From contig NZ_PIPQ01000001.1 of NCBI RefSeq assembly GCF_003987015.1, forward strand, positions 682,001 to 746,000: a stretch of 64,000 bases of DNA, written 5' to 3'. Both the position numbers and the translations under genes were made by a program. The notes under the pieces are model-generated. The model saw nothing but the letters and a program-made list of their open reading frames with translations, searched no databases and had not been told where the DNA came from. Source of the DNA: Aliidiomarina taiwanensis (GTDB taxonomy: Bacteria > Pseudomonadota > Gammaproteobacteria > Enterobacterales > Alteromonadaceae). Shown here piece after piece: positions 1-64,000 of the stretch (position 1 is the stretch's first letter; each line of letters opens with the position of its first letter).

Positions 1-468
1 GCGGTTCGGATCAGGTACCCGTGCTTCTGCCGTAAATTCAGCGCCATTAATAATGTCGCCTCGGTAGCTGGGTAGGCTCATATCGCCTATGGTTTCCAAG
101 TCGCTTGAACGAGGCTTGGCATACTGGCCGGCCATGCGGGCTACCTTGGTGACAGGGCATGAGCCTGCAAAGGTCAGTACAATGGCCATTTGCAAAATAA
201 CTTTGAAGGTGTCGCGTATTTTGGGTGCGGTAAAGTCTTGGAATGACTCTGCACAGTCGCCCCCTTGCAGTAAAAAGCCTTGCCCCTGACAGACCTGCGC
301 GAGGTTGGCTTCTAAGCTACGAATCTCCTCGGCAAACACCAGCGGTGGAAACGACTTTAGTTGGGCTTCAACTGCGGCTAGTTGGGCTTTATCAAGATAA
401 TCAGGTTGCTGTTGGGCTGGAAAATCACGCCAGCTACTTGTACTCCATGCTGGGTTATTTGAGGACAT
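1..468 (-). CDS. Class II DAHP synthase (3-deoxy-7-phosphoheptulonate synthase), N-terminal part
   Basis: Condenses phosphoenolpyruvate and erythrose 4-phosphate in the first step of the shikimate pathway. The gene starts with ATG at 466-468 and stays open for 156 codons to the left edge, so the 3' part lies outside the window. The visible protein opens [20 protein letters not shown] and carries the plant/class II hallmark QGGDCAESF near residues 68-76, then [15 protein letters not shown] and a GDIINGAEF stretch typical of the family (usually about 450 residues). A purine-rich stretch (AAGGTATAAG) precedes the ATG. It is unlike the E. coli AroF/G/H class I enzymes. The family call is secure; the feedback inhibitor (Tyr, Trp or Phe) cannot be read from this part. 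An open frame on the opposite strand here is a shadow. Confidence 0.93.
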
Positions 469-492
469 CTTATACCTTTATACGAACATCTG

Positions 493-516
493 AGAAAAGC
501 ACCTACCGAGTGGTGC
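493..516 (-). terminator. Possible short terminator or leader hairpin between the flavin-reductase gene and DAHP synthase
   Basis: On the minus strand GCACC and GGTGC form a 5-bp stem around an 8-base loop (499-516), followed by TTTTCT (493-498). It lies downstream of the flavin-reductase stop and 25 bases before the DAHP synthase ATG. It could end the htpX transcript or sit in the DAHP synthase leader. The stem is short, so the call is weak. Confidence 0.35.
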
Positions 517-570
517 AAAAGAGTACAAATAGTATCGGCTGGCTTATATAAACGCAACCGCTACAGGCGA

Positions 571-1209
571 CTATCGGGGCCTTGGTACGGACTTTATCGG
601 TCCTAAGCTGCCATATTCTCCAGCGCCGAGTCGGCTCAATGGATTTATGGCTTCTGCAGACACCTGAATGCGGGTTCTTTGCTGCCCTTGTTTGTCTGTA
701 AACTCAATACGCTCGGCGCAATGGTCCGCAATATAAATACACTCTACTTCTCCAAATACGAGGGTTTGCGAAGAGCCAGGTAACTGATACGTGCTATGTC
801 GCTTACAGCCGTAAGCAACAGGTGCCTCGGCTAACCGCGGCAAGGGGAACCCCTCAAAAGGTACTGTGGGCATATCAATGTTCGCAAGTTCCGACTCGGT
901 TGCTGGCAGCGTGCGCGATGTTTCTGTCACAGCTTCCGCTTGTTCAGCACTGGCAATATGCACGACAAAGTATGGTGAAGCTTGAATATTGGCCGCTGTG
1001 TCCTTGAGCTCCCCTGGTGACTTTTCATCCACAGAGAACATCAGCAGCGGCGGTTTACTTGAAACCGCCGTGAAGTAAGAGAATGGCGCTAGGTTCAAGT
1101 GCCCCTGTGTATGCTGAGAAAGCACCCAAGCAATGGGTCGGGGTACCAAGGTTTGGGTCATGGTATGGTACACCTGGTTCTTGCTCATACTGGCCAGTTC
1201 AATAATCAT
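571..1209 (-). CDS. Flavin reductase-like / FMN-binding split-barrel domain protein
   Basis: A 212-residue cytoplasmic protein resembling the flavin reductase-like (DIM6/NTAB) family, which binds FMN in a split barrel. Supporting stretches are the N-terminal [12 protein letters not shown], the [20 protein letters not shown] block (about residues 39-58) that lines the flavin site in relatives, and the late GAGEYGSLG. Electron donor and substrate are unknown. The ATG at 1207-1209 overlaps the htpX stop in an ATGA junction, so translation is probably coupled and this start is preferred to the inner Met8. The pairing with htpX does not itself suggest a shared function. Family call is good; the specific reaction is not assigned. 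Confidence 0.82.
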
Positions 1210-2096
1210 GAAAAGCGTCCTTGTTGCAGCGCCATAATGCGCTTTTCCAAAGGTGGGTGGGTTAAAAATAATTCACTGACTTGCTTCTTGCCACCTCGAA
1301 TACCAAAGGCTGCTAATGAGCCTTCTAGCTCCGACTCGTCCATACGCCCTTGCCCTAACCGTTGTAGGGCCGCGATCATTTTATTGGCTCCTACTAAGCG
1401 TGCAGCGCCGGCGTCGGCACGGTATTCGCGCTGACGGGAAAAATACATAACAATTATGCTGGCCAAGAAGCCAAACAAAATTTCAAAGGCCATGACCAAG
1501 CCAAAGTACAGAAAACCACCCTGCCCATGCTCTTCGTCTTGGTTGCTGCGCATCATGTTGTTTACTGCCCCAGCAATAATACGGGCTAAGAAAATAACAA
1601 AGGTGTTTACCACCCCTTGAATTAACGTCAAGGTAACCATGTCGCCATTGGCCACGTGGCTTACTTCATGGGCTAATACGGCTTCCACTTCGTCTCGGGT
1701 CATGGAGCGTAACAGTCCTGTAGACACAGCAACCAGCGAGTTGTCGCGGCTGGGGCCTGTGGCAAAGGCGTTGGGCTCGGGCGAGTTATAAATAGCCACT
1801 TCCGGCATTTTAATACCGGCCTGCTGCGCTTGGCGTGCCACAGTGTTCAATAGCCAGTGCTCTACTTCATTTTGCGGCTGGGTAATTACCTGCGCACCGG
1901 TTGAGCGCTTGGCCATCCACTTAGAAATAGCTAGGGAAAGAAATGAGCCACCAAAACCAAACACAGCAGCAAATAACAATAAGCCGGAGGTACTTCCAAA
2001 GTCGATGCCAAGCACCGCCATCAAAATATTCACAACCAGGCTAAACACAACCAAAATGGCAAGGTTGGTTGCTAGAAAAAGAATCGTACGTTTCAT
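1206..2096 (-). CDS. htpX: HtpX, inner-membrane zinc metalloprotease
   Basis: Membrane-bound M48 protease that degrades misfolded membrane proteins together with FtsH. The 296-residue protein (E. coli 293) has two N-terminal membrane helices (about 5-30 and 37-57), the zinc site HEVSH at 143-147, further membrane helices around 160-220, and a [10 protein letters not shown] stretch giving the third zinc ligand (Glu). The open frame extends nine codons further upstream, but [11 protein letters not shown] matches the family start, so the ATG at 2094-2096 is chosen. It is the first gene of a two-gene unit with the flavin-reductase gene (4-base overlap). In E. coli htpX responds to envelope stress through Cpx; no Cpx box was identified here. 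Confidence 0.96.
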
Positions 2097-2226
2097 AAGA
2101 ATGTGACCTATACAGCTAAACACAATACAACTGCTTCATAGATGGGGGCAGATGCCGTAAGTTCAATGTTTTACGTGTAAATGATAAGCTTCGCTTTCAC
2201 TTTTAGTAACGAAAGGACATGAACAC

Positions 2227-2925
2227 ATGCGTAACCTGCTGTTAATGAGTAGTTCTCGTGCAGACAACCCCGACTATTTGGCCCACGGTCTACCTTGGCT
2301 GAGCGAACATTTCGCTGGCAAACGGGTGCTGTTTATCCCTTATGCAGGCGTCACCATGAGCCATGAGACCTACACAGGCATGGTGCAAGAGGCGTTGGCT
2401 AAAGAGAACATTCAAGTAACAGGTATTCAGGACTATACCCAGCCTGCGGAAGCCATTGCCGAAGCCGAGGCAGTAGCCGTTGGCGGCGGGAATACCTATA
2501 TGCTGCTGCATACCCTTTACGAAACCGGCAGCCTTGACGTTTTAAAGCGTCGTATTCAAGAAGGCATGCCTTATGCGGGTTGGAGCGCAGGCTCGAACAT
2601 TGCAGGGCCAAGCATTCGCACCACCAACGATATGCCCATTATTCAGCCACGCTCCTTTAACGCTTTAAACGTGGTGCCTTTTCAGTTAAACCCTCACTTT
2701 ACCGACGCAATGCCAAAAGGTCACCGCGGTGAAACCCGCAGCCAACGCATTGCCGAGTTTATGGTGGTGGACAGCCACACGCCTGTGCTGGGAATTATGG
2801 AAGGCACAGCATTAAAAGTACAAGGCCAGCACATGCAGCTTCTCGGTGAGAAAGACGGGGTTGTGTTTGCTGACAACACCCGCCGCACCTTAAAAGCTGG
2901 CAGCACTATTTCACACTGGCTTTAA
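2227..2925 (+). CDS. pepE: Dipeptidase E (alpha-aspartyl dipeptidase)
   Basis: Cytoplasmic S51 serine peptidase that cleaves dipeptides with an N-terminal aspartate. The 232-residue protein matches the usual length (Salmonella 229). The nucleophile lies in GWSAGSN (Ser120), and Asp135 (RTTND) and His157 (QLNPHF) complete the Ser-Asp-His set at the same numbers reported for Salmonella PepE. An AAAGGA ribosome site at 2212-2217 sits nine bases before the ATG. The gene stands alone, divergent from htpX, and converges on bioD with only four bases between the stops. It fits the peptide-utilising theme of the window. Confidence 0.95.
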   Translation: MRNLLLMSSSRADNPDYLAHGLPWLSEHFAGKRVLFIPYAGVTMSHETYTGMVQEALAKENIQVTGIQDYTQPAEAIAEAEAVAVGGGNTYMLLHTLYETGSLDVLKRRIQEGMPYAGWSAGSNIAGPSIRTTNDMPIIQPRSFNALNVVPFQLNPHFTDAMPKGHRGETRSQRIAEFMVVDSHTPVLGIMEGTALKVQGQHMQLLGEKDGVVFADNTRRTLKAGSTISHWL

Positions 2926-2929
2926 TGTG

Positions 2930-3625
2930 TTAATTTTGCAGCAGCTGCGCCCCAAACTGGGCATGCTGCTGCAACCACTGTTGCCTTTCTTGTTCCGTCG
3001 CCATAAACGGCACTTCCGCTAACATGGGTACAGGTAAAGCATGCTGTAGGTAAGCCAAGTTCGCGGCATACTCTGCCATAGGTGTTGGCTCGGGTGAGTT
3101 AGCAACCCAGCCCAAACAACGCAGCCCACGCGCTTGTATGTCTTGCCAAGTAAGTAACGCATGGTTTAAACAACCGAGCCGCATGCCCACCACCAAGACC
3201 ACAGGTAGTTGGTTTAAACACACCCAGTCGGCTAGGGTTTCTTTTGCATTTAAAGGCAGCAGCCAGCCGCCAGCGCCTTCAATCACGAGATGATCCATCT
3301 GCTTTGGCAATGCTTCGAAGTGTTCTTGCACCAACTGCACCGACAAGGGAAGCTGCGCATACTGAGCCGCTATATGCGGCGCTATAGGCTGTGGTAAAGC
3401 AATAGGATTAACACTGGCATACCCCCACTGGCTGGTGCTGGCACTTTGCAATAGTAAGGCGTCTTCATTCACCCATTGGCCTTGCCCATTTTGTTCGCAG
3501 CCAGCCGCAATGGGTTTCCAACCATGGTTCACCGCCGTGTATGGCAGCGTGGACAAAATCAGTTCCGCCACCTGGCTTTTCCCAATTTCAGTGTCCGTGC
3601 CTGTCACAAAAACTCGCTGGGTCAT
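2930..3625 (-). CDS. bioD: Dethiobiotin synthetase BioD
   Basis: ATP-dependent ring closure of 7,8-diaminononanoate with CO2 to dethiobiotin, the penultimate biotin step. The 231-residue protein opens MTQRVFVTGTDTEIGKS, with the P-loop at residues 9-17, and has the substrate-binding VIEGAGGWLLPL block near the middle. The frame is open for 23 further codons upstream, but those overlap the reading frame of the bioC tail and do not resemble BioD, so the ATG at 3623-3625 is used. It is the last gene of bioBFCD; the true end of the bioC frame (3633) is seven bases before this start, a normal operon spacing. Confidence 0.95.
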   Translation of the reverse strand: MTQRVFVTGTDTEIGKSQVAELILSTLPYTAVNHGWKPIAAGCEQNGQGQWVNEDALLLQSASTSQWGYASVNPIALPQPIAPHIAAQYAQLPLSVQLVQEHFEALPKQMDHLVIEGAGGWLLPLNAKETLADWVCLNQLPVVLVVGMRLGCLNHALLTWQDIQARGLRCLGWVANSPEPTPMAEYAANLAYLQHALPVPMLAEVPFMATEQERQQWLQQHAQFGAQLLQN

Positions 3626-3632
3626 AAACACC

Positions 3633-3755
3633 TCATGTATATGCTTGGATGAATGCAAGGTGATAAGTAAGAGGTATGCCCTGCTCTTGCTCAAAAGCAG
3701 CGAGGGCTTGGTGGACTTGGCGTAACCAATGGGGAGTCCGCAAGCCCCGCGACTA
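3633..3755 (-). pseudogene. bioC: C-terminal coding remnant of bioC beyond an in-frame amber codon
   Basis: Reading the bioC frame through the TAG at 3753-3755 gives about 39 more residues, beginning SRGLRTPHWLRQ and including EQEQGIPLTYHLAF, and ends at TGA 3633-3635. This resembles the normal BioC C-terminus, where a GLTSP-like motif is followed by a helix and then LTY plus a hydrophobic strand. No frameshift is needed. With the tail the protein would be about 264 residues, close to the usual 250-260. The simplest reading is a sense codon (for example CAG) changed to TAG, or a sequencing error. Confidence 0.8.
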
Positions 3756-4427
3756 AGAACACTGCAGTACGCGGCTTGCGCCTATAGCCTTCATACTGCG
3801 TAATAAGTTGGCTGCAGAATCATGGTGGGTGGTAATTTGGGTTTGCTCTACAAGCACCTGTTGAAAGCCGGCTTGTTGCAAGGCCTGTTGCCACTGGGCA
3901 GCCCTTGGGTAACGGTTCACACGGGTTAGCAGCCCTAGTTGCTGCAAATGCTTTAATTCGACTAAGCTGCCTTGAATTAAGGTGGACACATGAATACGCC
4001 CACCGGGCTTGCACACCCGAAATAACTCTGCGGCCACCTGTTCTGGCTGCGGACACCACTGCAAAGCCAAATTAGAAAACACCAAGTCTGTTACGCTATT
4101 GGGCAGCGGTAATGCCTGAGCATCGCCTACTAGCCAGTGTGTCCCTGCAGGCATACCATAGCGCTTGCGGGCTTGCCCTATCATGGCGGGTGACAGGTCT
4201 ACGCCGAGGTAATTTTTGCTTAACGTATGTAGTTTTGGCCAATGCACCCCCGAGCCACATCCCAAATCGAGGAGTTGCTTAGCAGGCTGCTTGTGCGCAG
4301 CCAGAGTCTGCTGCAGTAATAATTGGGCGGCTTGCTGTTGCAGGGTGGCCGTGTTTGCGCCATAACAAAGCGTCTGATATTTGGCCGCAGCCCGGTTAAA
4401 TGCTTGCTGTACATGCACCTCGCTCAT
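3753..4427 (-). CDS. bioC: Malonyl-ACP O-methyltransferase BioC, ending early at an amber codon
   Basis: SAM-dependent methyltransferase that methylates the free carboxyl of malonyl-ACP so the fatty-acid machinery can build pimeloyl-ACP methyl ester, the biotin precursor. The 224 residues contain the SAM loop LLDLGCGSGVHWP, the acidic VDLSPAMIGQARKRYG and the DLVFSNLALQW motif, so the methyltransferase core is intact. The C-terminus stops at TAG inside the conserved LLRSMKAIGA region; the matching tail continues in frame to 3633. The ATG overlaps the bioF stop by four bases. Whether the shortened protein works is unknown. No bioH or other pimeloyl-ACP esterase gene was recognised in the window. 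Confidence 0.88.
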   Translation of the reverse strand: MSEVHVQQAFNRAAAKYQTLCYGANTATLQQQAAQLLLQQTLAAHKQPAKQLLDLGCGSGVHWPKLHTLSKNYLGVDLSPAMIGQARKRYGMPAGTHWLVGDAQALPLPNSVTDLVFSNLALQWCPQPEQVAAELFRVCKPGGRIHVSTLIQGSLVELKHLQQLGLLTRVNRYPRAAQWQQALQQAGFQQVLVEQTQITTHHDSAANLLRSMKAIGASRVLQCS

Positions 4428-5644
4428 TGCGTCTCCTCAACCCACGGGGCACTTTGCTGCTGTAACGCTTGGTGCAATGCTTGCACCGTTTGTTGAATGG
4501 ACTGGGGAGTTTGCTGCAAGCTGATGGTAAAACGCACGCGAGCTTTCCCTTGCGGCACCGTTGGTGGCCGAATGGCTACTGCGGTTATGCCTTGTTGCTG
4601 CAATTGCTGGCTTAAACGCAACGCCTTGTCTGCTGAACCAAGCACACAAGGTAAAATAGCACTTACAGGCCCCTGTTCAGGTAACAGTAAAGGAATGCCG
4701 AGCTGCGTTGCTTCCTGTTGAAACAGCTTGACCTGAGTTGCTAACTGTTGCTGCAACGCCAAAGACTCGTCTTGAACAAGTTCAATGGCAGCCAGTACCG
4801 CACAGGCTTGTGCAGCCGGCATAGCGGTACTGTAAATGTATTCCCCGGCTGTTTGTACCAAGTATTCAATAAAAGCCTTATCACCCGCCACAAAAGCGCC
4901 CTGGCAGCCCAAAGCTTTACCAAAGGTGGCCGTAAGCAGGTCAATGTGAGACATATAGCTTGCGGGGACTGAACCACGCCCTGCTTGCCCACGCGCCCCT
5001 AACCCATGAGCGTCATCAACAAACAACAAAGTGTTGCGGCCGTGCTTTTTCTGATCTGCTTTTAGCGCAATGAAGTCAGCTAAAGGAGCGCTGTCCCCGT
5101 CCATGCTAAATAAACCTTCGGTAACTAAGACGCCGGGGGTCGAATGGGGGAGCGTGTTAAGTTGTTTGCGAGCATGCTCTACGTGGTTGTGGTGAAAACG
5201 CAATAAGCGCTGACCTTGTGCTGCGCCCGACAAGGCCCCCGCATACAAAGACGCGTGGCTTAATCGGTCTAGCGCTGGCACAGCCCCTAGTTGCGTCAGC
5301 GCTTTCATACAGGCTTGGTTGGCGGCGTAGCCGGAATTGAATAACAACACGGACTCGACCCCTAGCCAAGCGCACAGCGCTTCTTCTAGCGCTTGATGCG
5401 GCCCTTGGTAACCCGTTGTTAATGGGCTGCCGCCCGAGCCAGCACCCCACACTTCTAACCCTTGTTGAAAGGCTTGGATCACCTTTGGATGGGTGCTTAA
5501 AGCCAAATAGTCATTACTCGAAAAATTAAAGGCCCGGGTACCCATAGCGGTCACCTGACGGCTCCGCCATAGCGCCTTTTCTTTACGCGCTTGTTGAAAC
5601 GCTTTTAGTTGTTGTTGCAGCCCCATGGCGTTAAGGTGCGGCAT
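4424..5644 (-). CDS. bioF: 8-amino-7-oxononanoate synthase BioF
   Basis: PLP enzyme that joins pimeloyl-ACP (or CoA) with alanine to form 8-amino-7-oxononanoate. The 406-residue protein has [12 protein letters not shown] near residues 39-50, DRLSHASL (126-133), the PLP-contacting VDDAHGLG (209-216) and the Schiff-base lysine in TFGKALG (Lys243). It is a little longer than E. coli BioF (384). The first ATG lies inside the end of bioB (14-base overlap) with no clear ribosome site; Met7 ([10 protein letters not shown]), just after the bioB stop, is an equally good start. Second gene of bioBFCD. Confidence 0.95.
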
Positions 5645-6668
5645 TGTAAAACAGAGGTTCAGGGGCTAAGGCTTGATGCGCTTGGTCCACAGCCGTGGCC
5701 TCCTGTTCAAGCTGTTGCTGGTGCACTGAGCGCTGCTCCGGCACTATGCCAAGGCGAGCAAAGAGCTGCTGGTCGGCTTCCGCTTCCGGGTTGTCTGTGG
5801 TGAGAAGTTTTTCACCATAAAATATGGAGTTGGCCCCAGCAAAGAAACAGAGGGCTTGTAACTCGTCGCTCATGGCTTCACGCCCTGCCGACAAACGCAC
5901 ATGCGAGGTGGGCATTAATATACGTGCCACGGCAATGGTCCGCACAAACTCAAACGGGTCAAGATCGTCCAAGTCTGCCATGGGGGTGCCAGGTACTTTC
6001 ACCAGCATGTTAATGGGCACGCTTTCCGGTGGTTGTTCCATGTTCGCCAGTTGTTGGAGTAGACCCACACGATCCTTCGCCTGCTCGCCCATACCAACAA
6101 TACCACCCGAGCAGACTTTCATGCCGGCACTGCGCACATTTTCAATGGTATTGAGCCTGTCTGCATAAGTGCGCGTCGTAATAATATCGCCGTAATATTC
6201 TGGTGAGGTGTCTAAATTATGGTTGTAGTAGTCTAAGCCTGCTTCAGCTAAGGCTTGCGCTTTTTCACCGTTGAGCATGCCCAAGGTCATACAGGTTTCT
6301 AAGCCTAATTCGCGTACGCCTTGTATCATGGCCTGAAGCTTTGGCATGTCGCGATCTTTCGGATCGCGCCACGCGGCCCCCATGCAGAAGCGCGTCGCAC
6401 CCGTCGACTTAGCCCGCTCGGCTTGCTTTAACACCTGTTGCACTTCCATTAACTGCTCCTTTTCTAGCCCCGTGTCGTACCGGGCACTTTGTGGGCAGTA
6501 TTTACAGTCTTCAGGGCAAGCTCCGGTTTTAATCGAAAGCAAGGTGGAAACCTGCACTTCGTTCGGCTTAAAATGTGCGCGGTGAACGGTTTGAGCTTGA
6601 AAAAGTAAATCGTTAAATGGGAGCTCAAATAAAGCCTGTATTTGCTCCCGTTTCCATGCAGTGGTCAT
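5631..6668 (-). CDS. bioB: Biotin synthase BioB
   Basis: Radical SAM enzyme that inserts sulfur into dethiobiotin, the final step of biotin synthesis. The 345-residue protein (E. coli 346) has the radical-SAM CPEDCKYC at residues 51-58 binding the 4Fe-4S cluster, preceded by [12 protein letters not shown], and the later GGIVGMGE motif. The frame extends 21 codons upstream, but [17 protein letters not shown] aligns with the family start and is preceded by AGGAA at good spacing, so ATG 6666-6668 is used. First gene of the leftward bioBFCD operon, divergent from bioA across a short region with a BirA-like operator. Confidence 0.97.
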
Positions 6669-6714
6669 ACTGGTTCCTATCGCCATGAATTTACTCGATA
6701 AGAATAACTGCACA

Positions 6715-6754
6715 AGGTAAACTGTCAACAAACCAAAAGAAAAGTAGTTTACCT
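6715..6754. promoter_or_regulatory. Candidate BirA operator between bioB and bioA
   Basis: The known BirA site is an inverted repeat of GTAAAC and GTTTAC half-sites about 17-18 bases apart. Here GTTTAC (6747-6752) abuts the bioA start. Two left partners exist: GTCAAC (6724-6729), one mismatch at the canonical 17-base spacing, and a perfect match AGGTAAACT (6715-6723) that forms a 9-bp inverted repeat with AGTTTACCT (6746-6754) at wider spacing. BirA with biotinyl-AMP would repress both directions. The location is the classical one; which pairing is used is inferred. Confidence 0.72.
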
Positions 6755-8050
6755 ATGATTGAATTTCAAACAGTACAAGATGGCTTGGCCTTTGACGCCC
6801 GGCATATTTGGCACCCCTATACGTCGCTCCGTAACCCGCTACCTACCTACCCTGTGGTGTCTGCGACGGGCACCAAATTAACCCTAGCGGACGGCACCGA
6901 ATTAGTGGATGGTATGGCCTCTTGGTGGTCGGCCATTCATGGGTATAACCACCCGCGGCTAAACCAAGCGTTAGTTGATCAAGCCAGTCAAATGAGCCAT
7001 GTCATGTTTGGCGGCATCACCCACCCTCCCGCGGTGCAACTGGCGCGGCAGCTGCTGGCCATGGCACCGGAAGGGCTTGACGCCGTATTCTTCGCTGACT
7101 CGGGCTCGGTTGCGGTGGAAGTCGCCATAAAAATGGCTCTGCAATACCAAACCAGCCGCGGCAAACCCGAGAAAAGCCGGTTGCTCACCATTCGTCAGGG
7201 ATACCATGGCGACACCTTTGCGGCCATGGCCGTTTGCGACCCGGTGAATGGCATGCACGGCTTGTTTCAAAGTGTGTTACCACACCACCTGTTTGCTCCA
7301 GCGCCGCAGCTAAAACCCGAGGACACCTGGCAAGACGTGGAGCTTGACGCCTTTGAGAGTTTGCTTGCTGCGCATCACCAGGAATTAGCAGCCATTATTC
7401 TTGAGCCTATTGTACAAGGCGCAGGCGGTATGCGCTTTTATCACCCAGGCTTCTTGGCGGGCGCCCGTCGTCTTGCCGACGCCTACGACGTGTTGCTGAT
7501 TGCCGATGAAATAGCCACTGGATTTGGTCGTACGGGGCGTTTGTTTGCCTGTGAGCATGCCAATATCAGCCCTGATATACTGTGTGTCGGGAAGGCGCTC
7601 ACGGGTGGTTACATGACGTTAGCCGCCACCTTAGCCAGCCGGCATGTGGCAGACACCATAGGTCAAGGTGAAGCCAGTGTGCTCATGCACGGACCGACTT
7701 TTATGGCCAACCCACTTGCTTGTGCCGTAGCCTGCGAAAGTTTAGCCATGGTTGCTGAAGGTCACTGGCAGCAAGATGTACCACGCATTGAAGCCCAATT
7801 GAAACGAGAGCTCGCGCCTTGCAGGGCGTATGAACAAGTGGCCGACGTGCGCGTGTTCGGTGCAATTGGTGTCGTGGAAATGAAAACGCCCATTGATGTA
7901 GCGAAAGCGCAAGCCTTCTTGGTAAAACAAGGGGTTTGGATACGTCCCTTCGGGACCTTGCTGTATATCATGCCGCCTTATATTGCGACGGAACAAGATA
8001 TTCAGCAGTTAACGCAGGCAATCGCGGCTTTTTGCCAACATTTTGCTTGA
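6755..8050 (+). CDS. bioA: Adenosylmethionine-8-amino-7-oxononanoate aminotransferase BioA
   Basis: PLP aminotransferase that uses SAM as amino donor to make 7,8-diaminononanoate. The 431-residue protein (E. coli 429) begins near HIWHPYTSL (18-26), has GMASWWSAIHGYNHP (53-67), the PLP-aspartate region LIADEIATGFGRTG (248-261) and the Schiff-base lysine in VGKALTGGYM (Lys280). WWSAIHG and HPYTS are diagnostic of BioA among class III aminotransferases. The ATG directly follows the right half of the BirA-like inverted repeat, so repressor binding would block initiation. Transcribed divergently from bioBFCD. Confidence 0.96.
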   Translation: MIEFQTVQDGLAFDARHIWHPYTSLRNPLPTYPVVSATGTKLTLADGTELVDGMASWWSAIHGYNHPRLNQALVDQASQMSHVMFGGITHPPAVQLARQLLAMAPEGLDAVFFADSGSVAVEVAIKMALQYQTSRGKPEKSRLLTIRQGYHGDTFAAMAVCDPVNGMHGLFQSVLPHHLFAPAPQLKPEDTWQDVELDAFESLLAAHHQELAAIILEPIVQGAGGMRFYHPGFLAGARRLADAYDVLLIADEIATGFGRTGRLFACEHANISPDILCVGKALTGGYMTLAATLASRHVADTIGQGEASVLMHGPTFMANPLACAVACESLAMVAEGHWQQDVPRIEAQLKRELAPCRAYEQVADVRVFGAIGVVEMKTPIDVAKAQAFLVKQGVWIRPFGTLLYIMPPYIATEQDIQQLTQAIAAFCQHFA

Positions 8051-8110
8051 GTATCATGGCGAGCAAGGTAACATAACAATCCATTTTTAACATGCAGTTG
8101 GAGAACATCA

Positions 8111-9511
8111 ATGACCTTTGCAGTTGTCAAAGACATTTTGGCAGGAAAACATGCTGTGGGTGACACAGTTGTGCTACGTGGCTGGGTGCGCACTCGGCGC
8201 GACTCGAAAGCTGGCTTTTCCTTTATAAATTTGCACGACGGCTCGTGCTTTGACGCTGTGCAGGCTGTCGTTCCTAATTCGCTAGAAAATTACAGCTCTG
8301 AAGTACAAAAACTAACCACCAGCTGCTCTGTGTCTGTCACAGCGACTGTGGTGGAGTCTCAGGGCAAAGGCCAAGAGTTTGAGCTCCAAGTCAGTGCGTT
8401 GGAAGTACTTGGCTGGGTAGAAGATCCGGAAACTTACCCCATGGCCCCAAAACGCCACAGCATGGAGTATTTACGCGAATATGCGCATTTACGTCCGCGC
8501 ACGAACATTACCGGTGCTGTAACGCGTGTACGCCACACCCTGGCGCAAGCCTTACACCGTTTTTTCCATGAGAATAACTTCTTCTGGGTAAGCACCCCCA
8601 TTATTACCACCAGTGACGCCGAAGGCGCGGGTGAATTGTTCCGGGTTTCTACCTTGGACATGACCAACCTGCCGCTGACCGACAAAGGCCAAGTGGATTA
8701 CAACGAAGACTTCTTCGGCAAAGAAGCTTTCTTAACCGTGTCCGGCCAGCTGAATGCGGAAGCTTATGCTTGCGCTCTATCGAAAGTGTACACCTTTGGC
8801 CCTACTTTCCGTGCCGAAAACTCCAACACCAGCCGCCACCTTGCGGAGTTCTGGATGGTTGAGCCTGAAGTAGCCTTTGCTGACTTAGACGATATTGCCA
8901 AGCTGTCTGAAGACATGCTGAAGTATGTGTTCAAAGCGGTACTGGAAGAGCGTGCTGACGACATGGCATTTTTTGCCCAGCGTGTAGACAAAGACGCCAT
9001 TACCCGCCTCGAGCACATGATTTCAAACGACTTCGTGCACATGGACTACACGGACGCCATTGATATTCTGTTAAAGAGCGGCAAAGAGTTTAAATACCCG
9101 GTGGCATGGGGTGTTGATCTGCAGTCTGAGCATGAGCGTTATCTCGCTGAAGAGCATGTAGGCGCACCTGTTATTTTGAAAAACTACCCGAGGGACATTA
9201 AAGCCTTCTATATGCGCCAAAACGAAGACGGCAAAACCGTTGCGGCCATGGACGTATTAGCCCCAGGTATTGGTGAAATTATTGGTGGTAGTGCCCGTGA
9301 AGAACGCTTAGACCTGCTTGACAAGCGCATTGACGAAATGGGCTTACCGAAAGAAGAGTACAGCTGGTACCGCGACTTACGCCGTTATGGCACAGTCCCT
9401 CACGCCGGTTTTGGCTTAGGTTTCGAGCGTTTAGTGTCGTATGTAACGGGTATGTCGAACATTCGCGACGTTATCCCCTTCCCGCGTGCACCCCATAGCG
9501 CCGACTTCTAA
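8111..9511 (+). CDS. asnS: Asparaginyl-tRNA synthetase
   Basis: Class IIb aminoacyl-tRNA synthetase charging tRNA-Asn in the cytoplasm. The 466 residues equal the E. coli length. An N-terminal OB-fold ([20 protein letters not shown], about 22-41) binds the anticodon; class II motif 2 is seen around [20 protein letters not shown], and motif 3 is [15 protein letters not shown] near the C-terminus. The ATG follows a GGAG site (8100-8103). It lies about 60 bases after bioA on the same strand and ends at a strong palindromic terminator. Confidence 0.97.
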
Positions 9512-9541
9512 AAACGCTGTAAAACCATAAACAGTAAGAAT

Positions 9542-9571
9542 AAAAAACCCCAACCTAGGTTGGGGTTTTTT
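9542..9571. terminator. Bidirectional terminator between asnS and the S9 peptidase gene
   Basis: A perfect 30-base palindrome: six A, then CCCCAACCT, its complement, then six T. The A- and T-runs give a U-tract on either strand, so it can end both asnS and the convergent peptidase gene. Confidence 0.92.
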
Positions 9572-9585
9572 CGTACCGACGAACA

Positions 9586-12093
9586 TTATTTCTTCAGGTT
9601 TTCTTCAAACAACTTATGAATTTTCCGGAACTCATTTAACCAGCTGGAAGGCTGCACGAAACCGTGCGGCTCCACTGGGAAAATAGCCGTTTCGAAGTTT
9701 TCTTTTTCCAGCTCAATAAAGCGCTGCACAATACGCACTGTGTCTTGGAAGAAGACGTTGTCGTCTACCATAGGCGCATTGATCAGCAAGGCGTCTTCCA
9801 GGCCGTCGGCGAAGTAAATAGGCGAACTTCGACGGTAAGCAATGGCGTCGTCCTGAGGCAGGTTCAAAATATTCGACGTGTAGCCTGTATTGTAGTGCGC
9901 CCAGTCTGTCACCGGCCGTAAAGCGGCACCCGCTTGGAATAGGCCTGGCTCTTTGAACAGGGCCATAAAGGTTAAGAAACCACCGTAAGAGCCGCCATAA
10001 GTACCTACACGCTCTGTGTCCACATGACGGTGCTCGCCCATCCAGTTCACCACGTCTACTAGGTCTTCAACCTCGGGTGTACCCATTTGACGATAAATCG
10101 CTGTGCGCCAGTCGCGGCCATAACCTGCTGAGCCACGGTAGTCGAGGTCTAGCACCACGTACCCTTGTTCTACCAGTAAGTTGTGGTACATGAATTCGCG
10201 GAAATAGTTCGACCAACCAGCGTGGGCATTTTGCAGGTAGCCCGCACCGTGAATAAACACCACGGCTGGATACTTTTCCGCTGCGTTTGCGTCGTACCCT
10301 TCAGGTAAGTACACCCGGCTGTAAATGGGGTGGTCGCCATGGCTCGACGGCACCGCCACTATTTCAGGCGCTGTCCACGGCATGGCAGCAAACTGCTCCG
10401 ACACGGTATAGGTTATGCGGTTGGCTGTTGCGCCTGCCCGGTTTTCTTGCACATAAAGTTCGGTTGGCTGCAGTGCATTTGAATGAGACAAAAGCAGCTG
10501 CGACTCGTCTGGGCTTAGCACAAACGACGTCATACCGCCCAAATCGGTTAATTGCTGCACTTCACCACCATCAACAGACACCCGATACACTTCATACACA
10601 CCCGGGTGGGTTTTATTGCCTTGGAAATAGAAGTTTTCGCCGGCATTGTCTAATACCACTTGCTGTACTTGGTACGCGCCCGAGGTCAGCTGCTGAGTAC
10701 GGCCCTTATTGCCTAAGTCGCGCACATATAAATGCCCATAACCGCTTTCTTCTGAGGTATACCACAGCTTATTACTGTTCGGTAACCACCCCATGTCGTT
10801 GAAATGACGGTTAATCCAGGCGTCATCGTGCAAACGGTGCTGGTTCACTAACGTCTTTTCAGCAAAGTCTATGGTGGCTATCCAGCGGTCTTTGTTGTCC
10901 CAAGCGCGTAGCATCACAGCAACACCCCTGCCGTCTGCTTGCCAAGCTATATTGCCTTGTCCTGCAGCCCAGTTAGGGAGTACGCCAATGGCGCGCGGCT
11001 TTCGCTCGCTGGTATAGGTTTCACCACGGGCTGCGTAGTTTTCTTCACGCACCTCACGCAACACGTCCTCGTCAAACCCTGGCAGGCTTTCATAGCTCAG
11101 TGCGTGCTTTTCACCAGTGACAATGTCGAGAAGAAATAGCTCATGACTAACGGGCTTTGCGTCGGCCACACGGCGCCGCACGTTTTGCATCTCGATACGA
11201 CCTGACTCGGTAACAAAACGCGGCATGAGGTCACCCTCACCGCGCCATCCTTGCGGTTTGGAAATCGCCACGATCAGCTTGTCTGCTGTGGGCGAAAGGC
11301 TAGCTGCGACAACCTGCTGACCTTTGCCTAAGTAAAATGGCTTGGGTGCTGTGGCCGGGTTTTCTGTTTGCACTGCGCTTTTGTAGTCGTGTCGTTGCTG
11401 GCGCTGACGGCGTTGAACTTGGTTGTACAGCATTAAGTCAACTTCTTCTTTCGCCAGGTAGTCACTGGGTGCTTGTACTGGCTCTGGCGCATCGGAGGTC
11501 GCCAAACTCGCCACCAACTGTGTACGTCCGGTTTGGGCGTCCATAGCATAGAAGTCGTTACCTTGACGGTAGCTTAATCGACCGTCGGCTAAAAACTGCA
11601 AGCTACTGCGGTTGGCATTGTCTTGCGTTAGCTGAGAGATTGCGCCTGTCGCTAAGTCCACTGCGAATATATTGCGTTCAAAAATATAAGCCGCACGGGT
11701 ACGGTCCGCGTTATAAACTCGGGAGTTTGTGGCTTCGTGATGCAATGCACTTAAGGCCACTTCACTCACATGAGGCTGACCATTTTCAAATGCAACACGC
11801 TGTAAAGTGCGCACTGGACTGCCTTCTTGTTTCTGCTGGAACAATACCTGTTTGCCGTCCAGTGACCAAAACGGACGCTCTGGGCTACGGCCTATCCAGT
11901 CTGGATCGGCCATAATTTGTTCCATGGTAAAGGCTGGGGCATCAACAGCTGCTGGTGCACGTTCAACTGCCGTGGCAGTTTGCAGTGAAGCTGCTGGCAC
12001 CACACTGGCCGTCGACTGTGCCGTATTGTCTGTCATCGCACAGGACGTGCTAAACAGGGCAGCAGAAATAGCTAACACAAGTGTTTTCTTCAT
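9586..12093 (-). CDS. Exported S9 family peptidase (dipeptidyl-peptidase IV / prolyl oligopeptidase type)
   Basis: An 835-residue serine peptidase predicted to be exported. The N-terminus MKKTLVLAISAALFSTSCA is a Sec signal; the Cys near residue 19 could be lipidated, but the box (S-T-S before Cys) is atypical. A long beta-propeller-like region with repeated TolB/DPP-IV-type strands follows. The C-terminal alpha/beta hydrolase domain has the nucleophile in GGSYGG (Ser702), Asp777 in APMVDDNV and His810 in EPHGF, plus the RGSAGYGRDWR signature. Probably trims proline-containing or other oligopeptides outside the cytoplasm. Monocistronic, with terminators on both sides. The exact specificity (DPP-IV or acylaminoacyl peptidase) is not resolved. 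Confidence 0.9.
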   Translation of the reverse strand: MKKTLVLAISAALFSTSCAMTDNTAQSTASVVPAASLQTATAVERAPAAVDAPAFTMEQIMADPDWIGRSPERPFWSLDGKQVLFQQKQEGSPVRTLQRVAFENGQPHVSEVALSALHHEATNSRVYNADRTRAAYIFERNIFAVDLATGAISQLTQDNANRSSLQFLADGRLSYRQGNDFYAMDAQTGRTQLVASLATSDAPEPVQAPSDYLAKEEVDLMLYNQVQRRQRQQRHDYKSAVQTENPATAPKPFYLGKGQQVVAASLSPTADKLIVAISKPQGWRGEGDLMPRFVTESGRIEMQNVRRRVADAKPVSHELFLLDIVTGEKHALSYESLPGFDEDVLREVREENYAARGETYTSERKPRAIGVLPNWAAGQGNIAWQADGRGVAVMLRAWDNKDRWIATIDFAEKTLVNQHRLHDDAWINRHFNDMGWLPNSNKLWYTSEESGYGHLYVRDLGNKGRTQQLTSGAYQVQQVVLDNAGENFYFQGNKTHPGVYEVYRVSVDGGEVQQLTDLGGMTSFVLSPDESQLLLSHSNALQPTELYVQENRAGATANRITYTVSEQFAAMPWTAPEIVAVPSSHGDHPIYSRVYLPEGYDANAAEKYPAVVFIHGAGYLQNAHAGWSNYFREFMYHNLLVEQGYVVLDLDYRGSAGYGRDWRTAIYRQMGTPEVEDLVDVVNWMGEHRHVDTERVGTYGGSYGGFLTFMALFKEPGLFQAGAALRPVTDWAHYNTGYTSNILNLPQDDAIAYRRSSPIYFADGLEDALLINAPMVDDNVFFQDTVRIVQRFIELEKENFETAIFPVEPHGFVQPSSWLNEFRKIHKLFEENLKK

Positions 12094-12135
12094 TCTTAAT
12101 TCCTATTGAGAATGCCAAGGGCTAAAAGTCGTTCT

Positions 12136-12169
12136 ATTAAAACAAAAGCGCCCGCCGGTGGCGAGCGCT
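12136..12169 (-). terminator. Terminator of the hppD-hmgA-fahA-maiA operon
   Basis: On the minus strand AGCGCTCGCC pairs with GGCGGGCGCT (12147-12169, one mismatch, short ACC loop), followed by TTTGTTTTAA (12136-12146). It lies just after the maiA stop. Confidence 0.85.
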
Positions 12170-12183
12170 GTTGCGGTTAACGG

Positions 12184-12825
12184 TCAGGCTTCAGCGTCGG
12201 GTTGAGCTTCAGGCTGCGCTTGCTGGAACGCAGGTAAAGCTTGCAAACGCTCATACACCCCCATTAACCGAGGGTATGGGCTTAAGTCCACCTGAAAACG
12301 TTTGGCATTATACACTTGTGGCACCAAGCATACATCCGCAAGGCTTACCGTGTCGCCTACACAATAATCGCCAGCGTATTGCTCAAGCCGTTGCTCAAAG
12401 GCCGCAAAGGTAGTTGCAACCCAATGGTGAATCCAGTCTAAACGAGCCTCGTCCGACACCCTTAACGTGCCGGTTAAATACTGCAATACACGCAAGTTGG
12501 TAATTGGCTGAAGTTCTGCCGCCATATCCAAGGCTAAGCTGCGCACAATAGCTGCTTGCTTAGGGTCTTCGGGAATAAGGCGGTTTTTCGGATGTTGAGC
12601 GTCAAGGTACTCAATAATAGCCAGCGACTGGTTCAACACCAAGTCGCCGTCCACCAGGGTAGGCACCAAGCCCACCGGGTTCAATGCCCTATATGCCGCT
12701 TGTTTCTGTTCGCCACCGTCTTTTACCAAGTGCACCGGCTCATACTCAAAAGCAAGGCCCTTTAAGTGCATGGCAATACGCGTTCGATAACTTGCAGACG
12801 AACGCCAGTAACCGTAGAGCTTCAC
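12184..12825 (-). CDS. maiA: Maleylacetoacetate isomerase (zeta-class glutathione transferase)
   Basis: Glutathione-dependent cis-trans isomerisation of maleylacetoacetate to fumarylacetoacetate in tyrosine breakdown. The 213-residue protein has an N-terminal thioredoxin-like GST domain opening MKLYGYWRSSASYRTRIAM, where SSASYRTR replaces the SSCxW of eukaryotic zeta GSTs, then the glutathione-binding VPTLVDGDLVLNQSLAIIEY (about 54-73) and an all-helical C-terminal domain with DVCLVPQVYNAKRF. The ATG overlaps the fahA stop by four bases. Last gene of the homogentisate operon, followed by a terminator. Confidence 0.93.
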   Translation of the reverse strand: MKLYGYWRSSASYRTRIAMHLKGLAFEYEPVHLVKDGGEQKQAAYRALNPVGLVPTLVDGDLVLNQSLAIIEYLDAQHPKNRLIPEDPKQAAIVRSLALDMAAELQPITNLRVLQYLTGTLRVSDEARLDWIHHWVATTFAAFEQRLEQYAGDYCVGDTVSLADVCLVPQVYNAKRFQVDLSPYPRLMGVYERLQALPAFQQAQPEAQPDAEA

Positions 12826-13847
12826 GACTTTGGCCCTTTGTACTGCACCATTTTCTGGTCGATAGCACCAAAAATAGACGCGCCCTCTTCGTCTAGCATT
12901 TCAATACGAATGCTGTCACCAAAACTCATAAAAGGAGTGCTGGGCTTGCCGTCACGAATGGTTTCTATCATGCGCACTTCGGCAATACAGCTGTAACCGA
13001 CACCGCCTTCATCAATACTCGAGCCATGCTCGGTCCCCTGTTTATTGGACACCGTACCAGAGCCAATAATGGTTCCTGCACTTAATGGACGCGACTTCGC
13101 CGCATGAGCAACTAGCTGAGCAAAGTCAAAGGTCATGTCTTCACCTGCGTTCGGCTTACCAAATAGTTTGCCGTTATATGTGGAAAGCAGGGGTAAGTGC
13201 ACTTTATTTTGCTGCCACTTGTCACCGAGCTCGTCAGGCGTAATGGCAACAGGCGAGAAGACGGACGACGGCTTCGACTGGAAAAAGCCGAACCCTTTGG
13301 CCAGCTCACCGGGAATCAGACCGCGCAGCGAAACGTCGTTCACTAACATCAACAGCTTAATATGCTGGCCCGCTGCAGCGGCATTGACCGCCATGGGCAC
13401 ATCGTTGGTGATAACAGCCACTTCAGCTTCAAAGTCAATGCCCCACTCGTCGCTCGGCAGTGGTACATTCTCCCGCGGCCCAATGAAAGCGTCCGAGCCG
13501 CCCTGATACATCAGTGGGTCTTCCCAAAAGCTGGGGGGCATTTCTGCACCACGGGCTTTGCGCACAAGTTCCACGTGGTTAACATAAGCACTACCATCGG
13601 CCCACTGATACGCGCGCGGCAACGGCGACTCACAATTCGTCTCGTCAAAGGCCACGTCGTCGTTCAGCTTGTCGTTATTCAGAGCAATGTACACTTCTTT
13701 CAACTTAGGCTCTACTTCGTCCCAGCTATCAATGGCTTGTTGCATGGTGCTGGCTATTTCAGGTACAGCCACAGCACGTTTTAGGTCGCGGCTAACCACC
13801 ACCAAGTATCCGTCGCGCGTTCCGTCACGATAGGTTGCTAATTTCAT
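12822..13847 (-). CDS. fahA: Fumarylacetoacetase (fumarylacetoacetate hydrolase)
   Basis: Hydrolyses fumarylacetoacetate to fumarate and acetoacetate, the last step of tyrosine catabolism. The 341-residue bacterial-type FAH protein starts MKLATYRDGTRDGYLVVVSR. Metal and active-site segments are DFEAEVAVI (about 150), VNDVSLRGLIP and SAGTIIGSGTVSN. It starts two bases after the hmgA stop and overlaps maiA by four bases, so translation of the operon is tightly coupled. Shorter than mammalian FAH (about 420), as usual for this bacterial group. Confidence 0.94.
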   Translation of the reverse strand: MKLATYRDGTRDGYLVVVSRDLKRAVAVPEIASTMQQAIDSWDEVEPKLKEVYIALNNDKLNDDVAFDETNCESPLPRAYQWADGSAYVNHVELVRKARGAEMPPSFWEDPLMYQGGSDAFIGPRENVPLPSDEWGIDFEAEVAVITNDVPMAVNAAAAGQHIKLLMLVNDVSLRGLIPGELAKGFGFFQSKPSSVFSPVAITPDELGDKWQQNKVHLPLLSTYNGKLFGKPNAGEDMTFDFAQLVAHAAKSRPLSAGTIIGSGTVSNKQGTEHGSSIDEGGVGYSCIAEVRMIETIRDGKPSTPFMSFGDSIRIEMLDEEGASIFGAIDQKMVQYKGPKS

Positions 13848-13849
13848 TC

Positions 13850-14980
13850 TTATTTCTCCTGCCAGCTTTTTACATAGTCTGAATTTTCAACGGCATGTGC
13901 GGCTTCCCCCACTGACAAGGCGTCGCGTGTATCGAGCATCAGCGCCACTTCGTCGGTAAATTTCTTTTTATGCTGTAAGCCCGCTTGAAACGCTTTTGGA
14001 TGCGGGCCATGGGTAAAGCCAGCGGGGTGGAAAGTCACCGAGCCTTTTTCAATGTTGTCACGGCTAAAAAAGTCGCCCGCATGGTAAAATAACACTTCAT
14101 CGTAGTCGTCGTTATTGTGGTAAAACGGCACCTTCAAGGCGCCTGGGTCGCTTTCAATAGGCCGCGGTACAAAAGTACAAACCACAAAGCGCTCTGCCAC
14201 AAAGGTGGTGTGCGCTGAAGGCGGTAAGTGGTACCTGTGGCTCATGAGTGGGCGAAAGTCGCGCCAGTTGACCCGCACGGGTGCTAAGTCACCGTGCCAC
14301 CCGACCACGTCCAGTGGATTATAAGGAAACGTGACCACAGACACTTCACCATGGCGTTTTACTTCCACCTGCCAGCTGTCTTCGCTGTATTGGTCTTTAA
14401 AACGTTGGTTAATGTCTGGGACGTCGAGACACGCCGGGTCAAAAATAGCATGATTCCCCACCAAGCCTTTGTCGGGTAACTGGTAAGCACCATTGGTGGC
14501 TTCTATCATCACCACTTGCATGGGTGAAGTCGGCTCCAGACGCCAATTGGTGGAGCGTGGAATCACCAAATAGTCACCGTCACGCAGTGTTAAATGGCCG
14601 TAGTCACAGAAGAACTCACCGCCCCCTTCGTGCACAAACATGAGGTCGTCGCCATCGGCGTTGCGCGCCAACTTTTTCATGGGCTCACTGACATGCCATA
14701 TACGGAACTTGCAATGGGCATTGTACAGTAGGTTTGGCGCAACCCAGGGCGACGCCGTGTCCAAGCCTTGTAGCTCTTGGAAATTAAAAGCACGCGGCCG
14801 TAATGGGCCTTCCCAGTCGCTCCAACCGGTGGGGGCATGCTGATGGTGAAAGTGGGTCGCTGGGCCGAAGAATCCACTCCGGCCCGCCTCACGTTCATAC
14901 ATTGCCTCTTCCGGAAAGTCAGCATGGGCTTGGCGCGAAGCTGTCCCTACCTGCTTTGGAAAAGAAATGGGTTTACGCAT
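13850..14980 (-). CDS. hmgA: Homogentisate 1,2-dioxygenase
   Basis: Fe(II) cupin dioxygenase that opens the aromatic ring of homogentisate to give maleylacetoacetate. The start MRKPISFPKQVGTASRQ at ATG 14978-14980 gives 376 residues and overlaps the hppD stop by eight bases; the frame is open further upstream but inside hppD. Family hallmarks are HQHAPTGWSDWEGPLRPR (about 46-63), the VHEGGGEFFCDYGHLTLRDG cupin strand, and metal-ligand segments near YHNNDDYDEVLFYHAGDFFS and HPAGFTHGPHP. Loss of this enzyme typically leads to brown homogentisate pigment (pyomelanin) in bacteria. Confidence 0.95.
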   Translation of the reverse strand: MRKPISFPKQVGTASRQAHADFPEEAMYEREAGRSGFFGPATHFHHQHAPTGWSDWEGPLRPRAFNFQELQGLDTASPWVAPNLLYNAHCKFRIWHVSEPMKKLARNADGDDLMFVHEGGGEFFCDYGHLTLRDGDYLVIPRSTNWRLEPTSPMQVVMIEATNGAYQLPDKGLVGNHAIFDPACLDVPDINQRFKDQYSEDSWQVEVKRHGEVSVVTFPYNPLDVVGWHGDLAPVRVNWRDFRPLMSHRYHLPPSAHTTFVAERFVVCTFVPRPIESDPGALKVPFYHNNDDYDEVLFYHAGDFFSRDNIEKGSVTFHPAGFTHGPHPKAFQAGLQHKKKFTDEVALMLDTRDALSVGEAAHAVENSDYVKSWQEK

Positions 14981-16049
14981 CGCTGAGCACTCCACGGCGT
15001 ATTTGGTCTTCTTCAATCGACTCAAACAAGGCTTTGAAGTTACCTTCACCGAACCCTTCGTTCCCCTTGCGTTGGATGATCTCAAAGAACACAGGGCCAA
15101 TCACCGTTTGGGTAAAAATTTGCAGCAGAATGCCGTCTTTCATGGGGGCGCCATCAATAAGAATACGCAAGTCACGTAAAGCGTCTACGTCTTCTGTGTG
15201 GCCTTCTACGCGCTCGTCAACTTTGTCGTAGTAAGTGTCAGGTGTAGGCATAAACTCCATGCCACCCTCACGCAGTTTACGTACTGTGTCGTAAATATCA
15301 TTTGAGTTCATGGCAATATGCTGAATTCCTTCACCATTGTACTCACGTAGGTATTCTTCAATTTGCGACTTATCGTCGTGAGACTCGTTAATAGGAATCC
15401 GTATTTTTCCACACGGCGACGTCATAGCGCGGCTTAATAAACCTGTTAGCTTACCTTCAATGTCGAAGTAACGGACTTCTCGGAAGTTAGCAATGCGCTC
15501 GTAGAAGCCGGCCCACACGTCCATATTGCCCTGAAACACGTTATGGGTTAGGTGATCCACCAAGTCCATACCTGTTTCGTTTTTCTTCATTTCCTCTTCC
15601 CAGTTGTCATAAAACTGGAAGTCCACATCGTAAATGCTTTGGCTGCCGTAGCGATCCACAAAATAAAGGGCACTTTCACCAATGCCGTACACGGCTGGAA
15701 TATTCAGCTCCATAACACCTACGTCTTGCTTAAACTCCTTCGCACCATTGGCGAGTGCATGGTTAAAGGCATGTTCGGCGTCTTTTACGCGCCAAGCCAT
15801 ACCACACACGCTCGCGCCGTGAGCGGAAGCAAAGGTTTCGGCTTGTGAACCTGGCTGCGCATTAATAATGAAGTTAATGTCGTTTTGTTTATACAGCCAA
15901 ACTTCCTTCCGGCGGTGTTTTGCCACTTCTGTAAAGCCAAGCAGTTTAAATAGGTGCTTTAAGTCGTTAATGCCTTTTTCATTTGGTGCTGTGTATTCAA
16001 CAAACTCAAAGCCGTCGGTACCCATAGGGTTTATTGTTTGATCAGACAT
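14973..16049 (-). CDS. hppD: 4-hydroxyphenylpyruvate dioxygenase
   Basis: Fe(II) enzyme converting 4-hydroxyphenylpyruvate to homogentisate. The 358-residue protein has two VOC (glyoxalase-like) domains; C-terminal metal-site segments are DLVDHLTHNVF (first His), GIQHIAMNSNDI (second His), and ILLQIFTQTVIGPVFFEIIQR (Glu), with QRKGNEGFGEGNFKALF the classical HPPD tail motif. A good AGGAGG ribosome site precedes the ATG. First gene of hppD-hmgA-fahA-maiA. The aromatic aminotransferase that would feed it is not in the window. Confidence 0.96.
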   Translation of the reverse strand: MSDQTINPMGTDGFEFVEYTAPNEKGINDLKHLFKLLGFTEVAKHRRKEVWLYKQNDINFIINAQPGSQAETFASAHGASVCGMAWRVKDAEHAFNHALANGAKEFKQDVGVMELNIPAVYGIGESALYFVDRYGSQSIYDVDFQFYDNWEEEMKKNETGMDLVDHLTHNVFQGNMDVWAGFYERIANFREVRYFDIEGKLTGLLSRAMTSPCGKIRIPINESHDDKSQIEEYLREYNGEGIQHIAMNSNDIYDTVRKLREGGMEFMPTPDTYYDKVDERVEGHTEDVDALRDLRILIDGAPMKDGILLQIFTQTVIGPVFFEIIQRKGNEGFGEGNFKALFESIEEDQIRRGVLSDA

Positions 16050-16150
16050 AAGGTGTCCTCCTGTGGTGTCTTTATTATTGTTATATTCTTGTAACCTTTT
16101 TAGCTTGAACCACCCTCCGAAGGCTAGTTTTGCGAGTATTTGTTGGTACC

Positions 16151-16191
16151 AATAAAAACAGAGCCCCTGTAATCATTTAGTTACAGGGGCT
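16151..16191 (-). terminator. Terminator of the mgl-phhA-phhB-tyrR operon
   Basis: AGCCCCTGTAA (16162-16172) and TTACAGGGGCT (16181-16191) form a perfect 11-bp stem with an 8-base loop; on the minus strand it is followed by CTGTTTTTATT. It separates tyrR from the hppD operon promoter region. Confidence 0.9.
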
Positions 16192-16218
16192 TCACAGAAG
16201 GGATAACAGGGGTTTAGG

Positions 16219-16236
16219 TGTAAACTTTACTTTACT
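16219..16236. promoter_or_regulatory. Candidate TyrR box upstream of hppD, at the tyrR stop
   Basis: TGTAAA-CTTTAC-TTTACT matches the TyrR box TGTAAA-N6-TTTACA at 11 of 12 positions, including the G and C 14 bases apart that are near-invariant. It overlaps the tyrR stop codon and lies about 170 bases upstream of the hppD start, with the tyrR terminator in between. It may be an activator site for hppD or chance. Confidence 0.45.
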
Positions 16237-17818
16237 CGCTAGGCGCGGGTGTACTCTTTTGTTTACTTGTTCTTTTTCTACGCTGCTTGCCAATGCCATA
16301 TTCACGTAACTTATTCGCAATCGCTGTATGACTTAAGCCAAGTTTGCTCGCCAATTGGCGTGTACTCGGGTAGCTCGGGTACAGTCGTTTTAATAAGGAG
16401 CTTTCAAAGCGTTTTACCGCTTCGTCTAAGGTTTCTTCACCTAATTCAATAGCTAACGGTTCAAAGGAAGGTGTCATGTCAGGCAGAAGAATATGCTCAG
16501 ACTCTAGCTTGTCACCTTCTAACATAGACACAGCTCGGTAAATAGTATTCTCGAGTTGACGTACGTTGCCTGGCCAACTGTAGTTGCTTAAGTGCTTTAA
16601 GCACGCCTCGGACACACTGGCTATCGGTCGCTCTAAAGCAGTGCAAAACTGGTACACAAAGTGGTCTGTCAGAAGTTCAATGTCTCCTTTTCGCTCTCGC
16701 AACGGCGGTATGTACAAACTAAGCACGTTCAACCGGTAGTATAAGTCTTCACGGAACTGCCCCTGTTCGACTTTTTCTAATAGCTCCCCCCGCGCCAAGC
16801 ATATTAAACGCACGTCCACTGCAACCATTTGCTCTTCCCCAATGCGGCGAAAACGACCGTCTTCAAGGAAGCGTAATAGCTTTGCTTGGAGTTCTGGCGA
16901 CATGTCGGCTACCGAGTCGAGCAACACAGTCCCACCATGGGCTTGTTCAAAAATGCCTTTCTTGCCATTGGGATGGTGCGAGAAAATGCCTGGCCCATAG
17001 CCAAAAAGTTCACTTTCAGCCACATTGTCAGGTAACGCACCACAATTGACGGCTAAAAAAGGTTCTCCTGCTCGGCTGCTTGACTCATGGCAAGCGCGGG
17101 CAACTAATTCTTTCCCCACACCTGTTTCCCCTTCGAGCAATAAGGGGGCATGTAATTGGGCCATGCGAGCCGCGTCACGCAACACCCGCTTCAACCCAGC
17201 ATGCTGAGTCAGCACCTTGTTAAAGGCATTGGTTTCTTCGTGGGTAATACGGCTGGAAGGAATGGGCTTGGCTTGGCAATGAATCACTGCCCCGGCAAAT
17301 GCGGGTTCACCCGACTGATCGTTTAGCCAAATAGGCAAGATCTGCGCTAAATACCAACGCCCCCCAAGCTCTAGCTTTTCCGCTGTCGGTTCTTCGGGTT
17401 GCTCGGCTAACCAACGCCGGGGAAAGCCCGTGGCGTAATCCGCTAAAAACTGGCCCCGCAAGGCTTCGTCTGTGGTTTTTAATAGTGCCGTCACCGAGTG
17501 GTTCGCAATATCTATACGGCCCTTGTGGTCCACACTTAAGACTGGGTTTGGCAGTGAGTTCAATAACACCTTGAACTCGAAGTGTTCGCGTTCAAATGGC
17601 AGGTAAGAAACTGTTTTTACATCGTCTACGTTGGGAATTAAGCGTATTTTGGGCATGAGCATTTGCAGTTCTTCAAAGGCCATGCTGGGAAAGCTGAGAA
17701 ATATTTTACCTGCGGGGTCGACTTCAATTCCTCGCAAGTCAATTTCATACTCACGCAATATCGTTAGCACATCCTGGCAAATACCAAGACGGTCACGACA
17801 TGTTATTTCTAAGCGCAC
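16232..17818 (-). CDS. tyrR: TyrR, aromatic amino acid-responsive transcription regulator
   Basis: Controls aromatic amino acid metabolism in response to Tyr, Phe or Trp. The 528-residue protein has an N-terminal ACT domain opening VRLEITCRDRLGICQDVLT, a PAS domain (about 75-185), an AAA+ ATPase with LLLEGETGVGKEL, and a C-terminal Fis-like helix-turn-helix (STRQLASKLGLSHTAIANKL). The sigma-54 contact motif GAFTGA is replaced by GPGIFSHHP, as expected for TyrR, which works with sigma-70. The start is taken as GTG 17816-17818: AAGGAGG lies eight bases before it and the product then matches E. coli TyrR; the upstream ATG would place that AAGGAGG inside the coding region. Fourth gene of the mgl-phhAB-tyrR unit. 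Confidence 0.93.
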   Translation of the reverse strand: MRLEITCRDRLGICQDVLTILREYEIDLRGIEVDPAGKIFLSFPSMAFEELQMLMPKIRLIPNVDDVKTVSYLPFEREHFEFKVLLNSLPNPVLSVDHKGRIDIANHSVTALLKTTDEALRGQFLADYATGFPRRWLAEQPEEPTAEKLELGGRWYLAQILPIWLNDQSGEPAFAGAVIHCQAKPIPSSRITHEETNAFNKVLTQHAGLKRVLRDAARMAQLHAPLLLEGETGVGKELVARACHESSSRAGEPFLAVNCGALPDNVAESELFGYGPGIFSHHPNGKKGIFEQAHGGTVLLDSVADMSPELQAKLLRFLEDGRFRRIGEEQMVAVDVRLICLARGELLEKVEQGQFREDLYYRLNVLSLYIPPLRERKGDIELLTDHFVYQFCTALERPIASVSEACLKHLSNYSWPGNVRQLENTIYRAVSMLEGDKLESEHILLPDMTPSFEPLAIELGEETLDEAVKRFESSLLKRLYPSYPSTRQLASKLGLSHTAIANKLREYGIGKQRRKRTSKQKSTPAPSE

Positions 17819-17913
17819 AGCGAAGCCCTCCTTGTCCAATGTAAATAAAATTATACAGCTAATTTTATTTCATTGCAGCACTATCTGGAGCTTGCTGTAC
17901 GCTTAACCGTCAG

Positions 17914-18255
17914 TTAGTCGTCGAGTAGCGCGTCGGTTTTAGCCGCCATAATAAAGTCGTTGCGGTGTAGGCCGCCAATGGCGTGGGTCCACCAAGTGAC
18001 GGTTAGCTTGCCCCACTCCAAAAGCAGTGACGGGTGGTGAAACTCGTCTTCTGCTAGTTGTGCAACTTTATTCGAAAAGGCCCATGCTTGTTTAAAATTC
18101 TTAAACTTATACACGCGCTCTAATTGCAAAACGCCATTGCGGCTTTCAGGAACCCAGTCAGGTATTTCCTTCATCAGTTCGCGTAGCTCTTCGTCACTTA
18201 CCTTCGGTGCATCAGCGTGACAGGCCTCACATTCTTGGTGTTTTAGATCACTCAT
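17914..18255 (-). CDS. phhB: Pterin-4a-carbinolamine dehydratase
   Basis: Dehydrates 4a-hydroxytetrahydrobiopterin made during each turnover of phenylalanine hydroxylase, so the pterin cofactor can be recycled. The 113-residue protein has the family core [19 protein letters not shown] (about 47-65), then [24 protein letters not shown] with the catalytic paired His and the later His. It begins 21 bases after the phhA stop in the same operon. About 95 bases separate it from tyrR, with no clear terminator. Confidence 0.94.
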
Positions 18256-18276
18256 GGTTTTTACCTTTTATACATT

Positions 18277-19077
18277 TTAAGAGTCGTTGTTTTTAGGTGG
18301 AAACTTAGGTTCAAACAAACCTAGCTCCATCGCTTCATGAACCAAGCTCATAATGTCCATATCGGAAATTTCAAATAGCTGATTCACACTTTTCAAGGTG
18401 TAATAAATGGGTTGCATAATATCTATGCGGTATGGTGTACGTAGTGCGTCTAAGGCATTTAAAGGCTTCCGTTCCGGAATATCACTTTCGAGAGAGTAAA
18501 TGGTTTCGCCTGGAGAAGACAAAATACCCCCACCGTAAATGCGCAGCCCATTGGCGGTTTCTAATAAGCCAAATTCCACCGTAAACCAATATAACCGCGC
18601 TAAATAAACCCGCTCTTTCGGGTTTGCTGCATAACCAAGCCGACCATACTGATGGGTGAAATGGGCAAATGCCGGATTCGTCAGCAAGGGGCAGTGGCCA
18701 AAAATTTCATGAAAAATGTCTGGCTCTTGTAAGTAGTCAAACTCTTCCCGGCTGCGTATAAAGGTGGCAACAGGGAATTGCTTACTAGCTAACAAACGGA
18801 AGAACTCATCGAAAGGAATAAGCGCCGGCACTTGGGCTACTTGCCAGCCTGTGGTTTCGGCTAGCACCTTATTAATTTCAGCCAGTTGCGGAATTCTGTC
18901 TTGGGGCAGGTTTAACAGCTCGTACCCGGCCATGTATTCGTCGCAGGCTTTGCCTTCTATCACCGCAAGTTGGCGTGACACTAAGTCATGCCATATTGAG
19001 TTTTCCTCATCTGTCCAAGCGATCACTCCGTGCTCATCTGGCATCTTAGATACATATTGACTCTGCTTCTTAGACAT
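18277..19077 (-). CDS. phhA: Phenylalanine 4-hydroxylase (tetrahydrobiopterin-dependent)
   Basis: Non-haem iron enzyme converting phenylalanine to tyrosine with a reduced pterin and O2. The 266-residue bacterial form lacks the regulatory domain of the animal enzyme. Iron ligands are the two His of DIFHEIFGHCPL (about 121-132) and the Glu in YWFTVEFGL; RIYGGGILSSPGE is the family signature near the pterin site. A strong GGGAGGTG ribosome site precedes the ATG, only 15 bases after the mgl stop. With phhB it feeds tyrosine into the hppD operon downstream. Confidence 0.96.
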   Translation of the reverse strand: MSKKQSQYVSKMPDEHGVIAWTDEENSIWHDLVSRQLAVIEGKACDEYMAGYELLNLPQDRIPQLAEINKVLAETTGWQVAQVPALIPFDEFFRLLASKQFPVATFIRSREEFDYLQEPDIFHEIFGHCPLLTNPAFAHFTHQYGRLGYAANPKERVYLARLYWFTVEFGLLETANGLRIYGGGILSSPGETIYSLESDIPERKPLNALDALRTPYRIDIMQPIYYTLKSVNQLFEISDMDIMSLVHEAMELGLFEPKFPPKNNDS

Positions 19078-19092
19078 TCAAATGCACCTCCC

Positions 19093-20289
19093 TTATAACG
19101 TGGCCAATGCTTGCTGCAAGTCAGCAAGAATGTCGTCCACATGTTCAAGACCCACCGACAAACGCACCAAGCCTTCGCCAATATTCGCCTGTGCACGGGC
19201 TTCTGGTGTTAAGGGTGAATGCGTCATCGACGCGGGGTGCTGCATTAAACTTTCCGCATCCCCTAAGCTTACTGCTAAACGAATCATTTGCAGGCGGTTC
19301 AGCAGGTTGACAGCGTTCTGATAACCGCCTTTCATTTCAAAGGCAATAATAGCACCCGCCGCTTTCATTTGTTTGTCAGCCCCAACCAAGTGGTGGCCAG
19401 GGTGGCTTTTCAGCCCGGGGAAGTAAACTTTGTCAATCGCTTCGTGACCTTCAAGGTAGTCGGCTACCACAGCCGCATTTTCACAATGGCGCTCCATACG
19501 CAAAGGCAAGGTTTTTAAACCACGGGTAATAAGCCAAGCGTCGTGGGGAGAAATGGTGGCTCCCATATCTTTCAAAGTAGTGAGTTTTATGAGCTCAATG
19601 TCTTCTGCACTGCCCGTAACAATACCTGCCACCACATCGCCATGGCCGTTCAAGTATTTGGTTGCACTGTGCACCACCAGGTCTGCACCAAATTCGCCAG
19701 GCCGTTGTAATAATGGCGTCATAAAAGTGTTATCAACAACAAATTTAAGCGAATGCTCAGCGCAAAACGCGCCAATTGGTGCCATATCAATCAAGCGCAA
19801 ATGCGGGTTTGCAGGCGTTTCTAAAAACACCATACGAGTCGTGTCACGAAAAGCACCTTGGATATTGCTTACATCGCTCATATCGACAAAGGTTACTTCA
19901 ACACCAAAACGGGCAAATAGTTCGTGAAATAAAGCAAAAGTGCAGCCATATAAGCAGTCCGATGCAATAACATGGTCCCCTGCCTTGAGAAAAGCCATGG
20001 TGGTAGCTGCCACAGCTCCCATACCCGTTGCTGTAGCAGCTGCGTCTTGCATACCTTCAAGGGCGGCAACCCGTTGCTCTAGTTGACGTGTTGTGGGGTT
20101 TCCTAAACGACTGTAAATATAGCCTGGTTGTTCACCGGCAAAGCGCGCGCCACCTTCTTCTGCATGAGGAAAAACAAAGGTCGAGGTTTGATATAAGGGC
20201 GGCACTAAAGCACCATGTACATCGGTACTTTGCTCGCCTCCGTGTATGGCAACAGTTGATGCATGCCATGAGGTCTTTGCTTGTGTCAT
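19093..20289 (-). CDS. mgl: Methionine gamma-lyase (Cys/Met metabolism PLP enzyme)
   Basis: PLP enzyme of the cystathionine gamma-lyase family; the likely reaction splits methionine to methanethiol, 2-oxobutyrate and ammonia. The 398-residue protein has GYIYSRLGNPTTRQLEQR (about 56-73), DCLYGCTFALFHELF containing the Cys that marks methionine gamma-lyases (Cys116 of the Pseudomonas enzyme), and the Schiff-base lysine in HSATKYLNGHGD. Cystathionine gamma-lyase or synthase usually lack that Cys. First gene of the unit with phhA, phhB and tyrR, which suggests catabolic control shared with aromatic amino acids. Specificity is inferred from the Cys and the length. Confidence 0.86.
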   Translation of the reverse strand: MTQAKTSWHASTVAIHGGEQSTDVHGALVPPLYQTSTFVFPHAEEGGARFAGEQPGYIYSRLGNPTTRQLEQRVAALEGMQDAAATATGMGAVAATTMAFLKAGDHVIASDCLYGCTFALFHELFARFGVEVTFVDMSDVSNIQGAFRDTTRMVFLETPANPHLRLIDMAPIGAFCAEHSLKFVVDNTFMTPLLQRPGEFGADLVVHSATKYLNGHGDVVAGIVTGSAEDIELIKLTTLKDMGATISPHDAWLITRGLKTLPLRMERHCENAAVVADYLEGHEAIDKVYFPGLKSHPGHHLVGADKQMKAAGAIIAFEMKGGYQNAVNLLNRLQMIRLAVSLGDAESLMQHPASMTHSPLTPEARAQANIGEGLVRLSVGLEHVDDILADLQQALATL

Positions 20290-20362
20290 TGTCGCATGGT
20301 TCCATTGTTATAATTATGTATATGAAACTCAGCTTACGAAGGGTCTGCCTGAAGGGCAATAG

Positions 20363-20408
20363 CAACGAGCAGCTCCGACCAGCTACTCGTTGTAACGAAA
20401 GTTTGCCA
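20363..20408. promoter_or_regulatory. Hairpin and weak TyrR-like box upstream of mgl
   Basis: CAACGAGCAGCT (20363-20374) and AGCTACTCGTTG (20381-20392) pair over 12 bp with one mismatch and a six-base loop. There is no U-tract, so as the pspC terminator it would be unusual. Directly adjoining, TGTAAC-GAAAGT-TTGCCA (20391-20408) matches 9 of 12 TyrR-box positions, keeping the key G and C. It lies about 100 bases upstream of mgl. Function is inferred. Confidence 0.35.
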
Positions 20409-20418
20409 CAAAGAAATG

Positions 20419-20850
20419 CTACAACTGGTTAATTTCTTGTCGCAAGCGGTATTGAGAGGAAGTAACACAACGTTCCATATCACATACTTTCCCTTCCAGT
20501 GTATGAAACTCTTGCACTAAGTCTTTCAAGGCCTCTTTCGGTGTTTTCCCTGCTTCCCACACCCGAGTTTTCACCTCGATGGTGCGGCCGTCAGAGGCCT
20601 GCTCAAAACGTGTTTCTTCTCGATAACCTTGGTGCTCACTCATATGCTCGAGCATGGCAGGCTTTTTGTCTAACACCAACCAAGCGGCAATATAAACAAC
20701 AAAAGTTAAAGAAAAGGCAAAAATAAGCGTGGTAACAAATAAAATGCGTACGGCCCACACTTCCCAGCCAAAATAGTCGGCAATACCCGCACAAACTCCG
20801 GCTACCTTCCCTTCTCTATGGTTTCGGTATAAACGCTTTTTAGCAGCCAT
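20419..20850 (-). CDS. pspC: Phage shock protein C
   Basis: Inner-membrane protein that with PspB senses envelope damage (secretin mislocalisation, loss of proton-motive force) and releases PspF from PspA. The 143-residue protein has the PspC domain LYRNHREGKVAGVCAGIADY (about 8-27), a membrane helix around 35-60 and a longer cytoplasmic C-terminal region than E. coli PspC (119). Two start codons are adjacent (GTG-ATG); the ATG is preferred because AGGAGG lies five bases before it. Last gene of pspABC. There is no pspD or pspE here. Confidence 0.93.
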   Translation of the reverse strand: MAAKKRLYRNHREGKVAGVCAGIADYFGWEVWAVRILFVTTLIFAFSLTFVVYIAAWLVLDKKPAMLEHMSEHQGYREETRFEQASDGRTIEVKTRVWEAGKTPKEALKDLVQEFHTLEGKVCDMERCVTSSQYRLRQEINQL

Positions 20851-20859
20851 CACTGCCTC

Positions 20860-21099
20860 CTAGTTGTATTTTTTCCAGTCCGGGTGCTCTTGGTCAAGAA
20901 TACGTTCAAGAGCATGTACCCGCTGCTTTAATTTATCCGCCTTATCGACTAACTCACGGAACTGTAAGGTTTCATTTTCGCTTAAGCCTTGATTCAGCTT
21001 ATGCTTACTGCGGTAATGCAGCACCAACCAAATGGGTGCCACAATCAGCATGAAAATAATAACGGGAACGATAAGCAATATAATAACGGCCGTGTCCAT
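20860..21099 (-). CDS. pspB: Phage shock protein B
   Basis: Small inner-membrane partner of PspC. The 79-residue protein (E. coli 74) has an N-terminal membrane helix (about 4-28), then LHYRSKHK and a coiled-coil stretch (about 45-70) with the ERILDQEHPDWKK ending characteristic of PspB. It starts 12 bases after pspA and ends nine bases before pspC. Confidence 0.94.
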   Translation of the reverse strand: MDTAVIILLIVPVIIFMLIVAPIWLVLHYRSKHKLNQGLSENETLQFRELVDKADKLKQRVHALERILDQEHPDWKKYN

Positions 21100-21111
21100 G
21101 GTTGTTACCCC

Positions 21112-21786
21112 TTATGCTTTCGGCTCTGCTTTATCACCTACACGTGCTTTTAAGGCCTCAAGCTCGGCTTCAATTTTAGATTCATTCTCCAACTCACGAA
21201 ACTCGTCAGCTAAAGAGCGTTTGCCTAAGTCATAAGCGTCTACCTGCGACTCGAGCCCGTCAATTTTAGCTTCATAACGGTCAAATTTCTGCAATGCTTC
21301 GTCAACTTTGGAGTTGTCGAGACTACGTTTCACGTTTAAGCGTGAGCTAACGGTCCGTTCGCGCATTAAAATAGCTTGCTGGCGTGCTTTCGCGTCGCTT
21401 AGCTTTTCTTGCAACTGCGTTATTTCGTCGGACAAGCGATCAACCTGCTCGTCGGTACGGGCAATTTCAGCAAGCAAAGCGTCAACTGTGTCTTGTACCT
21501 TGGCCTTTTCGACTAAAGCTGAACGGGCCAGGTCCTCACGCTCTTTGCTTAAAGCTAAACTAGCGCGGCTTTCCCATTCGGCAACCTCGTCTTCCATGCG
21601 GTTTAGTTGACGTGTTAGCTCTTTCTTTTCGGCTAACGTGCGAGCTGCACCCGAGCGCACTTCCACCAAGGTGTCTTCCATTTCTTGAATAATCAAGCGC
21701 ACCATTTTTTGTGGGTTTTCTGCTTTATCAAGTAAAGCGTTTAGGTTTGCATTAACGATGTCTGAAAATCGTGAAAAAATACTCAT
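21112..21786 (-). CDS. pspA: Phage shock protein A
   Basis: Peripheral inner-membrane protein of the PspA/IM30 (ESCRT-III-like) family. It stabilises damaged membranes and, when free, inhibits the PspF activator. The 224-residue protein (E. coli 222) opens MSIFSRFSDIVNANLNALLD, with the amphipathic helix in the first 20 residues, and is almost entirely coiled coil, with NPQKMVRLIIQEMEDTLVEV near 25-44. It follows a sigma-54 promoter and is the first gene of pspABC, divergent from pspF. Confidence 0.97.
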   Translation of the reverse strand: MSIFSRFSDIVNANLNALLDKAENPQKMVRLIIQEMEDTLVEVRSGAARTLAEKKELTRQLNRMEDEVAEWESRASLALSKEREDLARSALVEKAKVQDTVDALLAEIARTDEQVDRLSDEITQLQEKLSDAKARQQAILMRERTVSSRLNVKRSLDNSKVDEALQKFDRYEAKIDGLESQVDAYDLGKRSLADEFRELENESKIEAELEALKARVGDKAEPKA

Positions 21787-21826
21787 CTTTATTTCCTCTT
21801 AGGTAGCACATTCTCACACCTACCAA

Positions 21827-21843
21827 TACAAGTTGCTTGCCAA
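21827..21843 (-). promoter_or_regulatory. Sigma-54 promoter of pspABC
   Basis: On the minus strand TTGGCAAGCAACTTGTA matches the sigma-54 pattern TGGCAC-N5-TTGC, with the -24 GG intact and the -12 element TTGT rather than TTGC, and is close to the E. coli psp promoter as I recall it. The predicted start is about 30 bases before the pspA ATG. AT-rich DNA further up (about 21865-21925) could hold IHF and PspF sites. Confidence 0.82.
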
Positions 21844-22001
21844 CTTTTCAAAACATCTTAAACTATTGTATTCTAAGCATAATTATTTTTTGCAAAGATA
21901 AAGTGCTTTCTGCTTTATAAACAAATACACTAATAAGTAGTGAGTTTGGCTAACCTCAGACTCGAACAATAACGTTATTATTAACATGAAGGTTTGGTTT
22001 C

Positions 22002-23057
22002 ATGCATCCTACGCGACCCGTCGATAACCTTATCGGTCAGTCCGATAGTTTTTTAGCCGTCCTAGAGCATGTGTCACAAGCAGCCCCAATGACACAGCCT
22101 GTTTTAATTATTGGCGAACGAGGTACAGGTAAAGAGTTAGTGGCAGAACGGCTCCATTACTTGTCTCAGCGTTGGGAGCAGCCTTATATCAAACTAAACT
22201 GTGCGGCATTAAACGAAAACCTACTGGACAGTGAGTTATTTGGTCATGAGGCGGGAGCCTTTACTGGCGCCAGCCGAAAGCATGAAGGCCGCTTTGAACG
22301 CGCCCATGGCGGTACTTTATTTCTCGATGAATTGGCCACCACCTCTAGTTTGATTCAAGAAAAACTACTACGGGTTATTGAATATGGCGAATTTGAACGC
22401 GTTGGTGGGCAAAAAACCGTTCGCACCAATGCCCGCCTGGTGGCAGCTACCAACGAAGACTTACCCAACCTCGCCGCACAGGGTAAGTTTCGCGCCGACC
22501 TGCTCGACCGGCTCGCTTTTGACGTCATTACTTTGCCACCGTTACGAGAGCGCGCCGAAGACATTTTAGTGCTGGCAGAACACTTCGCTATTCAAATGAC
22601 GCGTCAGCTCGGCTTGTCGTGCTTTGCAGGCTTCACCAGTCAAGCCAAGCAAACCTTGGAAGACTACCACTGGCCAGGCAACATTCGCGAGCTAAAAAAC
22701 GTGGTAGAGCGCAGCGTGTATCGCACCAATAGCGACGAAGTACCCGTCAGTCACATTATACTAGACCCATTTGAAAGCCCTTGGCGCCCGGCGACAGCAG
22801 CACCTACAGACCAAGAAAGCTCCGTTGTCCCTGCGGTAGAGCCTATTACAACGCAACCATACCTCCCCGCCTTTGGCGACGACTTCGACTTAAAGAAAGT
22901 CAGCCAAGCGTTTGAAAAGTCCTTATTAGAAAAAGCCTTAGCTGAAGCCCAGTTTAATCAAAAAAGAACAGCAGAGCTTGTGGGTTTAACCTATCATCAG
23001 TTACGTGGCTATTTGAAAAAGTACGGGTTACTCGAGGGCATGCAACGTGATAACTAA
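22002..23057 (+). CDS. pspF: PspF, sigma-54 activator of the phage shock operon
   Basis: Enhancer-binding AAA+ protein that activates pspA transcription with sigma-54 and is inhibited by PspA. The 351-residue protein has no receiver domain. It has Walker A GERGTGKELVAER (about 38-50), the sigma-54-contacting HEAGAFTGAS, Walker B GGTLFLDELAT and a C-terminal helix-turn-helix (NQKRTAELVGLTYHQLRGYL). It is about 26 residues longer than E. coli PspF, mostly in a Pro/Thr/Ala-rich linker before the HTH. Transcribed divergently from pspABC; its stop overlaps the sapA start, so pspF and sapABCDF are likely one transcript. Confidence 0.95.
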   Translation: MHPTRPVDNLIGQSDSFLAVLEHVSQAAPMTQPVLIIGERGTGKELVAERLHYLSQRWEQPYIKLNCAALNENLLDSELFGHEAGAFTGASRKHEGRFERAHGGTLFLDELATTSSLIQEKLLRVIEYGEFERVGGQKTVRTNARLVAATNEDLPNLAAQGKFRADLLDRLAFDVITLPPLRERAEDILVLAEHFAIQMTRQLGLSCFAGFTSQAKQTLEDYHWPGNIRELKNVVERSVYRTNSDEVPVSHIILDPFESPWRPATAAPTDQESSVVPAVEPITTQPYLPAFGDDFDLKKVSQAFEKSLLEKALAEAQFNQKRTAELVGLTYHQLRGYLKKYGLLEGMQRDN

Positions 23058-24687
23058 GGTGAAACGCTTTTTTGCCAGTGCGCCGTTACTATTAACACTC
23101 AGTGCGTGTGGCCCTGCGTTACCCCCAAACACCAATGGTGTGCTTTATTGTTCCGAAGGCAACCCCGAGTCCTTCAACCCACAAATGGTGACTTCTGCCA
23201 CCACGCTCGACATGACCTCTCTGCAGTTATACGACACCTTGGTTGAGTATGACGCAGCGAAGGGAAGCTTGCAGCCTGGCCTCGCCACTGACTGGCAGAT
23301 TAGCGACGACGGCCACACGTATGAGTTTACCTTGCGTGAAAACGTCGCCTTTCACCACACCGATTACTTTACCCCAAGCCGGCCCTTCAATGCTGAAGAC
23401 GTGCTATTTTCATTTCAGCGTTGGCTGGACCCTGAGCACCCTTACCATAGTGTCTCTGGAGGGCGTTACCCATTTTTCCGAGCAACACGGCTCGATCAGC
23501 TTATCGCTTCTATTTCTGCGCCTCGCCCCAATGTGGTGCGTATTCAGCTGCATCAACCTGACAGCTCCTTAATGTCCACCTTAAGCTCAAGCTTTGCCGT
23601 TATTCTGTCTGCCGAGTATGGCCAGCAACTGCTAGATAAAGGTTTAGCTCCCCACATTGATCAACGGCCCATTGGTACGGGCCCCTTCAAGTTTCGTCAC
23701 TTTCGTCCCGACGTGAGTGTGTATTACCAAGCACACCAAGAGCACTGGCGCGGTGCCCCAGCTTCTGACAGCTTGGTGTTTCGTATTACCCCAAGCAATC
23801 ACAAACGCATGCTCATGCTGCTCACAGGTGACTGCGACATCAGCCCGTACCCACCGGCCCGTGATATTGCGTGGTTGCAACAACGCGACGACATGAATGT
23901 ACAGCAGTCCTTGAGCCCGAATACCGCTTTTTGGGCCTTCAATACGGAAGTGCCGCCTTTTGACAACCCCCTAGTGCGCAAAGCATTAAGTCATGCCATA
24001 GACAGAGACGCACTTATTCACAGTGTTTATCATGACCATGCGGTGCGCGCAGATTCCATTTTGCCACATACCAGTTGGGCGCAATTAGCTTTGCCCGACG
24101 CCTACCAATACGACCCAGAAAAAGCCCGCGCCTTATTGGCTGAAGCGGGCTACGCCGACGGGTTTAGCATGGATATTTGGGCTTTACCTGTGCAGCGCTC
24201 CTATAATCCCAACCCGCGGTTAATGGCAGAACAAATTCAGTCGTACCTTGCCCAGATTGGCGTTACCGCAAATATTGTAAGCTATGAATGGCGCAGCTTC
24301 CGACGCCTGTTAGCACAAGGCAAGCACGACTCTGTTCTGATTGGCTGGTCGGCCGACCATAGCGACCCAGACAACTTCTTCCGCCCTATTCTCACGTGTG
24401 CGGCGAAGCGTTCTATTAATAACCGTGCTTTATGGTGTAACGCGGAGTTTGACGCGCTTGTCACGGCAGCTATTCGTACCACCGACATCTCAAAGCGTCA
24501 GTTACTTTACGAACGAGCCCAAAAACTGCTCGCTGAACAAGTGCCGATTGTTCCATTGGCTCACTCCATTCGCTATCAAGTGTCACGTCGCACGGTTCGC
24601 AATATGTTACCACCGAGCTTAAGCGGCATTCGTTTCCATGCGGTGTATAGCGACCATGGCCTTATGGAGGAAGCAGCACATGATTAG
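23047..24687 (+). CDS. sapA: SapA, periplasmic peptide-binding lipoprotein of the Sap ABC transporter
   Basis: Substrate-binding protein of family 5 (DppA/OppA type). The 546-residue product starts at GTG 23047 inside the pspF end (11-base overlap), with GAGGG eight bases before. The signal LLLTLSACGP has a lipobox (LSAC), so it is probably a lipoprotein. SBP_bac_5 segments include NPESFNPQMVTSATTLDMTS and RPIGTGPFKF. In enteric bacteria and Haemophilus SapA is linked to antimicrobial-peptide resistance, while E. coli SapBCDF has been reported as a putrescine exporter; the substrate here is unknown. Confidence 0.9.
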   Translation: MITKVKRFFASAPLLLTLSACGPALPPNTNGVLYCSEGNPESFNPQMVTSATTLDMTSLQLYDTLVEYDAAKGSLQPGLATDWQISDDGHTYEFTLRENVAFHHTDYFTPSRPFNAEDVLFSFQRWLDPEHPYHSVSGGRYPFFRATRLDQLIASISAPRPNVVRIQLHQPDSSLMSTLSSSFAVILSAEYGQQLLDKGLAPHIDQRPIGTGPFKFRHFRPDVSVYYQAHQEHWRGAPASDSLVFRITPSNHKRMLMLLTGDCDISPYPPARDIAWLQQRDDMNVQQSLSPNTAFWAFNTEVPPFDNPLVRKALSHAIDRDALIHSVYHDHAVRADSILPHTSWAQLALPDAYQYDPEKARALLAEAGYADGFSMDIWALPVQRSYNPNPRLMAEQIQSYLAQIGVTANIVSYEWRSFRRLLAQGKHDSVLIGWSADHSDPDNFFRPILTCAAKRSINNRALWCNAEFDALVTAAIRTTDISKRQLLYERAQKLLAEQVPIVPLAHSIRYQVSRRTVRNMLPPSLSGIRFHAVYSDHGLMEEAAHD

Positions 24688-25708
24688 TATTGTCCTGCGC
24701 CAGTTGGGTGTGTTTCTTATAACCTTTTTTATTTTAAGTGTATTGGCTTTTTCCTTAGCCTACTTATTTCCGGGAGACCCCATAAGCAACACCAGTGGCG
24801 TGCTAATGAATCACCCCCACTATGAAGCTGTGGCTCAAGCCCGGGGCTTTGACCAAGGATTGCTCGGGCAATACCTGGCCTATATGCAGCACCTTTTTCA
24901 GTTAAACTGGGGCGTTTCCTTGCAGGACGGAGCTTCTATTTGGCACGAATTTAAAGTCCGCTTTCCTGCTAGTCTAGAATTAAGCGTTTTGGCCATGGGC
25001 TTAGCGCTGCTCATTGGCCCTCCTTTGGGTATTTTAGCGGCCATTCATTACAACAAGCCCATCGACCAGGTCATCTCGTTTTTAAGTATTTCAGGCTACT
25101 CCATTCCTGTGTTTTGGTTTGCTCAGCTCAGTATTTTATTTTTTGCGGTGCTACTCGGCTGGCTGCCAATTGCAGGTCAAGTGAATCCCTTATTCGATGT
25201 TCCCTTAGCGACTGGATCTGTGCTGCTCGATATAGCCATATCCGACATGCCATACCGAGGCACTGCCCTACTGAATGCGCTACAGCATATGCTGCTGCCC
25301 GTGGTCATTCTTGCCACTGTGCCTTTAGTTCTCTTAATTCGGCTTACTCGCAATGCCTGTATTGAAGTACAGCGCATGAGCTTTGTCCAAGGTGCATATG
25401 CTCGAGGACTTTCTAGCTTTTCTGTATTGCAGAAGCATATTATTCCCAACGCGATGCAACGGGTCACCCCGAGCGTCAGCACGGCTTTTAGTTTGCTCAT
25501 GACAAACACACTGATTATTGAAATTATTTTTTCCTGGCCTGGGTTAGGCCAATGGTTTGTACGCAGTATTTATGAGCGCGACTACCCCGTTATTCAAACA
25601 GCTTTGTTATTACTGACTGTGCTTATCTTGTTCGTCAATATGATGACCAACATTTACTATGTTTGGCGTTATCCCCGCGTAAGGCGAGAACTCAATGCGA
25701 CACGATGA
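24680..25708 (+). CDS. sapB: SapB, inner-membrane permease
   Basis: DppB-type ABC permease with about six membrane helices. The start MISIVLRQLGVFLITFFILS at 24680 overlaps the sapA stop by eight bases and has GGAGG upstream; the frame is open for 14 more codons inside sapA. 342 residues (E. coli 321). The EAA-type loop contacting the ATPases is around QGAYARGLSSFSVLQKHIIPN. Pairs with SapC. Confidence 0.92.
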   Translation: MISIVLRQLGVFLITFFILSVLAFSLAYLFPGDPISNTSGVLMNHPHYEAVAQARGFDQGLLGQYLAYMQHLFQLNWGVSLQDGASIWHEFKVRFPASLELSVLAMGLALLIGPPLGILAAIHYNKPIDQVISFLSISGYSIPVFWFAQLSILFFAVLLGWLPIAGQVNPLFDVPLATGSVLLDIAISDMPYRGTALLNALQHMLLPVVILATVPLVLLIRLTRNACIEVQRMSFVQGAYARGLSSFSVLQKHIIPNAMQRVTPSVSTAFSLLMTNTLIIEIIFSWPGLGQWFVRSIYERDYPVIQTALLLLTVLILFVNMMTNIYYVWRYPRVRRELNATR

Positions 25709-26588
25709 ACTTTACTATGAAGAGCGAAACCCTTCGCCCTTAACCCAAGCTTGGCTCGACTTTAAAGTGCAGCCGTTAGCCCGTGCAGCTCTTTATATGC
25801 TGTGCTTCCTCCTGTTTATAAGTTTATTTGGCCCCTGGCTTGCGCCTTTTGGTGCCAACGAGCAGTTTGCGGATGCCCTCTTTTTACCTCCTGCGTGGTC
25901 AAACGACGGAGATTTGCGGTTTTTGCTAGGCACCGACACATTAGGGCGCGATATGATCTCGCGCATTTTACATGGCGCACGTTATAGCTTTGGCTTGCCG
26001 CTGCTAATTGTCTGCATCACGGGGGCAATTGGCATTACTATTGGCGCCATGGTGGCCATGAGCGTGGGTGTTGCCAGCATGTCTTTTCAACACATTTTGT
26101 CGGCGTTGCTATCTATTCCTTCTTTGCTATTGGCCCTTATTATTATTGCTGTTATTGGGCCTGGGCTATTTAATGCGGCCCTTGCTATTAGCCTCATTTT
26201 TATTCCTCAATTTATTCTTGTCACCCGCGACGTGGTGCTTGAAGAGCTTTCAAAAGACTATGTGGTTGCCAGCCGGCTAAATGGAGTTACTTCCACCTAT
26301 TTATTCTTTTCTGTTATTTTGCCAAACATTGTAAAGCCCTTGGTCACCCAGTTTTCTTTGGCCTTGTCCGCCGCAATTTTAGACATTGCCGCTTTGGGTT
26401 TTCTTGGTTTGGGCGCACAGGCACCCGTTCCTGAGTGGGGAGCCATGCTCGCGGTAAGCCTTGAGTACGCTTATAACACCCCTTGGGTTATGGCATTACC
26501 TGGGTTAGCCTTATTTCTTACCTTGGGCAGTGTTAACATTGTCGGGGAAAGGCTTCGTGCCACCCTACGTGCCCGCATGGAGCACTAA
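25695..26588 (+). CDS. sapC: SapC, inner-membrane permease
   Basis: DppC-type ABC permease of 297 residues (E. coli 296). The N-terminal cytoplasmic YYEERNPSPLTQAWLDF precedes a first membrane helix (about 30-52), then LLGTDTLGRDMISRILHGAR (typical of DppC/OppC partners) and four or five further helices. The EAA-loop region is LEELSKDYVVASRLNG. Overlaps sapB by 14 bases and ends just before the sapD start. Confidence 0.93.
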   Translation: MRHDELYYEERNPSPLTQAWLDFKVQPLARAALYMLCFLLFISLFGPWLAPFGANEQFADALFLPPAWSNDGDLRFLLGTDTLGRDMISRILHGARYSFGLPLLIVCITGAIGITIGAMVAMSVGVASMSFQHILSALLSIPSLLLALIIIAVIGPGLFNAALAISLIFIPQFILVTRDVVLEELSKDYVVASRLNGVTSTYLFFSVILPNIVKPLVTQFSLALSAAILDIAALGFLGLGAQAPVPEWGAMLAVSLEYAYNTPWVMALPGLALFLTLGSVNIVGERLRATLRARMEH

Positions 26589-26589
26589 C

Positions 26590-27624
26590 ATGCTAATTGA
26601 TATTCGCAACCTGAGTATTTTTGCAGATGCCCCCCACGGAGAGGTGAAGGTGCTTGACCGCGTCTCACTCCAAATTGCAGAAGGCGAACTGCACACCTTA
26701 GTGGGCGAGTCGGGTTCGGGCAAAAGCTTAATTGCCCGCGCCATTATGGGCTTTATAAACCCTGAGTGGCGACTTCAAGCAGACCGACTTTGGTTCAAGG
26801 GCACCGACTTGCTGCGGTTAACCAGTAAAGAGCGCCGGAGCATTATAGGCGTTGATATTGCAATGATTTTCCAAGACCCCGCCGACTACCTCGACCCCAA
26901 TGCCACGGTGCTTGAACAGTTACGAGAAGCCATACTAAACCAAGACTTAAACGTCCCCTTTTGGAAACGAAAAGCAGCACGGGACAAGTATGCAGCTCAG
27001 CTACTCATAAAGATGGGCGTGAAGAACTACCAGCAAGTGTTGCGGGCTTATCCTTTCGAACTCAGCGAAGGCGTTGCTCAAAAAGTCATGATTGCCACGG
27101 CCATTGCGCACCGCCCCCAATTACTGATCGCCGACGAACCAACCACCGCCATGGAGCCACGCACTCGGGACCAAATTTATCGCCTGTTAGCTCAGCTGCA
27201 TGCCCAGCACCGCATGTCAATATTGCTGATAGCGCAAGACTTTTCCGAGCTGATGAAAGAAACCACGCATTTGTCGACCATTTACGCGGGGCAAATCATG
27301 GAAACCGGTAGCCGTGACCAATTGTTAGAAGCTCCATACCACCCATACACAGACGCTTTAAGTTATACCTCGTTGTCGCAACCGCAGAAATTGGCCCACA
27401 AGCAGCACTTGCAAACCCTGCCCGAACTCGAGCCAAACCTACAACATATGCCCATAGGCTGCCGGCTTGGCCCCCGCTGCCCCTATGCTAAGCGCGCCTG
27501 TGTGCAGCGACCTGAGAAGTACGTGATTGCTAAACGTGAGTTTTATTGCCACTACCCGATTAACTTAGACACCAAAGACCAAGCTGTATTTGAGTCTGTT
27601 CAGTATAAGCAGGTGAGCCTATGA
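26590..27624 (+). CDS. sapD: SapD, ATPase of the Sap transporter
   Basis: Cytoplasmic ABC ATPase of 344 residues. The start MLIDIRNLSIFADAP at 26590, two bases after the sapC stop, fits the family; an open frame runs 20 codons further up inside sapC. Walker A is VGESGSGKSLIAR (about 34-46) and Walker B is LLIADEPTT. The signature reads LSEGVAQKV instead of LSGGQ, similar to E. coli SapD. A Cys-rich C-terminal segment (RCPYAKRACVQRP) is shared with the DppD/OppD tail. In E. coli SapD is also tied to Trk potassium uptake. Confidence 0.93.
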   Translation: MLIDIRNLSIFADAPHGEVKVLDRVSLQIAEGELHTLVGESGSGKSLIARAIMGFINPEWRLQADRLWFKGTDLLRLTSKERRSIIGVDIAMIFQDPADYLDPNATVLEQLREAILNQDLNVPFWKRKAARDKYAAQLLIKMGVKNYQQVLRAYPFELSEGVAQKVMIATAIAHRPQLLIADEPTTAMEPRTRDQIYRLLAQLHAQHRMSILLIAQDFSELMKETTHLSTIYAGQIMETGSRDQLLEAPYHPYTDALSYTSLSQPQKLAHKQHLQTLPELEPNLQHMPIGCRLGPRCPYAKRACVQRPEKYVIAKREFYCHYPINLDTKDQAVFESVQYKQVSL

Positions 27625-28346
27625 GCTGTTTACTGCGTGCCGAAGGCCTGACCAAGCACTACACGCGTTACCAAGGGTTCTTTCGCAGCCAAACCCAAGT
27701 CGCTTTAAGTGATGTGTCCTTTGAGCTTCATGAAGGACAAACTTTAGCCATTATGGGGAATAACGGCTCGGGCAAGTCCACGCTCGCGGGTATTATTTCT
27801 GGCGCTATCGCCCCCACAAGCGGACAGCTTTATCTGAAAGATCACGCATTGCACTCGGGCGACTACAAAACCCGTGCCCAAACCATTCGTATGGTTTTTC
27901 AAGACTCTGAAGCGTCCTTAAACCCGCACATGACCATAGGCAAACAACTGCATGAAGCGCTGTTATTTAATACCCGCCTAACCCACGAGCAGCGGAATGA
28001 GCTCATTCGTCGCACCCTACTTCGCGTTGGTCTGCTTGACGAGCATCGGGTGTTTTATCCTTATATGATGTCAAACGGGCAGCGACAACGCGCCTGTATT
28101 GCTCGGGCAATTATTTTAAACCCTAAGGTGTTGGTGGCAGACGAAGCATTAGCCAATTTAGACACGTCAGTGCGGGCACAAATTTTAAACTTGCTGCTGG
28201 ATTTACAAGACGAACTGAAAATGAGCTACATTTTTATTACCCACAGCCATGAAATTGCCCAGCATATGGCCGACCACATACTCGAGCTGAAAGACGGCAA
28301 CGTTGTAAACTACGCCGAAACCACGGCGAGTATTGAGAAAAATTAG
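27621..28346 (+). CDS. sapF: SapF, second ATPase of the Sap transporter
   Basis: ABC ATPase of 241 residues, partner of SapD. Walker A IMGNNGSGKSTLAG (about 45-58) and Walker B VLVADEALANLD are intact; the signature is MSNGQRQRACIARA, degenerate as in E. coli SapF. Shorter than E. coli SapF (268), without the extended C-terminal tail. Overlaps sapD by four bases. Last gene of pspF-sapABCDF. The 125 bases to putP hold an AT-rich stretch and no clear terminator. Confidence 0.92.
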   Translation: MSCLLRAEGLTKHYTRYQGFFRSQTQVALSDVSFELHEGQTLAIMGNNGSGKSTLAGIISGAIAPTSGQLYLKDHALHSGDYKTRAQTIRMVFQDSEASLNPHMTIGKQLHEALLFNTRLTHEQRNELIRRTLLRVGLLDEHRVFYPYMMSNGQRQRACIARAIILNPKVLVADEALANLDTSVRAQILNLLLDLQDELKMSYIFITHSHEIAQHMADHILELKDGNVVNYAETTASIEKN

Positions 28347-28471
28347 CTTATTTGTTAGCGTGTGCCCCTGTTTTATTTACAACTCATGCCGAGATTTGTA
28401 TTTAATTAATATAAAAAGAACTAAAACGTCTTCTAACTTTTAACAATGCGCTACACAACAGGAGCCTTATT

Positions 28472-30007
28472 TTGGAAACTGGTACGCTTTATTCTCTCGC
28501 TATTTACTTTATCGCTATGCTGGGTATTGGGGTTTATGGTTATTTTAAATCCACCAGCGACTTGTCCGACTATATGTTAGGGGGGCGTCGTTTAACTCCT
28601 GGAGTCACGGCCCTATCCGCCGGTGCATCCGATATGAGCGGCTGGATGCTGATGGGGTTACCCGGTGCATTTTACCTTTCGGGTTTCTCCGAAGTGTGGC
28701 TTGCCGTTGGTTTAACCATTGGTGCTTACATTAACTACCTGGTGGTAGCCCCTCGCCTTCGGGTCTACACTTACGTGGCCAACGACTCTATTACCATTCC
28801 TGACTTCTTTGAAAACCGCTTTCACGACAAGTCACGCTTACTGCGTTTAGTTTCGGCGGTGGTCATTATTATCTTCTTTACCCTGTACACTTCCTCTGGG
28901 CTTGTAGCCGGCGGCACCCTCTTTGAAAACGCCTTCGGTATGGACTACCACCATGGCCTATTATTAACAGCCGGCGTGGTGGTTGCTTATACCTTAATTG
29001 GCGGCTTTCTTGCCGTTAGCATGACGGACTTTGTGCAAGGCTGCATTATGTTCCTTGCTCTTATTGTCGTGCCTGTCACGGGCTACTATATTCTGAATGC
29101 CGACACGGCCCTCACTAAAGAAACCATCACCTTAGCCCCTGAAATGTTTAATGCATTTCATGGTGCTACCTTCTTAGGTGTAGTGTCCTTGTTAGCCTGG
29201 GGACTTGGTTATTTTGGTCAGCCACATATTATTGTCCGCTTTATGGCAATTCGCTCTGTGCGCGACTTCCCGAAAGCACGCCGTATTGGAATGACGTGGA
29301 TGATCGTAGCCATTATTGGTGCCATGCTCACGGGTATTGTCGGTGCTCAGTACATTCAAGCCCACGGTGCCGGCCTGGTTGGCAACGCTTATATGAAAGC
29401 AGACGGCAGCCTAGCCAACTCAGAAACTATTTTTATTGTGTTGTCACAAATCCTGTTCCACCCCTTCATTAGTGGTTTCTTACTGGCCGCTATTTTAGCC
29501 GCCATTATGAGCACTATTTCATCTCAGTTGCTGGTCACTTCAAGTGCCCTTACCCAAGACTTCTATAAAAGCTTCTTGCATAAGAACGCCAGCGACAAGG
29601 TACAAGTTATGACAGGCCGCATTTCTGTGCTGCTCGTGGCCATTGTTGCCAGTGCTTTGTCGTGGGTACCACGCGACACCATTCTCGGTTTAGTTGGGAA
29701 TGCTTGGGCAGGCTTTGGCGCTGCCTTCGGCCCATTAATAATTCTGAGCTTGTACTGGCGCGGCATGAACCGTTGGGGCGCCTTGGCCGGTATGGTAGTG
29801 GGTGCACTCACGGTACTGTTCTGGATTTACGTACCTGTGCTGGGTGAAGAGCCATTGAGCAGCAAGCTCTATGAAATGGTGCCAGGGGTTATTATGTCGA
29901 CACTGGCCATTTTCTTAGTGAGCCGTTTAACTGCGGCGCCAAGCAAGCAAGTAACAGCTGAATTCAATAAAATGCGTGAACTCATGCAGGAAAACAAAGA
30001 CGAATAA
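28472..30007 (+). CDS. putP: Sodium/proline symporter PutP
   Basis: Inner-membrane SSSF-family symporter taking up proline with Na+. 511 residues (E. coli 502) with about 13 membrane helices. The LGGRRLTPGVTALSAGASDM segment (about 37-56) contains the Na+/proline-binding Ser and Asp residues of helix II, and GWMLMGLPGAFYLSGFSE follows. The start codon is TTG (28472), with GGAG eight bases before it; the next in-frame ATGs lie inside the first helix. Monocistronic, ended by a strong bidirectional terminator. No putA is in the window. Confidence 0.94.
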   Translation: METGTLYSLAIYFIAMLGIGVYGYFKSTSDLSDYMLGGRRLTPGVTALSAGASDMSGWMLMGLPGAFYLSGFSEVWLAVGLTIGAYINYLVVAPRLRVYTYVANDSITIPDFFENRFHDKSRLLRLVSAVVIIIFFTLYTSSGLVAGGTLFENAFGMDYHHGLLLTAGVVVAYTLIGGFLAVSMTDFVQGCIMFLALIVVPVTGYYILNADTALTKETITLAPEMFNAFHGATFLGVVSLLAWGLGYFGQPHIIVRFMAIRSVRDFPKARRIGMTWMIVAIIGAMLTGIVGAQYIQAHGAGLVGNAYMKADGSLANSETIFIVLSQILFHPFISGFLLAAILAAIMSTISSQLLVTSSALTQDFYKSFLHKNASDKVQVMTGRISVLLVAIVASALSWVPRDTILGLVGNAWAGFGAAFGPLIILSLYWRGMNRWGALAGMVVGALTVLFWIYVPVLGEEPLSSKLYEMVPGVIMSTLAIFLVSRLTAAPSKQVTAEFNKMRELMQENKDE

Positions 30008-30018
30008 CAGCTAGCTAC

Positions 30019-30057
30019 AAAAAAGCGGCCTCGAACACGTTCGCAGGCCGCTTTTTT
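30019..30057. terminator. Bidirectional terminator between putP and rssA
   Basis: AAAAAAGCGGCCT (30019-30031) and AGGCCGCTTTTTT (30045-30057) form a 13-bp stem with A- and T-runs on both sides. It serves the convergent putP and rssA genes. Confidence 0.93.
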
Positions 30058-30071
30058 ATATTTCAAAGGCG

Positions 30072-31073
30072 TTACTTTTTCACTTTCGGTATCGGCGCTA
30101 TCATGCGGCGGCGCTTTATCAGCTCCAGCTCTTCAAGAATAATATGCTTCATACGCATGGTGGCGTCATAGCCAATTTGAATAGCCTTCTCACCATCTTC
30201 AAACTCTAACAAACCAATTTCGCCTAGTTTAGGCTGCAGCAAAATATCAGGTGGGTCTCCGGCCATACGAGCCCGTGTTATCCGCTCTTGCATAATGTCG
30301 ATGGAGCCTGCCATCACCCCAAATACACCTGGCGACGTGGGCGTGCGGGTCAGCTTGTCTTTTACTTGCTCAACATAGTCTTGACTGCGGTTTAGGAAGC
30401 GCTCAAAAGCGTTGGGTTGCTCTTTCTTTTCTATACTACCCTCGTCTTCAAACCCTGCTTGTTTGGCCGACTCATAAGTAGCTGGACTTTGTTCTTGCGG
30501 CGGTAAGTCGTCTTCGTCTACGTGCACTTGCGAGTTCAAGTGCACGGCAATCACAAATTCAGCTTCTAAAGCTCGGGCGAGCGACACAGGGACAGGGTTT
30601 ACTACCGCTCCGTCAACCAGCCAGCGGCCGTCGAATGCTTTTGGTGAAAGTAGCCCCGGCATGGCACAAGATGCACGGGCTATTTCAAACAAGTCCCCTT
30701 CTTTCAACCACACTTCTCGCCCCGTGTACAAGTCCGTCGCTACCGCAGCAAAGCTGCGACTTAGCTGTTCTGCACGTAAAGCACCAAACTTCTCCCGTGC
30801 TTTATTAAACACTTTTTCGCCCGAGACAATACCACCATTGGTTAGCCCAAAGTCGAGCAGATTGAACACCTTCCAGCGGTCCATGTCCCGAACCCACTCT
30901 TCAATATCGTCCAGCTTATTCGCAGCGTAGGCTCCACCCACTAATGAGCCAATCGAAGTACCGGTTACTACATCTATTTCAATGCCAAGCTCTTCGAGGG
31001 CACGAATAACTCCAATATGTGCCCAACCACGGGCTGCACCAGAGCCTAATGCCAAACCTACTTTTACTCTCAT
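30072..31073 (-). CDS. rssA: Patatin-like phospholipase family protein, RssA type
   Basis: Predicted serine acyl hydrolase with a Ser-Asp dyad. The 333-residue protein has the oxyanion motif GLALGSGAARGWAHIG (about 6-21), the nucleophile elbow GTSIGS (about 40-45) and the aspartate in DGAVVNPVPV (about 174-183). Relative to E. coli RssA (301) it carries an acidic insertion around residues 195-225 (HVDEDDLPPQEQ and onward). The response regulator rssB, which pairs with rssA in E. coli, is not adjacent here, although rpoS lies 6 kb away. Substrate and physiological role are unknown. Confidence 0.9.
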   Translation of the reverse strand: MRVKVGLALGSGAARGWAHIGVIRALEELGIEIDVVTGTSIGSLVGGAYAANKLDDIEEWVRDMDRWKVFNLLDFGLTNGGIVSGEKVFNKAREKFGALRAEQLSRSFAAVATDLYTGREVWLKEGDLFEIARASCAMPGLLSPKAFDGRWLVDGAVVNPVPVSLARALEAEFVIAVHLNSQVHVDEDDLPPQEQSPATYESAKQAGFEDEGSIEKKEQPNAFERFLNRSQDYVEQVKDKLTRTPTSPGVFGVMAGSIDIMQERITRARMAGDPPDILLQPKLGEIGLLEFEDGEKAIQIGYDATMRMKHIILEELELIKRRRMIAPIPKVKK

Positions 31074-31100
31074 CTGTTCTCTCCTCAGGACCTAGCTAAC

Positions 31101-32900
31101 CTAATCGCTTGTTTCTGAATCTAACCAACGCTCTATTTCACGCTCTAATACCGAAAGAGGTATAGAGCCATGTCGCAATACTTCCCGGTGAAAGTCACGC
31201 ACATCAAACTTATCTGCGAGTCTCTGCTGAGCCCGCTGGCGTAACTCGTGAATTTTTAACATGCCCACTTTGTAGGCCAGTGCCTGCCCTGGCAACACAA
31301 TAAAGCGCTCGGCTTCCGACACTGCGCGCGCCTCTTTAACCGGTGCATTGGCATACATATAATCCAATACTTGCTGTTTTGACCACCCTTTCCAATGAAT
31401 ACCCGTGTCCACAACCAAGCGAATAGAGCGCCATAATTCCGCAATTAGCTGGCCATAACGGTCGTAACTGTCATAAAGCCCAAACTCGTCGCCCAAAGAC
31501 TCTGTGTATAGGCCCCAGCCTTCAGCAAAGGCGACCACAACGTTATAGCGACGAAAGCGCGGTAAGTTTGTCATTTCTCGTTGTAATGCAACTTGGTAGT
31601 GATGACCCGGAATGGCTTCATGCAAGGTTAATGGGCCTTTAGCCCAGGTAGGACGTGCCGACAAACCATAGGTGTTCAAATAAAAGATACCCGGACGACT
31701 GCCGTCTTCTGCAGGAACTTCGTAGCTGCCTGAACTAGCGGTTTGTTCGCGGAAAGGCTCTACCCGACGTATCTCATAGCCTGCTTGCGGTAGCATGTCT
31801 TCATGAAATAAGTCCAATACCCGTGCTTCCACCTGCGCTGCAAAGTCCTGGTAGTCAGCTAACATGGCTTCAGGGCTGGCATAGTGAAACTGCGGATTGT
31901 CCCGGGTAAATTCAAAAAAAGCAGCTAAGTCCCCTGCAAAGCCAACGTCGTCCATAATGTCTGCAATAGCCTGATGAATACGGGCAACTTCAGCTAAACC
32001 CAAAGCATGAATTTCGTCGGGCGTTAAATTTGTCGTTGTTTGCCGTTTCACTTCAAAAGCATACCATTCTTTGCCTTGAGGTAAGTGGCTCAAGCCTATA
32101 TCAGTCGTGCGGGTCCGTGGAATATACTCCGACTCTATGTACTCAGCTAAGGCGCGGTACGCGGGCACCACCTGGTTTTCTATAACCTGTACATAAGCTT
32201 CTGTAAGTGCTGTGCGCTGCGCTTGTGTAAACCCTTCAGGGAAGTTTGCTAGGGGTTGAAAGTAGAGACTTGTTGCAACGTCTTCAACAACATGGGCACG
32301 TATTTGCTCAAGCACACGCTGCATAATAATACGTGGTTGGGTGACATCGGTAGCTAAACCTTGCTGTAAATTTGCTTGTATTTGCAGAAATATATCGGGA
32401 ATAGCCCGCATGCGGTTTAACCAGTTTTGATAGTCTTCGTAGGTGTCAAAAGGTTGAGCGCTTTCACCCGAGCCAAGCCGTGCCAATTGATTGGCATAAT
32501 TATACATTTGATTAAGAGGAAGTAAGTGCGTGGGGAACTGCAGTCGCTCTAGCGCAATCTTGCGCTCTCGCTGAAACAGGTCATAACTGAGTTTGTCTGC
32601 GTCGGAAAGCTGAGCATAATTCACCGCATCCAGAGCCATCAAAAACTCTTCTTCAAGTAATTGCCGCTGGCTCCGGTACGTGTCACTAAAGGTATTGGCG
32701 AGTTCCCCATTAAACTGGGTCTCGCCCACATAAGTTGCTTGCAAAGGATCAAGTGCAAGGTCTGCATAAAAATAATCTTCAAAAATATCGGCTAGCAGCT
32801 CACTTTGTTGCAACTCTTCTGTCGAGTGACTTAGCTTTTCAACGGGCGTGCAAGCCACCAAGAGCCACAAACAAAGGGCACTTAAAACAACAGGTTTCAT
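31101..32900 (-). CDS. DUF885 family lipoprotein, putative metallopeptidase
   Basis: A 599-residue exported protein. The N-terminus MKPVVLSALCLWLLVACTPV is a lipoprotein signal (lipobox LVAC). The DUF885 core has LTLHEAIPGHHYQVAL (about 427-442), a conserved HExxPGHH-type motif that resembles a zinc-peptidase site, and AEGWGLYTESLG, the usual downstream Glu motif. Members are widespread in marine gammaproteobacteria, often as several copies, and are thought to be peptidases, although experimental support is thin. It stands between the recA terminator and rssA (27-base gap to rssA), so rssA may be co-transcribed. Confidence 0.88.
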   Translation of the reverse strand: MKPVVLSALCLWLLVACTPVEKLSHSTEELQQSELLADIFEDYFYADLALDPLQATYVGETQFNGELANTFSDTYRSQRQLLEEEFLMALDAVNYAQLSDADKLSYDLFQRERKIALERLQFPTHLLPLNQMYNYANQLARLGSGESAQPFDTYEDYQNWLNRMRAIPDIFLQIQANLQQGLATDVTQPRIIMQRVLEQIRAHVVEDVATSLYFQPLANFPEGFTQAQRTALTEAYVQVIENQVVPAYRALAEYIESEYIPRTRTTDIGLSHLPQGKEWYAFEVKRQTTTNLTPDEIHALGLAEVARIHQAIADIMDDVGFAGDLAAFFEFTRDNPQFHYASPEAMLADYQDFAAQVEARVLDLFHEDMLPQAGYEIRRVEPFREQTASSGSYEVPAEDGSRPGIFYLNTYGLSARPTWAKGPLTLHEAIPGHHYQVALQREMTNLPRFRRYNVVVAFAEGWGLYTESLGDEFGLYDSYDRYGQLIAELWRSIRLVVDTGIHWKGWSKQQVLDYMYANAPVKEARAVSEAERFIVLPGQALAYKVGMLKIHELRQRAQQRLADKFDVRDFHREVLRHGSIPLSVLEREIERWLDSETSD

Positions 32901-32967
32901 TCTTATTCTTCTCTTTATGCGTTTGCCTATAAGAATAATACCCTAGCTCATTAAAAGATACAGGCAT

Positions 32968-33003
32968 AAAAAAACCGCAGAACAGTTTTAACCTGCTCTG
33001 CGG
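32968..33003 (-). terminator. Terminator of recA
   Basis: On the minus strand CCGCAGAGCAG and CTGTTCTGCGG (32975-33003) form an 11-bp stem with one mismatch, followed by seven T (32968-32974). Confidence 0.9.
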
Positions 33004-33051
33004 CTTATTAGAGTGCTCAGACTGCATCGATTCAGCCCAAATACTTTTGCG

Positions 33052-34092
33052 TTATTCTGCTGCTGTGTCGTCCGCAAGCAGCTCTTCTTCGTCTGCGCTT
33101 TGTGGCTTCAGTAAAAGCAAGTCACGCAGCTTGGTTTCAATTTCGTTTGAAACGCTTGGGTTTTCTTTTAAGTATTTGCTGGAGTTGGCACGTCCTTGAC
33201 CAATTTTTTCGCCATTGTAGCTATACCAAGAGCCCGCTTTCTCAACAATGTTGTGCTTCACACCTAGGTCAATCAGCTCGCCTTCTTTGGAAATACCTTG
33301 ACCATACATAATTTGGAAGTGCGCTTCTTTGAAAGGAGGTGCTACTTTGTTTTTCACAACCTTCACACGTGTTTCGTTACCAACAATTTCATCGCCTTCT
33401 TTAATAGCGCCAATTCGGCGAATATCCAGTCGAACCGATGAGTAGAACTTTAACGCGTTCCCGCCCGTTGTGGTTTCAGGGCTACCGAACATGACACCAA
33501 TTTTCATCCGAATTTGGTTAATAAAAATGGCCATGGTGTTCGACTTTTTAATGTTCGCTGTTAATTTACGCAGCGCTTGTGACATCAAACGTGCTTGTAA
33601 ACCAACGTGGGTGTCACCCATTTCACCTTCAATTTCAGCTTTCGGCGTTAATGCAGCGACCGAGTCGACAATGACCACGTCAACAGCACCACTGCGCACC
33701 AGCATGTCGCATATTTCCAGTGCCTGTTCACCTGTGTCTGGCTGAGAAATAAGTAGCTCGTCAATTTTAACCCCTAAGCGTTCCGCATACACAGGGTCTA
33801 AAGCGTGCTCTGCGTCAACGAAAGCACAAGTTTTCCCTTTGCGCTGCGCTTCGGCAATAACTTGCAAGGTTAAGGTTGTCTTACCGCTCGACTCAGGACC
33901 GTACACTTCAATAACACGACCCGTAGGTAAGCCACCTATACCTAAGGCAATGTCTAAGCTAAGAGAGCCTGTTGAAATTGCTTCAATATCCATGGCACGG
34001 TTGTCGCCAAGACGCATAATGGCACCTTTACCAAACTGACGTTCAATTTGGCCAAGGGCTGCGGCTAATGCTTTTTGCTTATTCTCACTCAT
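33052..34092 (-). CDS. recA: Recombinase RecA
   Basis: DNA-dependent ATPase for homologous recombination and the SOS response (LexA cleavage). The start [20 protein letters not shown] at ATG 34090-34092 gives 346 residues (E. coli 353); GGAG lies nine bases before it. A frame open to 34122 adds ten unrelated residues without a ribosome site. Walker A is [10 protein letters not shown] (about 59-68), and the [19 protein letters not shown] block and acidic C-terminus ([15 protein letters not shown]) are typical. A LexA box lies upstream. The recX gene that normally follows is missing; a DUF885 lipoprotein gene comes next. Confidence 0.98.
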
Positions 34093-34134
34093 AGGTGGTA
34101 GCTCCAGTTCGATGTCATTCAATACCCGTTAGTA

Positions 34135-34154
34135 TACTGGGCATTTGTACAGTA
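34135..34154. promoter_or_regulatory. LexA (SOS) box of recA
   Basis: The minus strand reads TACTGTACAAATGCCCAGTA. This fits CTG-N10-CAG exactly and the longer TACTGTATATAnAnACAGTA pattern with few changes. It is 43 bases upstream of the recA start, the usual location. Confidence 0.88.
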
Positions 34155-34219
34155 TCAAGACTATTCAGTTATTTCTTTTCAAATTCGGCGTAACTTATTG
34201 AAAGTTAAAACCATAAAAT

Positions 34220-34717
34220 TTAATTTCGGGTGTCTTTTTGAATAAGACCTGCTAATTTAACCAGTGCATGGGTAGCCGCTTGCGTGCGAATTTCTTCACG
34301 GTTGCCACGAAACAGTTTTGTCTCGGTCCATACATGTTCCGCCAAGGCCCAGCCAAAACAAACGGTGCCCACAGGTTTATCAGGCGTACCGCCGTCGGGG
34401 CCTGCAATACCAGTCACACTTAAGGTGACGTCGCAGGCCATAGCATGCTGTGCACCACGGGCCATGGCGGCTGCACAAGGCTCGGACACAGCGCCGTGCT
34501 GGGTTAAGATAGCGTCCGACACATGTAGCAGATTTTGCTTCATTTCGTTACTGTAGGTGACTAACCCGCCCTCAAACCAACGGGAGCTACCCGGTAAACT
34601 GGTGCATGTCACCGCCACCCCCCCGCCCGTGCATGACTCGGCAGTACCAAAGCGCCATTTACGATACAATAGAGCTTCCGCAATTTGCGCAACGAGTATA
34701 CGGTCTGAGGTGTACAT
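34220..34717 (-). CDS. pncC: Nicotinamide-nucleotide amidohydrolase PncC (CinA C-terminal domain family)
   Basis: Deamidates NMN to nicotinate mononucleotide in the pyridine nucleotide cycle. The 165-residue protein equals E. coli PncC/YgaD in length and consists of the CinA C-terminal domain alone. Key segments are FGTAESCTGGGVA (about 23-35), with the catalytic Ser, WFEGGLVTYSNEMKQNLLHV, and VTGIAGPDGGTPDKPVGTV. It lies 127 bases upstream of recA on the same strand, the order seen in many gammaproteobacteria, and is divergent from mutS. Confidence 0.95.
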   Translation of the reverse strand: MYTSDRILVAQIAEALLYRKWRFGTAESCTGGGVAVTCTSLPGSSRWFEGGLVTYSNEMKQNLLHVSDAILTQHGAVSEPCAAAMARGAQHAMACDVTLSVTGIAGPDGGTPDKPVGTVCFGWALAEHVWTETKLFRGNREEIRTQAATHALVKLAGLIQKDTRN

Positions 34718-34830
34718 AATTAAAACTCCAATTTAAAAATCCGTTTAACGGTGAACTTCACTTGGCATTTGCTTGTGAAAACGGGATCATAGGAAAATAT
34801 TCATCAGATGCATAATGACCTTAAAAGATA

Positions 34831-37377
34831 ATGAGTAAAAAAACCAATACGCATACGCCCATGATGCAGCAATACTTAAAAATAAAAGCAGAGCATCAGG
34901 ATAGTATTCTTTTCTATCGCATGGGTGACTTTTACGAACTTTTTTTCGATGACGCCAAGCGCGGTTCGGAGCTACTCGACATTTCACTGACCCACAGAGG
35001 GCAGTCAGCAGGCGAGCCTATTCCAATGGCCGGCGTACCTTACCATGCGGTTGAAAATCACTTAGCCCGACTTATTAAACTGGGCGAGTCTGTAGCTATT
35101 TGTGAGCAAATTGGCGACCCAGCCACCAGCAAAGGGCCCGTCGAGCGTAAGGTTGTACGTATTTTAACCCCAGGCACAATTAGCGACGAAGCCCTGCTAC
35201 AAGCAAACGAGCGCAACCTGCTGCTTGCCATTAACCAGCACAAACAAGGCTATTCTATGGCAAGCTTAGAGCTAGCCAGCGGCGACTTCCATTTGCACGA
35301 TATCCATAATGAAGCCCAGTTATTAAGCGAGCTCGAGCGCCTTCAGCCAGCCGAAGTTTTATACCCTGAAGGCTGGACTCTGCCCACCATGTTAGCACGC
35401 CATTCGGGTGCGCGGCGCCGCCCTGAATGGGAGTTCGACCACGACAGTGCTTTCACCGCCCTATGCCGCCAGTTTGGTACCAAAGACTTACTTGGGTTTG
35501 GCATTCAAGCCCATCGCCACTTAGGCGCTGCTGGCTGTATTTTGCAGTATGTGAAAGACACACAACGTACCTCGCTTCCGCATTTGCGATCGCTCTTATT
35601 AGAGTCGAGCGAAGACAGCATACACTTAGACCGGGCCACACGGCGCAATTTAGAAATTACCCAGAACCTGTCGGGAGGCTATGAGTTCACTTTAGCCAGC
35701 GTGCTCGACCGTACGGCAACGCCTATGGGCAGCCGTCTGCTGCAGCGTTGGCTGCACCAGCCTTTACGCAGTCGCTCGCAAATTTCGCAGCGTTTAGATG
35801 CTGTAGACGCCTTAATTCAACAACAAAGCTATCTCGATATTGCTCCTCTTTTGAAAGAGGTGGGAGACTTAGAGCGCATTCTTGGCCGAGTCGCCTTGCA
35901 AAGTGCCCGCCCACGAGACTTGGTGCGTTTACGCACAGGCCTTGCCCAGTTGCCTGAAATAAGTTCGCTTCTTGTTGAAGCTGGCCTTGACCAACAATTA
36001 CATACGCCCGATTGCGCAGCGCCGCTTCACGCTCTACTGGAAAGAGCCATTATTGACGCTCCCCCCGTCGTTATTCGTGACGGCGGTGTTATAGCCCCTG
36101 GCTATCATGCCACGTTAGATGAGTTACGGGCCTTAAGCGACGGCGGTGCAGCTGAATTGGCCGCCCTGGAAGAGCGTGAACGTGAGCGCACTGGCATTGC
36201 CCAATTGAAAGTGGGATATAACCGCGTGCACGGCTTCTATATTGAAGTGAGTCGTGGTTCGGCCGACATGGTGCCTGCGGACTACCAGCGCCGGCAAACC
36301 CTGAAGAATGCAGAGCGCTTTATTATTCCAGAGCTAAAAGTGTTTGAAGACAAGGTGCTAAAAAGCCAAAGCGAAGCCCTCGCCTTGGAAAAGCGCTTGT
36401 ATGCGGAGTTATTACAAGAGCTGTTAACACCTTTAGCTGAATTACAACAATTAGCCAAAGAGTTAGCTACCTTAGATGTGCTTTGTTGTTTCGCCGAGCG
36501 TGCCGTGGCTTTGAATTATCACCGCCCGACATTTTCCGAGGAACCGGTTCTGCACATCACAGCGGGCCGCCACCCGGTTGTGGAAGTAGCACAACAAGAG
36601 CCCTTTATTGCCAATGATGTGGCATTTAGCCACAACGAGCGTTTGCAAGTCATCACGGGGCCCAATATGGGCGGTAAGTCCACCTTTATGCGCCAAGTCG
36701 CATTGATTACCTTGCTTGCGCATACAGGCTGCTTTGTCCCTGCGGAGCAAGCGATCATTGGCCCTATCGATCGGATTTTCACCCGTATTGGTGCCTCGGA
36801 CGACTTAGCTTCAGGCCGCTCCACATTTATGGTGGAAATGTCGGAAACCGCCAATATTTTACATCATGCAACAGAACAAAGCCTGGTGCTCATGGACGAA
36901 ATTGGTCGAGGAACGTCCACCTACGACGGCTTAGCACTGGCTTGGGCAAGTGCTCACGAGCTGGCAAAACTGCGGGCCTTCACCTTGTTTGCCACGCATT
37001 ATTTTGAGTTAACCAGCTTGCCGAGCGAGCTCGGTGGTACCGTGAACTTGCATTTAGATGCCGTGGAACAAGGCGACTCCATCGCCTTTTTACACCAAGT
37101 AAAGCAAGGCCCCGCAAGCCGCAGTTTTGGTATTCATGTAGCAAAATTAGCCGGTGTGCCCCAGCATGTGTTAGAAAATGCACGGAAAAAGCTGATTGGG
37201 CTTGAACAAGCAGAGCCGAAACAGCGTACAGAAGTGCAACACGAATTGGTCTTTGCCGAGCCCGAGCCTTCCCAGGAAGACCCACGCTTACAGCGTTTAG
37301 CCAAGGTAAACCCCGATGACTTAACACCCAAGCAAGCACTCGAACTAGTGTACGAATTGACACAGGCGCCCCGTTAG
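34831..37377 (+). CDS. mutS: DNA mismatch repair protein MutS
   Basis: Recognises base mismatches and starts MutL/MutH-dependent repair. The 848-residue protein (E. coli 853) has the mismatch-binding [15 protein letters not shown] (with the Phe-x-Glu reading head, about 28-42), the connector and lever domains, Walker [15 protein letters not shown] (about 609-622), Walker [17 protein letters not shown] and a C-terminal tail for tetramer formation. Convergent with rpoS, only 12 bases between stops, with a hairpin at the junction. The pncC-mutS intergenic region (34718-34830) holds both promoters; no operator was recognised there. Confidence 0.98.
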
Positions 37378-37389
37378 GCGCCCAGTGTC
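37359..37389. terminator. Hairpin at the mutS/rpoS convergence
   Basis: GACAC-A-GGCGCC (37359-37370) pairs with GGCGCC-CA-GTGTC (37377-37389) around a CCGTTA loop. It includes the last codons of mutS and touches the rpoS stop. There is no U-tract on either side, so it is better seen as a 3' end stabiliser or weak bidirectional terminator. Confidence 0.5.
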
Positions 37390-38328
37390 TTAGTCATCAG
37401 AGAAAATCGACTCGATACTTAAGCCTTGCTGAGACAGAATATCTCGTAGTTTTAGCAAGGCTTCTACTTGGATTTGGCGAACGCGCTCCCGAGTTAACCC
37501 AATTTCTTTGCCAACACTTTCCAAAGTTGCAGGTTCATAACCTAGCAAGCCAAAGCGGCGTGCAAGCACTTCCTTTTGCTTTTCTGTTAACACGTTCAGC
37601 CAGTCAATTAATCGTTCGTTTAGGTCGTCGGTTTGATAAATGCTTTCCGGACCGCCCGACTGCTCGTCCGGAGTGATATCCAGCAGATCTTTTTCGCTGT
37701 CCGACGACAAGGGAGCGTCAACAGACGCAATGCGTTCGTTTAAGCGAAGCATTTTGTCTACATTTTCAACGGGAAGTTCAAGGCTATTTGCAATGTCTTC
37801 AGGGGTTGGCTCGTAATCGAGTTTTTGTGACAGTTCACGAGCAGCACGAAGGTAGACATTCAGTTCTTTTACTACGTGAATAGGAAGTCGGATCGTGCGG
37901 GTTTGGTTCATAATAGCCCGCTCAATGGTTTGTCGTATCCACCAAGTGGCGTAGGTGGAAAAGCGAAAGCCTCGTTCTGGGTCGAACTTTTCAACAGCCC
38001 GCATAAGGCCTAAGTTGCCCTCTTCAATGAGGTCGAGTAAAGCTAAACCGCGGTTATTATAGCGGCGGGCAATTTTAACCACCAAGCGCAAGTTGCTTTC
38101 TATCATACGTTGTCGAGACGCCATGTCTCCTTTCAACGCACGACGCGAGTAATACACTTCCTCTTCGGCGGTTAGCAAAGGAGAATAGCCAATCTCACTC
38201 AAGTACATTTGTGTTGCGTCTAAGCTGCGGCGCGGCACACTTTGCTTAGCCAATGCTTCCTGAAGCTCCACTTCATTGGGATCTGGGCTATTCTGGTTAC
38301 TCCCACGGGCATTACGCTTTTTAGTCAT
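37390..38328 (-). CDS. rpoS: RNA polymerase sigma factor RpoS (sigma-38)
   Basis: Master sigma factor of stationary phase and general stress. The 312-residue protein (E. coli 330) has region 1.2 ([20 protein letters not shown]), region 2 with [20 protein letters not shown] and the -10 recognition stretch [19 protein letters not shown], region 3 around [10 protein letters not shown], and region 4 ending with the helix-turn-helix [20 protein letters not shown]. Preceded by nlpD, as in most gammaproteobacteria, where the main rpoS promoter lies inside nlpD. No RpoS leader sRNA target was identified. Last gene of the ftsB-to-rpoS block. Confidence 0.97.
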
Positions 38329-38357
38329 TTTCCACTCCTTGCTGACAGGCGGGGCTT

Positions 38358-39263
38358 CTAACGTGAGCGTGGCAAGTAGTTCTCTGGGTTAACTGAGTTT
38401 CCTCTTAGCCTAAGCTCAAAGCGCAGTCGCACATCCTCGCGACCACTCTTCCCCATTGTTGCAATTTGCTGCCCCGACTCGACCCATTGTTGCTCTTGCA
38501 CTAACACGGTGTCGTTGTGGCCATAAGCGGTAATATAGTCGTCATTATGTTTTAAAATAATGAGGCGGCCATACCCACGCAAGGCGGTTCCCACATAGAC
38601 CACCTTACCAGCAGCGGCAGCTATAACAGGGTCACCTCTAGAACCAGAGAATTCCATACCATGGTTCATTGGCTCACGGGTTGAAAAGCGTTTTACAATG
38701 CGTCCACTACTTGGCCAACGCCAACGTATATCGGCACTTGCCACCTCTCGCTCGGGGCTTCTCGGTCGGGATATTTGCGGCCGTACAACAGCTTGTGGTT
38801 GAGCGACAGCTCGGGTGGTTTCGCTTGCAACAGCAACCGTTTCAACCTGAGATGTACTGCTTACATTTTCACCATACCCTGTCTGCGAGGTGGTAGCAAC
38901 ACCTTCATTTACATTCGTTTCTTGGGGCGCCGATGAAACGGGTTGTGCTGTTGGAGTGGTTAAGGTTTCAGGCTGCAAGCGGAGCACTTGATTAGGGTAA
39001 ATAGCATAGGGCTCCGTCAAATTATTCAGCCGCGCAATGTCGCGAATGTCCATGCTGGCACGAAAGGCAATGGAGTACAGGGTGTCACCGGCGCGAACTG
39101 TGTAGGTTTCTTCAGACCAAGAGTTCGGCGCATAATGGTAATAGCTGGTGCCCCGATAGACACTCTCTACCGGGGCCGGCTCGGACCGACCTGCGCAACC
39201 GCTGATTAAAATCAGCGATAAACACATCAGCCCCACCCTATTTCCTGTTCGCATTCGCCGCAT
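38358..39263 (-). CDS. nlpD: NlpD, LysM/LytM-domain lipoprotein
   Basis: Envelope lipoprotein that activates the amidase AmiC during cell separation. The 301-residue protein has a lipoprotein signal (LILISGCAG), one LysM domain ([20 protein letters not shown], about 54-73), a Gln/Thr/Val-rich linker, and a C-terminal LytM/M23 domain starting near [14 protein letters not shown]. The LytM zinc ligands are largely degenerate ([20 protein letters not shown]), as in activator-type LytM proteins. Shorter than E. coli NlpD (379). Start could be Met1 or Met4. Confidence 0.94.
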
Positions 39264-39281
39264 GCAGGTCCTTTTTATGAA

Positions 39282-39926
39282 TCAGGCAAGAACACCCTGC
39301 ACAAGTGGAACAAAACGGACACCACCTGAGCTTGTTTGTTGGTAGGTGTCCCCGTGACGTTCAATTATTTTCAGCTCTTGCTGTTCTTCACCGACAGGGA
39401 TAATCAGCCGCCCACCTTCCGGCTCAAGCTGGGCCAAAAGGGCTTCGGGCACTCGGCTTGCAGCTGCCGTCACTAAAATACCGTCAAAGGGGGCTTTACT
39501 ATGCCAGCCTTCCCAACCGTCACCATATTTCATTTGAATATTATGCAGGTCCAACAGTTTCATCCGCCGCTTGGCTTGGTACTGTAACGTGCTAATACGT
39601 TCAACTGAAAACACCTGTTCGACAAGTGGGGCTAGAACAGCCGTTTGGTAACCAGAGCCTGTGCCTATTTCTAAAACTCGCTGCATCGGCCGGTTCGCAG
39701 CCAACAGCAGCTCTGTCATTTTGGCCACAATATAAGGCTGCGATATGGTTTGGCCATCGCCAATGGGTAGTGCCGTATTTTCATAGGCTTTATGGGCCAG
39801 CGATTCGGGCATAAAAAGGTGTCGTGGGGTTGTTTCCATCATGTCTAAAACAGCCTCATGTTGAATGCCAGCATTCACCAATAACTGTTTTAGTTTGCGT
39901 GCCTGTCCTTGAAATTGATTAACCAT
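39282..39926 (-). CDS. pcm: Protein-L-isoaspartate O-methyltransferase
   Basis: SAM-dependent repair enzyme that methylates isoaspartyl residues in aged proteins. The 214-residue protein (E. coli 208) has ALPIGDGQTISQPYIVAKMT (about 51-70) and the SAM motif VLEIGTGSGYQTAVLAPLV, both diagnostic. Its ATG overlaps the surE stop by eight bases. Sits in the conserved surE-pcm-nlpD-rpoS stress block. Confidence 0.96.
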   Translation of the reverse strand: MVNQFQGQARKLKQLLVNAGIQHEAVLDMMETTPRHLFMPESLAHKAYENTALPIGDGQTISQPYIVAKMTELLLAANRPMQRVLEIGTGSGYQTAVLAPLVEQVFSVERISTLQYQAKRRMKLLDLHNIQMKYGDGWEGWHSKAPFDGILVTAAASRVPEALLAQLEPEGGRLIIPVGEEQQELKIIERHGDTYQQTSSGGVRFVPLVQGVLA

Positions 39927-40668
39927 TACTTTTTAACCAGTCATCTACTAATTGCCAACGTTTACTTGCCGTCATATCCACCGTCAGCGGCGTGATAGAC
40001 ACATAACCATCTTGTATGGCTGCAAAGTCTGTGGTGGGCCCGTCGTCGCGCTCGGGGCCTACCGGGCCATACCAAAATATTTCTTGTCCCCGTGGGTCTA
40101 CCCCGCGCACCATGCCTTCCGCTTTGTGGCGACGCCCCAAACGCGTTAACCGAATGCCTTGCAAATCTTCATATGGCATATAGGGTACATTAATGTTTAA
40201 CACAATATCTGCTGTTAAGGGCTTGCGCTTTAATTTACTTACGAGCTCGGCCACCACCCGCGCTGCCGTGTCGTAATGGTCATGACCAGAAGCTCCCATA
40301 GACACTGCAATGGCAGGCAGTCCCATATGCCGCCCTTCCGTGGCTGCCGCAACAGTTCCTGAATAAATAACGTCATCACCCATATTAGGCGCATCATTAA
40401 TACCTGACACTACAAGATCAGGCGTTGTGCCCATGGGCGAATTTATCCCTAAATGCACACAGTCTGTCGGTGTTCCATTTACGGAATAAAAACCATTGTC
40501 TAGCTGCTCAACGCGCAAGGGGTGGTTTAAACTCAGCGAGTTGCTCGCACCACTGCAGTTCCTGTCCGGAGCAATGACTGTCACGTCTGCGGTGTCGGCT
40601 AAAGCCTGATACAAGGCCGCAAGCCCTGGCGCACGCACACCGTCGTCGTTGCTTAATAAAATTTTCAT
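39919..40668 (-). CDS. surE: 5'/3'-nucleotidase SurE
   Basis: Metal-dependent phosphatase acting on nucleoside monophosphates and short polyphosphate, with a stationary-phase survival role. The 249-residue protein (E. coli 253) opens MKILLSNDDGVRAPG, with the metal-binding Asp pair (residues 8-9), has DRNCSGASNSLSL (about 36-48) and VVSGINDAPNMGDDVIYSGT. Twelve bases after truD; overlaps pcm. Confidence 0.97.
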   Translation of the reverse strand: MKILLSNDDGVRAPGLAALYQALADTADVTVIAPDRNCSGASNSLSLNHPLRVEQLDNGFYSVNGTPTDCVHLGINSPMGTTPDLVVSGINDAPNMGDDVIYSGTVAAATEGRHMGLPAIAVSMGASGHDHYDTAARVVAELVSKLKRKPLTADIVLNINVPYMPYEDLQGIRLTRLGRRHKAEGMVRGVDPRGQEIFWYGPVGPERDDGPTTDFAAIQDGYVSITPLTVDMTASKRWQLVDDWLKSNG

Positions 40669-40680
40669 GTGGTTACTACC

Positions 40681-41730
40681 TCATTCCGTATATTCGCGTA
40701 CCTGAGCTATTTCACGCAGTACCGATGTCGCAAAACTTCCCGTGCCCAAACGAAACGTCAGAACAACCGTTGTGTCTTCGACAGCGACGTGCAGCTGTTC
40801 TGGGTGCAACCAAATGGCACGTCGGCTTTGCTCAAGGCCAGCCCGCTCCAACCCTTCTACCCAAGCGGAATACTCGGTAACTTGTGCTTGTTCAAACGCT
40901 AAGGCTTCGGCTTCGGCTACAGGTCGGCCACGCCCCACCATAGGCCCTGTAATTTCAATGTCGCGCTCGGCTAACCGGGAAATCACACGTGCGTCTATCG
41001 GGTTGGCCACAAAGTAAGAATGGCTGCCCGTTAATTGCATTACATCACCTGCCAGAGGTTGGTGGCCAAACGCTTGAATACGAGCACTTACATACTGATT
41101 AAAAATAAACGAGCGCGCCGCTGACAATACAATACCACGTAAGCCTCTGTCTTTTATGCGGCGTCCAGAAAACAAACCGTCTGCCTTCACGAGGTTACTG
41201 CCATGATGGCCAAACCTTTGTTCACCAAAGTAATTAGGCACGCCAACAGCTATTGCTTCTATGCGCTTCAACAAAGCCGGAATGTCGCTTACTTCACGCA
41301 AGCGAATTTCAAATTCATTCCATTTATGGGTGCCTCGTCTTAATTTCCGGTTGCACTTCACCGCCTGCACAATGCGCGCACCCGTAAGCGCAAATTCGTT
41401 CCAGTGCACTACTTGTGTGGCGGGTAACTCAACAGAAAACCATTGTTGCGTCACCGCTTGGCGATCTTTCATGCCGGAAAAGCTGACTTGTCGAGCTTGA
41501 ATGCCCACAAACTGGGCCAATGCCCGAGCAACTTGCTCGGTATTGAGTTGCGTTTTTTCAATATACAACCAATGGTGTTGGCCTTTTTCGTCCGGCTCTG
41601 GTTCAAAACCCAGTACTTCATTCACTTTGAAGTCGCTCGGCTGCTGTTTATAAAGTGCGGTAATGCTCGGCTTACCGTAAGCATAGGCTTGGCTGCTGAT
41701 TGCTTGCAGCGCTGTTTCAGACACACTCAC
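40681..41730 (-). CDS. truD: tRNA pseudouridine(13) synthase TruD
   Basis: Forms pseudouridine at position 13 of tRNA-Glu. The 349-residue protein (same as E. coli) has the catalytic aspartate in [17 protein letters not shown] (about 84-100), and the family motifs [16 protein letters not shown] and [12 protein letters not shown]. It overlaps ispF by four bases. Confidence 0.96.
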
Positions 41731-42200
41731 GCAGCCACCAATAACACCACAGCAAGGGCTGCAATACCTTCTTTACGGCCTGTAAAACCAAGTTTTTCAG
41801 TGGTCGAGGCTTTTATATTCACTTGCCCTTCCGGTAACTGCAGCAGTTCAGCAACCCGTGTTTTTATTGCCGCACGATGCGGGTTCACTTTCGGAGCCTC
41901 ACAAATTAAGGTCAAATCGATATTCGCGGTTTGCCAACCAAGCGCTTGTACACGGGCATACACCTCGGTTAATAAAACCGCACTGTCAGCGTTTTTGTAT
42001 TGCGGATCATTGTCTGGAAACCATTGCCCTATGTCGCCTTCTCCAATGGCTCCTAGAAAAGCGTCGGTTAACGCATGCAGCAGCACGTCACCGTCAGAGT
42101 GGGCTAGTAAGCCTTGTTCGTAGGGTATATCAATACCACCAATGCGAACCGGCCCTTCGCCACCGAATTTATGTACATCAAAGCCTTGGCCAATTCTCAT
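41727..42200 (-). CDS. ispF: 2-C-methyl-D-erythritol 2,4-cyclodiphosphate synthase IspF
   Basis: Fifth step of the MEP isoprenoid pathway, making the cyclodiphosphate. The 157-residue protein has the metal site GQGFDVHKF (Asp8, His10) and [20 protein letters not shown] (about 33-52), and [19 protein letters not shown] near the C-terminus. Four-base overlaps with both ispD and truD. Confidence 0.97.
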
Positions 42201-42919
42201 GAATGCTCAACTCCGTTTTCTGTAGGTTGTGGCTGCGCTTTCAATAAAGCTTCCACCATAATTAAGTCGTCGGGACAGGTAATTTTACGCAATTGTTGTT
42301 CTGCCTCGAGCAATATGGGAGACACCCCCATAAACTCCATCGCCGACGCTTCGTCGGTTACATTGACTCCTGCTCTTTCCGCTTTCATCATAGCGTCTAA
42401 TAAGGCTTGCAGAGGAAATATTTGTGGAGTAAAGGCATGCCATACTAGGCTACGGTCCAACGTTTGTACCTGTCCATGTTTGTTCGTTTGTTTCAGAGTG
42501 TCCCAGGCGGGTACAGCCGCAACAACACCCCGTTCGGGTACCTGTTGCGCTTGATCAAGTAAGGCCGTTAACAGCTTTTTAGAAAGGCCGGGACGCGCCG
42601 CGTCGTGCACCAGTGCTAACGTGTCGGGGCCATGCAAGGCTTGAGCTGCAGCTAAGCCATGTAAAACCGACTGAGCCCGGCTTGCCCCACCTGGTACACG
42701 TACAACCTGTGGGTGATTGCTTAAGTTTGTTTGTGCTGAAAAGTACGGGTCGTCGGGCTGCACAGCAATAAAAACCTGTTGTACACGCGTGTCTGCCAGT
42801 AATGCTAAAACACTCTGTTCTAAAATGCTTTTACCAAGTAACGTCAGGTATTGTTTTGGCACCTCAGCGCCCATACGCTGACCTATGCCAGCGGCAGGTA
42901 TAATCGCTATGACACTCAC
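42197..42919 (-). CDS. ispD: 2-C-methyl-D-erythritol 4-phosphate cytidylyltransferase IspD
   Basis: Third MEP-pathway step, coupling CTP to methylerythritol phosphate. The 240-residue protein (E. coli 236) opens [20 protein letters not shown] with the CTP-binding loop, followed by [16 protein letters not shown] and PAWDTLKQ are the other signature segments. Between ftsB and ispF with four-base overlaps on both sides, the standard gammaproteobacterial order. Confidence 0.96.
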
Positions 42920-43203
42920 GAAGAATTATTGTCCTTTGCAATTAAGCGAAAAAAGGTTTCATCGGCTTTGACCATACCCAGCTCATTCCGGGCCCGCTCT
43001 TCAACAGCATCTCGAGCTTCGCGTAAATCTCGAATATCTGCATAGATCAATTGATTACGCTGCTTTAGGGCGGCATTCGAGTCGCTTTGTCGCTGAATTT
43101 CACTGCGCAATTCACGGTACTCGCTAACCCCACTTTGGCCAAACCAAATGCGGTATTGTAACAGTATAAAAATGCAGAGCATGCAGAGGGTTAAAAAACG
43201 CAT
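42916..43203 (-). CDS. ftsB: Cell division protein FtsB
   Basis: Bitopic divisome protein that forms a complex with FtsL and FtsQ. The 95-residue protein (E. coli 103) has an N-terminal membrane helix (about 3-21) ending RIWFGQSG, a leucine-zipper-like coiled coil (about 28-60) and the conserved EERARNELGMVKADETFFR near the end, required in the FtsQLB complex. First gene of the leftward block running to rpoS. The 67 bases upstream contain no recognised element. Confidence 0.95.
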   Translation of the reverse strand: MRFLTLCMLCIFILLQYRIWFGQSGVSEYRELRSEIQRQSDSNAALKQRNQLIYADIRDLREARDAVEERARNELGMVKADETFFRLIAKDNNSS

Positions 43204-43270
43204 ATACCTCTCCTTGTCAGTGGCCTTCTACTATTATGACCAGTTCAGCGCCCGAATTAAAACCTTTCTT

Positions 43271-43867
43271 TTATTCATCCGGTCTACGAGCTTGGGTGAA
43301 CTTAGGCCAACATAACATGGCGCTGAGCAATAATTCACGTAGCGGCAAAGCTACAGGCGGTAAACGCCCTGCATTATTCCAGCGATGGCCCGCACAAGCA
43401 GCTGTCATAACAGTCACAGTAGGTTTGAGGACACGAATAGGTTCCTTCGCTAACGAAGCGCCCGTAAACGCACACCAGCCCCAACGGTTAAGGTGAAACC
43501 GCTTATTGGCATAGTCCACACGATCCACAGAGTCGAGACGAATATGCACTTTGCCCCCTGCGGTGACCTCCACCGGTAACGGCAAGCCAGGAGCTATATG
43601 CTGTTCAAGCCACTTGGGTAAATGAGTTGGGTCAGGTTGCGGAGGCCTTGGCCGTTGTTTCGCCTGCCAGCCTGCATTTTGTGTGTCTAAGGTTAGGGGT
43701 GAGTCAGCCTCGATAAGCCACCAGGCTGCTTTTTTCACATAGAAGGGTAAGCTACGCAGTTTTCTGCGAATGCGTGCTGCATCGTCGTCTGCGTAGCTTA
43801 ATAATGCAAGTTCACGCTCATACATAGCATTACACAACTCGGCCTGAGCCGAGTTGTGTGCTTGCAT
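43271..43867 (-). CDS. Unrecognised protein between eno and ftsB
   Basis: Not assigned to any family I know. The 198-residue product is soluble, basic and has no signal or membrane segment. Visible features: RIRRKLRSLPFYVKKAAWWL (about 33-52), a Pro/Gln-rich stretch RPRPPQPDP (about 72-80), HIRLDSVDRVDYANKRFHL and a C-terminal AACAGHRWNNAGRLPPVALP. The ATG 43865-43867 has AAGGTGAT nine bases before it, so it is preferred to the ATG seven codons up; a downstream ATG (43825) beyond the hairpin is also possible. It follows eno by about 33 bases and is probably co-transcribed. Confidence 0.6.
   Translation of the reverse strand: MQAHNSAQAELCNAMYERELALLSYADDDAARIRRKLRSLPFYVKKAAWWLIEADSPLTLDTQNAGWQAKQRPRPPQPDPTHLPKWLEQHIAPGLPLPVEVTAGGKVHIRLDSVDRVDYANKRFHLNRWGWCAFTGASLAKEPIRVLKPTVTVMTAACAGHRWNNAGRLPPVALPLRELLLSAMLCWPKFTQARRPDE
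43832..43859. repeat. Perfect 12-bp hairpin just downstream of eno
   Basis: ACACAACTCGGC (43832-43843) and GCCGAGTTGTGT (43848-43859) are exact complements with a CTGA loop on the plus strand. It falls about 41 bases after the eno stop and inside the first codons of the unrecognised gene. There is no U-tract. It could end or stabilise the eno mRNA, or control translation of the next gene. Confidence 0.8.
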
Positions 43868-43900
43868 GTGAAAAATATCACCTTGCATGGCGTTAAATGC

Positions 43901-45205
<1,305 letters not shown>

Positions 45206-45208
45206 CTA

Positions 45209-46891
<1,683 letters not shown>

Positions 46892-46951
46892 TCAAGACGG
46901 GGAAACAGTATACGCTAGCTATTCCTTTTCAACAACGATTAATCGGCCAAA

Positions 46952-47311
46952 TTAACCTTTTCGCTTGGCCTGTTGCCAGAACAATTCCAGCTCGTCAAGA
47001 CTGTAGTCACTGAAGGCTCCACGGCCTGAAGCAACCGACTCGGTGACCTTCTGAAAGCGCCGGCTAAACTTTTCATTGGCACTTTGTAAAGCCACATCGG
47101 GGTCTACTTGCGCATGCCGCACTAAGTTTAGTACCGCAAACAACAAGTCGCCCAGTTCGTCAGTTACACGCTCGCGCTGCACCACCTCAGCGGTTAGCTC
47201 TTCGTTTACCTCGTCGATTTCTTCCCGTATTTTGTCCATAACAGGCGCAAGGCTTTGCCAGTCAAACCCATGCTGAGAAGCTGCCTGCTGTATGGCCACG
47301 GCTTGTTGCAT
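46952..47311 (-). CDS. mazG: MazG-type nucleoside triphosphate pyrophosphohydrolase, single-domain form
   Basis: Hydrolyses nucleoside triphosphates to monophosphates, with proposed roles in stress and mutation avoidance. The product is only 119 residues from Met at 47311 (134 with the upstream ATG inside relA); E. coli MazG has 263 in two tandem MazG domains. This one matches only the C-terminal domain: HGFDWQSLAPVMDKIREEID, then DELGDLLFAVLNLVRHA (Mg-binding ExxD motif) and NEKFSRRFQKV. There is no room for the N-terminal domain between it and the relA stop 16 bases upstream. The missing half appears to be a true deletion, not a frameshift. Confidence 0.88.
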   Translation of the reverse strand: MQQAVAIQQAASQHGFDWQSLAPVMDKIREEIDEVNEELTAEVVQRERVTDELGDLLFAVLNLVRHAQVDPDVALQSANEKFSRRFQKVTESVASGRGAFSDYSLDELELFWQQAKRKG

Positions 47312-47327
47312 GGTGCTTGTTCTTTGC

Positions 47328-49526
47328 TTAGGTTTTTCGTTGCACATTAAGCACATGGGGCACCTGTTGTAATTTGCTGAGTAACCGCTGTACGTCGTGT
47401 TGATGCTGTACTAGCACGGTCAAACTAACGAACACATGGCCGTCTTTGTCTTGGCGTGTATTCACATTTCTTACGCTCAGCTTCTCATTGGTTAAAATAC
47501 TGGTAATGTCGTACAGCAAACCTGCTCGGTCAAGCGACACTATGCTTAAGTCTACGGCAAACGTTTGTTGTTTATTGCCTTGCCATTCCACATCAATGCC
47601 CCGGCCAGGCGCTTGCTCCAGCAGGTTTTGTACATTGTCACATTCTTGGTGGTGGACCGACACGCCTCGGCCTTTGGTGATGTAACCCACAATAGGGTCG
47701 CCAGGCAGCGGCTGACAGCATTGAGCGAAGCTCATCATCAGGTTGCCGATGCCCGCAATTTTTACTCCGTCACGGTTCTGTTCTGGTGCCTTTTGACCTT
47801 TACGACGAGAAGCTAAGCGTTCTAATTGCTCTTGCTCGTCGTCGTGGTCGCTACGTAACGAATTCACCACTTGCTGCAAGCGCACGTCGCCGGCGCCTAT
47901 GCCCACCAGCAAGTCATCCATATGCTGCATATTGAACTTCTTAACTGCTGGCGGTACATCTGCCATGGACAGTTGATGACGTTGTAGCTCAGCTTCTAGT
48001 TGCTCGCGCCCTAGTTGCAAATAATGCTCTCGGTCGTGCTTTTTGAAATAGGTATGAACCTTACTGCGAGCGCGGCTTGAGCGTAAATAACCCAGCTGAG
48101 GGTTTAACCAATCCCGTTTCGGGTTCGGCTCTTTTTGCGTCATCACTTCTACCCGCTCAGCGTTTTGCAAGCGGTAAGTAAAGGGCACAATGCGCCCGTC
48201 CACTTTGGCACCTATACAGCGGTGACCAATTTGACTGTGAATATAGTAGGCAAAATCAAGGGGGGTGGAGCCCATAGGTAAGTCCACCACATCCCCTTTG
48301 GGCGTAAACACATACACACGGTCTTCAAAGACTTGGCTGCGAATTTCTTGCACCAAGTCTTCGTTTTCGGCCATGTCTTCATGCCATGCCAGTAGCTTAC
48401 GGAGCCAGGCAATTTTGTCTTCATAGCCTTGCGCCTTGGTGGTAACCTGCCCTTCTTTATACATCCAGTGGGCAGCAACACCAAGTTCAGCGTCGTCGTG
48501 CATTTGTCGGCTACGAATTTGTATTTCAATGTTTTTTTGCGACGGCCCTATCACCACCGTATGAATCGACTGGTAGCCATTAGCCTTTGGTGTCGCCACG
48601 TAATCATCAAACTCAGCAGCTAAATGTCGCCACAGGCTATGGACTATACCTAAAGCGCCATAGCAGTCTTTCAAGCTTTCCGTTACCACCCGCACCGCAC
48701 GAATGTCGTACAGTTCGTCAAAACGCAGGCTTTTCTTTTGCATTTTTTTCCAAATGCTAAAAATATGCTTCGGCCGGCCATAGACCTCAGCTTGAATGTC
48801 GTTTTTCGCTAGCTCTTCATTCAAAGTTTGCACAAAAGTTTCAATATAACTTTCACGCTGCAACCGCTTTTCGTCAAGCTGCTGGGCTATTTGCTTATAA
48901 ATGTCCGGGTGTAAATAGCGAAAAGCAAGGTCTTCTAACTCCCACTTCAGCTGCCCAATACCAAGGCGGTTGGCTAAAGGCGCATATATTTCGCTGCACT
49001 CTTTGGCGGCTAGTACGCGTTCTTCTTCCTCCGCATGCTTCACTAGTCGCAGAAAGCAAATTCGTTCTGCCAACTTGACCAGCACGGCACGTACGTCTTC
49101 AACCATGGCGAGGAGCATACGGCGCACTGTGTCTATTTGGGTGTCGCTTGGCTTGCCACGCCGAAAGTGTTGCAGTTCACTAATGCTTTGCATTTGCTGC
49201 ACTGTCGCCACAAGTTGCGCCACATCCTGTGAGCAATGTTGCTCTAGCCATTCGTCATCTACAAGGCCGGCCTCAAAGTACGGCACCAAAAGTGCCACGC
49301 GTAGGCCATTTAAGTCGAGGTTTAAGTCGGAGAGAATTTCAACCATTTCCCGCCCTTTCAGGCGGTACTCAATGTGTGCTTGGGCGTCGTCAGCAGGAAG
49401 TAAGGCAGCAAGGGTGTTGTCGAGCGCAACCAGGGCGGCTTTATTGTCGTCGGCCGCAATGGCCGCCAACCAATTACTTTGTTCCCCGTGCCCTTTATCC
49501 ACGTGAACATTACGCACCTGCACCAT
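47328..49526 (-). CDS. relA: RelA, (p)ppGpp synthetase I
   Basis: Ribosome-associated synthetase that makes (p)ppGpp upon amino acid starvation. The 732-residue protein (E. coli 744) has an N-terminal pseudo-hydrolase domain in which the HD metal motif is not present (LRVALLVPYFEAGLVDDEWL), as in other RelA enzymes, so it should be synthetase-only. The synthetase core has FDELYDIRAVRVV and NGYQSIHTVVIGP (about 310-325), followed by a TGS domain (VYVFTPKGDVVDLPMGSTPL) and a C-terminal ACT domain. relA is followed directly by mazG. The rlmD gene often found before relA is absent; acpS precedes it. Confidence 0.96.
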   Translation of the reverse strand: MVQVRNVHVDKGHGEQSNWLAAIAADDNKAALVALDNTLAALLPADDAQAHIEYRLKGREMVEILSDLNLDLNGLRVALLVPYFEAGLVDDEWLEQHCSQDVAQLVATVQQMQSISELQHFRRGKPSDTQIDTVRRMLLAMVEDVRAVLVKLAERICFLRLVKHAEEEERVLAAKECSEIYAPLANRLGIGQLKWELEDLAFRYLHPDIYKQIAQQLDEKRLQRESYIETFVQTLNEELAKNDIQAEVYGRPKHIFSIWKKMQKKSLRFDELYDIRAVRVVTESLKDCYGALGIVHSLWRHLAAEFDDYVATPKANGYQSIHTVVIGPSQKNIEIQIRSRQMHDDAELGVAAHWMYKEGQVTTKAQGYEDKIAWLRKLLAWHEDMAENEDLVQEIRSQVFEDRVYVFTPKGDVVDLPMGSTPLDFAYYIHSQIGHRCIGAKVDGRIVPFTYRLQNAERVEVMTQKEPNPKRDWLNPQLGYLRSSRARSKVHTYFKKHDREHYLQLGREQLEAELQRHQLSMADVPPAVKKFNMQHMDDLLVGIGAGDVRLQQVVNSLRSDHDDEQEQLERLASRRKGQKAPEQNRDGVKIAGIGNLMMSFAQCCQPLPGDPIVGYITKGRGVSVHHQECDNVQNLLEQAPGRGIDVEWQGNKQQTFAVDLSIVSLDRAGLLYDITSILTNEKLSVRNVNTRQDKDGHVFVSLTVLVQHQHDVQRLLSKLQQVPHVLNVQRKT

Positions 49527-49619
49527 ATTCTACTCCTGTTTTTCTCCAAGCCGCCTTCACTGACAATGCGAAAAACAAACTCGGGTGTCAATGCCCTTTT
49601 CCGCTTTTTAATGCATTGC

Positions 49620-49994
49620 TTACGACAACACGACAAAAGCAATGGCATAGTCCATTTCGTCACTAATCGACACATCCATTTGGCTAACGCCTAACTCTTT
49701 TGCACGTTGCTCGGCGCCACCAGACAAGTGCAATATGGGTTGGCCTAATGGCGTATGCTGCACTTCAATATGCTGCCAAGAAATGCCTTGGGCCAACCCT
49801 GTCCCCAATGCTTTTAAACACGCCTCTTTGGCTGCAAAGCGTTTCGCAAGGAGGCGAGCAGGCTCTTTGGCTTGCTCAAATTGAGCATATTCGTGTGCGG
49901 TTAAAATGCGTGCTGCGAAGTTTTTCTGCCGCTCAACGGCAGCGGCAATTCGTTGCACTTGCACTATATCGGTACCTATGCCCCTTATGCTCAC
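49620..49994 (-). CDS. acpS: Holo-[acyl-carrier-protein] synthase AcpS
   Basis: Transfers 4'-phosphopantetheine from CoA to apo-ACP. The 124-residue protein (E. coli 126) opens [16 protein letters not shown], with the Mg-binding Asp near residue 9, and has [20 protein letters not shown] (about 47-66) holding the second Mg ligand. The ATG overlaps the pdxJ stop by four bases, the standard pdxJ-acpS arrangement. 93 bases separate it from relA. Confidence 0.96.
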
Positions 49995-50722
49995 CCGCGG
50001 CGTGCCTCGTTCATAATAGCCTTCATATCGCGCACTGCTTGGTCTAAACCGGTAAACATGGCACGAGACATAATGGCATGCCCAATATTCAGTTCGTAAA
50101 GCTCTGGAATAGCTGCAATGGCCTGAGTGTTGTGGTAATTCAAGCCATGTCCCGCATTCACAATTAAACCTAAGGCATGGGCCTCTTTCGCGCCTTGCTG
50201 AATTTGCGCTAAGGCTTTTTCTTGAGCGGTCCCCGTTGCTTCAGCGTAATGGCCTGTGTGCAATTCAATGAAAGGAGCACCCGAGGCATGGGCCGCCTGA
50301 ATTTGCTCGCTGTCAGCGTCAATAAACAAGGACACCAAAATACCAGCTTCACTTAGCTCAGCAACCACCTCTTTGCAGCGGTCCAGTTGCCCTGCCACAT
50401 CCAGCCCACCTTCAGTTGTCAGCTCTTCACGCTTTTCAGGGACCAAGCAAACAAAGGTGGGTTTAATGCGCTTAGCTATGGCTATCATTTCGTCCGTCAT
50501 CGCCATTTCAAAGTTCATGCGGGTTTGAAGCGTTTGTGCAAGTAAGTCCACGTCGCGGTCGGTAATGTGGCGTCTGTCTTCACGCAAATGAATGGTAATG
50601 CCATCGGCACCGGCTTGCTCGGCCACCGCAGCACCTTGAACCGGGTCTGGGTAACTGCCGCCGCGCGCGTTACGAATGGTTGCCATATGGTCAATGTTCA
50701 CACCAAGAAGTAAAGGGTTCAT
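49991..50722 (-). CDS. pdxJ: Pyridoxine 5'-phosphate synthase PdxJ
   Basis: Last step of DXP-dependent vitamin B6 synthesis, condensing 1-deoxyxylulose 5-phosphate with an aminoacetone phosphate. The 243 residues equal the E. coli length. The TIM barrel shows [19 protein letters not shown] at the start, [16 protein letters not shown] (about 38-53), [11 protein letters not shown], and [11 protein letters not shown] near the phosphate site. Between recO and acpS. Confidence 0.97.
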
Positions 50723-50748
50723 TTCGCCTCTCTTATCATTATGAATAC

Positions 50749-51441
50749 TTAAGACTGCTGCGGTCGAAAAAGGTTTCGGCTGTGTAACGGTTTCGTGCCT
50801 AAATGCGGCTGCAAAGCCGCCCGCATCAGTAGCTTGTAGTGCGTTAGTCGCTGCTCGGTATTAAGCTGAAAGTCGGCCAACGCAAGAATGTCTTCTCCGC
50901 GGAGAACCAGAGCCTGTTGTGGCGCTTGTTGCACGGCCACAAACCCTTGCTCGGGGTAAAAAATATAGGTTTGCTGCGCCACAATGGGCTGGCCTGTATG
51001 GGCTTCTTCTCGCCACGAAAAGGCCAGGTCTAAGCGCACTAATAATTGCCATTCAAACCGTCGCAGCACCGGCTCAAGTAACGCTTGTTCATGCAGTAGG
51101 GTGAGTGTGTGGCGGTAGTCGTTAAATACGTCTGCCGCCTCATAGTGTTCGGGTAACAGCCGCTGAATTAGCTCATTCAAATAAAAGCCACTGTATAAGT
51201 AACGGCCTTGCAGCGGAAACGCCTGGACCACATCCGCTTGTTTTAGCGTTGGCAATTCACCCCTGCCTTGCCAGTCTGCTTCCAGCAAGTTAAACGGCTC
51301 TAATGCGCCTCGCCACTTGCTTTTTGCGCTCCGTGCGCCGCGAGCAATAACCCGACGGCGGCCATGCTGCTGGGTGAAAAGCTCCAGTATATAACTATGC
51401 TCTTGATACGCCCAACGGTGCAGCACAAACGCCGCATTCAT
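50749..51441 (-). CDS. recO: DNA repair protein RecO
   Basis: RecFOR-pathway mediator that anneals single strands and loads RecA on SSB-coated DNA. The 230-residue protein (E. coli 242) has an N-terminal OB-fold ([20 protein letters not shown], about 4-23, then [20 protein letters not shown]) and a helical C-terminal domain. The bacterial Cys4 zinc site of some RecO proteins is absent, as in E. coli. Its ATG shares one base with the era stop. Confidence 0.94.
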
Positions 51442-52343
51442 TACTCTTCTCCATAGCCCAAACTACGTAGTGCGCGCTCGTCGTCTGCCCAGCCCGACTT
51501 CACTTTTACCCACAGCTGTAAGTTTACTTGGTTATCAATGAGCTTTTCGATATCGCGCCGTGCGTCTTGGCCTATAGTTTTTAATTTACTGCCCTTGTTT
51601 CCTATCACCATCCGCTTTTGCCCCTCACGCTCAACCAAAATTAAGCCATGAATGAGGGTTACGCCGGAAGGCTGATCCTGGAACTTTTCAATTTCCACTG
51701 TGGTTGAATAAGGCAGTTCTTCACCTGTATAGCGAATAAGCTTTTCGCGAATAATTTCAGCAGCCATAAAGCGAACTGAGCGGTCGGTAACGGAGTCTTC
51801 AGAAAAGTAATGCATGCCCGGCGTTAAGTAGTCGCGCACAGCCTTTTTCAAGGCTGGCATTTGCTCGCTTGAACGGGCTGTTAGCGGAATAATTTGTTCA
51901 AACTCAAACTTGCTTGTAAGCTCTTGAATATGCGGCAATAAAATAGACTTGTCTTTGAACTGATCGATTTTATTAATAACAAGAATTACCGGACGCTTGG
52001 CCCGACGCAGCTTATTTAGCACCATTTCATCGTCGTCTGTCCAATGGGTGCCTTCCACCACAAAAATCACCATGTCCACGTCGCCAATAGACGAGCTAGC
52101 AGCGCGGTTCATTAGGCGGTTAATCGCTCGCTTTTCTTCCATGTGCAACCCGGGCGTGTCCACATACACGGTCTGATAAGCACCGTCTGTGTCTATGCCC
52201 AAAATGCGATGCCGTGTGGTCTGCGCTTTTTTCGATGTAATGCTTACCTTCTGACCTAGCAATTGGTTTAGCAGTGTCGACTTCCCCACATTAGGACGGC
52301 CAACAATGGCAATAAAACCACTTTTTGTTTCTTGTTCACTCAT
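51441..52343 (-). CDS. era: GTPase Era
   Basis: Essential GTPase that binds 16S rRNA and assists 30S maturation. The 300-residue protein (E. coli 301) has the G1 motif GRPNVGKST (about 16-24), G3 DTPG, G4 NKID (about 124-127), and a C-terminal KH domain with the [19 protein letters not shown] loop. Overlaps rnc by four bases; rnc-era-recO is a conserved operon. Confidence 0.98.
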
Positions 52344-53044
52344 TCAGTGTTCTCTTTCGTGTGCGCTTCTAGCGCTTCAAGGGCCTTAGCAGCAGCTGCT
52401 TGCTCTGCTTTTCTTCGGCTCGTGCCTGTGCCTATCACAGGCGTTTCTAATAAGGTGGTGGTACAGCTCACGGTAAATCGTTGATTATGTGCTTTGCCCG
52501 TTAACTCTGTCACCTGATAATTGGGCACGGGCTCTTGTCGTGCCTGCAGTATTTCTTGTAATTGGGTTTTCGGGTCTTTTTGTGACATCCCGGGTTTTAT
52601 ATTTGCAAGGCGCGTGGCATACCAAGCCAACACGCGTGCTTTACAGGTTTCTAAGTCACTGTCTAAGTAAATAGCGCCAATTAACGCTTCCACCGCGTCC
52701 GACAAAATAGATTCACGGCGGTAACCTCCGCTTTTTAGCTCACCCGGACCCAGCTGCAAAAACTCACCCAACTTAAATTCAACGGCAAGCTCCGCCAGCA
52801 TAGGACCACATACTAAAGTCGCGCGCATCCGGCTTAAATCACCTTCTTGCACATCTGGAAACTGCAAGTAAAGGGCTTCCGCTATAAACATGCTGAGTAG
52901 CGAGTCGCCTAAAAACTCAAGCCGTTCGTAATGCTTCCCTGCCGCACTCCGGTGTGTTAACGCTTGAAGTAAAAGCTGCTTGTCTTTTATTTCATAGCCA
53001 AGGGCTTTACTTAACACGCGAATTTGTTGCTCACTTAACTTCAA
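52340..53044 (-). CDS. rnc: Ribonuclease III
   Basis: Double-strand RNA endonuclease processing rRNA and mRNA. The 234-residue protein (E. coli 226) has the signature [12 protein letters not shown] (about 40-51), the second catalytic block [17 protein letters not shown] (about 115-131) and a C-terminal double-strand RNA-binding domain ([13 protein letters not shown] onward). Four-base overlaps with lepB and era. In E. coli RNase III cleaves its own leader; that structure cannot be placed here because lepB overlaps the start. Confidence 0.98.
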
Positions 53045-53961
53045 CGGATACTCCCAAGTCGTTCAAACCGAACCCGTGCAGGCAGCCAAGAAGGCATACG
53101 CGAGTCTGGGCCATGGTCAAAGTCGAGACTAAGCCAAACAAAAACAGCACGGCCTACTAGGTTTTCTTCTGGCACAAAGCCCCAAAAGCGGCTGTCTCTG
53201 GAGTTGTCTCTATTGTCGCCAATCACAAAATAATGCCCTTCTGGCACTATCCATTCGCCCCGGCGGCTATTGGCTTGGTTATAAAAAGCTCCCACTTGCG
53301 AACCAGCAACTGGGTTCACCAATACCTGATAGCTATTGTCGCCATGGGTTTCCGCATAAGTACGCATGGGCACACGGCCGTAATAAAATTCACCTTCAGC
53401 AACTAACTCGTGCTCAAGGGACACTTCATTTTCACCGCTGCAATTGGGCGCGCACTGTTTTTCAATATAAAACTGTTTGTCGTGGTACACCACACGGTCG
53501 CCAGGTAAGCCAATTACCCGCTTAATGTAGTCAATATCGGGCTCGACCGGGTATTTAAATACAGCCACCTCGCCGTGCTTTGGTGTCCCCGTGGCTAATA
53601 GTTGCTTTCTAAACAGTGGGTCACGCACCCCATAGCGAAACTTCTCCACTAAAATGAAGTCCCCTGCCAGTAGTGTCGGCATCATAGAGCCGCTAGGAAT
53701 ACGAAAAGGCTCGTAAAAAAAGCTACGCAAAATAAGAATAAAGGCGATAAGCGGGAAAGCCGAACGGGAAAACTCCACTAAACTGGACTCGGGTACAGCC
53801 CTGCTGGCTTCTTCCGCCGTCAGTTTTCGGCCCGTTTTACTTTCTACCTCAGCAATTGCTGTAGCCCGCTTTGGCTTAAATAAGAAATGGTCTATAAGCC
53901 AAACAAGGCCGGTAAAAATCGTTGCTATGACCAATAGCAACGAAAAGTAAAACGTCGTCAT
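53041..53961 (-). CDS. lepB: Signal peptidase I
   Basis: Inner-membrane serine protease that removes Sec and Tat signal peptides. The 306-residue protein (E. coli 324) has two N-terminal membrane helices (about 3-25 and 70-85), the catalytic serine in [11 protein letters not shown] and the lysine in [12 protein letters not shown], and the conserved [17 protein letters not shown] block near the C-terminus. It begins 21 bases after lepA, the usual lepA-lepB pair. Confidence 0.97.
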
Positions 53962-53982
53962 GTCCCTAACACCTTATTCTGC

Positions 53983-55800
53983 TTATTTTCCAGTTTTTAG
54001 AACCGCTAAGAAGGCTTCTTGTGGTAACTCTACGTTACCAATCTGCTTCATGCGCTTCTTACCTTCTTTCTGTTTCTGTAGGAGTTTCTTCTTCCGGCTG
54101 ACGTCACCACCGTAACACTTAGCGGTAACGTTTTTACGCAGTTGGCGAACCGTGGTACGGGCAATGACTTGGTTACCAATGGCCGCTTGAATTGCAATAT
54201 CAAACATCTGGCGCGGTATCAGCTCTTGCATTTTCTCAACCACTTCACGGCCTCGGCTTTGGCTAATGCTGCGGTGACAAATAAGTGCTAGGGCGTCTAC
54301 CCGGTCACCATTCACCAGAATATCCACACGCACCATGTCTGAAGGCTCAAAACGCACAAAGTGGTAGTCGAGAGAAGCATAACCACGGCTAGTGGACTTC
54401 AAGCGGTCAAAGAAGTCCATCACCACTTCAGCCATCGGCAGCTCATAGCGCAATGCCACTTGCTTGCCGTGGTAAGACATGTCCTTTTGCACGCCTCGTT
54501 TCTCTACACATAAGGTAATAACATTACCCACGTGCTCTTGTGGTACCAGTATATTGGCTTCTACAATCGGCTCGTAAATTTGCTCAATATCATTGACCGC
54601 AGGCAAGTAAGCCGGGTTGTCCACATTCAGCTCTTCGCCTTTGGTGGTTTCTACCTTATACACCACAGTAGGTGCCGTGGTGATCAAGTCAATGTTGTAT
54701 TCGCGTTCCAGGCGCTCTTGAATAATTTCCATGTGCAACATGCCCAGGAAGCCACAACGGAATCCAAAACCTAAAGCACTTGAGTTTTCTGCTTCAAAAA
54801 ACAAGGAAGCGTCGTTCAATCTAAGTTTGTCCAGGGCGTCACGGAAACTTTCATAGTCGTCGGAACTGATGGGGAACATACCCGCATAAACCTGTGGCTG
54901 TACTTTTTTAAAGCCAGGCAACGGTTCTTTCGCAGGGTCTTTACTGTTGGTTAAGGTGTCACCTACAGGCGCGCCGTTAATGTCTTTTATGCCGGCAATA
55001 ACATAACCCACTTCACCCGCGCGCAAAATACCGGTTTCTGTTTGTTTCGGCGTGAATATGCCTACTTTGTCAACTAGGTGCACCTGGTCTGTTGACATGA
55101 CCTTCATGCGGTCGCCGGTACGCAAAATACCTTTTTTAATCCGCACAAGTGACACAACGCCTTGGTAGTTATCGAACCAAGAGTCAATAATAAGGGCCTG
55201 AAGTGGCGCGTCGTCTTCCGCGTCTTCTACCGGTGAAGGTACTTGGCTAACAATGCGCTCTAGCACATCACGAATACCAATGCCGCTTTTTGCCGAGCAC
55301 TGCACAGCGTCGACCGCTTCAATACCTACAATTTCTTCAATTTCTTCTGCTACCCGCATTGGGTCGGCTTGGGGTAAGTCTATTTTGTTTAAAATAGGGA
55401 CGACTTCCAAGTCCATATCAATGGCCGTATAACAGTTTGCTAGGGTTTGTGCTTCCACCCCTTGCGCTGCATCCACCACCAACAAAGCACCTTCACAACC
55501 GGCCAAGCTGCGGGAAACCTCATAGGAGAAGTCCACATGCCCTGGCGTGTCAATGAAGTTCAATTGATAGCGTTCACCGTCGTCTGCGTCGTAATACAGG
55601 GTCACGCTTTGTGCTTTAATCGTAATGCCACGCTCGCGCTCTATATCCATGCTGTCAAGCACTTGTGCGGCCATTTCACGATCAGTTAACCCACCACAGT
55701 AGGAAATAAGGCGATCGGATAGGGTCGACTTACCGTGGTCTATATGGGCAATAATTGAAAAGTTACGAATATTGGCTTTAGCTACGCCGTTCTGGCTCAT
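53983..55800 (-). CDS. lepA: Elongation factor 4 (LepA)
   Basis: Translational GTPase that acts on stalled or back-translocating ribosomes and in 30S biogenesis. The start [20 protein letters not shown] at ATG 55798-55800 gives 605 residues (E. coli 599) and has GAGGT before it; the frame is open 21 codons further up across a terminator-like hairpin. G1 is [15 protein letters not shown]3 is DTPGHVDF, G4 is [10 protein letters not shown]. The C-terminal LepA-specific region ([20 protein letters not shown]) is intact. Confidence 0.98.
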
Positions 55801-55820
55801 GGACACCTCAAAAGACATAA

Positions 55821-55860
55821 AAGAAAAGTCGCCCAACGCCCAGGCGATGAAAAAGCGACT
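55821..55860 (-). terminator. Terminator of the rpoE-rseABC operon
   Basis: On the minus strand AGTCGC and GCGACT (55827-55860) enclose an inner CGCC/GGCG stem, followed by TTTTCTT (55821-55827). It lies between the rseC stop and the lepA start, so lepA should have its own promoter or depend on read-through. Confidence 0.65.
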
Positions 55861-55886
55861 CACGAACGAGTGGATTTTACTGGCTT

Positions 55887-56345
55887 TTACACGTTTCTAC
55901 AATCAATGTCACTGTTTGTTCGTGTTTGTATATGTAGTGCCCGTCGTATTTGGCCGTCGCGACCATGTAGATAGCGCTTTAAAAGCACCAGCGAAACGGC
56001 CGTTGTCACCACAGTGAGGGCAATAACGAGTAACTCGTTAGCAGGCCAAAACCAGTGCCCTATGATAGCACTTATCATCAGCGCCAGCATAGGTAGGCCA
56101 TAAAGCATGAGGGAAAAGCGGACCATACTTTGCTCAGGCATCAAAAGTTCTACCTGCTCGCCCACCTGAAAGTTATGTTCCATGGTAAATTGCAAACGGC
56201 CATTGCGCTGAGGGAGCGCCTTCGAAAGCAGCCCTGCGCCGCAATGGTTTTGATGAGCACAGCCAGAACAGCCCGACTTAAGCTTGGTCGCAACTTCAAC
56301 CCACCCCGAGTCCACCGCTGTTACTTCAGCAAGCTCACGAATCAT
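55887..56345 (-). CDS. rseC: RseC, regulator of SoxR and sigma-E
   Basis: Inner-membrane protein with a cytoplasmic Cys-rich N-terminus and two membrane helices; in E. coli it helps reduce SoxR with the Rsx complex. The 152-residue product has the four-cysteine [15 protein letters not shown] (about 25-39), a predicted Fe-S or metal site, and helices around 75-95 and 100-120. Overlaps rseB by four bases; last gene of the sigma-E operon. Confidence 0.93.
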
Positions 56346-57373
56346 GGTTGTCTCCTTACGCCAGCGGCAACTGCTTGCGCCATGGACAAGGGCACTTTTC
56401 CTACAATCGTGACTGCAAAGCTGTCGTGCACCACAGACACCATAGAAGTTAAGTTTTCATACTGTACAGGTAATACTTGGTTTTCATTCTCAATAATGTA
56501 CACCGAGAATTTCGCCATACCGTCGGTAAACATAAAGTGCTCGGCTAAGGGACCATTCATGGCCACACGCACCTGTTGTTGGCGCTGGACCGTGAAGCCT
56601 GTAGGTACTTCGTCAAATTGCCATTCATTCGATGTCTGCTGCTGACGCATTGGTTGCCGTGACGGCCCTTGCCCCCATTGCGACTCCAGCTGCTGCACTT
56701 CTTCCAGTGACTCTGCTTGCACATGCAGTGATGTGAGGAGGATCTGTTCCACCACGTCTCCACTCGGTAAGTAGGTATTCATACTCAATAACATGCCCGT
56801 TTCTCGGTCCACCCACAGGCTATATAAATAGCGGTCGCGCTCGTGGGGTATCAGGCGAATATGCTGAGCTGCACGGTCGACCACGCGGTCTCCCCCAACA
56901 GCAACCATATGGTAAGAGTGGTGCAAGGTTTCAAAACTGCCGTACAAGCCACTCGGTATAGGTCCTGAAAGTGTCTCTGATGCCACCGCATAGGGTGTGC
57001 TTGTGGAAGATAAATAGGCTACTTGGTTATTAAAACGTACTGCTTGATTATGTGGGCCGTTTAAGCTTTCTATGACTTCTATATTATTACCAGCTGGCGT
57101 AACACTGTGTACCCAGCGGTAAGCTTGTAAGCCACTTGGCTGCATTGCAATAAACGAGGCGCGGTAGTTCAGTTCTTGCAAGGCACTTTGCATGCGCTTA
57201 AACCAATGTTCACCTTGCGCCCGTGCTTGTTGCAATTCATTGCTTTCTTGCTCTGTTGGCACTGGCTCTACCGTATTGGTCGCCAATGCACTAGGTTCGG
57301 CAGCTGCCACCGACTGAAGCGCACCCACATTCAAACTACAAATAACGAGCAAACCAACTACATAAGGTTTCAT
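56342..57373 (-). CDS. rseB: RseB, periplasmic sensor of the sigma-E pathway
   Basis: Binds RseA and blocks its cleavage until lipopolysaccharide is sensed. The 343-residue protein (E. coli 318) starts with a Sec signal (VGLLVICSLNVGALQSVAAA), then the LolA-like N-terminal domain (HWFKRMQSALQELNYRASFI, about 56-75, and RWVHSVTPAG) and a smaller C-terminal domain. The extra length is a Glu/Pro-rich segment directly after the signal. Starts 24 bases after rseA. Confidence 0.95.
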   Translation of the reverse strand: MKPYVVGLLVICSLNVGALQSVAAAEPSALATNTVEPVPTEQESNELQQARAQGEHWFKRMQSALQELNYRASFIAMQPSGLQAYRWVHSVTPAGNNIEVIESLNGPHNQAVRFNNQVAYLSSTSTPYAVASETLSGPIPSGLYGSFETLHHSYHMVAVGGDRVVDRAAQHIRLIPHERDRYLYSLWVDRETGMLLSMNTYLPSGDVVEQILLTSLHVQAESLEEVQQLESQWGQGPSRQPMRQQQTSNEWQFDEVPTGFTVQRQQQVRVAMNGPLAEHFMFTDGMAKFSVYIIENENQVLPVQYENLTSMVSVVHDSFAVTIVGKVPLSMAQAVAAGVRRQP

Positions 57374-57397
57374 GCGCTTACATTCCTATCGAAAGTC

Positions 57398-58042
57398 TTA
57401 CTGGGGTGACGATGTATTCGGCTCCTTCACGTCACTTTCTTCTTGCTTTTGCTGCTCTTTAAGTGCTGCTTCGTTCAGGGCACCGCTCCATTGTAACTGA
57501 AGCTGGTGGTCAAGCATAAAGGCTTGCACTTGGCTTTGTAACCGCGCCTGTTGCTGAGCCGTTAGCGACGTTTGCGGTTGTGCAGCATTATAGCTTACTG
57601 GATTACCAATAACGCCTAAAGGCACCGTTTGTAATGTAGGTTGAAAACCGGGGCTCGCAACCGCTTGTTCAGGTAAGCTGCCATCGTCAATACGCTGATA
57701 CTGAGTCACGCCTAATACAGTAACAAGGGCTACACTTGCTGCAATAGCCATATTTGCTGCCGGCTTTAGCCATTTTTTCAATGCCAGCTTCCGCGCTAAA
57801 CCATGCTTAGGCGCAAAAGGTATTGGCTCGTTCGCCACCTGGGCTGCCACTGCGGCAGAAATGTCTAGGGGCATGTCCTGTTTCACCTCGTTACGCATGG
57901 CTGCACGAATCAGGTGATAGTTGTGCCACTTCTGACGCAAGGCGTCATCGCGAACCAGGTTGTCCAAGCTAGCACGCTCCTGAGCTGTGTCTAGCTCGGA
58001 GTCCATTAACGCAGACAAGGTTTCATACTGGCGCTCGGTCAT
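57398..58042 (-). CDS. rseA: RseA, anti-sigma-E factor
   Basis: Inner-membrane anti-sigma factor that holds RpoE and is cut by DegS and RseP under envelope stress. The 214-residue protein (E. coli 216) has the cytoplasmic RpoE-binding domain (YETLSALMDSELD onward, about 5-70), one membrane helix (about 95-115, NMAIAASVALVTVLGV) and a periplasmic tail. The Gln/Ala-rich periplasmic region contains the RseB-binding part. The tail ends in Pro-Gln, not the YYF-type ending seen in DegS-activating porins. Confidence 0.95.
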   Translation of the reverse strand: MTERQYETLSALMDSELDTAQERASLDNLVRDDALRQKWHNYHLIRAAMRNEVKQDMPLDISAAVAAQVANEPIPFAPKHGLARKLALKKWLKPAANMAIAASVALVTVLGVTQYQRIDDGSLPEQAVASPGFQPTLQTVPLGVIGNPVSYNAAQPQTSLTAQQQARLQSQVQAFMLDHQLQLQWSGALNEAALKEQQKQEESDVKEPNTSSPQ

Positions 58043-58075
58043 CGTTTACTTTCCTCAGTTGGCCATAACGATTGC

Positions 58076-58663
58076 TTAAGTATTCTCAAGCAAGGGGCGT
58101 AATTTCTCTTCAATGGCTTCACGTGCTCTAAAAATACGTGAACGCACTGTACCTATGGGGCAGTCCATTGTAATGGCTATTTCTTCATAGCCTAACCCGT
58201 CGAGCTCTCGCAAGGTAATCGCTTGCTTTAAGTCTTCAGGTAGTTGGCTAATGGTTTCCATAAGCACGGTCTTCAGTTCATCCGTAAGCAACAAGCTTTC
58301 CGGAGTTGCTATATCGCGTAGGCCGTTGCCCTGCCCTTGGTCCAAAAACTCCGCATCTTGTGCGTCTATGTCAGAACTCGGTGGCTTCCGGCTACGGGAC
58401 ACCAAATAATTTTTCGCTGTATTTACGGCAATACGGTAAAGCCATGTATAAAAAGCACTGTCGCCTCGGAAGTTTGGTAGCGCTCGGTAGGCCTTAATAA
58501 ACGCCTCCTGCGTAACATCGGCTACATCTCCCGAATGCTTTACATAGCGCGACACCAAACCCATAATCCGATGTTGGTATTTTTTTACCAATACATCAAA
58601 GGCTTGCTGATCACCTTGCTGTACCCGTTCAACCAGCTGCTGATCAATTTCTTGTTCGCTCAT
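58076..58663 (-). CDS. rpoE: RNA polymerase sigma factor RpoE (sigma-E)
   Basis: ECF sigma factor for envelope stress. The 195-residue protein (E. coli 191) has region 2 (QAFDVLVKKYQHRIMGLVSR, then GDVADVTQEAFIKAYRAL) and region 4 (SQLPEDLKQAITLRELDGLG and YEEIAITMDCPIGTVRSRIF). First gene of rpoE-rseA-rseB-rseC; preceded by a likely sigma-E promoter, so it is autoregulated. Divergent from nadB, the common gammaproteobacterial order. Confidence 0.98.
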   Translation of the reverse strand: MSEQEIDQQLVERVQQGDQQAFDVLVKKYQHRIMGLVSRYVKHSGDVADVTQEAFIKAYRALPNFRGDSAFYTWLYRIAVNTAKNYLVSRSRKPPSSDIDAQDAEFLDQGQGNGLRDIATPESLLLTDELKTVLMETISQLPEDLKQAITLRELDGLGYEEIAITMDCPIGTVRSRIFRAREAIEEKLRPLLENT

Positions 58664-58766
58664 TCGAGCCCACTCTCTCCAAAATACTGCTTTATGACTC
58701 TTCCCGAGAATAATTTTAAAGAATACGCACCAAGATTATTGTTGGCTCGAACACATTCTATAAACA

Positions 58767-58795
58767 CTAGACCGCCTATTTTAGGAAAAGTTCGC
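58767..58795 (-). promoter_or_regulatory. Sigma-E promoter of rpoE
   Basis: On the minus strand GCGAACTT (58788-58795), 16 bases, then TCTAG (58767-58771) closely fits the sigma-E pattern GGAACTT-N16-TCtgA. The predicted start is about 100 bases before the rpoE ATG, consistent with autoregulation. Confidence 0.78.
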
Positions 58796-58855
58796 ATTTA
58801 ATTTATAAACAAGGGTAAAATCCCCACTCAACTTTATGGACTACGATATATCATC

Positions 58856-60457
58856 ATGGCAGAGAGCGCTATGTTCCAATGTGACGTACTAATTATTGGT
58901 AGTGGTGCTGCAGGGCTTTCATTGGCGTTGCAGCAAGCAAAAACCAGCCGTGTGATTGTGCTCAGTAAAGGGCCTTTACAAGAAGGCTCAACCTACTATG
59001 CGCAAGGCGGCATTGCTGCCGTGTTCGATGAAGACGACAGCATAGAGTCGCACGTTGAGGACACATTAACCGCTGGTGCCGGCTTGTGCGAACGGCATGT
59101 GGTGGAATACACCGCAGCCCACGCAAAAGAAAGCATGAACTGGCTCATTCAGCTAGGCGTTGACTTTGACCAGGAAACCGCTGCAGACGGTACCTCTAAG
59201 TATCACCTAACCCGCGAGGGAGGCCACAGCCACCGCCGTATTTTGCACGCAGCAGACGCAACAGGCAAAGCGGTCCAGTCCACGCTTGTGCGCCAAGCTT
59301 TGGCTCACCCGAATATTCAAGTGTTAGAGCACTTCAACGCTATCGACTTGATTGTACACGGTGAAGGCGCAGAGCGCCGTTGCTGCGGTGCCTATATTTG
59401 GGACAACACGAATCGCCATGTGCACGCGGTAAGCGCCAAGTTCACTGCGTTGTGTACGGGGGGCTCGAGCAAGGTATACCAATACACTTCAAACCCTGAC
59501 ATTGCCAGTGGTGACGGAATTGCTATGGCGTGGCGAGCTGGTTGTCGTGTAGGAAATATGGAGTTTAACCAGTTCCACCCGACCTGCTTGTTCCACCCCA
59601 AAGCCCATAATTTCTTATTAACGGAAGCTCTTCGAGGAGAAGGCGCTTATTTAAAACGCCCCGACGGCAGCCGCTTTATGCCGAGCTTCCACCCGAGTGC
59701 CGAGCTGGCTCCACGTGACGTGGTGGCACGTGCCATTGACTTTGAAATGAAGCGGCTGGGTGCCGACTGCATGTATTTAGACATTTCCCATAAGCCCGCT
59801 GACTTTATTCAGCAGCATTTCCCGACCATTTATAATAAGTGCTTAAGCTTAGGAATCGACATCACCCAAGAGCCTATGCCGGTTGTACCTGCTGCTCACT
59901 ATACTTGTGGCGGTGTAGTGACAGATCTACACGCTCAAACCGACTTGCCTGGCTTGTACGCAATTGGCGAAGTTGCTTACACGGGCTTGCACGGTGCCAA
60001 CCGCATGGCCAGCAATTCCCTGTTAGAATGTGTGGTGTTCGCACGGGCAGCGGCAGCGCACATGGCCGAGCGCATGCATTTGGTCGAATGCCTTGAACAC
60101 ATTGAGCGCTGGGATGAAAGCCAAGTGACCGACTCTGACGAAGAAGTCATTATTCAGCACAATTGGCACGAATTACGTCTGTTTATGTGGGACTACGTAG
60201 GCATAGTCCGCAGCGACAAGCGCTTAGAGCGGGCCGCCCGCCGTGTGGAGCTATTACAACAGGAAATACACGACTACTACGCGAATTTCCGAGTGACCAA
60301 TAACTTGCTTGAACTACGTAACCTGGCTCAGGTTGCCCAACTTATAATTGCCAGCGCTCAACAGCGGAAAGAAAGCCGTGGACTGCATTATACCTTAGAC
60401 TACCCAGAGCCGTTACCCCAGGCGAAGCCTACCATTCTTGACCCGGCTGTTATGTAG
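58856..60457 (+). CDS. nadB: L-aspartate oxidase NadB
   Basis: FAD enzyme oxidising aspartate to iminoaspartate for quinolinate and NAD synthesis. The 533-residue protein (E. coli 540) has the FAD-binding [19 protein letters not shown] (about 8-26), [11 protein letters not shown], the active-site [18 protein letters not shown], and [20 protein letters not shown]. The first ATG (58856) or the ATG five codons on may be used. Its last eight bases overlap the convergent ygfX. Confidence 0.97.
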
Positions 60458-60863
60458 ATTCCGCTGTTACTGTACGGGCAATGCGGCGTAGGCGGCTCCA
60501 TGCGGCCGCATCGACACTGTCACGCCAAATAAAGAGCCAGCGTTGGGCGTGCCCCTGCTGGCCCACAGCAAACATCAGTAACCATGGCGTACACAACAAG
60601 GGCGCATGTAAATACATAGAGTCCGCCTCCGAGCCCAGGGCACCTTGGCCGTGGGCGTCTAGGGAAAAGTAGTAGGTCCGCTGCTGTACGCCGTGATACA
60701 TCATCACCCACAAGCCCAAGGCCGCTATAAGCCAGCTAAAGGCTTGCAACACCATACCTGCCACCGCAAGCAAGATAGCACCACCCCCAAGGGCATAGGA
60801 AAGGCGCTGACGAGTTACCGAAAGCTGGACGTCAAAAAGCCAGCGACGCTGTGCCGGTTGAAT
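60450..60863 (-). CDS. ygfX: YgfX (CptA) family inner-membrane protein with a non-ATG start
   Basis: Small inner-membrane partner encoded with SdhE; in E. coli YgfX has been described as a toxin that affects FtsZ/MreB and as an SdhE partner. The open frame starts before any ATG, GTG or TTG. The best start is ATT (60861-60863), overlapping the sdhE TGA as TGATT, with GGTGA seven bases before; CTG directly upstream is the other choice. This gives 137 residues, the family norm (about 135), with [20 protein letters not shown] and two membrane helices (about 28-65). Starting at TTG 60773 would lose the first helix. C-terminal [16 protein letters not shown] matches the YgfX motif. Confidence 0.8.
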
Positions 60864-61135
60864 CAGACTTTCACCCGGCTCAGCATAAAGGCGACCATGT
60901 CAGCTAGCTCTGGATCTGGACATTTTTGGTGCCCCATAAACCAAGCAAATAAGTCAGGGTCATCGCACGTGATAAGTCGACGAAACACGGCTTTCTGCTC
61001 TTCCGTTAAGTCGTCATATGCTTCTTCAACGAATGGGGCAAACAATACATCAAGTTCCAGCATGCCACGGCGACAGGCCCAACGTAAGCGGCGCTTATCT
61101 TTCAACGGCTCTTCAGCCTGACGAATATATTCCAT
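60863..61135 (-). CDS. sdhE: SdhE, FAD assembly factor for succinate dehydrogenase
   Basis: Helps attach FAD covalently to SdhA and FrdA. The 90-residue protein, MEYIRQAEEPLKDKRRLRWA onward, has the RGxxE motif (CRRGMLELD, about 21-29) essential for flavinylation, and DPDLFAWFMG near the C-terminus. The frame is open nine codons further up, but AGGGA precedes the ATG at 61133-61135 and family members start here. Divergent from ygfZ; its stop overlaps the ygfX start. Confidence 0.95.
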   Translation of the reverse strand: MEYIRQAEEPLKDKRRLRWACRRGMLELDVLFAPFVEEAYDDLTEEQKAVFRRLITCDDPDLFAWFMGHQKCPDPELADMVAFMLSRVKV

Positions 61136-61304
61136 ACGATTCCCTTTAAATACAAACTTCACATATAGAGGAATGTTCAGTTTACCAAATTATCCACCAA
61201 AAAGTGCGACTATTGCAGCTGCAACGGCAGGAGTTATTCCGTATTTGCGTACAAAATAAGGTAGGATAGAGCCACGTTTTAATTCATTTTGCTTTGGAGG
61301 TTCT

Positions 61305-62210
61305 GTGTCTACCCTGCAATTTAATCAGCAAGCACACGCGACGCCCCGTTACATCCAAGTTGAAAGCCTCGGTGTTATTGAGGTGAGTGGCGACGACACC
61401 CAGTCTTTTCTTCAAGGGCAGTTAACCTGCGACGTAAAGCAGGCCAGTTGGCAGCAGTGGTTGCCCGGTGGTTATTGCAGCCCGCAGGGGAAGCTATGGG
61501 CCACTTTTCGTTTGCTCGGCGACGCCAACCGCATGTTACTGTTTATGGCGAAAGAAAGTGTGGAAATGACCCTTGCCCAGCTGAAAAAGTTTGGTGTGTT
61601 TAGCAAAGTCAGCATAACCGACGTGTCTGATCAGCAACCTTTCTTTGCCTACTGGGGAAAAGGCGCTGCGGACACTTTTGCTCTCAGTACGGAGCGCCAG
61701 GCTTTGCAAAACAAACAGCAGCACTGTTTGCGCTTGTCAGGCAACCTCGTATTAATTCATGGTCCGCTAGCGACTGCAGACACACAACTCATGCCCGACA
61801 CCTGGTGGCACGCTGCGCAATTTGAACTCGGTTGGGTTGATGTACCCGCCAGCATGGCCGACGTGCATATTCCACAAATGCTCAACCTCGACCAACATGA
61901 AGGCATAAACTTCCAAAAAGGCTGTTACCTTGGTCAAGAGGTGGTGGCTCGCATGCATTACAAGGGCCAAAATAAACGCATTACCCACAAGTTGATGGGT
62001 CAAAGCGAAACGCTGCCCGAAGTGGGTGCACGTTTGGAGAAAAAAGTTTCTGAAAACTGGCGTCGCTCGGGTGCAGTTCTTTCGTCAGTGCGATATGATG
62101 ACGGTGTCGTCGCGTTATACGCTGTAGGACCCACTGATTTGGCGTCTACAGACCTGTTTCGCATACAAGGGCAGGACGACAGTCAATTCACCCTCTGCCC
62201 TGAACAATAA
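61305..62210 (+). CDS. ygfZ: YgfZ, folate-dependent Fe-S cluster/tRNA modification protein
   Basis: Folate-binding GcvT-like protein needed for full activity of some Fe-S enzymes such as MiaB. The 301-residue protein (E. coli 326) has VSGDDTQSFLQGQLTCDV (about 28-45) and the signature KGCYLGQEVVARMHYKG with its conserved Cys (about 206-222). The start codon is GTG (61305), with TTGGAGG eight bases before. The 169-base region to the divergent sdhE contains both promoters. Confidence 0.95.
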   Translation: MSTLQFNQQAHATPRYIQVESLGVIEVSGDDTQSFLQGQLTCDVKQASWQQWLPGGYCSPQGKLWATFRLLGDANRMLLFMAKESVEMTLAQLKKFGVFSKVSITDVSDQQPFFAYWGKGAADTFALSTERQALQNKQQHCLRLSGNLVLIHGPLATADTQLMPDTWWHAAQFELGWVDVPASMADVHIPQMLNLDQHEGINFQKGCYLGQEVVARMHYKGQNKRITHKLMGQSETLPEVGARLEKKVSENWRRSGAVLSSVRYDDGVVALYAVGPTDLASTDLFRIQGQDDSQFTLCPEQ

Positions 62211-62226
62211 ATATGGAATCCTAGTC

Positions 62227-62712
62227 ATGAGTGAGACTATCAGCCAAGACAAAGCCGTAACAATTCATTACGCGGTTAAGAATCCTGCCGGCGAAACGCT
62301 TGATAAATCGTCTGAAGACAGCCCTTTAGCCTTTATTTTCGGCCGTGGTATGCTTATCCCTGGTCTTGAAAAAGCACTAGAAGGTAAAGCAGCAAAAGAC
62401 GAATTAAGCACGGTTGTGCCTGCGGCTGAAGCCTACGGCGAACGTCATGACGGTTTAATTCAAACCGTACCGAGAAACTTATTTGGCGATCAAGAGATCC
62501 AGCCAGGCATGCAGTTCCGTGCAACAACCGACAACGGTGAACAGTCAGTTGTTATCGTTGAAGTAACCGACGAAGAAGTGACCGTAGACGGTAACCACCC
62601 GCTTGCAGGCCTCGACCTTTCTTTCGACGTAACGGTTGTAGATGTACGCGACGCCACAGCTGAAGAGCTAGACCACGGCCACGTACATGGTCCAGGTGGC
62701 GTAGACCACTAA
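62227..62712 (+). CDS. slyD: FKBP-type peptidyl-prolyl isomerase, SlyD-like, without the metal-binding tail
   Basis: Cytoplasmic proline isomerase and chaperone. The 161-residue protein has the FKBP core (VTIHYAVKNPAGETLDKSSE, about 11-30, then GRGMLIPGLEKALEGKAAKDE) and the inserted IF chaperone domain (about 70-125) ending VDGNHPLAGLDLSFDVTVVD. It resembles SlyD in the ATAEELDHGHVHGPG ending, but lacks the long His/Cys-rich nickel tail of E. coli SlyD (196 residues). FkpB is a possible alternative name, but the tail start and the NHPLAG motif fit SlyD. Sixteen bases after ygfZ, ended by a strong terminator. Confidence 0.88.
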   Translation: MSETISQDKAVTIHYAVKNPAGETLDKSSEDSPLAFIFGRGMLIPGLEKALEGKAAKDELSTVVPAAEAYGERHDGLIQTVPRNLFGDQEIQPGMQFRATTDNGEQSVVIVEVTDEEVTVDGNHPLAGLDLSFDVTVVDVRDATAEELDHGHVHGPGGVDH

Positions 62713-62733
62713 GTAACAGGTTCGTTGCTTATA

Positions 62734-62761
62734 AAAAAAGGCACTTGCGAGTGCCTTTTTT
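62734..62761. terminator. Terminator after the SlyD-like gene
   Basis: AAAAAAGGCACT (62734-62745) and AGTGCCTTTTTT (62750-62761) form a 12-bp stem with a TGCG loop. With A- and T-runs on both sides it can also end the convergent RND gene. Confidence 0.93.
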
Positions 62762-62800
62762 GTTGCCTGAAATTCAATGGCCCTAACCATGGGCCATTGC

Positions 62801-64000
62801 TTAGTTGGTTGCAGCCTGCTCCGGCGCACGTTCTTTGGCTAGGTAAACATACACGGAAGGCAGCACAAACAAGGTAAACAAGGTCCCTATGGTCATGCCT
62901 GTCACGATAATCAGACCCATGGCAAAGCGAGACGCTGCCCCCGGCCCAGACGCCATAAGTAAAGGCACCATACCTAATACCGTTGCTGCTGTGGTCATCA
63001 AGATAGGCCGTAACCGTATGGCCGCGGCTTCTTCCACTGCCTCGCGCTTGCTTTTCCCTTCCTCTTGCAAGGTATTGGCAAACTCCACAATAAGTATTCC
63101 GTGTTTAGCGATAAGGCCAATTAACGTCACCAAGCCCACCTGGGTGTAAATATTGATGGTGGTAAAGCCTAAACTAACAAAAATTAAGGCCCCACAAATA
63201 CTCATAGGCACTGTGACCAGAACAATAATAGAGTCACGGAAAGACTCAAACTGGGCCGCCAGAACTAAGAAAATAATCAGCAAGGCAAAGAAGAAGGTAA
63301 CCACCAACTGCTGCCCTTCCGACTTCAGCTGCCGCGACTGGCCTGCGTAGTCAACTAGCACACCGGCTGGCAGCCGCTCGGCGGCAATACGCTCTAAACT
63401 GCCAATAGCCTCTCCTAAAGGTACGCCAGGGCGCGGAATGCCAGAAATGGTCACCGCATTTAATTGCTGGAAGCGCTTCAGCTGTTGTGGTTGAACCGAC
63501 TCTTCTAAGTGCACCAAAGCCGACATGGGCACCAGTTCACCTGAACGGTTACGAGTATAAAACTCTTTTAATTGTTCTGGCGACAGCCGTTCTGAACGCT
63601 GCACTTGAGGAATAACGCGGTACGAGCGGTTTTCCATTGCAAAGCGACCAGCATAAGCACCGGCCATCATAGACGCTAAGTCTGCAGACAGCTGCGACAT
63701 TTCAACGCCCATTAAAGCAGCTTTTTCTCGATCCACATGTACCGTTTGGCGCGGTCTGTCAATCCGCAAGTCTGTGTCGAGCATAATAAAGCGCCCTTCT
63801 GCCATTGCTTGTGCACTTATGTCTGCCGCAAGCTCGCGCAAGTTTTCTATCGACTGGGTCGAACTAATCACAAACTCCACCGGTAAGCCACCCCCTGGAG
63901 TCGGCAAGGAAGGGGGCACAATGGCAAACACCCGGAGGCCCGGTATTTGGCTCACAAAGGGCTGAATGGACTGGTCTAATACTTCTTGGGTTGAGCGGCT
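62801..64000 (-). CDS. RND-family efflux transporter permease, C-terminal part
   Basis: Inner-membrane proton-driven pump of the AcrB/MexB (hydrophobe/amphiphile efflux) type. The frame is open from the right edge without a break (first visible residues SRSTQEVLDQSIQPF), giving the last 400 residues of a protein usually about 1030 long. Visible parts are the periplasmic docking region, NAVTISGIPRPGVPLGEAIG, and membrane helices with FLVLAAQFESFRDSIIVLVT and GLIAKHGILIVEFANTLQEE, followed by AIRLRPILMTTAATVLGMVP, all RND hallmarks. The adaptor (AcrA-like) gene would lie beyond the window. Substrate cannot be told. Confidence 0.94.
   Translation of the reverse strand, partial: SRSTQEVLDQSIQPFVSQIPGLRVFAIVPPSLPTPGGGLPVEFVISSTQSIENLRELAADISAQAMAEGRFIMLDTDLRIDRPRQTVHVDREKAALMGVEMSQLSADLASMMAGAYAGRFAMENRSYRVIPQVQRSERLSPEQLKEFYTRNRSGELVPMSALVHLEESVQPQQLKRFQQLNAVTISGIPRPGVPLGEAIGSLERIAAERLPAGVLVDYAGQSRQLKSEGQQLVVTFFFALLIIFLVLAAQFESFRDSIIVLVTVPMSICGALIFVSLGFTTINIYTQVGLVTLIGLIAKHGILIVEFANTLQEEGKSKREAVEEAAAIRLRPILMTTAATVLGMVPLLMASGPGAASRFAMGLIIVTGMTIGTLFTLFVLPSVYVYLAKERAPEQAATN

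Follow-up and report, generated by a model that had tools for sequence, protein, structure and literature searches.

In Aliidiomarina taiwanensis the biotin synthesis gene bioC is interrupted by a single in-frame TAG codon, and this codon lies between two short inverted repeats that were overlooked in an earlier, sequence-only reading of the same DNA. The best explanation for the broken gene is a recent micro-inversion between these repeats, brought about by template switching, which we consider somewhat better than an even chance; it is ranked above a point nonsense mutation, which is followed by a sequence or assembly error. The likelihoods given to the explanations are a judgement on the weighed evidence and were not computed. 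We infer that the present orientation of the segment is the derived one, that template switching was the mechanism, that BioC activity has been lost and that the strain needs biotin from outside.

The bioC locus and the biotin operon

The window analysed here (the whole stretch of 64,000 nucleotides) belongs to a 2.53-Mb draft genome of 29 contigs with a completeness of 99.97% and a contamination of 0.31%; the site is located on a 929-kb contig. The bioC frame starts with ATG at 4427-4425 on the minus strand, comprises 224 sense codons, the TAG, 39 further sense codons and a TGA at 3633-3635, and is separated by seven bases from bioD, whose ATG reads from 3625. Including the TAG as codon 225, the read-through frame has 264 codons. 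The sequence-only reading had placed the stop, the approximately 39 residues behind it and the distance to bioD at exactly these coordinates. It had also described the remainder of the operon as intact, and indeed the frames of bioA, bioB, bioF and bioD are all open (Table 1). The same applies to bioH, which was found in the genome above its cut-off (242.4 bits). Its location in a biotin operon shared with bioF and bioD agrees with bioC; its product is not full-length, due to the TAG at codon 225. A gene of peptidase family S51 (2227-2925) is convergent with bioD. An Rfam search of positions 1-12000 of the window gave zero matches at gathering score.

Table 1 Features of the bioC region (positions of the window; arms in gene sense)
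Feature	Position	Strand	Remarks
bioD, intact	2930..3625	-	TIGR00347, 155.7 bits (cut-off 83.3)
bioC, interrupted (malonyl-ACP O-methyltransferase)	3633..4427	-	224 codons + 39 codons
Frame past the stop, assigned as genuine BioC C-terminus (39 codons; last helix and last beta-strand)	3636..3752	-	
Right inverted-repeat arm, GGCTTGCG	3739..3746	-	Codons of G-L-R motif
26-bp spacer holding the TAG, proposed to be inverted	3747..3772	-	Opposite orientation open in frame
In-frame TAG, codon 225 of bioC	3753..3755	-	
Left inverted-repeat arm, CGCAAGCC	3773..3780	-	Codons of conserved I-G-A-S motif
bioF, intact open frame	4424..5644	-	Best family TIGR00858 bioF, 363.7 bits, profile 12-365/365, below cut-off (426.45)
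bioB, intact	5631..6668	-	TIGR00433, 427.8 bits (cut-off 225)
bioA, intact, divergent	6755..8050	+	NF005940, 709.2 bits (cut-off 625)

The frame behind the stop codon

The NCBIfam model for BioC (TIGR02072) matches the truncated product over positions 1-205 (157.8 bits) and the read-through frame over positions 1-242 of 244 (182.0 bits). A genome-wide search for the BioC family returned the bioC site, with one TAG inside the match, as top match. Since the model match lengthens with the 39 residues and the genome search spans the TAG, these residues are the genuine C-terminus of BioC, in agreement with the sequence-only reading. No second BioC was found by this family search elsewhere in the genome, the runner-up match reaching only 53.6 bits. 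The score of the read-through frame is below the TIGR02072 cut-off of 184.95; this cut-off is uninformative in the clade, because the unbroken BioC proteins of two relatives score far lower (L010, 145.3 bits; L011, 144.6 bits). L010 and L011 are the two nearest relatives, and BioC of this clade could escape the NCBIfam cut-off rule.

An AlphaFold2 model with Gln at the stop position, based on 30 sequences, has a mean pLDDT of 93. It contains a helix at residues 232-245 and a strand at residues 250-263, both predicted with confidence and both behind the stop; the linker block at residues 221-230 has a mean pLDDT of only 56. When this model was compared with solved structures by Foldseek, the six best rows were chains of AbBioC (8x8i/8x8j), with E values of 3.6e-20 to 2.8e-18 and TM scores by query of 0.69-0.71. 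Within the lost tail, G250 and P252 are conserved in about 90% of 29 homologues. The SAM-binding methyltransferase domain (Methyltransf_11, 83.4 bits) is complete ahead of the stop.

TAG is the stop of 7 other ORFs among the 54 long ORFs of the window. The 47 tRNAs detected in the draft do not include one with a CUA anticodon; this set is incomplete and, for example, lacks tRNA-Ile (gat). A coding-signal scan of the window's stops was uninformative: the bioC stop came ninth of 283, and the signal of its tail was near zero (-0.08). The in-frame-stop scan flagged three adjacent minus-strand ORFs sharing one frame at 20419-21786; they appear to be separate genes and presumably form a phage-shock cluster.

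bioC in related genomes

Among the genomes compared, bioC is broken within the genus in the source genome only. The BioC proteins of relatives, to which the sequence-only reading had looked for comparison, are open past the TAG position in all 16 other genomes of the genus, so the lesion is present in 1 of 17. In a search of 37 relatives the 29 loci that were read all pass the stop position (L036 from a partial frame), and one relative was unmatched. In a set of 109 BioC homologues, in which two assemblies are counted twice, the conserved IGA motif was located by script in 100; nine were missed by the motif search, and in at least one (L067) the motif was misplaced. All 100 have at least 41 residues beyond the motif. 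The truncated BioC of the window ends 6 residues beyond it.

The nearest relative with respect to BioC is Aliidiomarina quisquiliarum Y-6, with a protein identity of 57-60% (57% over the read-through frame), followed by an Idiomarina MAG with 44-51%; the identities from the genus set are 60% over the first 219 residues (G014) and 51% (G003). The linkers of these two nearest relatives differ from that of the window, and the inverted repeat is absent from both. With a best identity of 57-60%, no compared relative is close enough to display the ancestral orientation of the spacer. A contig scan using the truncated BioC as query confirmed no relative, and a DNA search of the 17 genus genomes matched the source genome itself plus 105 bases in one relative and nothing else. 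In a Methylovulum MAG (L096, 6001-6774) the stretch matching BioC has one in-frame stop in single-frame translation, which may represent a further example of a broken BioC, a change of frame inside the match or an error of the MAG.

An inverted repeat around the stop codon

The two arms, located in the codons of the IGAS and GLR motifs, flank a variable loop of BioC. They are perfect over 8 bp and reach 11 nt if one mismatch is allowed. Apart from its own sub-arms, this is the only pair of perfect repeats enclosing the TAG (arms of at least 6, spacer 3-120). Flipping the spacer removes every stop from bioC and changes 18 of its 26 positions: the observed loop reads IGAS-RVLQCS-stop-SR-GLRTPHWL, the flipped one IGAS-PATKNTAVR-GLRTPHWL. 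Folding of the 42-nt single strand yielded -12.2 kcal/mol with a z score of -3.28, and 1 of 200 shuffles folded equally well. With a gap of 12-40, the repeat pair was found in the genome just once, and a mobile or repeated element was rejected on these grounds. In none of the other 16 genus genomes does bioC contain the exact repeat pattern, which is present at two other sites in one of these genomes (G006).

The window's ORFs with 150 codons or more (54 ORFs, 19,048 codons) served as a control for chance. With arms of at least 8 and a spacer of up to 26, 118 of the 19,048 codons (0.62%) are located inside such a spacer, and 0.37% are in one that is also open when flipped. If the spacer may extend to 40, the values rise to 237 codons (1.24%) and 0.93%. 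Inverted-repeat pairs with arms of at least 8 and a spacer of 3-40 were counted 55 times in the 54 ORFs. The limits of this control were picked after the repeat had been seen, and therefore the true surprise is somewhat smaller. Random 26-bp inversions in the same phase are open anyway in 76% of the cases.

Resemblance of both orientations to BioC linkers

For comparison with a wide set of linkers, 98 linkers from 107 sequences (nine were missed by the motif search) were scored at seven positions by a model fitted to these 98 linkers themselves; the mis-located L067 was excluded from a recheck with 97 linkers. By composition the flipped linker reached +1.9 bits and the observed linker -5.4 to -7.0 bits, depending on the residue assumed for the stop. 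The position-specific scores were -1.5 and -7.0 to -9.3, respectively. With Gln at the stop the observed linker ranks under all 98, and the flipped linker falls on percentiles 28 and 8. Of random open inversions, 9.7% score as well as the flipped linker by composition and 12.4% by position. A single Cys, which contributes -5.1 bits to the score of the observed linker, accounts for much of the contrast in composition: the 97 linkers, 679 residues in all, contain no Cys, and the gap shrinks to about 2 bits when this residue is left out.

Measured against 29 nearer relatives, composition gave +3.6 bits for the flipped and -2.7 bits for the observed linker, and the flipped linker scores above random coding peptides in 99.7% and above random open inversions in 96.6% of the cases. 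When the spacers were compared locally, as DNA, with the linker of the nearest relative, the flipped spacer scored 8, which is reached by 5% of 1500 random inversions, and the observed spacer 4 (96%); for the second relative the values were 7 (12%) and 6 (29%). A full-length profile HMM of the 29 relatives did not separate the two orientations (271.9 bits flipped, 271.4-272.4 bits observed with any residue at the stop). Two compensating frameshifts were considered as well and rejected, because linkers translated in either of the two remaining frames reached only 268.3 bits. Taken together, the flip receives modest support: three of the comparisons favour the flipped linker, and the profile of the whole protein is neutral.

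Origin of the stop codon

In the proposed micro-inversion the two 8-bp arms in the IGAS and GLR codons would pair as a hairpin, with the intervening 26 bp being copied or rejoined in reverse, most likely by template switching of the polymerase during replication. Such a flip would have preserved length and frame, altered the loop codons and brought TAG into the loop. Translation would then halt with 224 of the 264 codons read, leaving the methyltransferase without its last helix and strand. The same route could flip the spacer back, making the event reversible in principle. A perfect inverted repeat around the changed segment, as expected for a spacer inversion by template switching, is found here (8-bp arms, 26-bp spacer).

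Template switching at short inverted repeats can flip spacers within genes, and back, in Saccharomyces cerevisiae (PMC8604942), and a related quasipalindrome switching is described for lacZ of Escherichia coli (PMC7202029). The bioC case would resemble the yeast spacer inversions in its intragenic inverted repeat, the turned spacer, the kept length and frame and the reversibility in principle. In the ten yeast cases of PMC8604942 the arms measure 10-16 bp and the spacers 2-5 bp, and the outcome was amino-acid replacements; bioC differs from them by its 8-bp arms, its 26-bp spacer and a stop codon, and by an ancestral orientation that is deduced rather than seen. With the arms of the yeast cases being longer than 9 bp and their spacers only 2-5 bp long, bioC would thus stand at the short-arm, long-spacer end.

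Compared with the micro-inversion, a single-base nonsense mutation that produced TAG in a loop codon, inside a coincidental inverted repeat, appears possible but clearly less likely. Point mutations are the most common source of nonsense codons, and nonsense pseudogenes of biosynthetic genes are a familiar kind of lesion, which bioC resembles in that one stop is the sole defect of its gene and operon. Unlike an ordinary nonsense pseudogene, however, it carries this stop inside a flip-competent inverted repeat. Such repeat pairs are not rare in the ORFs of the window, and the arms, sitting in motif codons, could stem from codon choice; nevertheless, a setting with an open opposite orientation applies to just 0.4-0.9% of codons. 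The equal profile scores of both linkers are compatible with a point mutation, whereas R-V-L-Q-C-S, the linker observed, is unusual for BioC and scores under all 98 compared. The sequence-only reading had correctly noted a single nonsense codon without a frameshift, but the absent frameshift alone does not indicate a base change, because an inversion keeps length and frame, too. It had also proposed a very recent mutation. A recent loss of BioC is indeed supported, since the frame is preserved behind the stop, all 16 genus relatives read past this point and the other pathway genes have open frames. As to the cause of this loss, a simple nonsense mutation is less well supported than the flip, given the inverted repeats around the TAG and their spacer, which is open when flipped.

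An error in the sequence or assembly, be it a miscalled base or a flip caused by the hairpin during library preparation or assembly, would mean that the gene is really intact. The intact remainder of frame and operon and the restriction of the lesion to one of 17 genus genomes would agree with this, and polymerases are prone to errors at strong hairpins in vitro as well. The quality of the draft (99.97% complete, 0.31% contamination) and the 929-kb contig carrying the site speak against it only indirectly; we regard such an error as possible but rather unlikely.

As a special form of the micro-inversion, and as a small part of the likelihood assigned to it, the segment could be a reversible ON/OFF inverton with biotin-prototrophic (open) and biotin-auxotrophic (TAG) cells, of which the OFF form was assembled; we consider this improbable. 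In this case a very short hairpin would drive the switching without a dedicated invertase. An inverton driven by an invertase is less likely because of the 8-nt arms, the single-copy pair, its absence from bioC of 16 relatives and a recombinase located elsewhere: the sole match to the Resolvase family (serine recombinases, the class covered by the search) in the genome is on another contig, unlinked to the site (G000:C28:11839-12240, within L182), and this piece has no NCBIfam match at 1e-20. Chanin et al. reportedly described intragenic invertons in Nature in 2024, one of them in thiC, likewise a vitamin gene. The study of Chanin et al. is cited in PMC11868660, PMC11892184, PMC12632263 and PMC13343947, and in PMC11892184 the inverted repeats of invertons are given as 10-40 nt. 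With intragenic invertons the bioC site shares a short in-gene segment between inverted repeats that is open in one orientation and prematurely stopped in the other; it differs from them in the single orientation present in the assembly, the lack of a known invertase site and perfect arms shorter than 10-40 nt.

A functional truncated BioC, or read-through of the TAG, with normal biotin synthesis in either case, is very improbable: the methyltransferase domain is complete and the frame downstream of the TAG is preserved, but a confidently predicted helix and strand with the conserved G250 and P252 are lost, all 100 motif-located homologues continue for at least 41 residues and none ends at this position, and read-through or recoding finds no support, as a CUA tRNA is missing from the 47 found in the incomplete set and TAG is in normal use as a stop. 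The tolerated truncation and the read-through offered in the sequence-only reading are thus not upheld.

Consequences for biotin synthesis

Lacking the final helix and strand of the predicted fold, the truncated BioC is probably inactive. Pimeloyl-ACP is synthesized via the BioC-BioH route, and from what is established on this pathway the route should fail in the sequenced strain. The strain should therefore need biotin or a late precursor from outside, unless the gene reverts. The biotin transporter BioY was not found in the genome in a search confined to this transporter. Judging by titles and the beginnings of abstracts, the papers listed for Aliidiomarina and biotin looked unrelated, and a search for C-terminal truncation of BioC gave nothing useful.

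The kind of damage is ordinary and known; its special point may be the loss of a vitamin gene by a step that can possibly be reverted. If the micro-inversion is right, a vitamin gene was lost in one step that kept length and frame, by means of a hairpin set across a protein loop by codon choice, and the rate at which this loss reverts may differ from that of a point mutation. Pseudogenes with a single nonsense codon should then be checked for flanking inverted repeats before they are called point mutations. If the improbable inverton were true, a vitamin pathway would be subject to phase variation in a marine gammaproteobacterium, and switching between cells that make biotin and cells that need it would be relevant to the origin of auxotrophy in marine communities.
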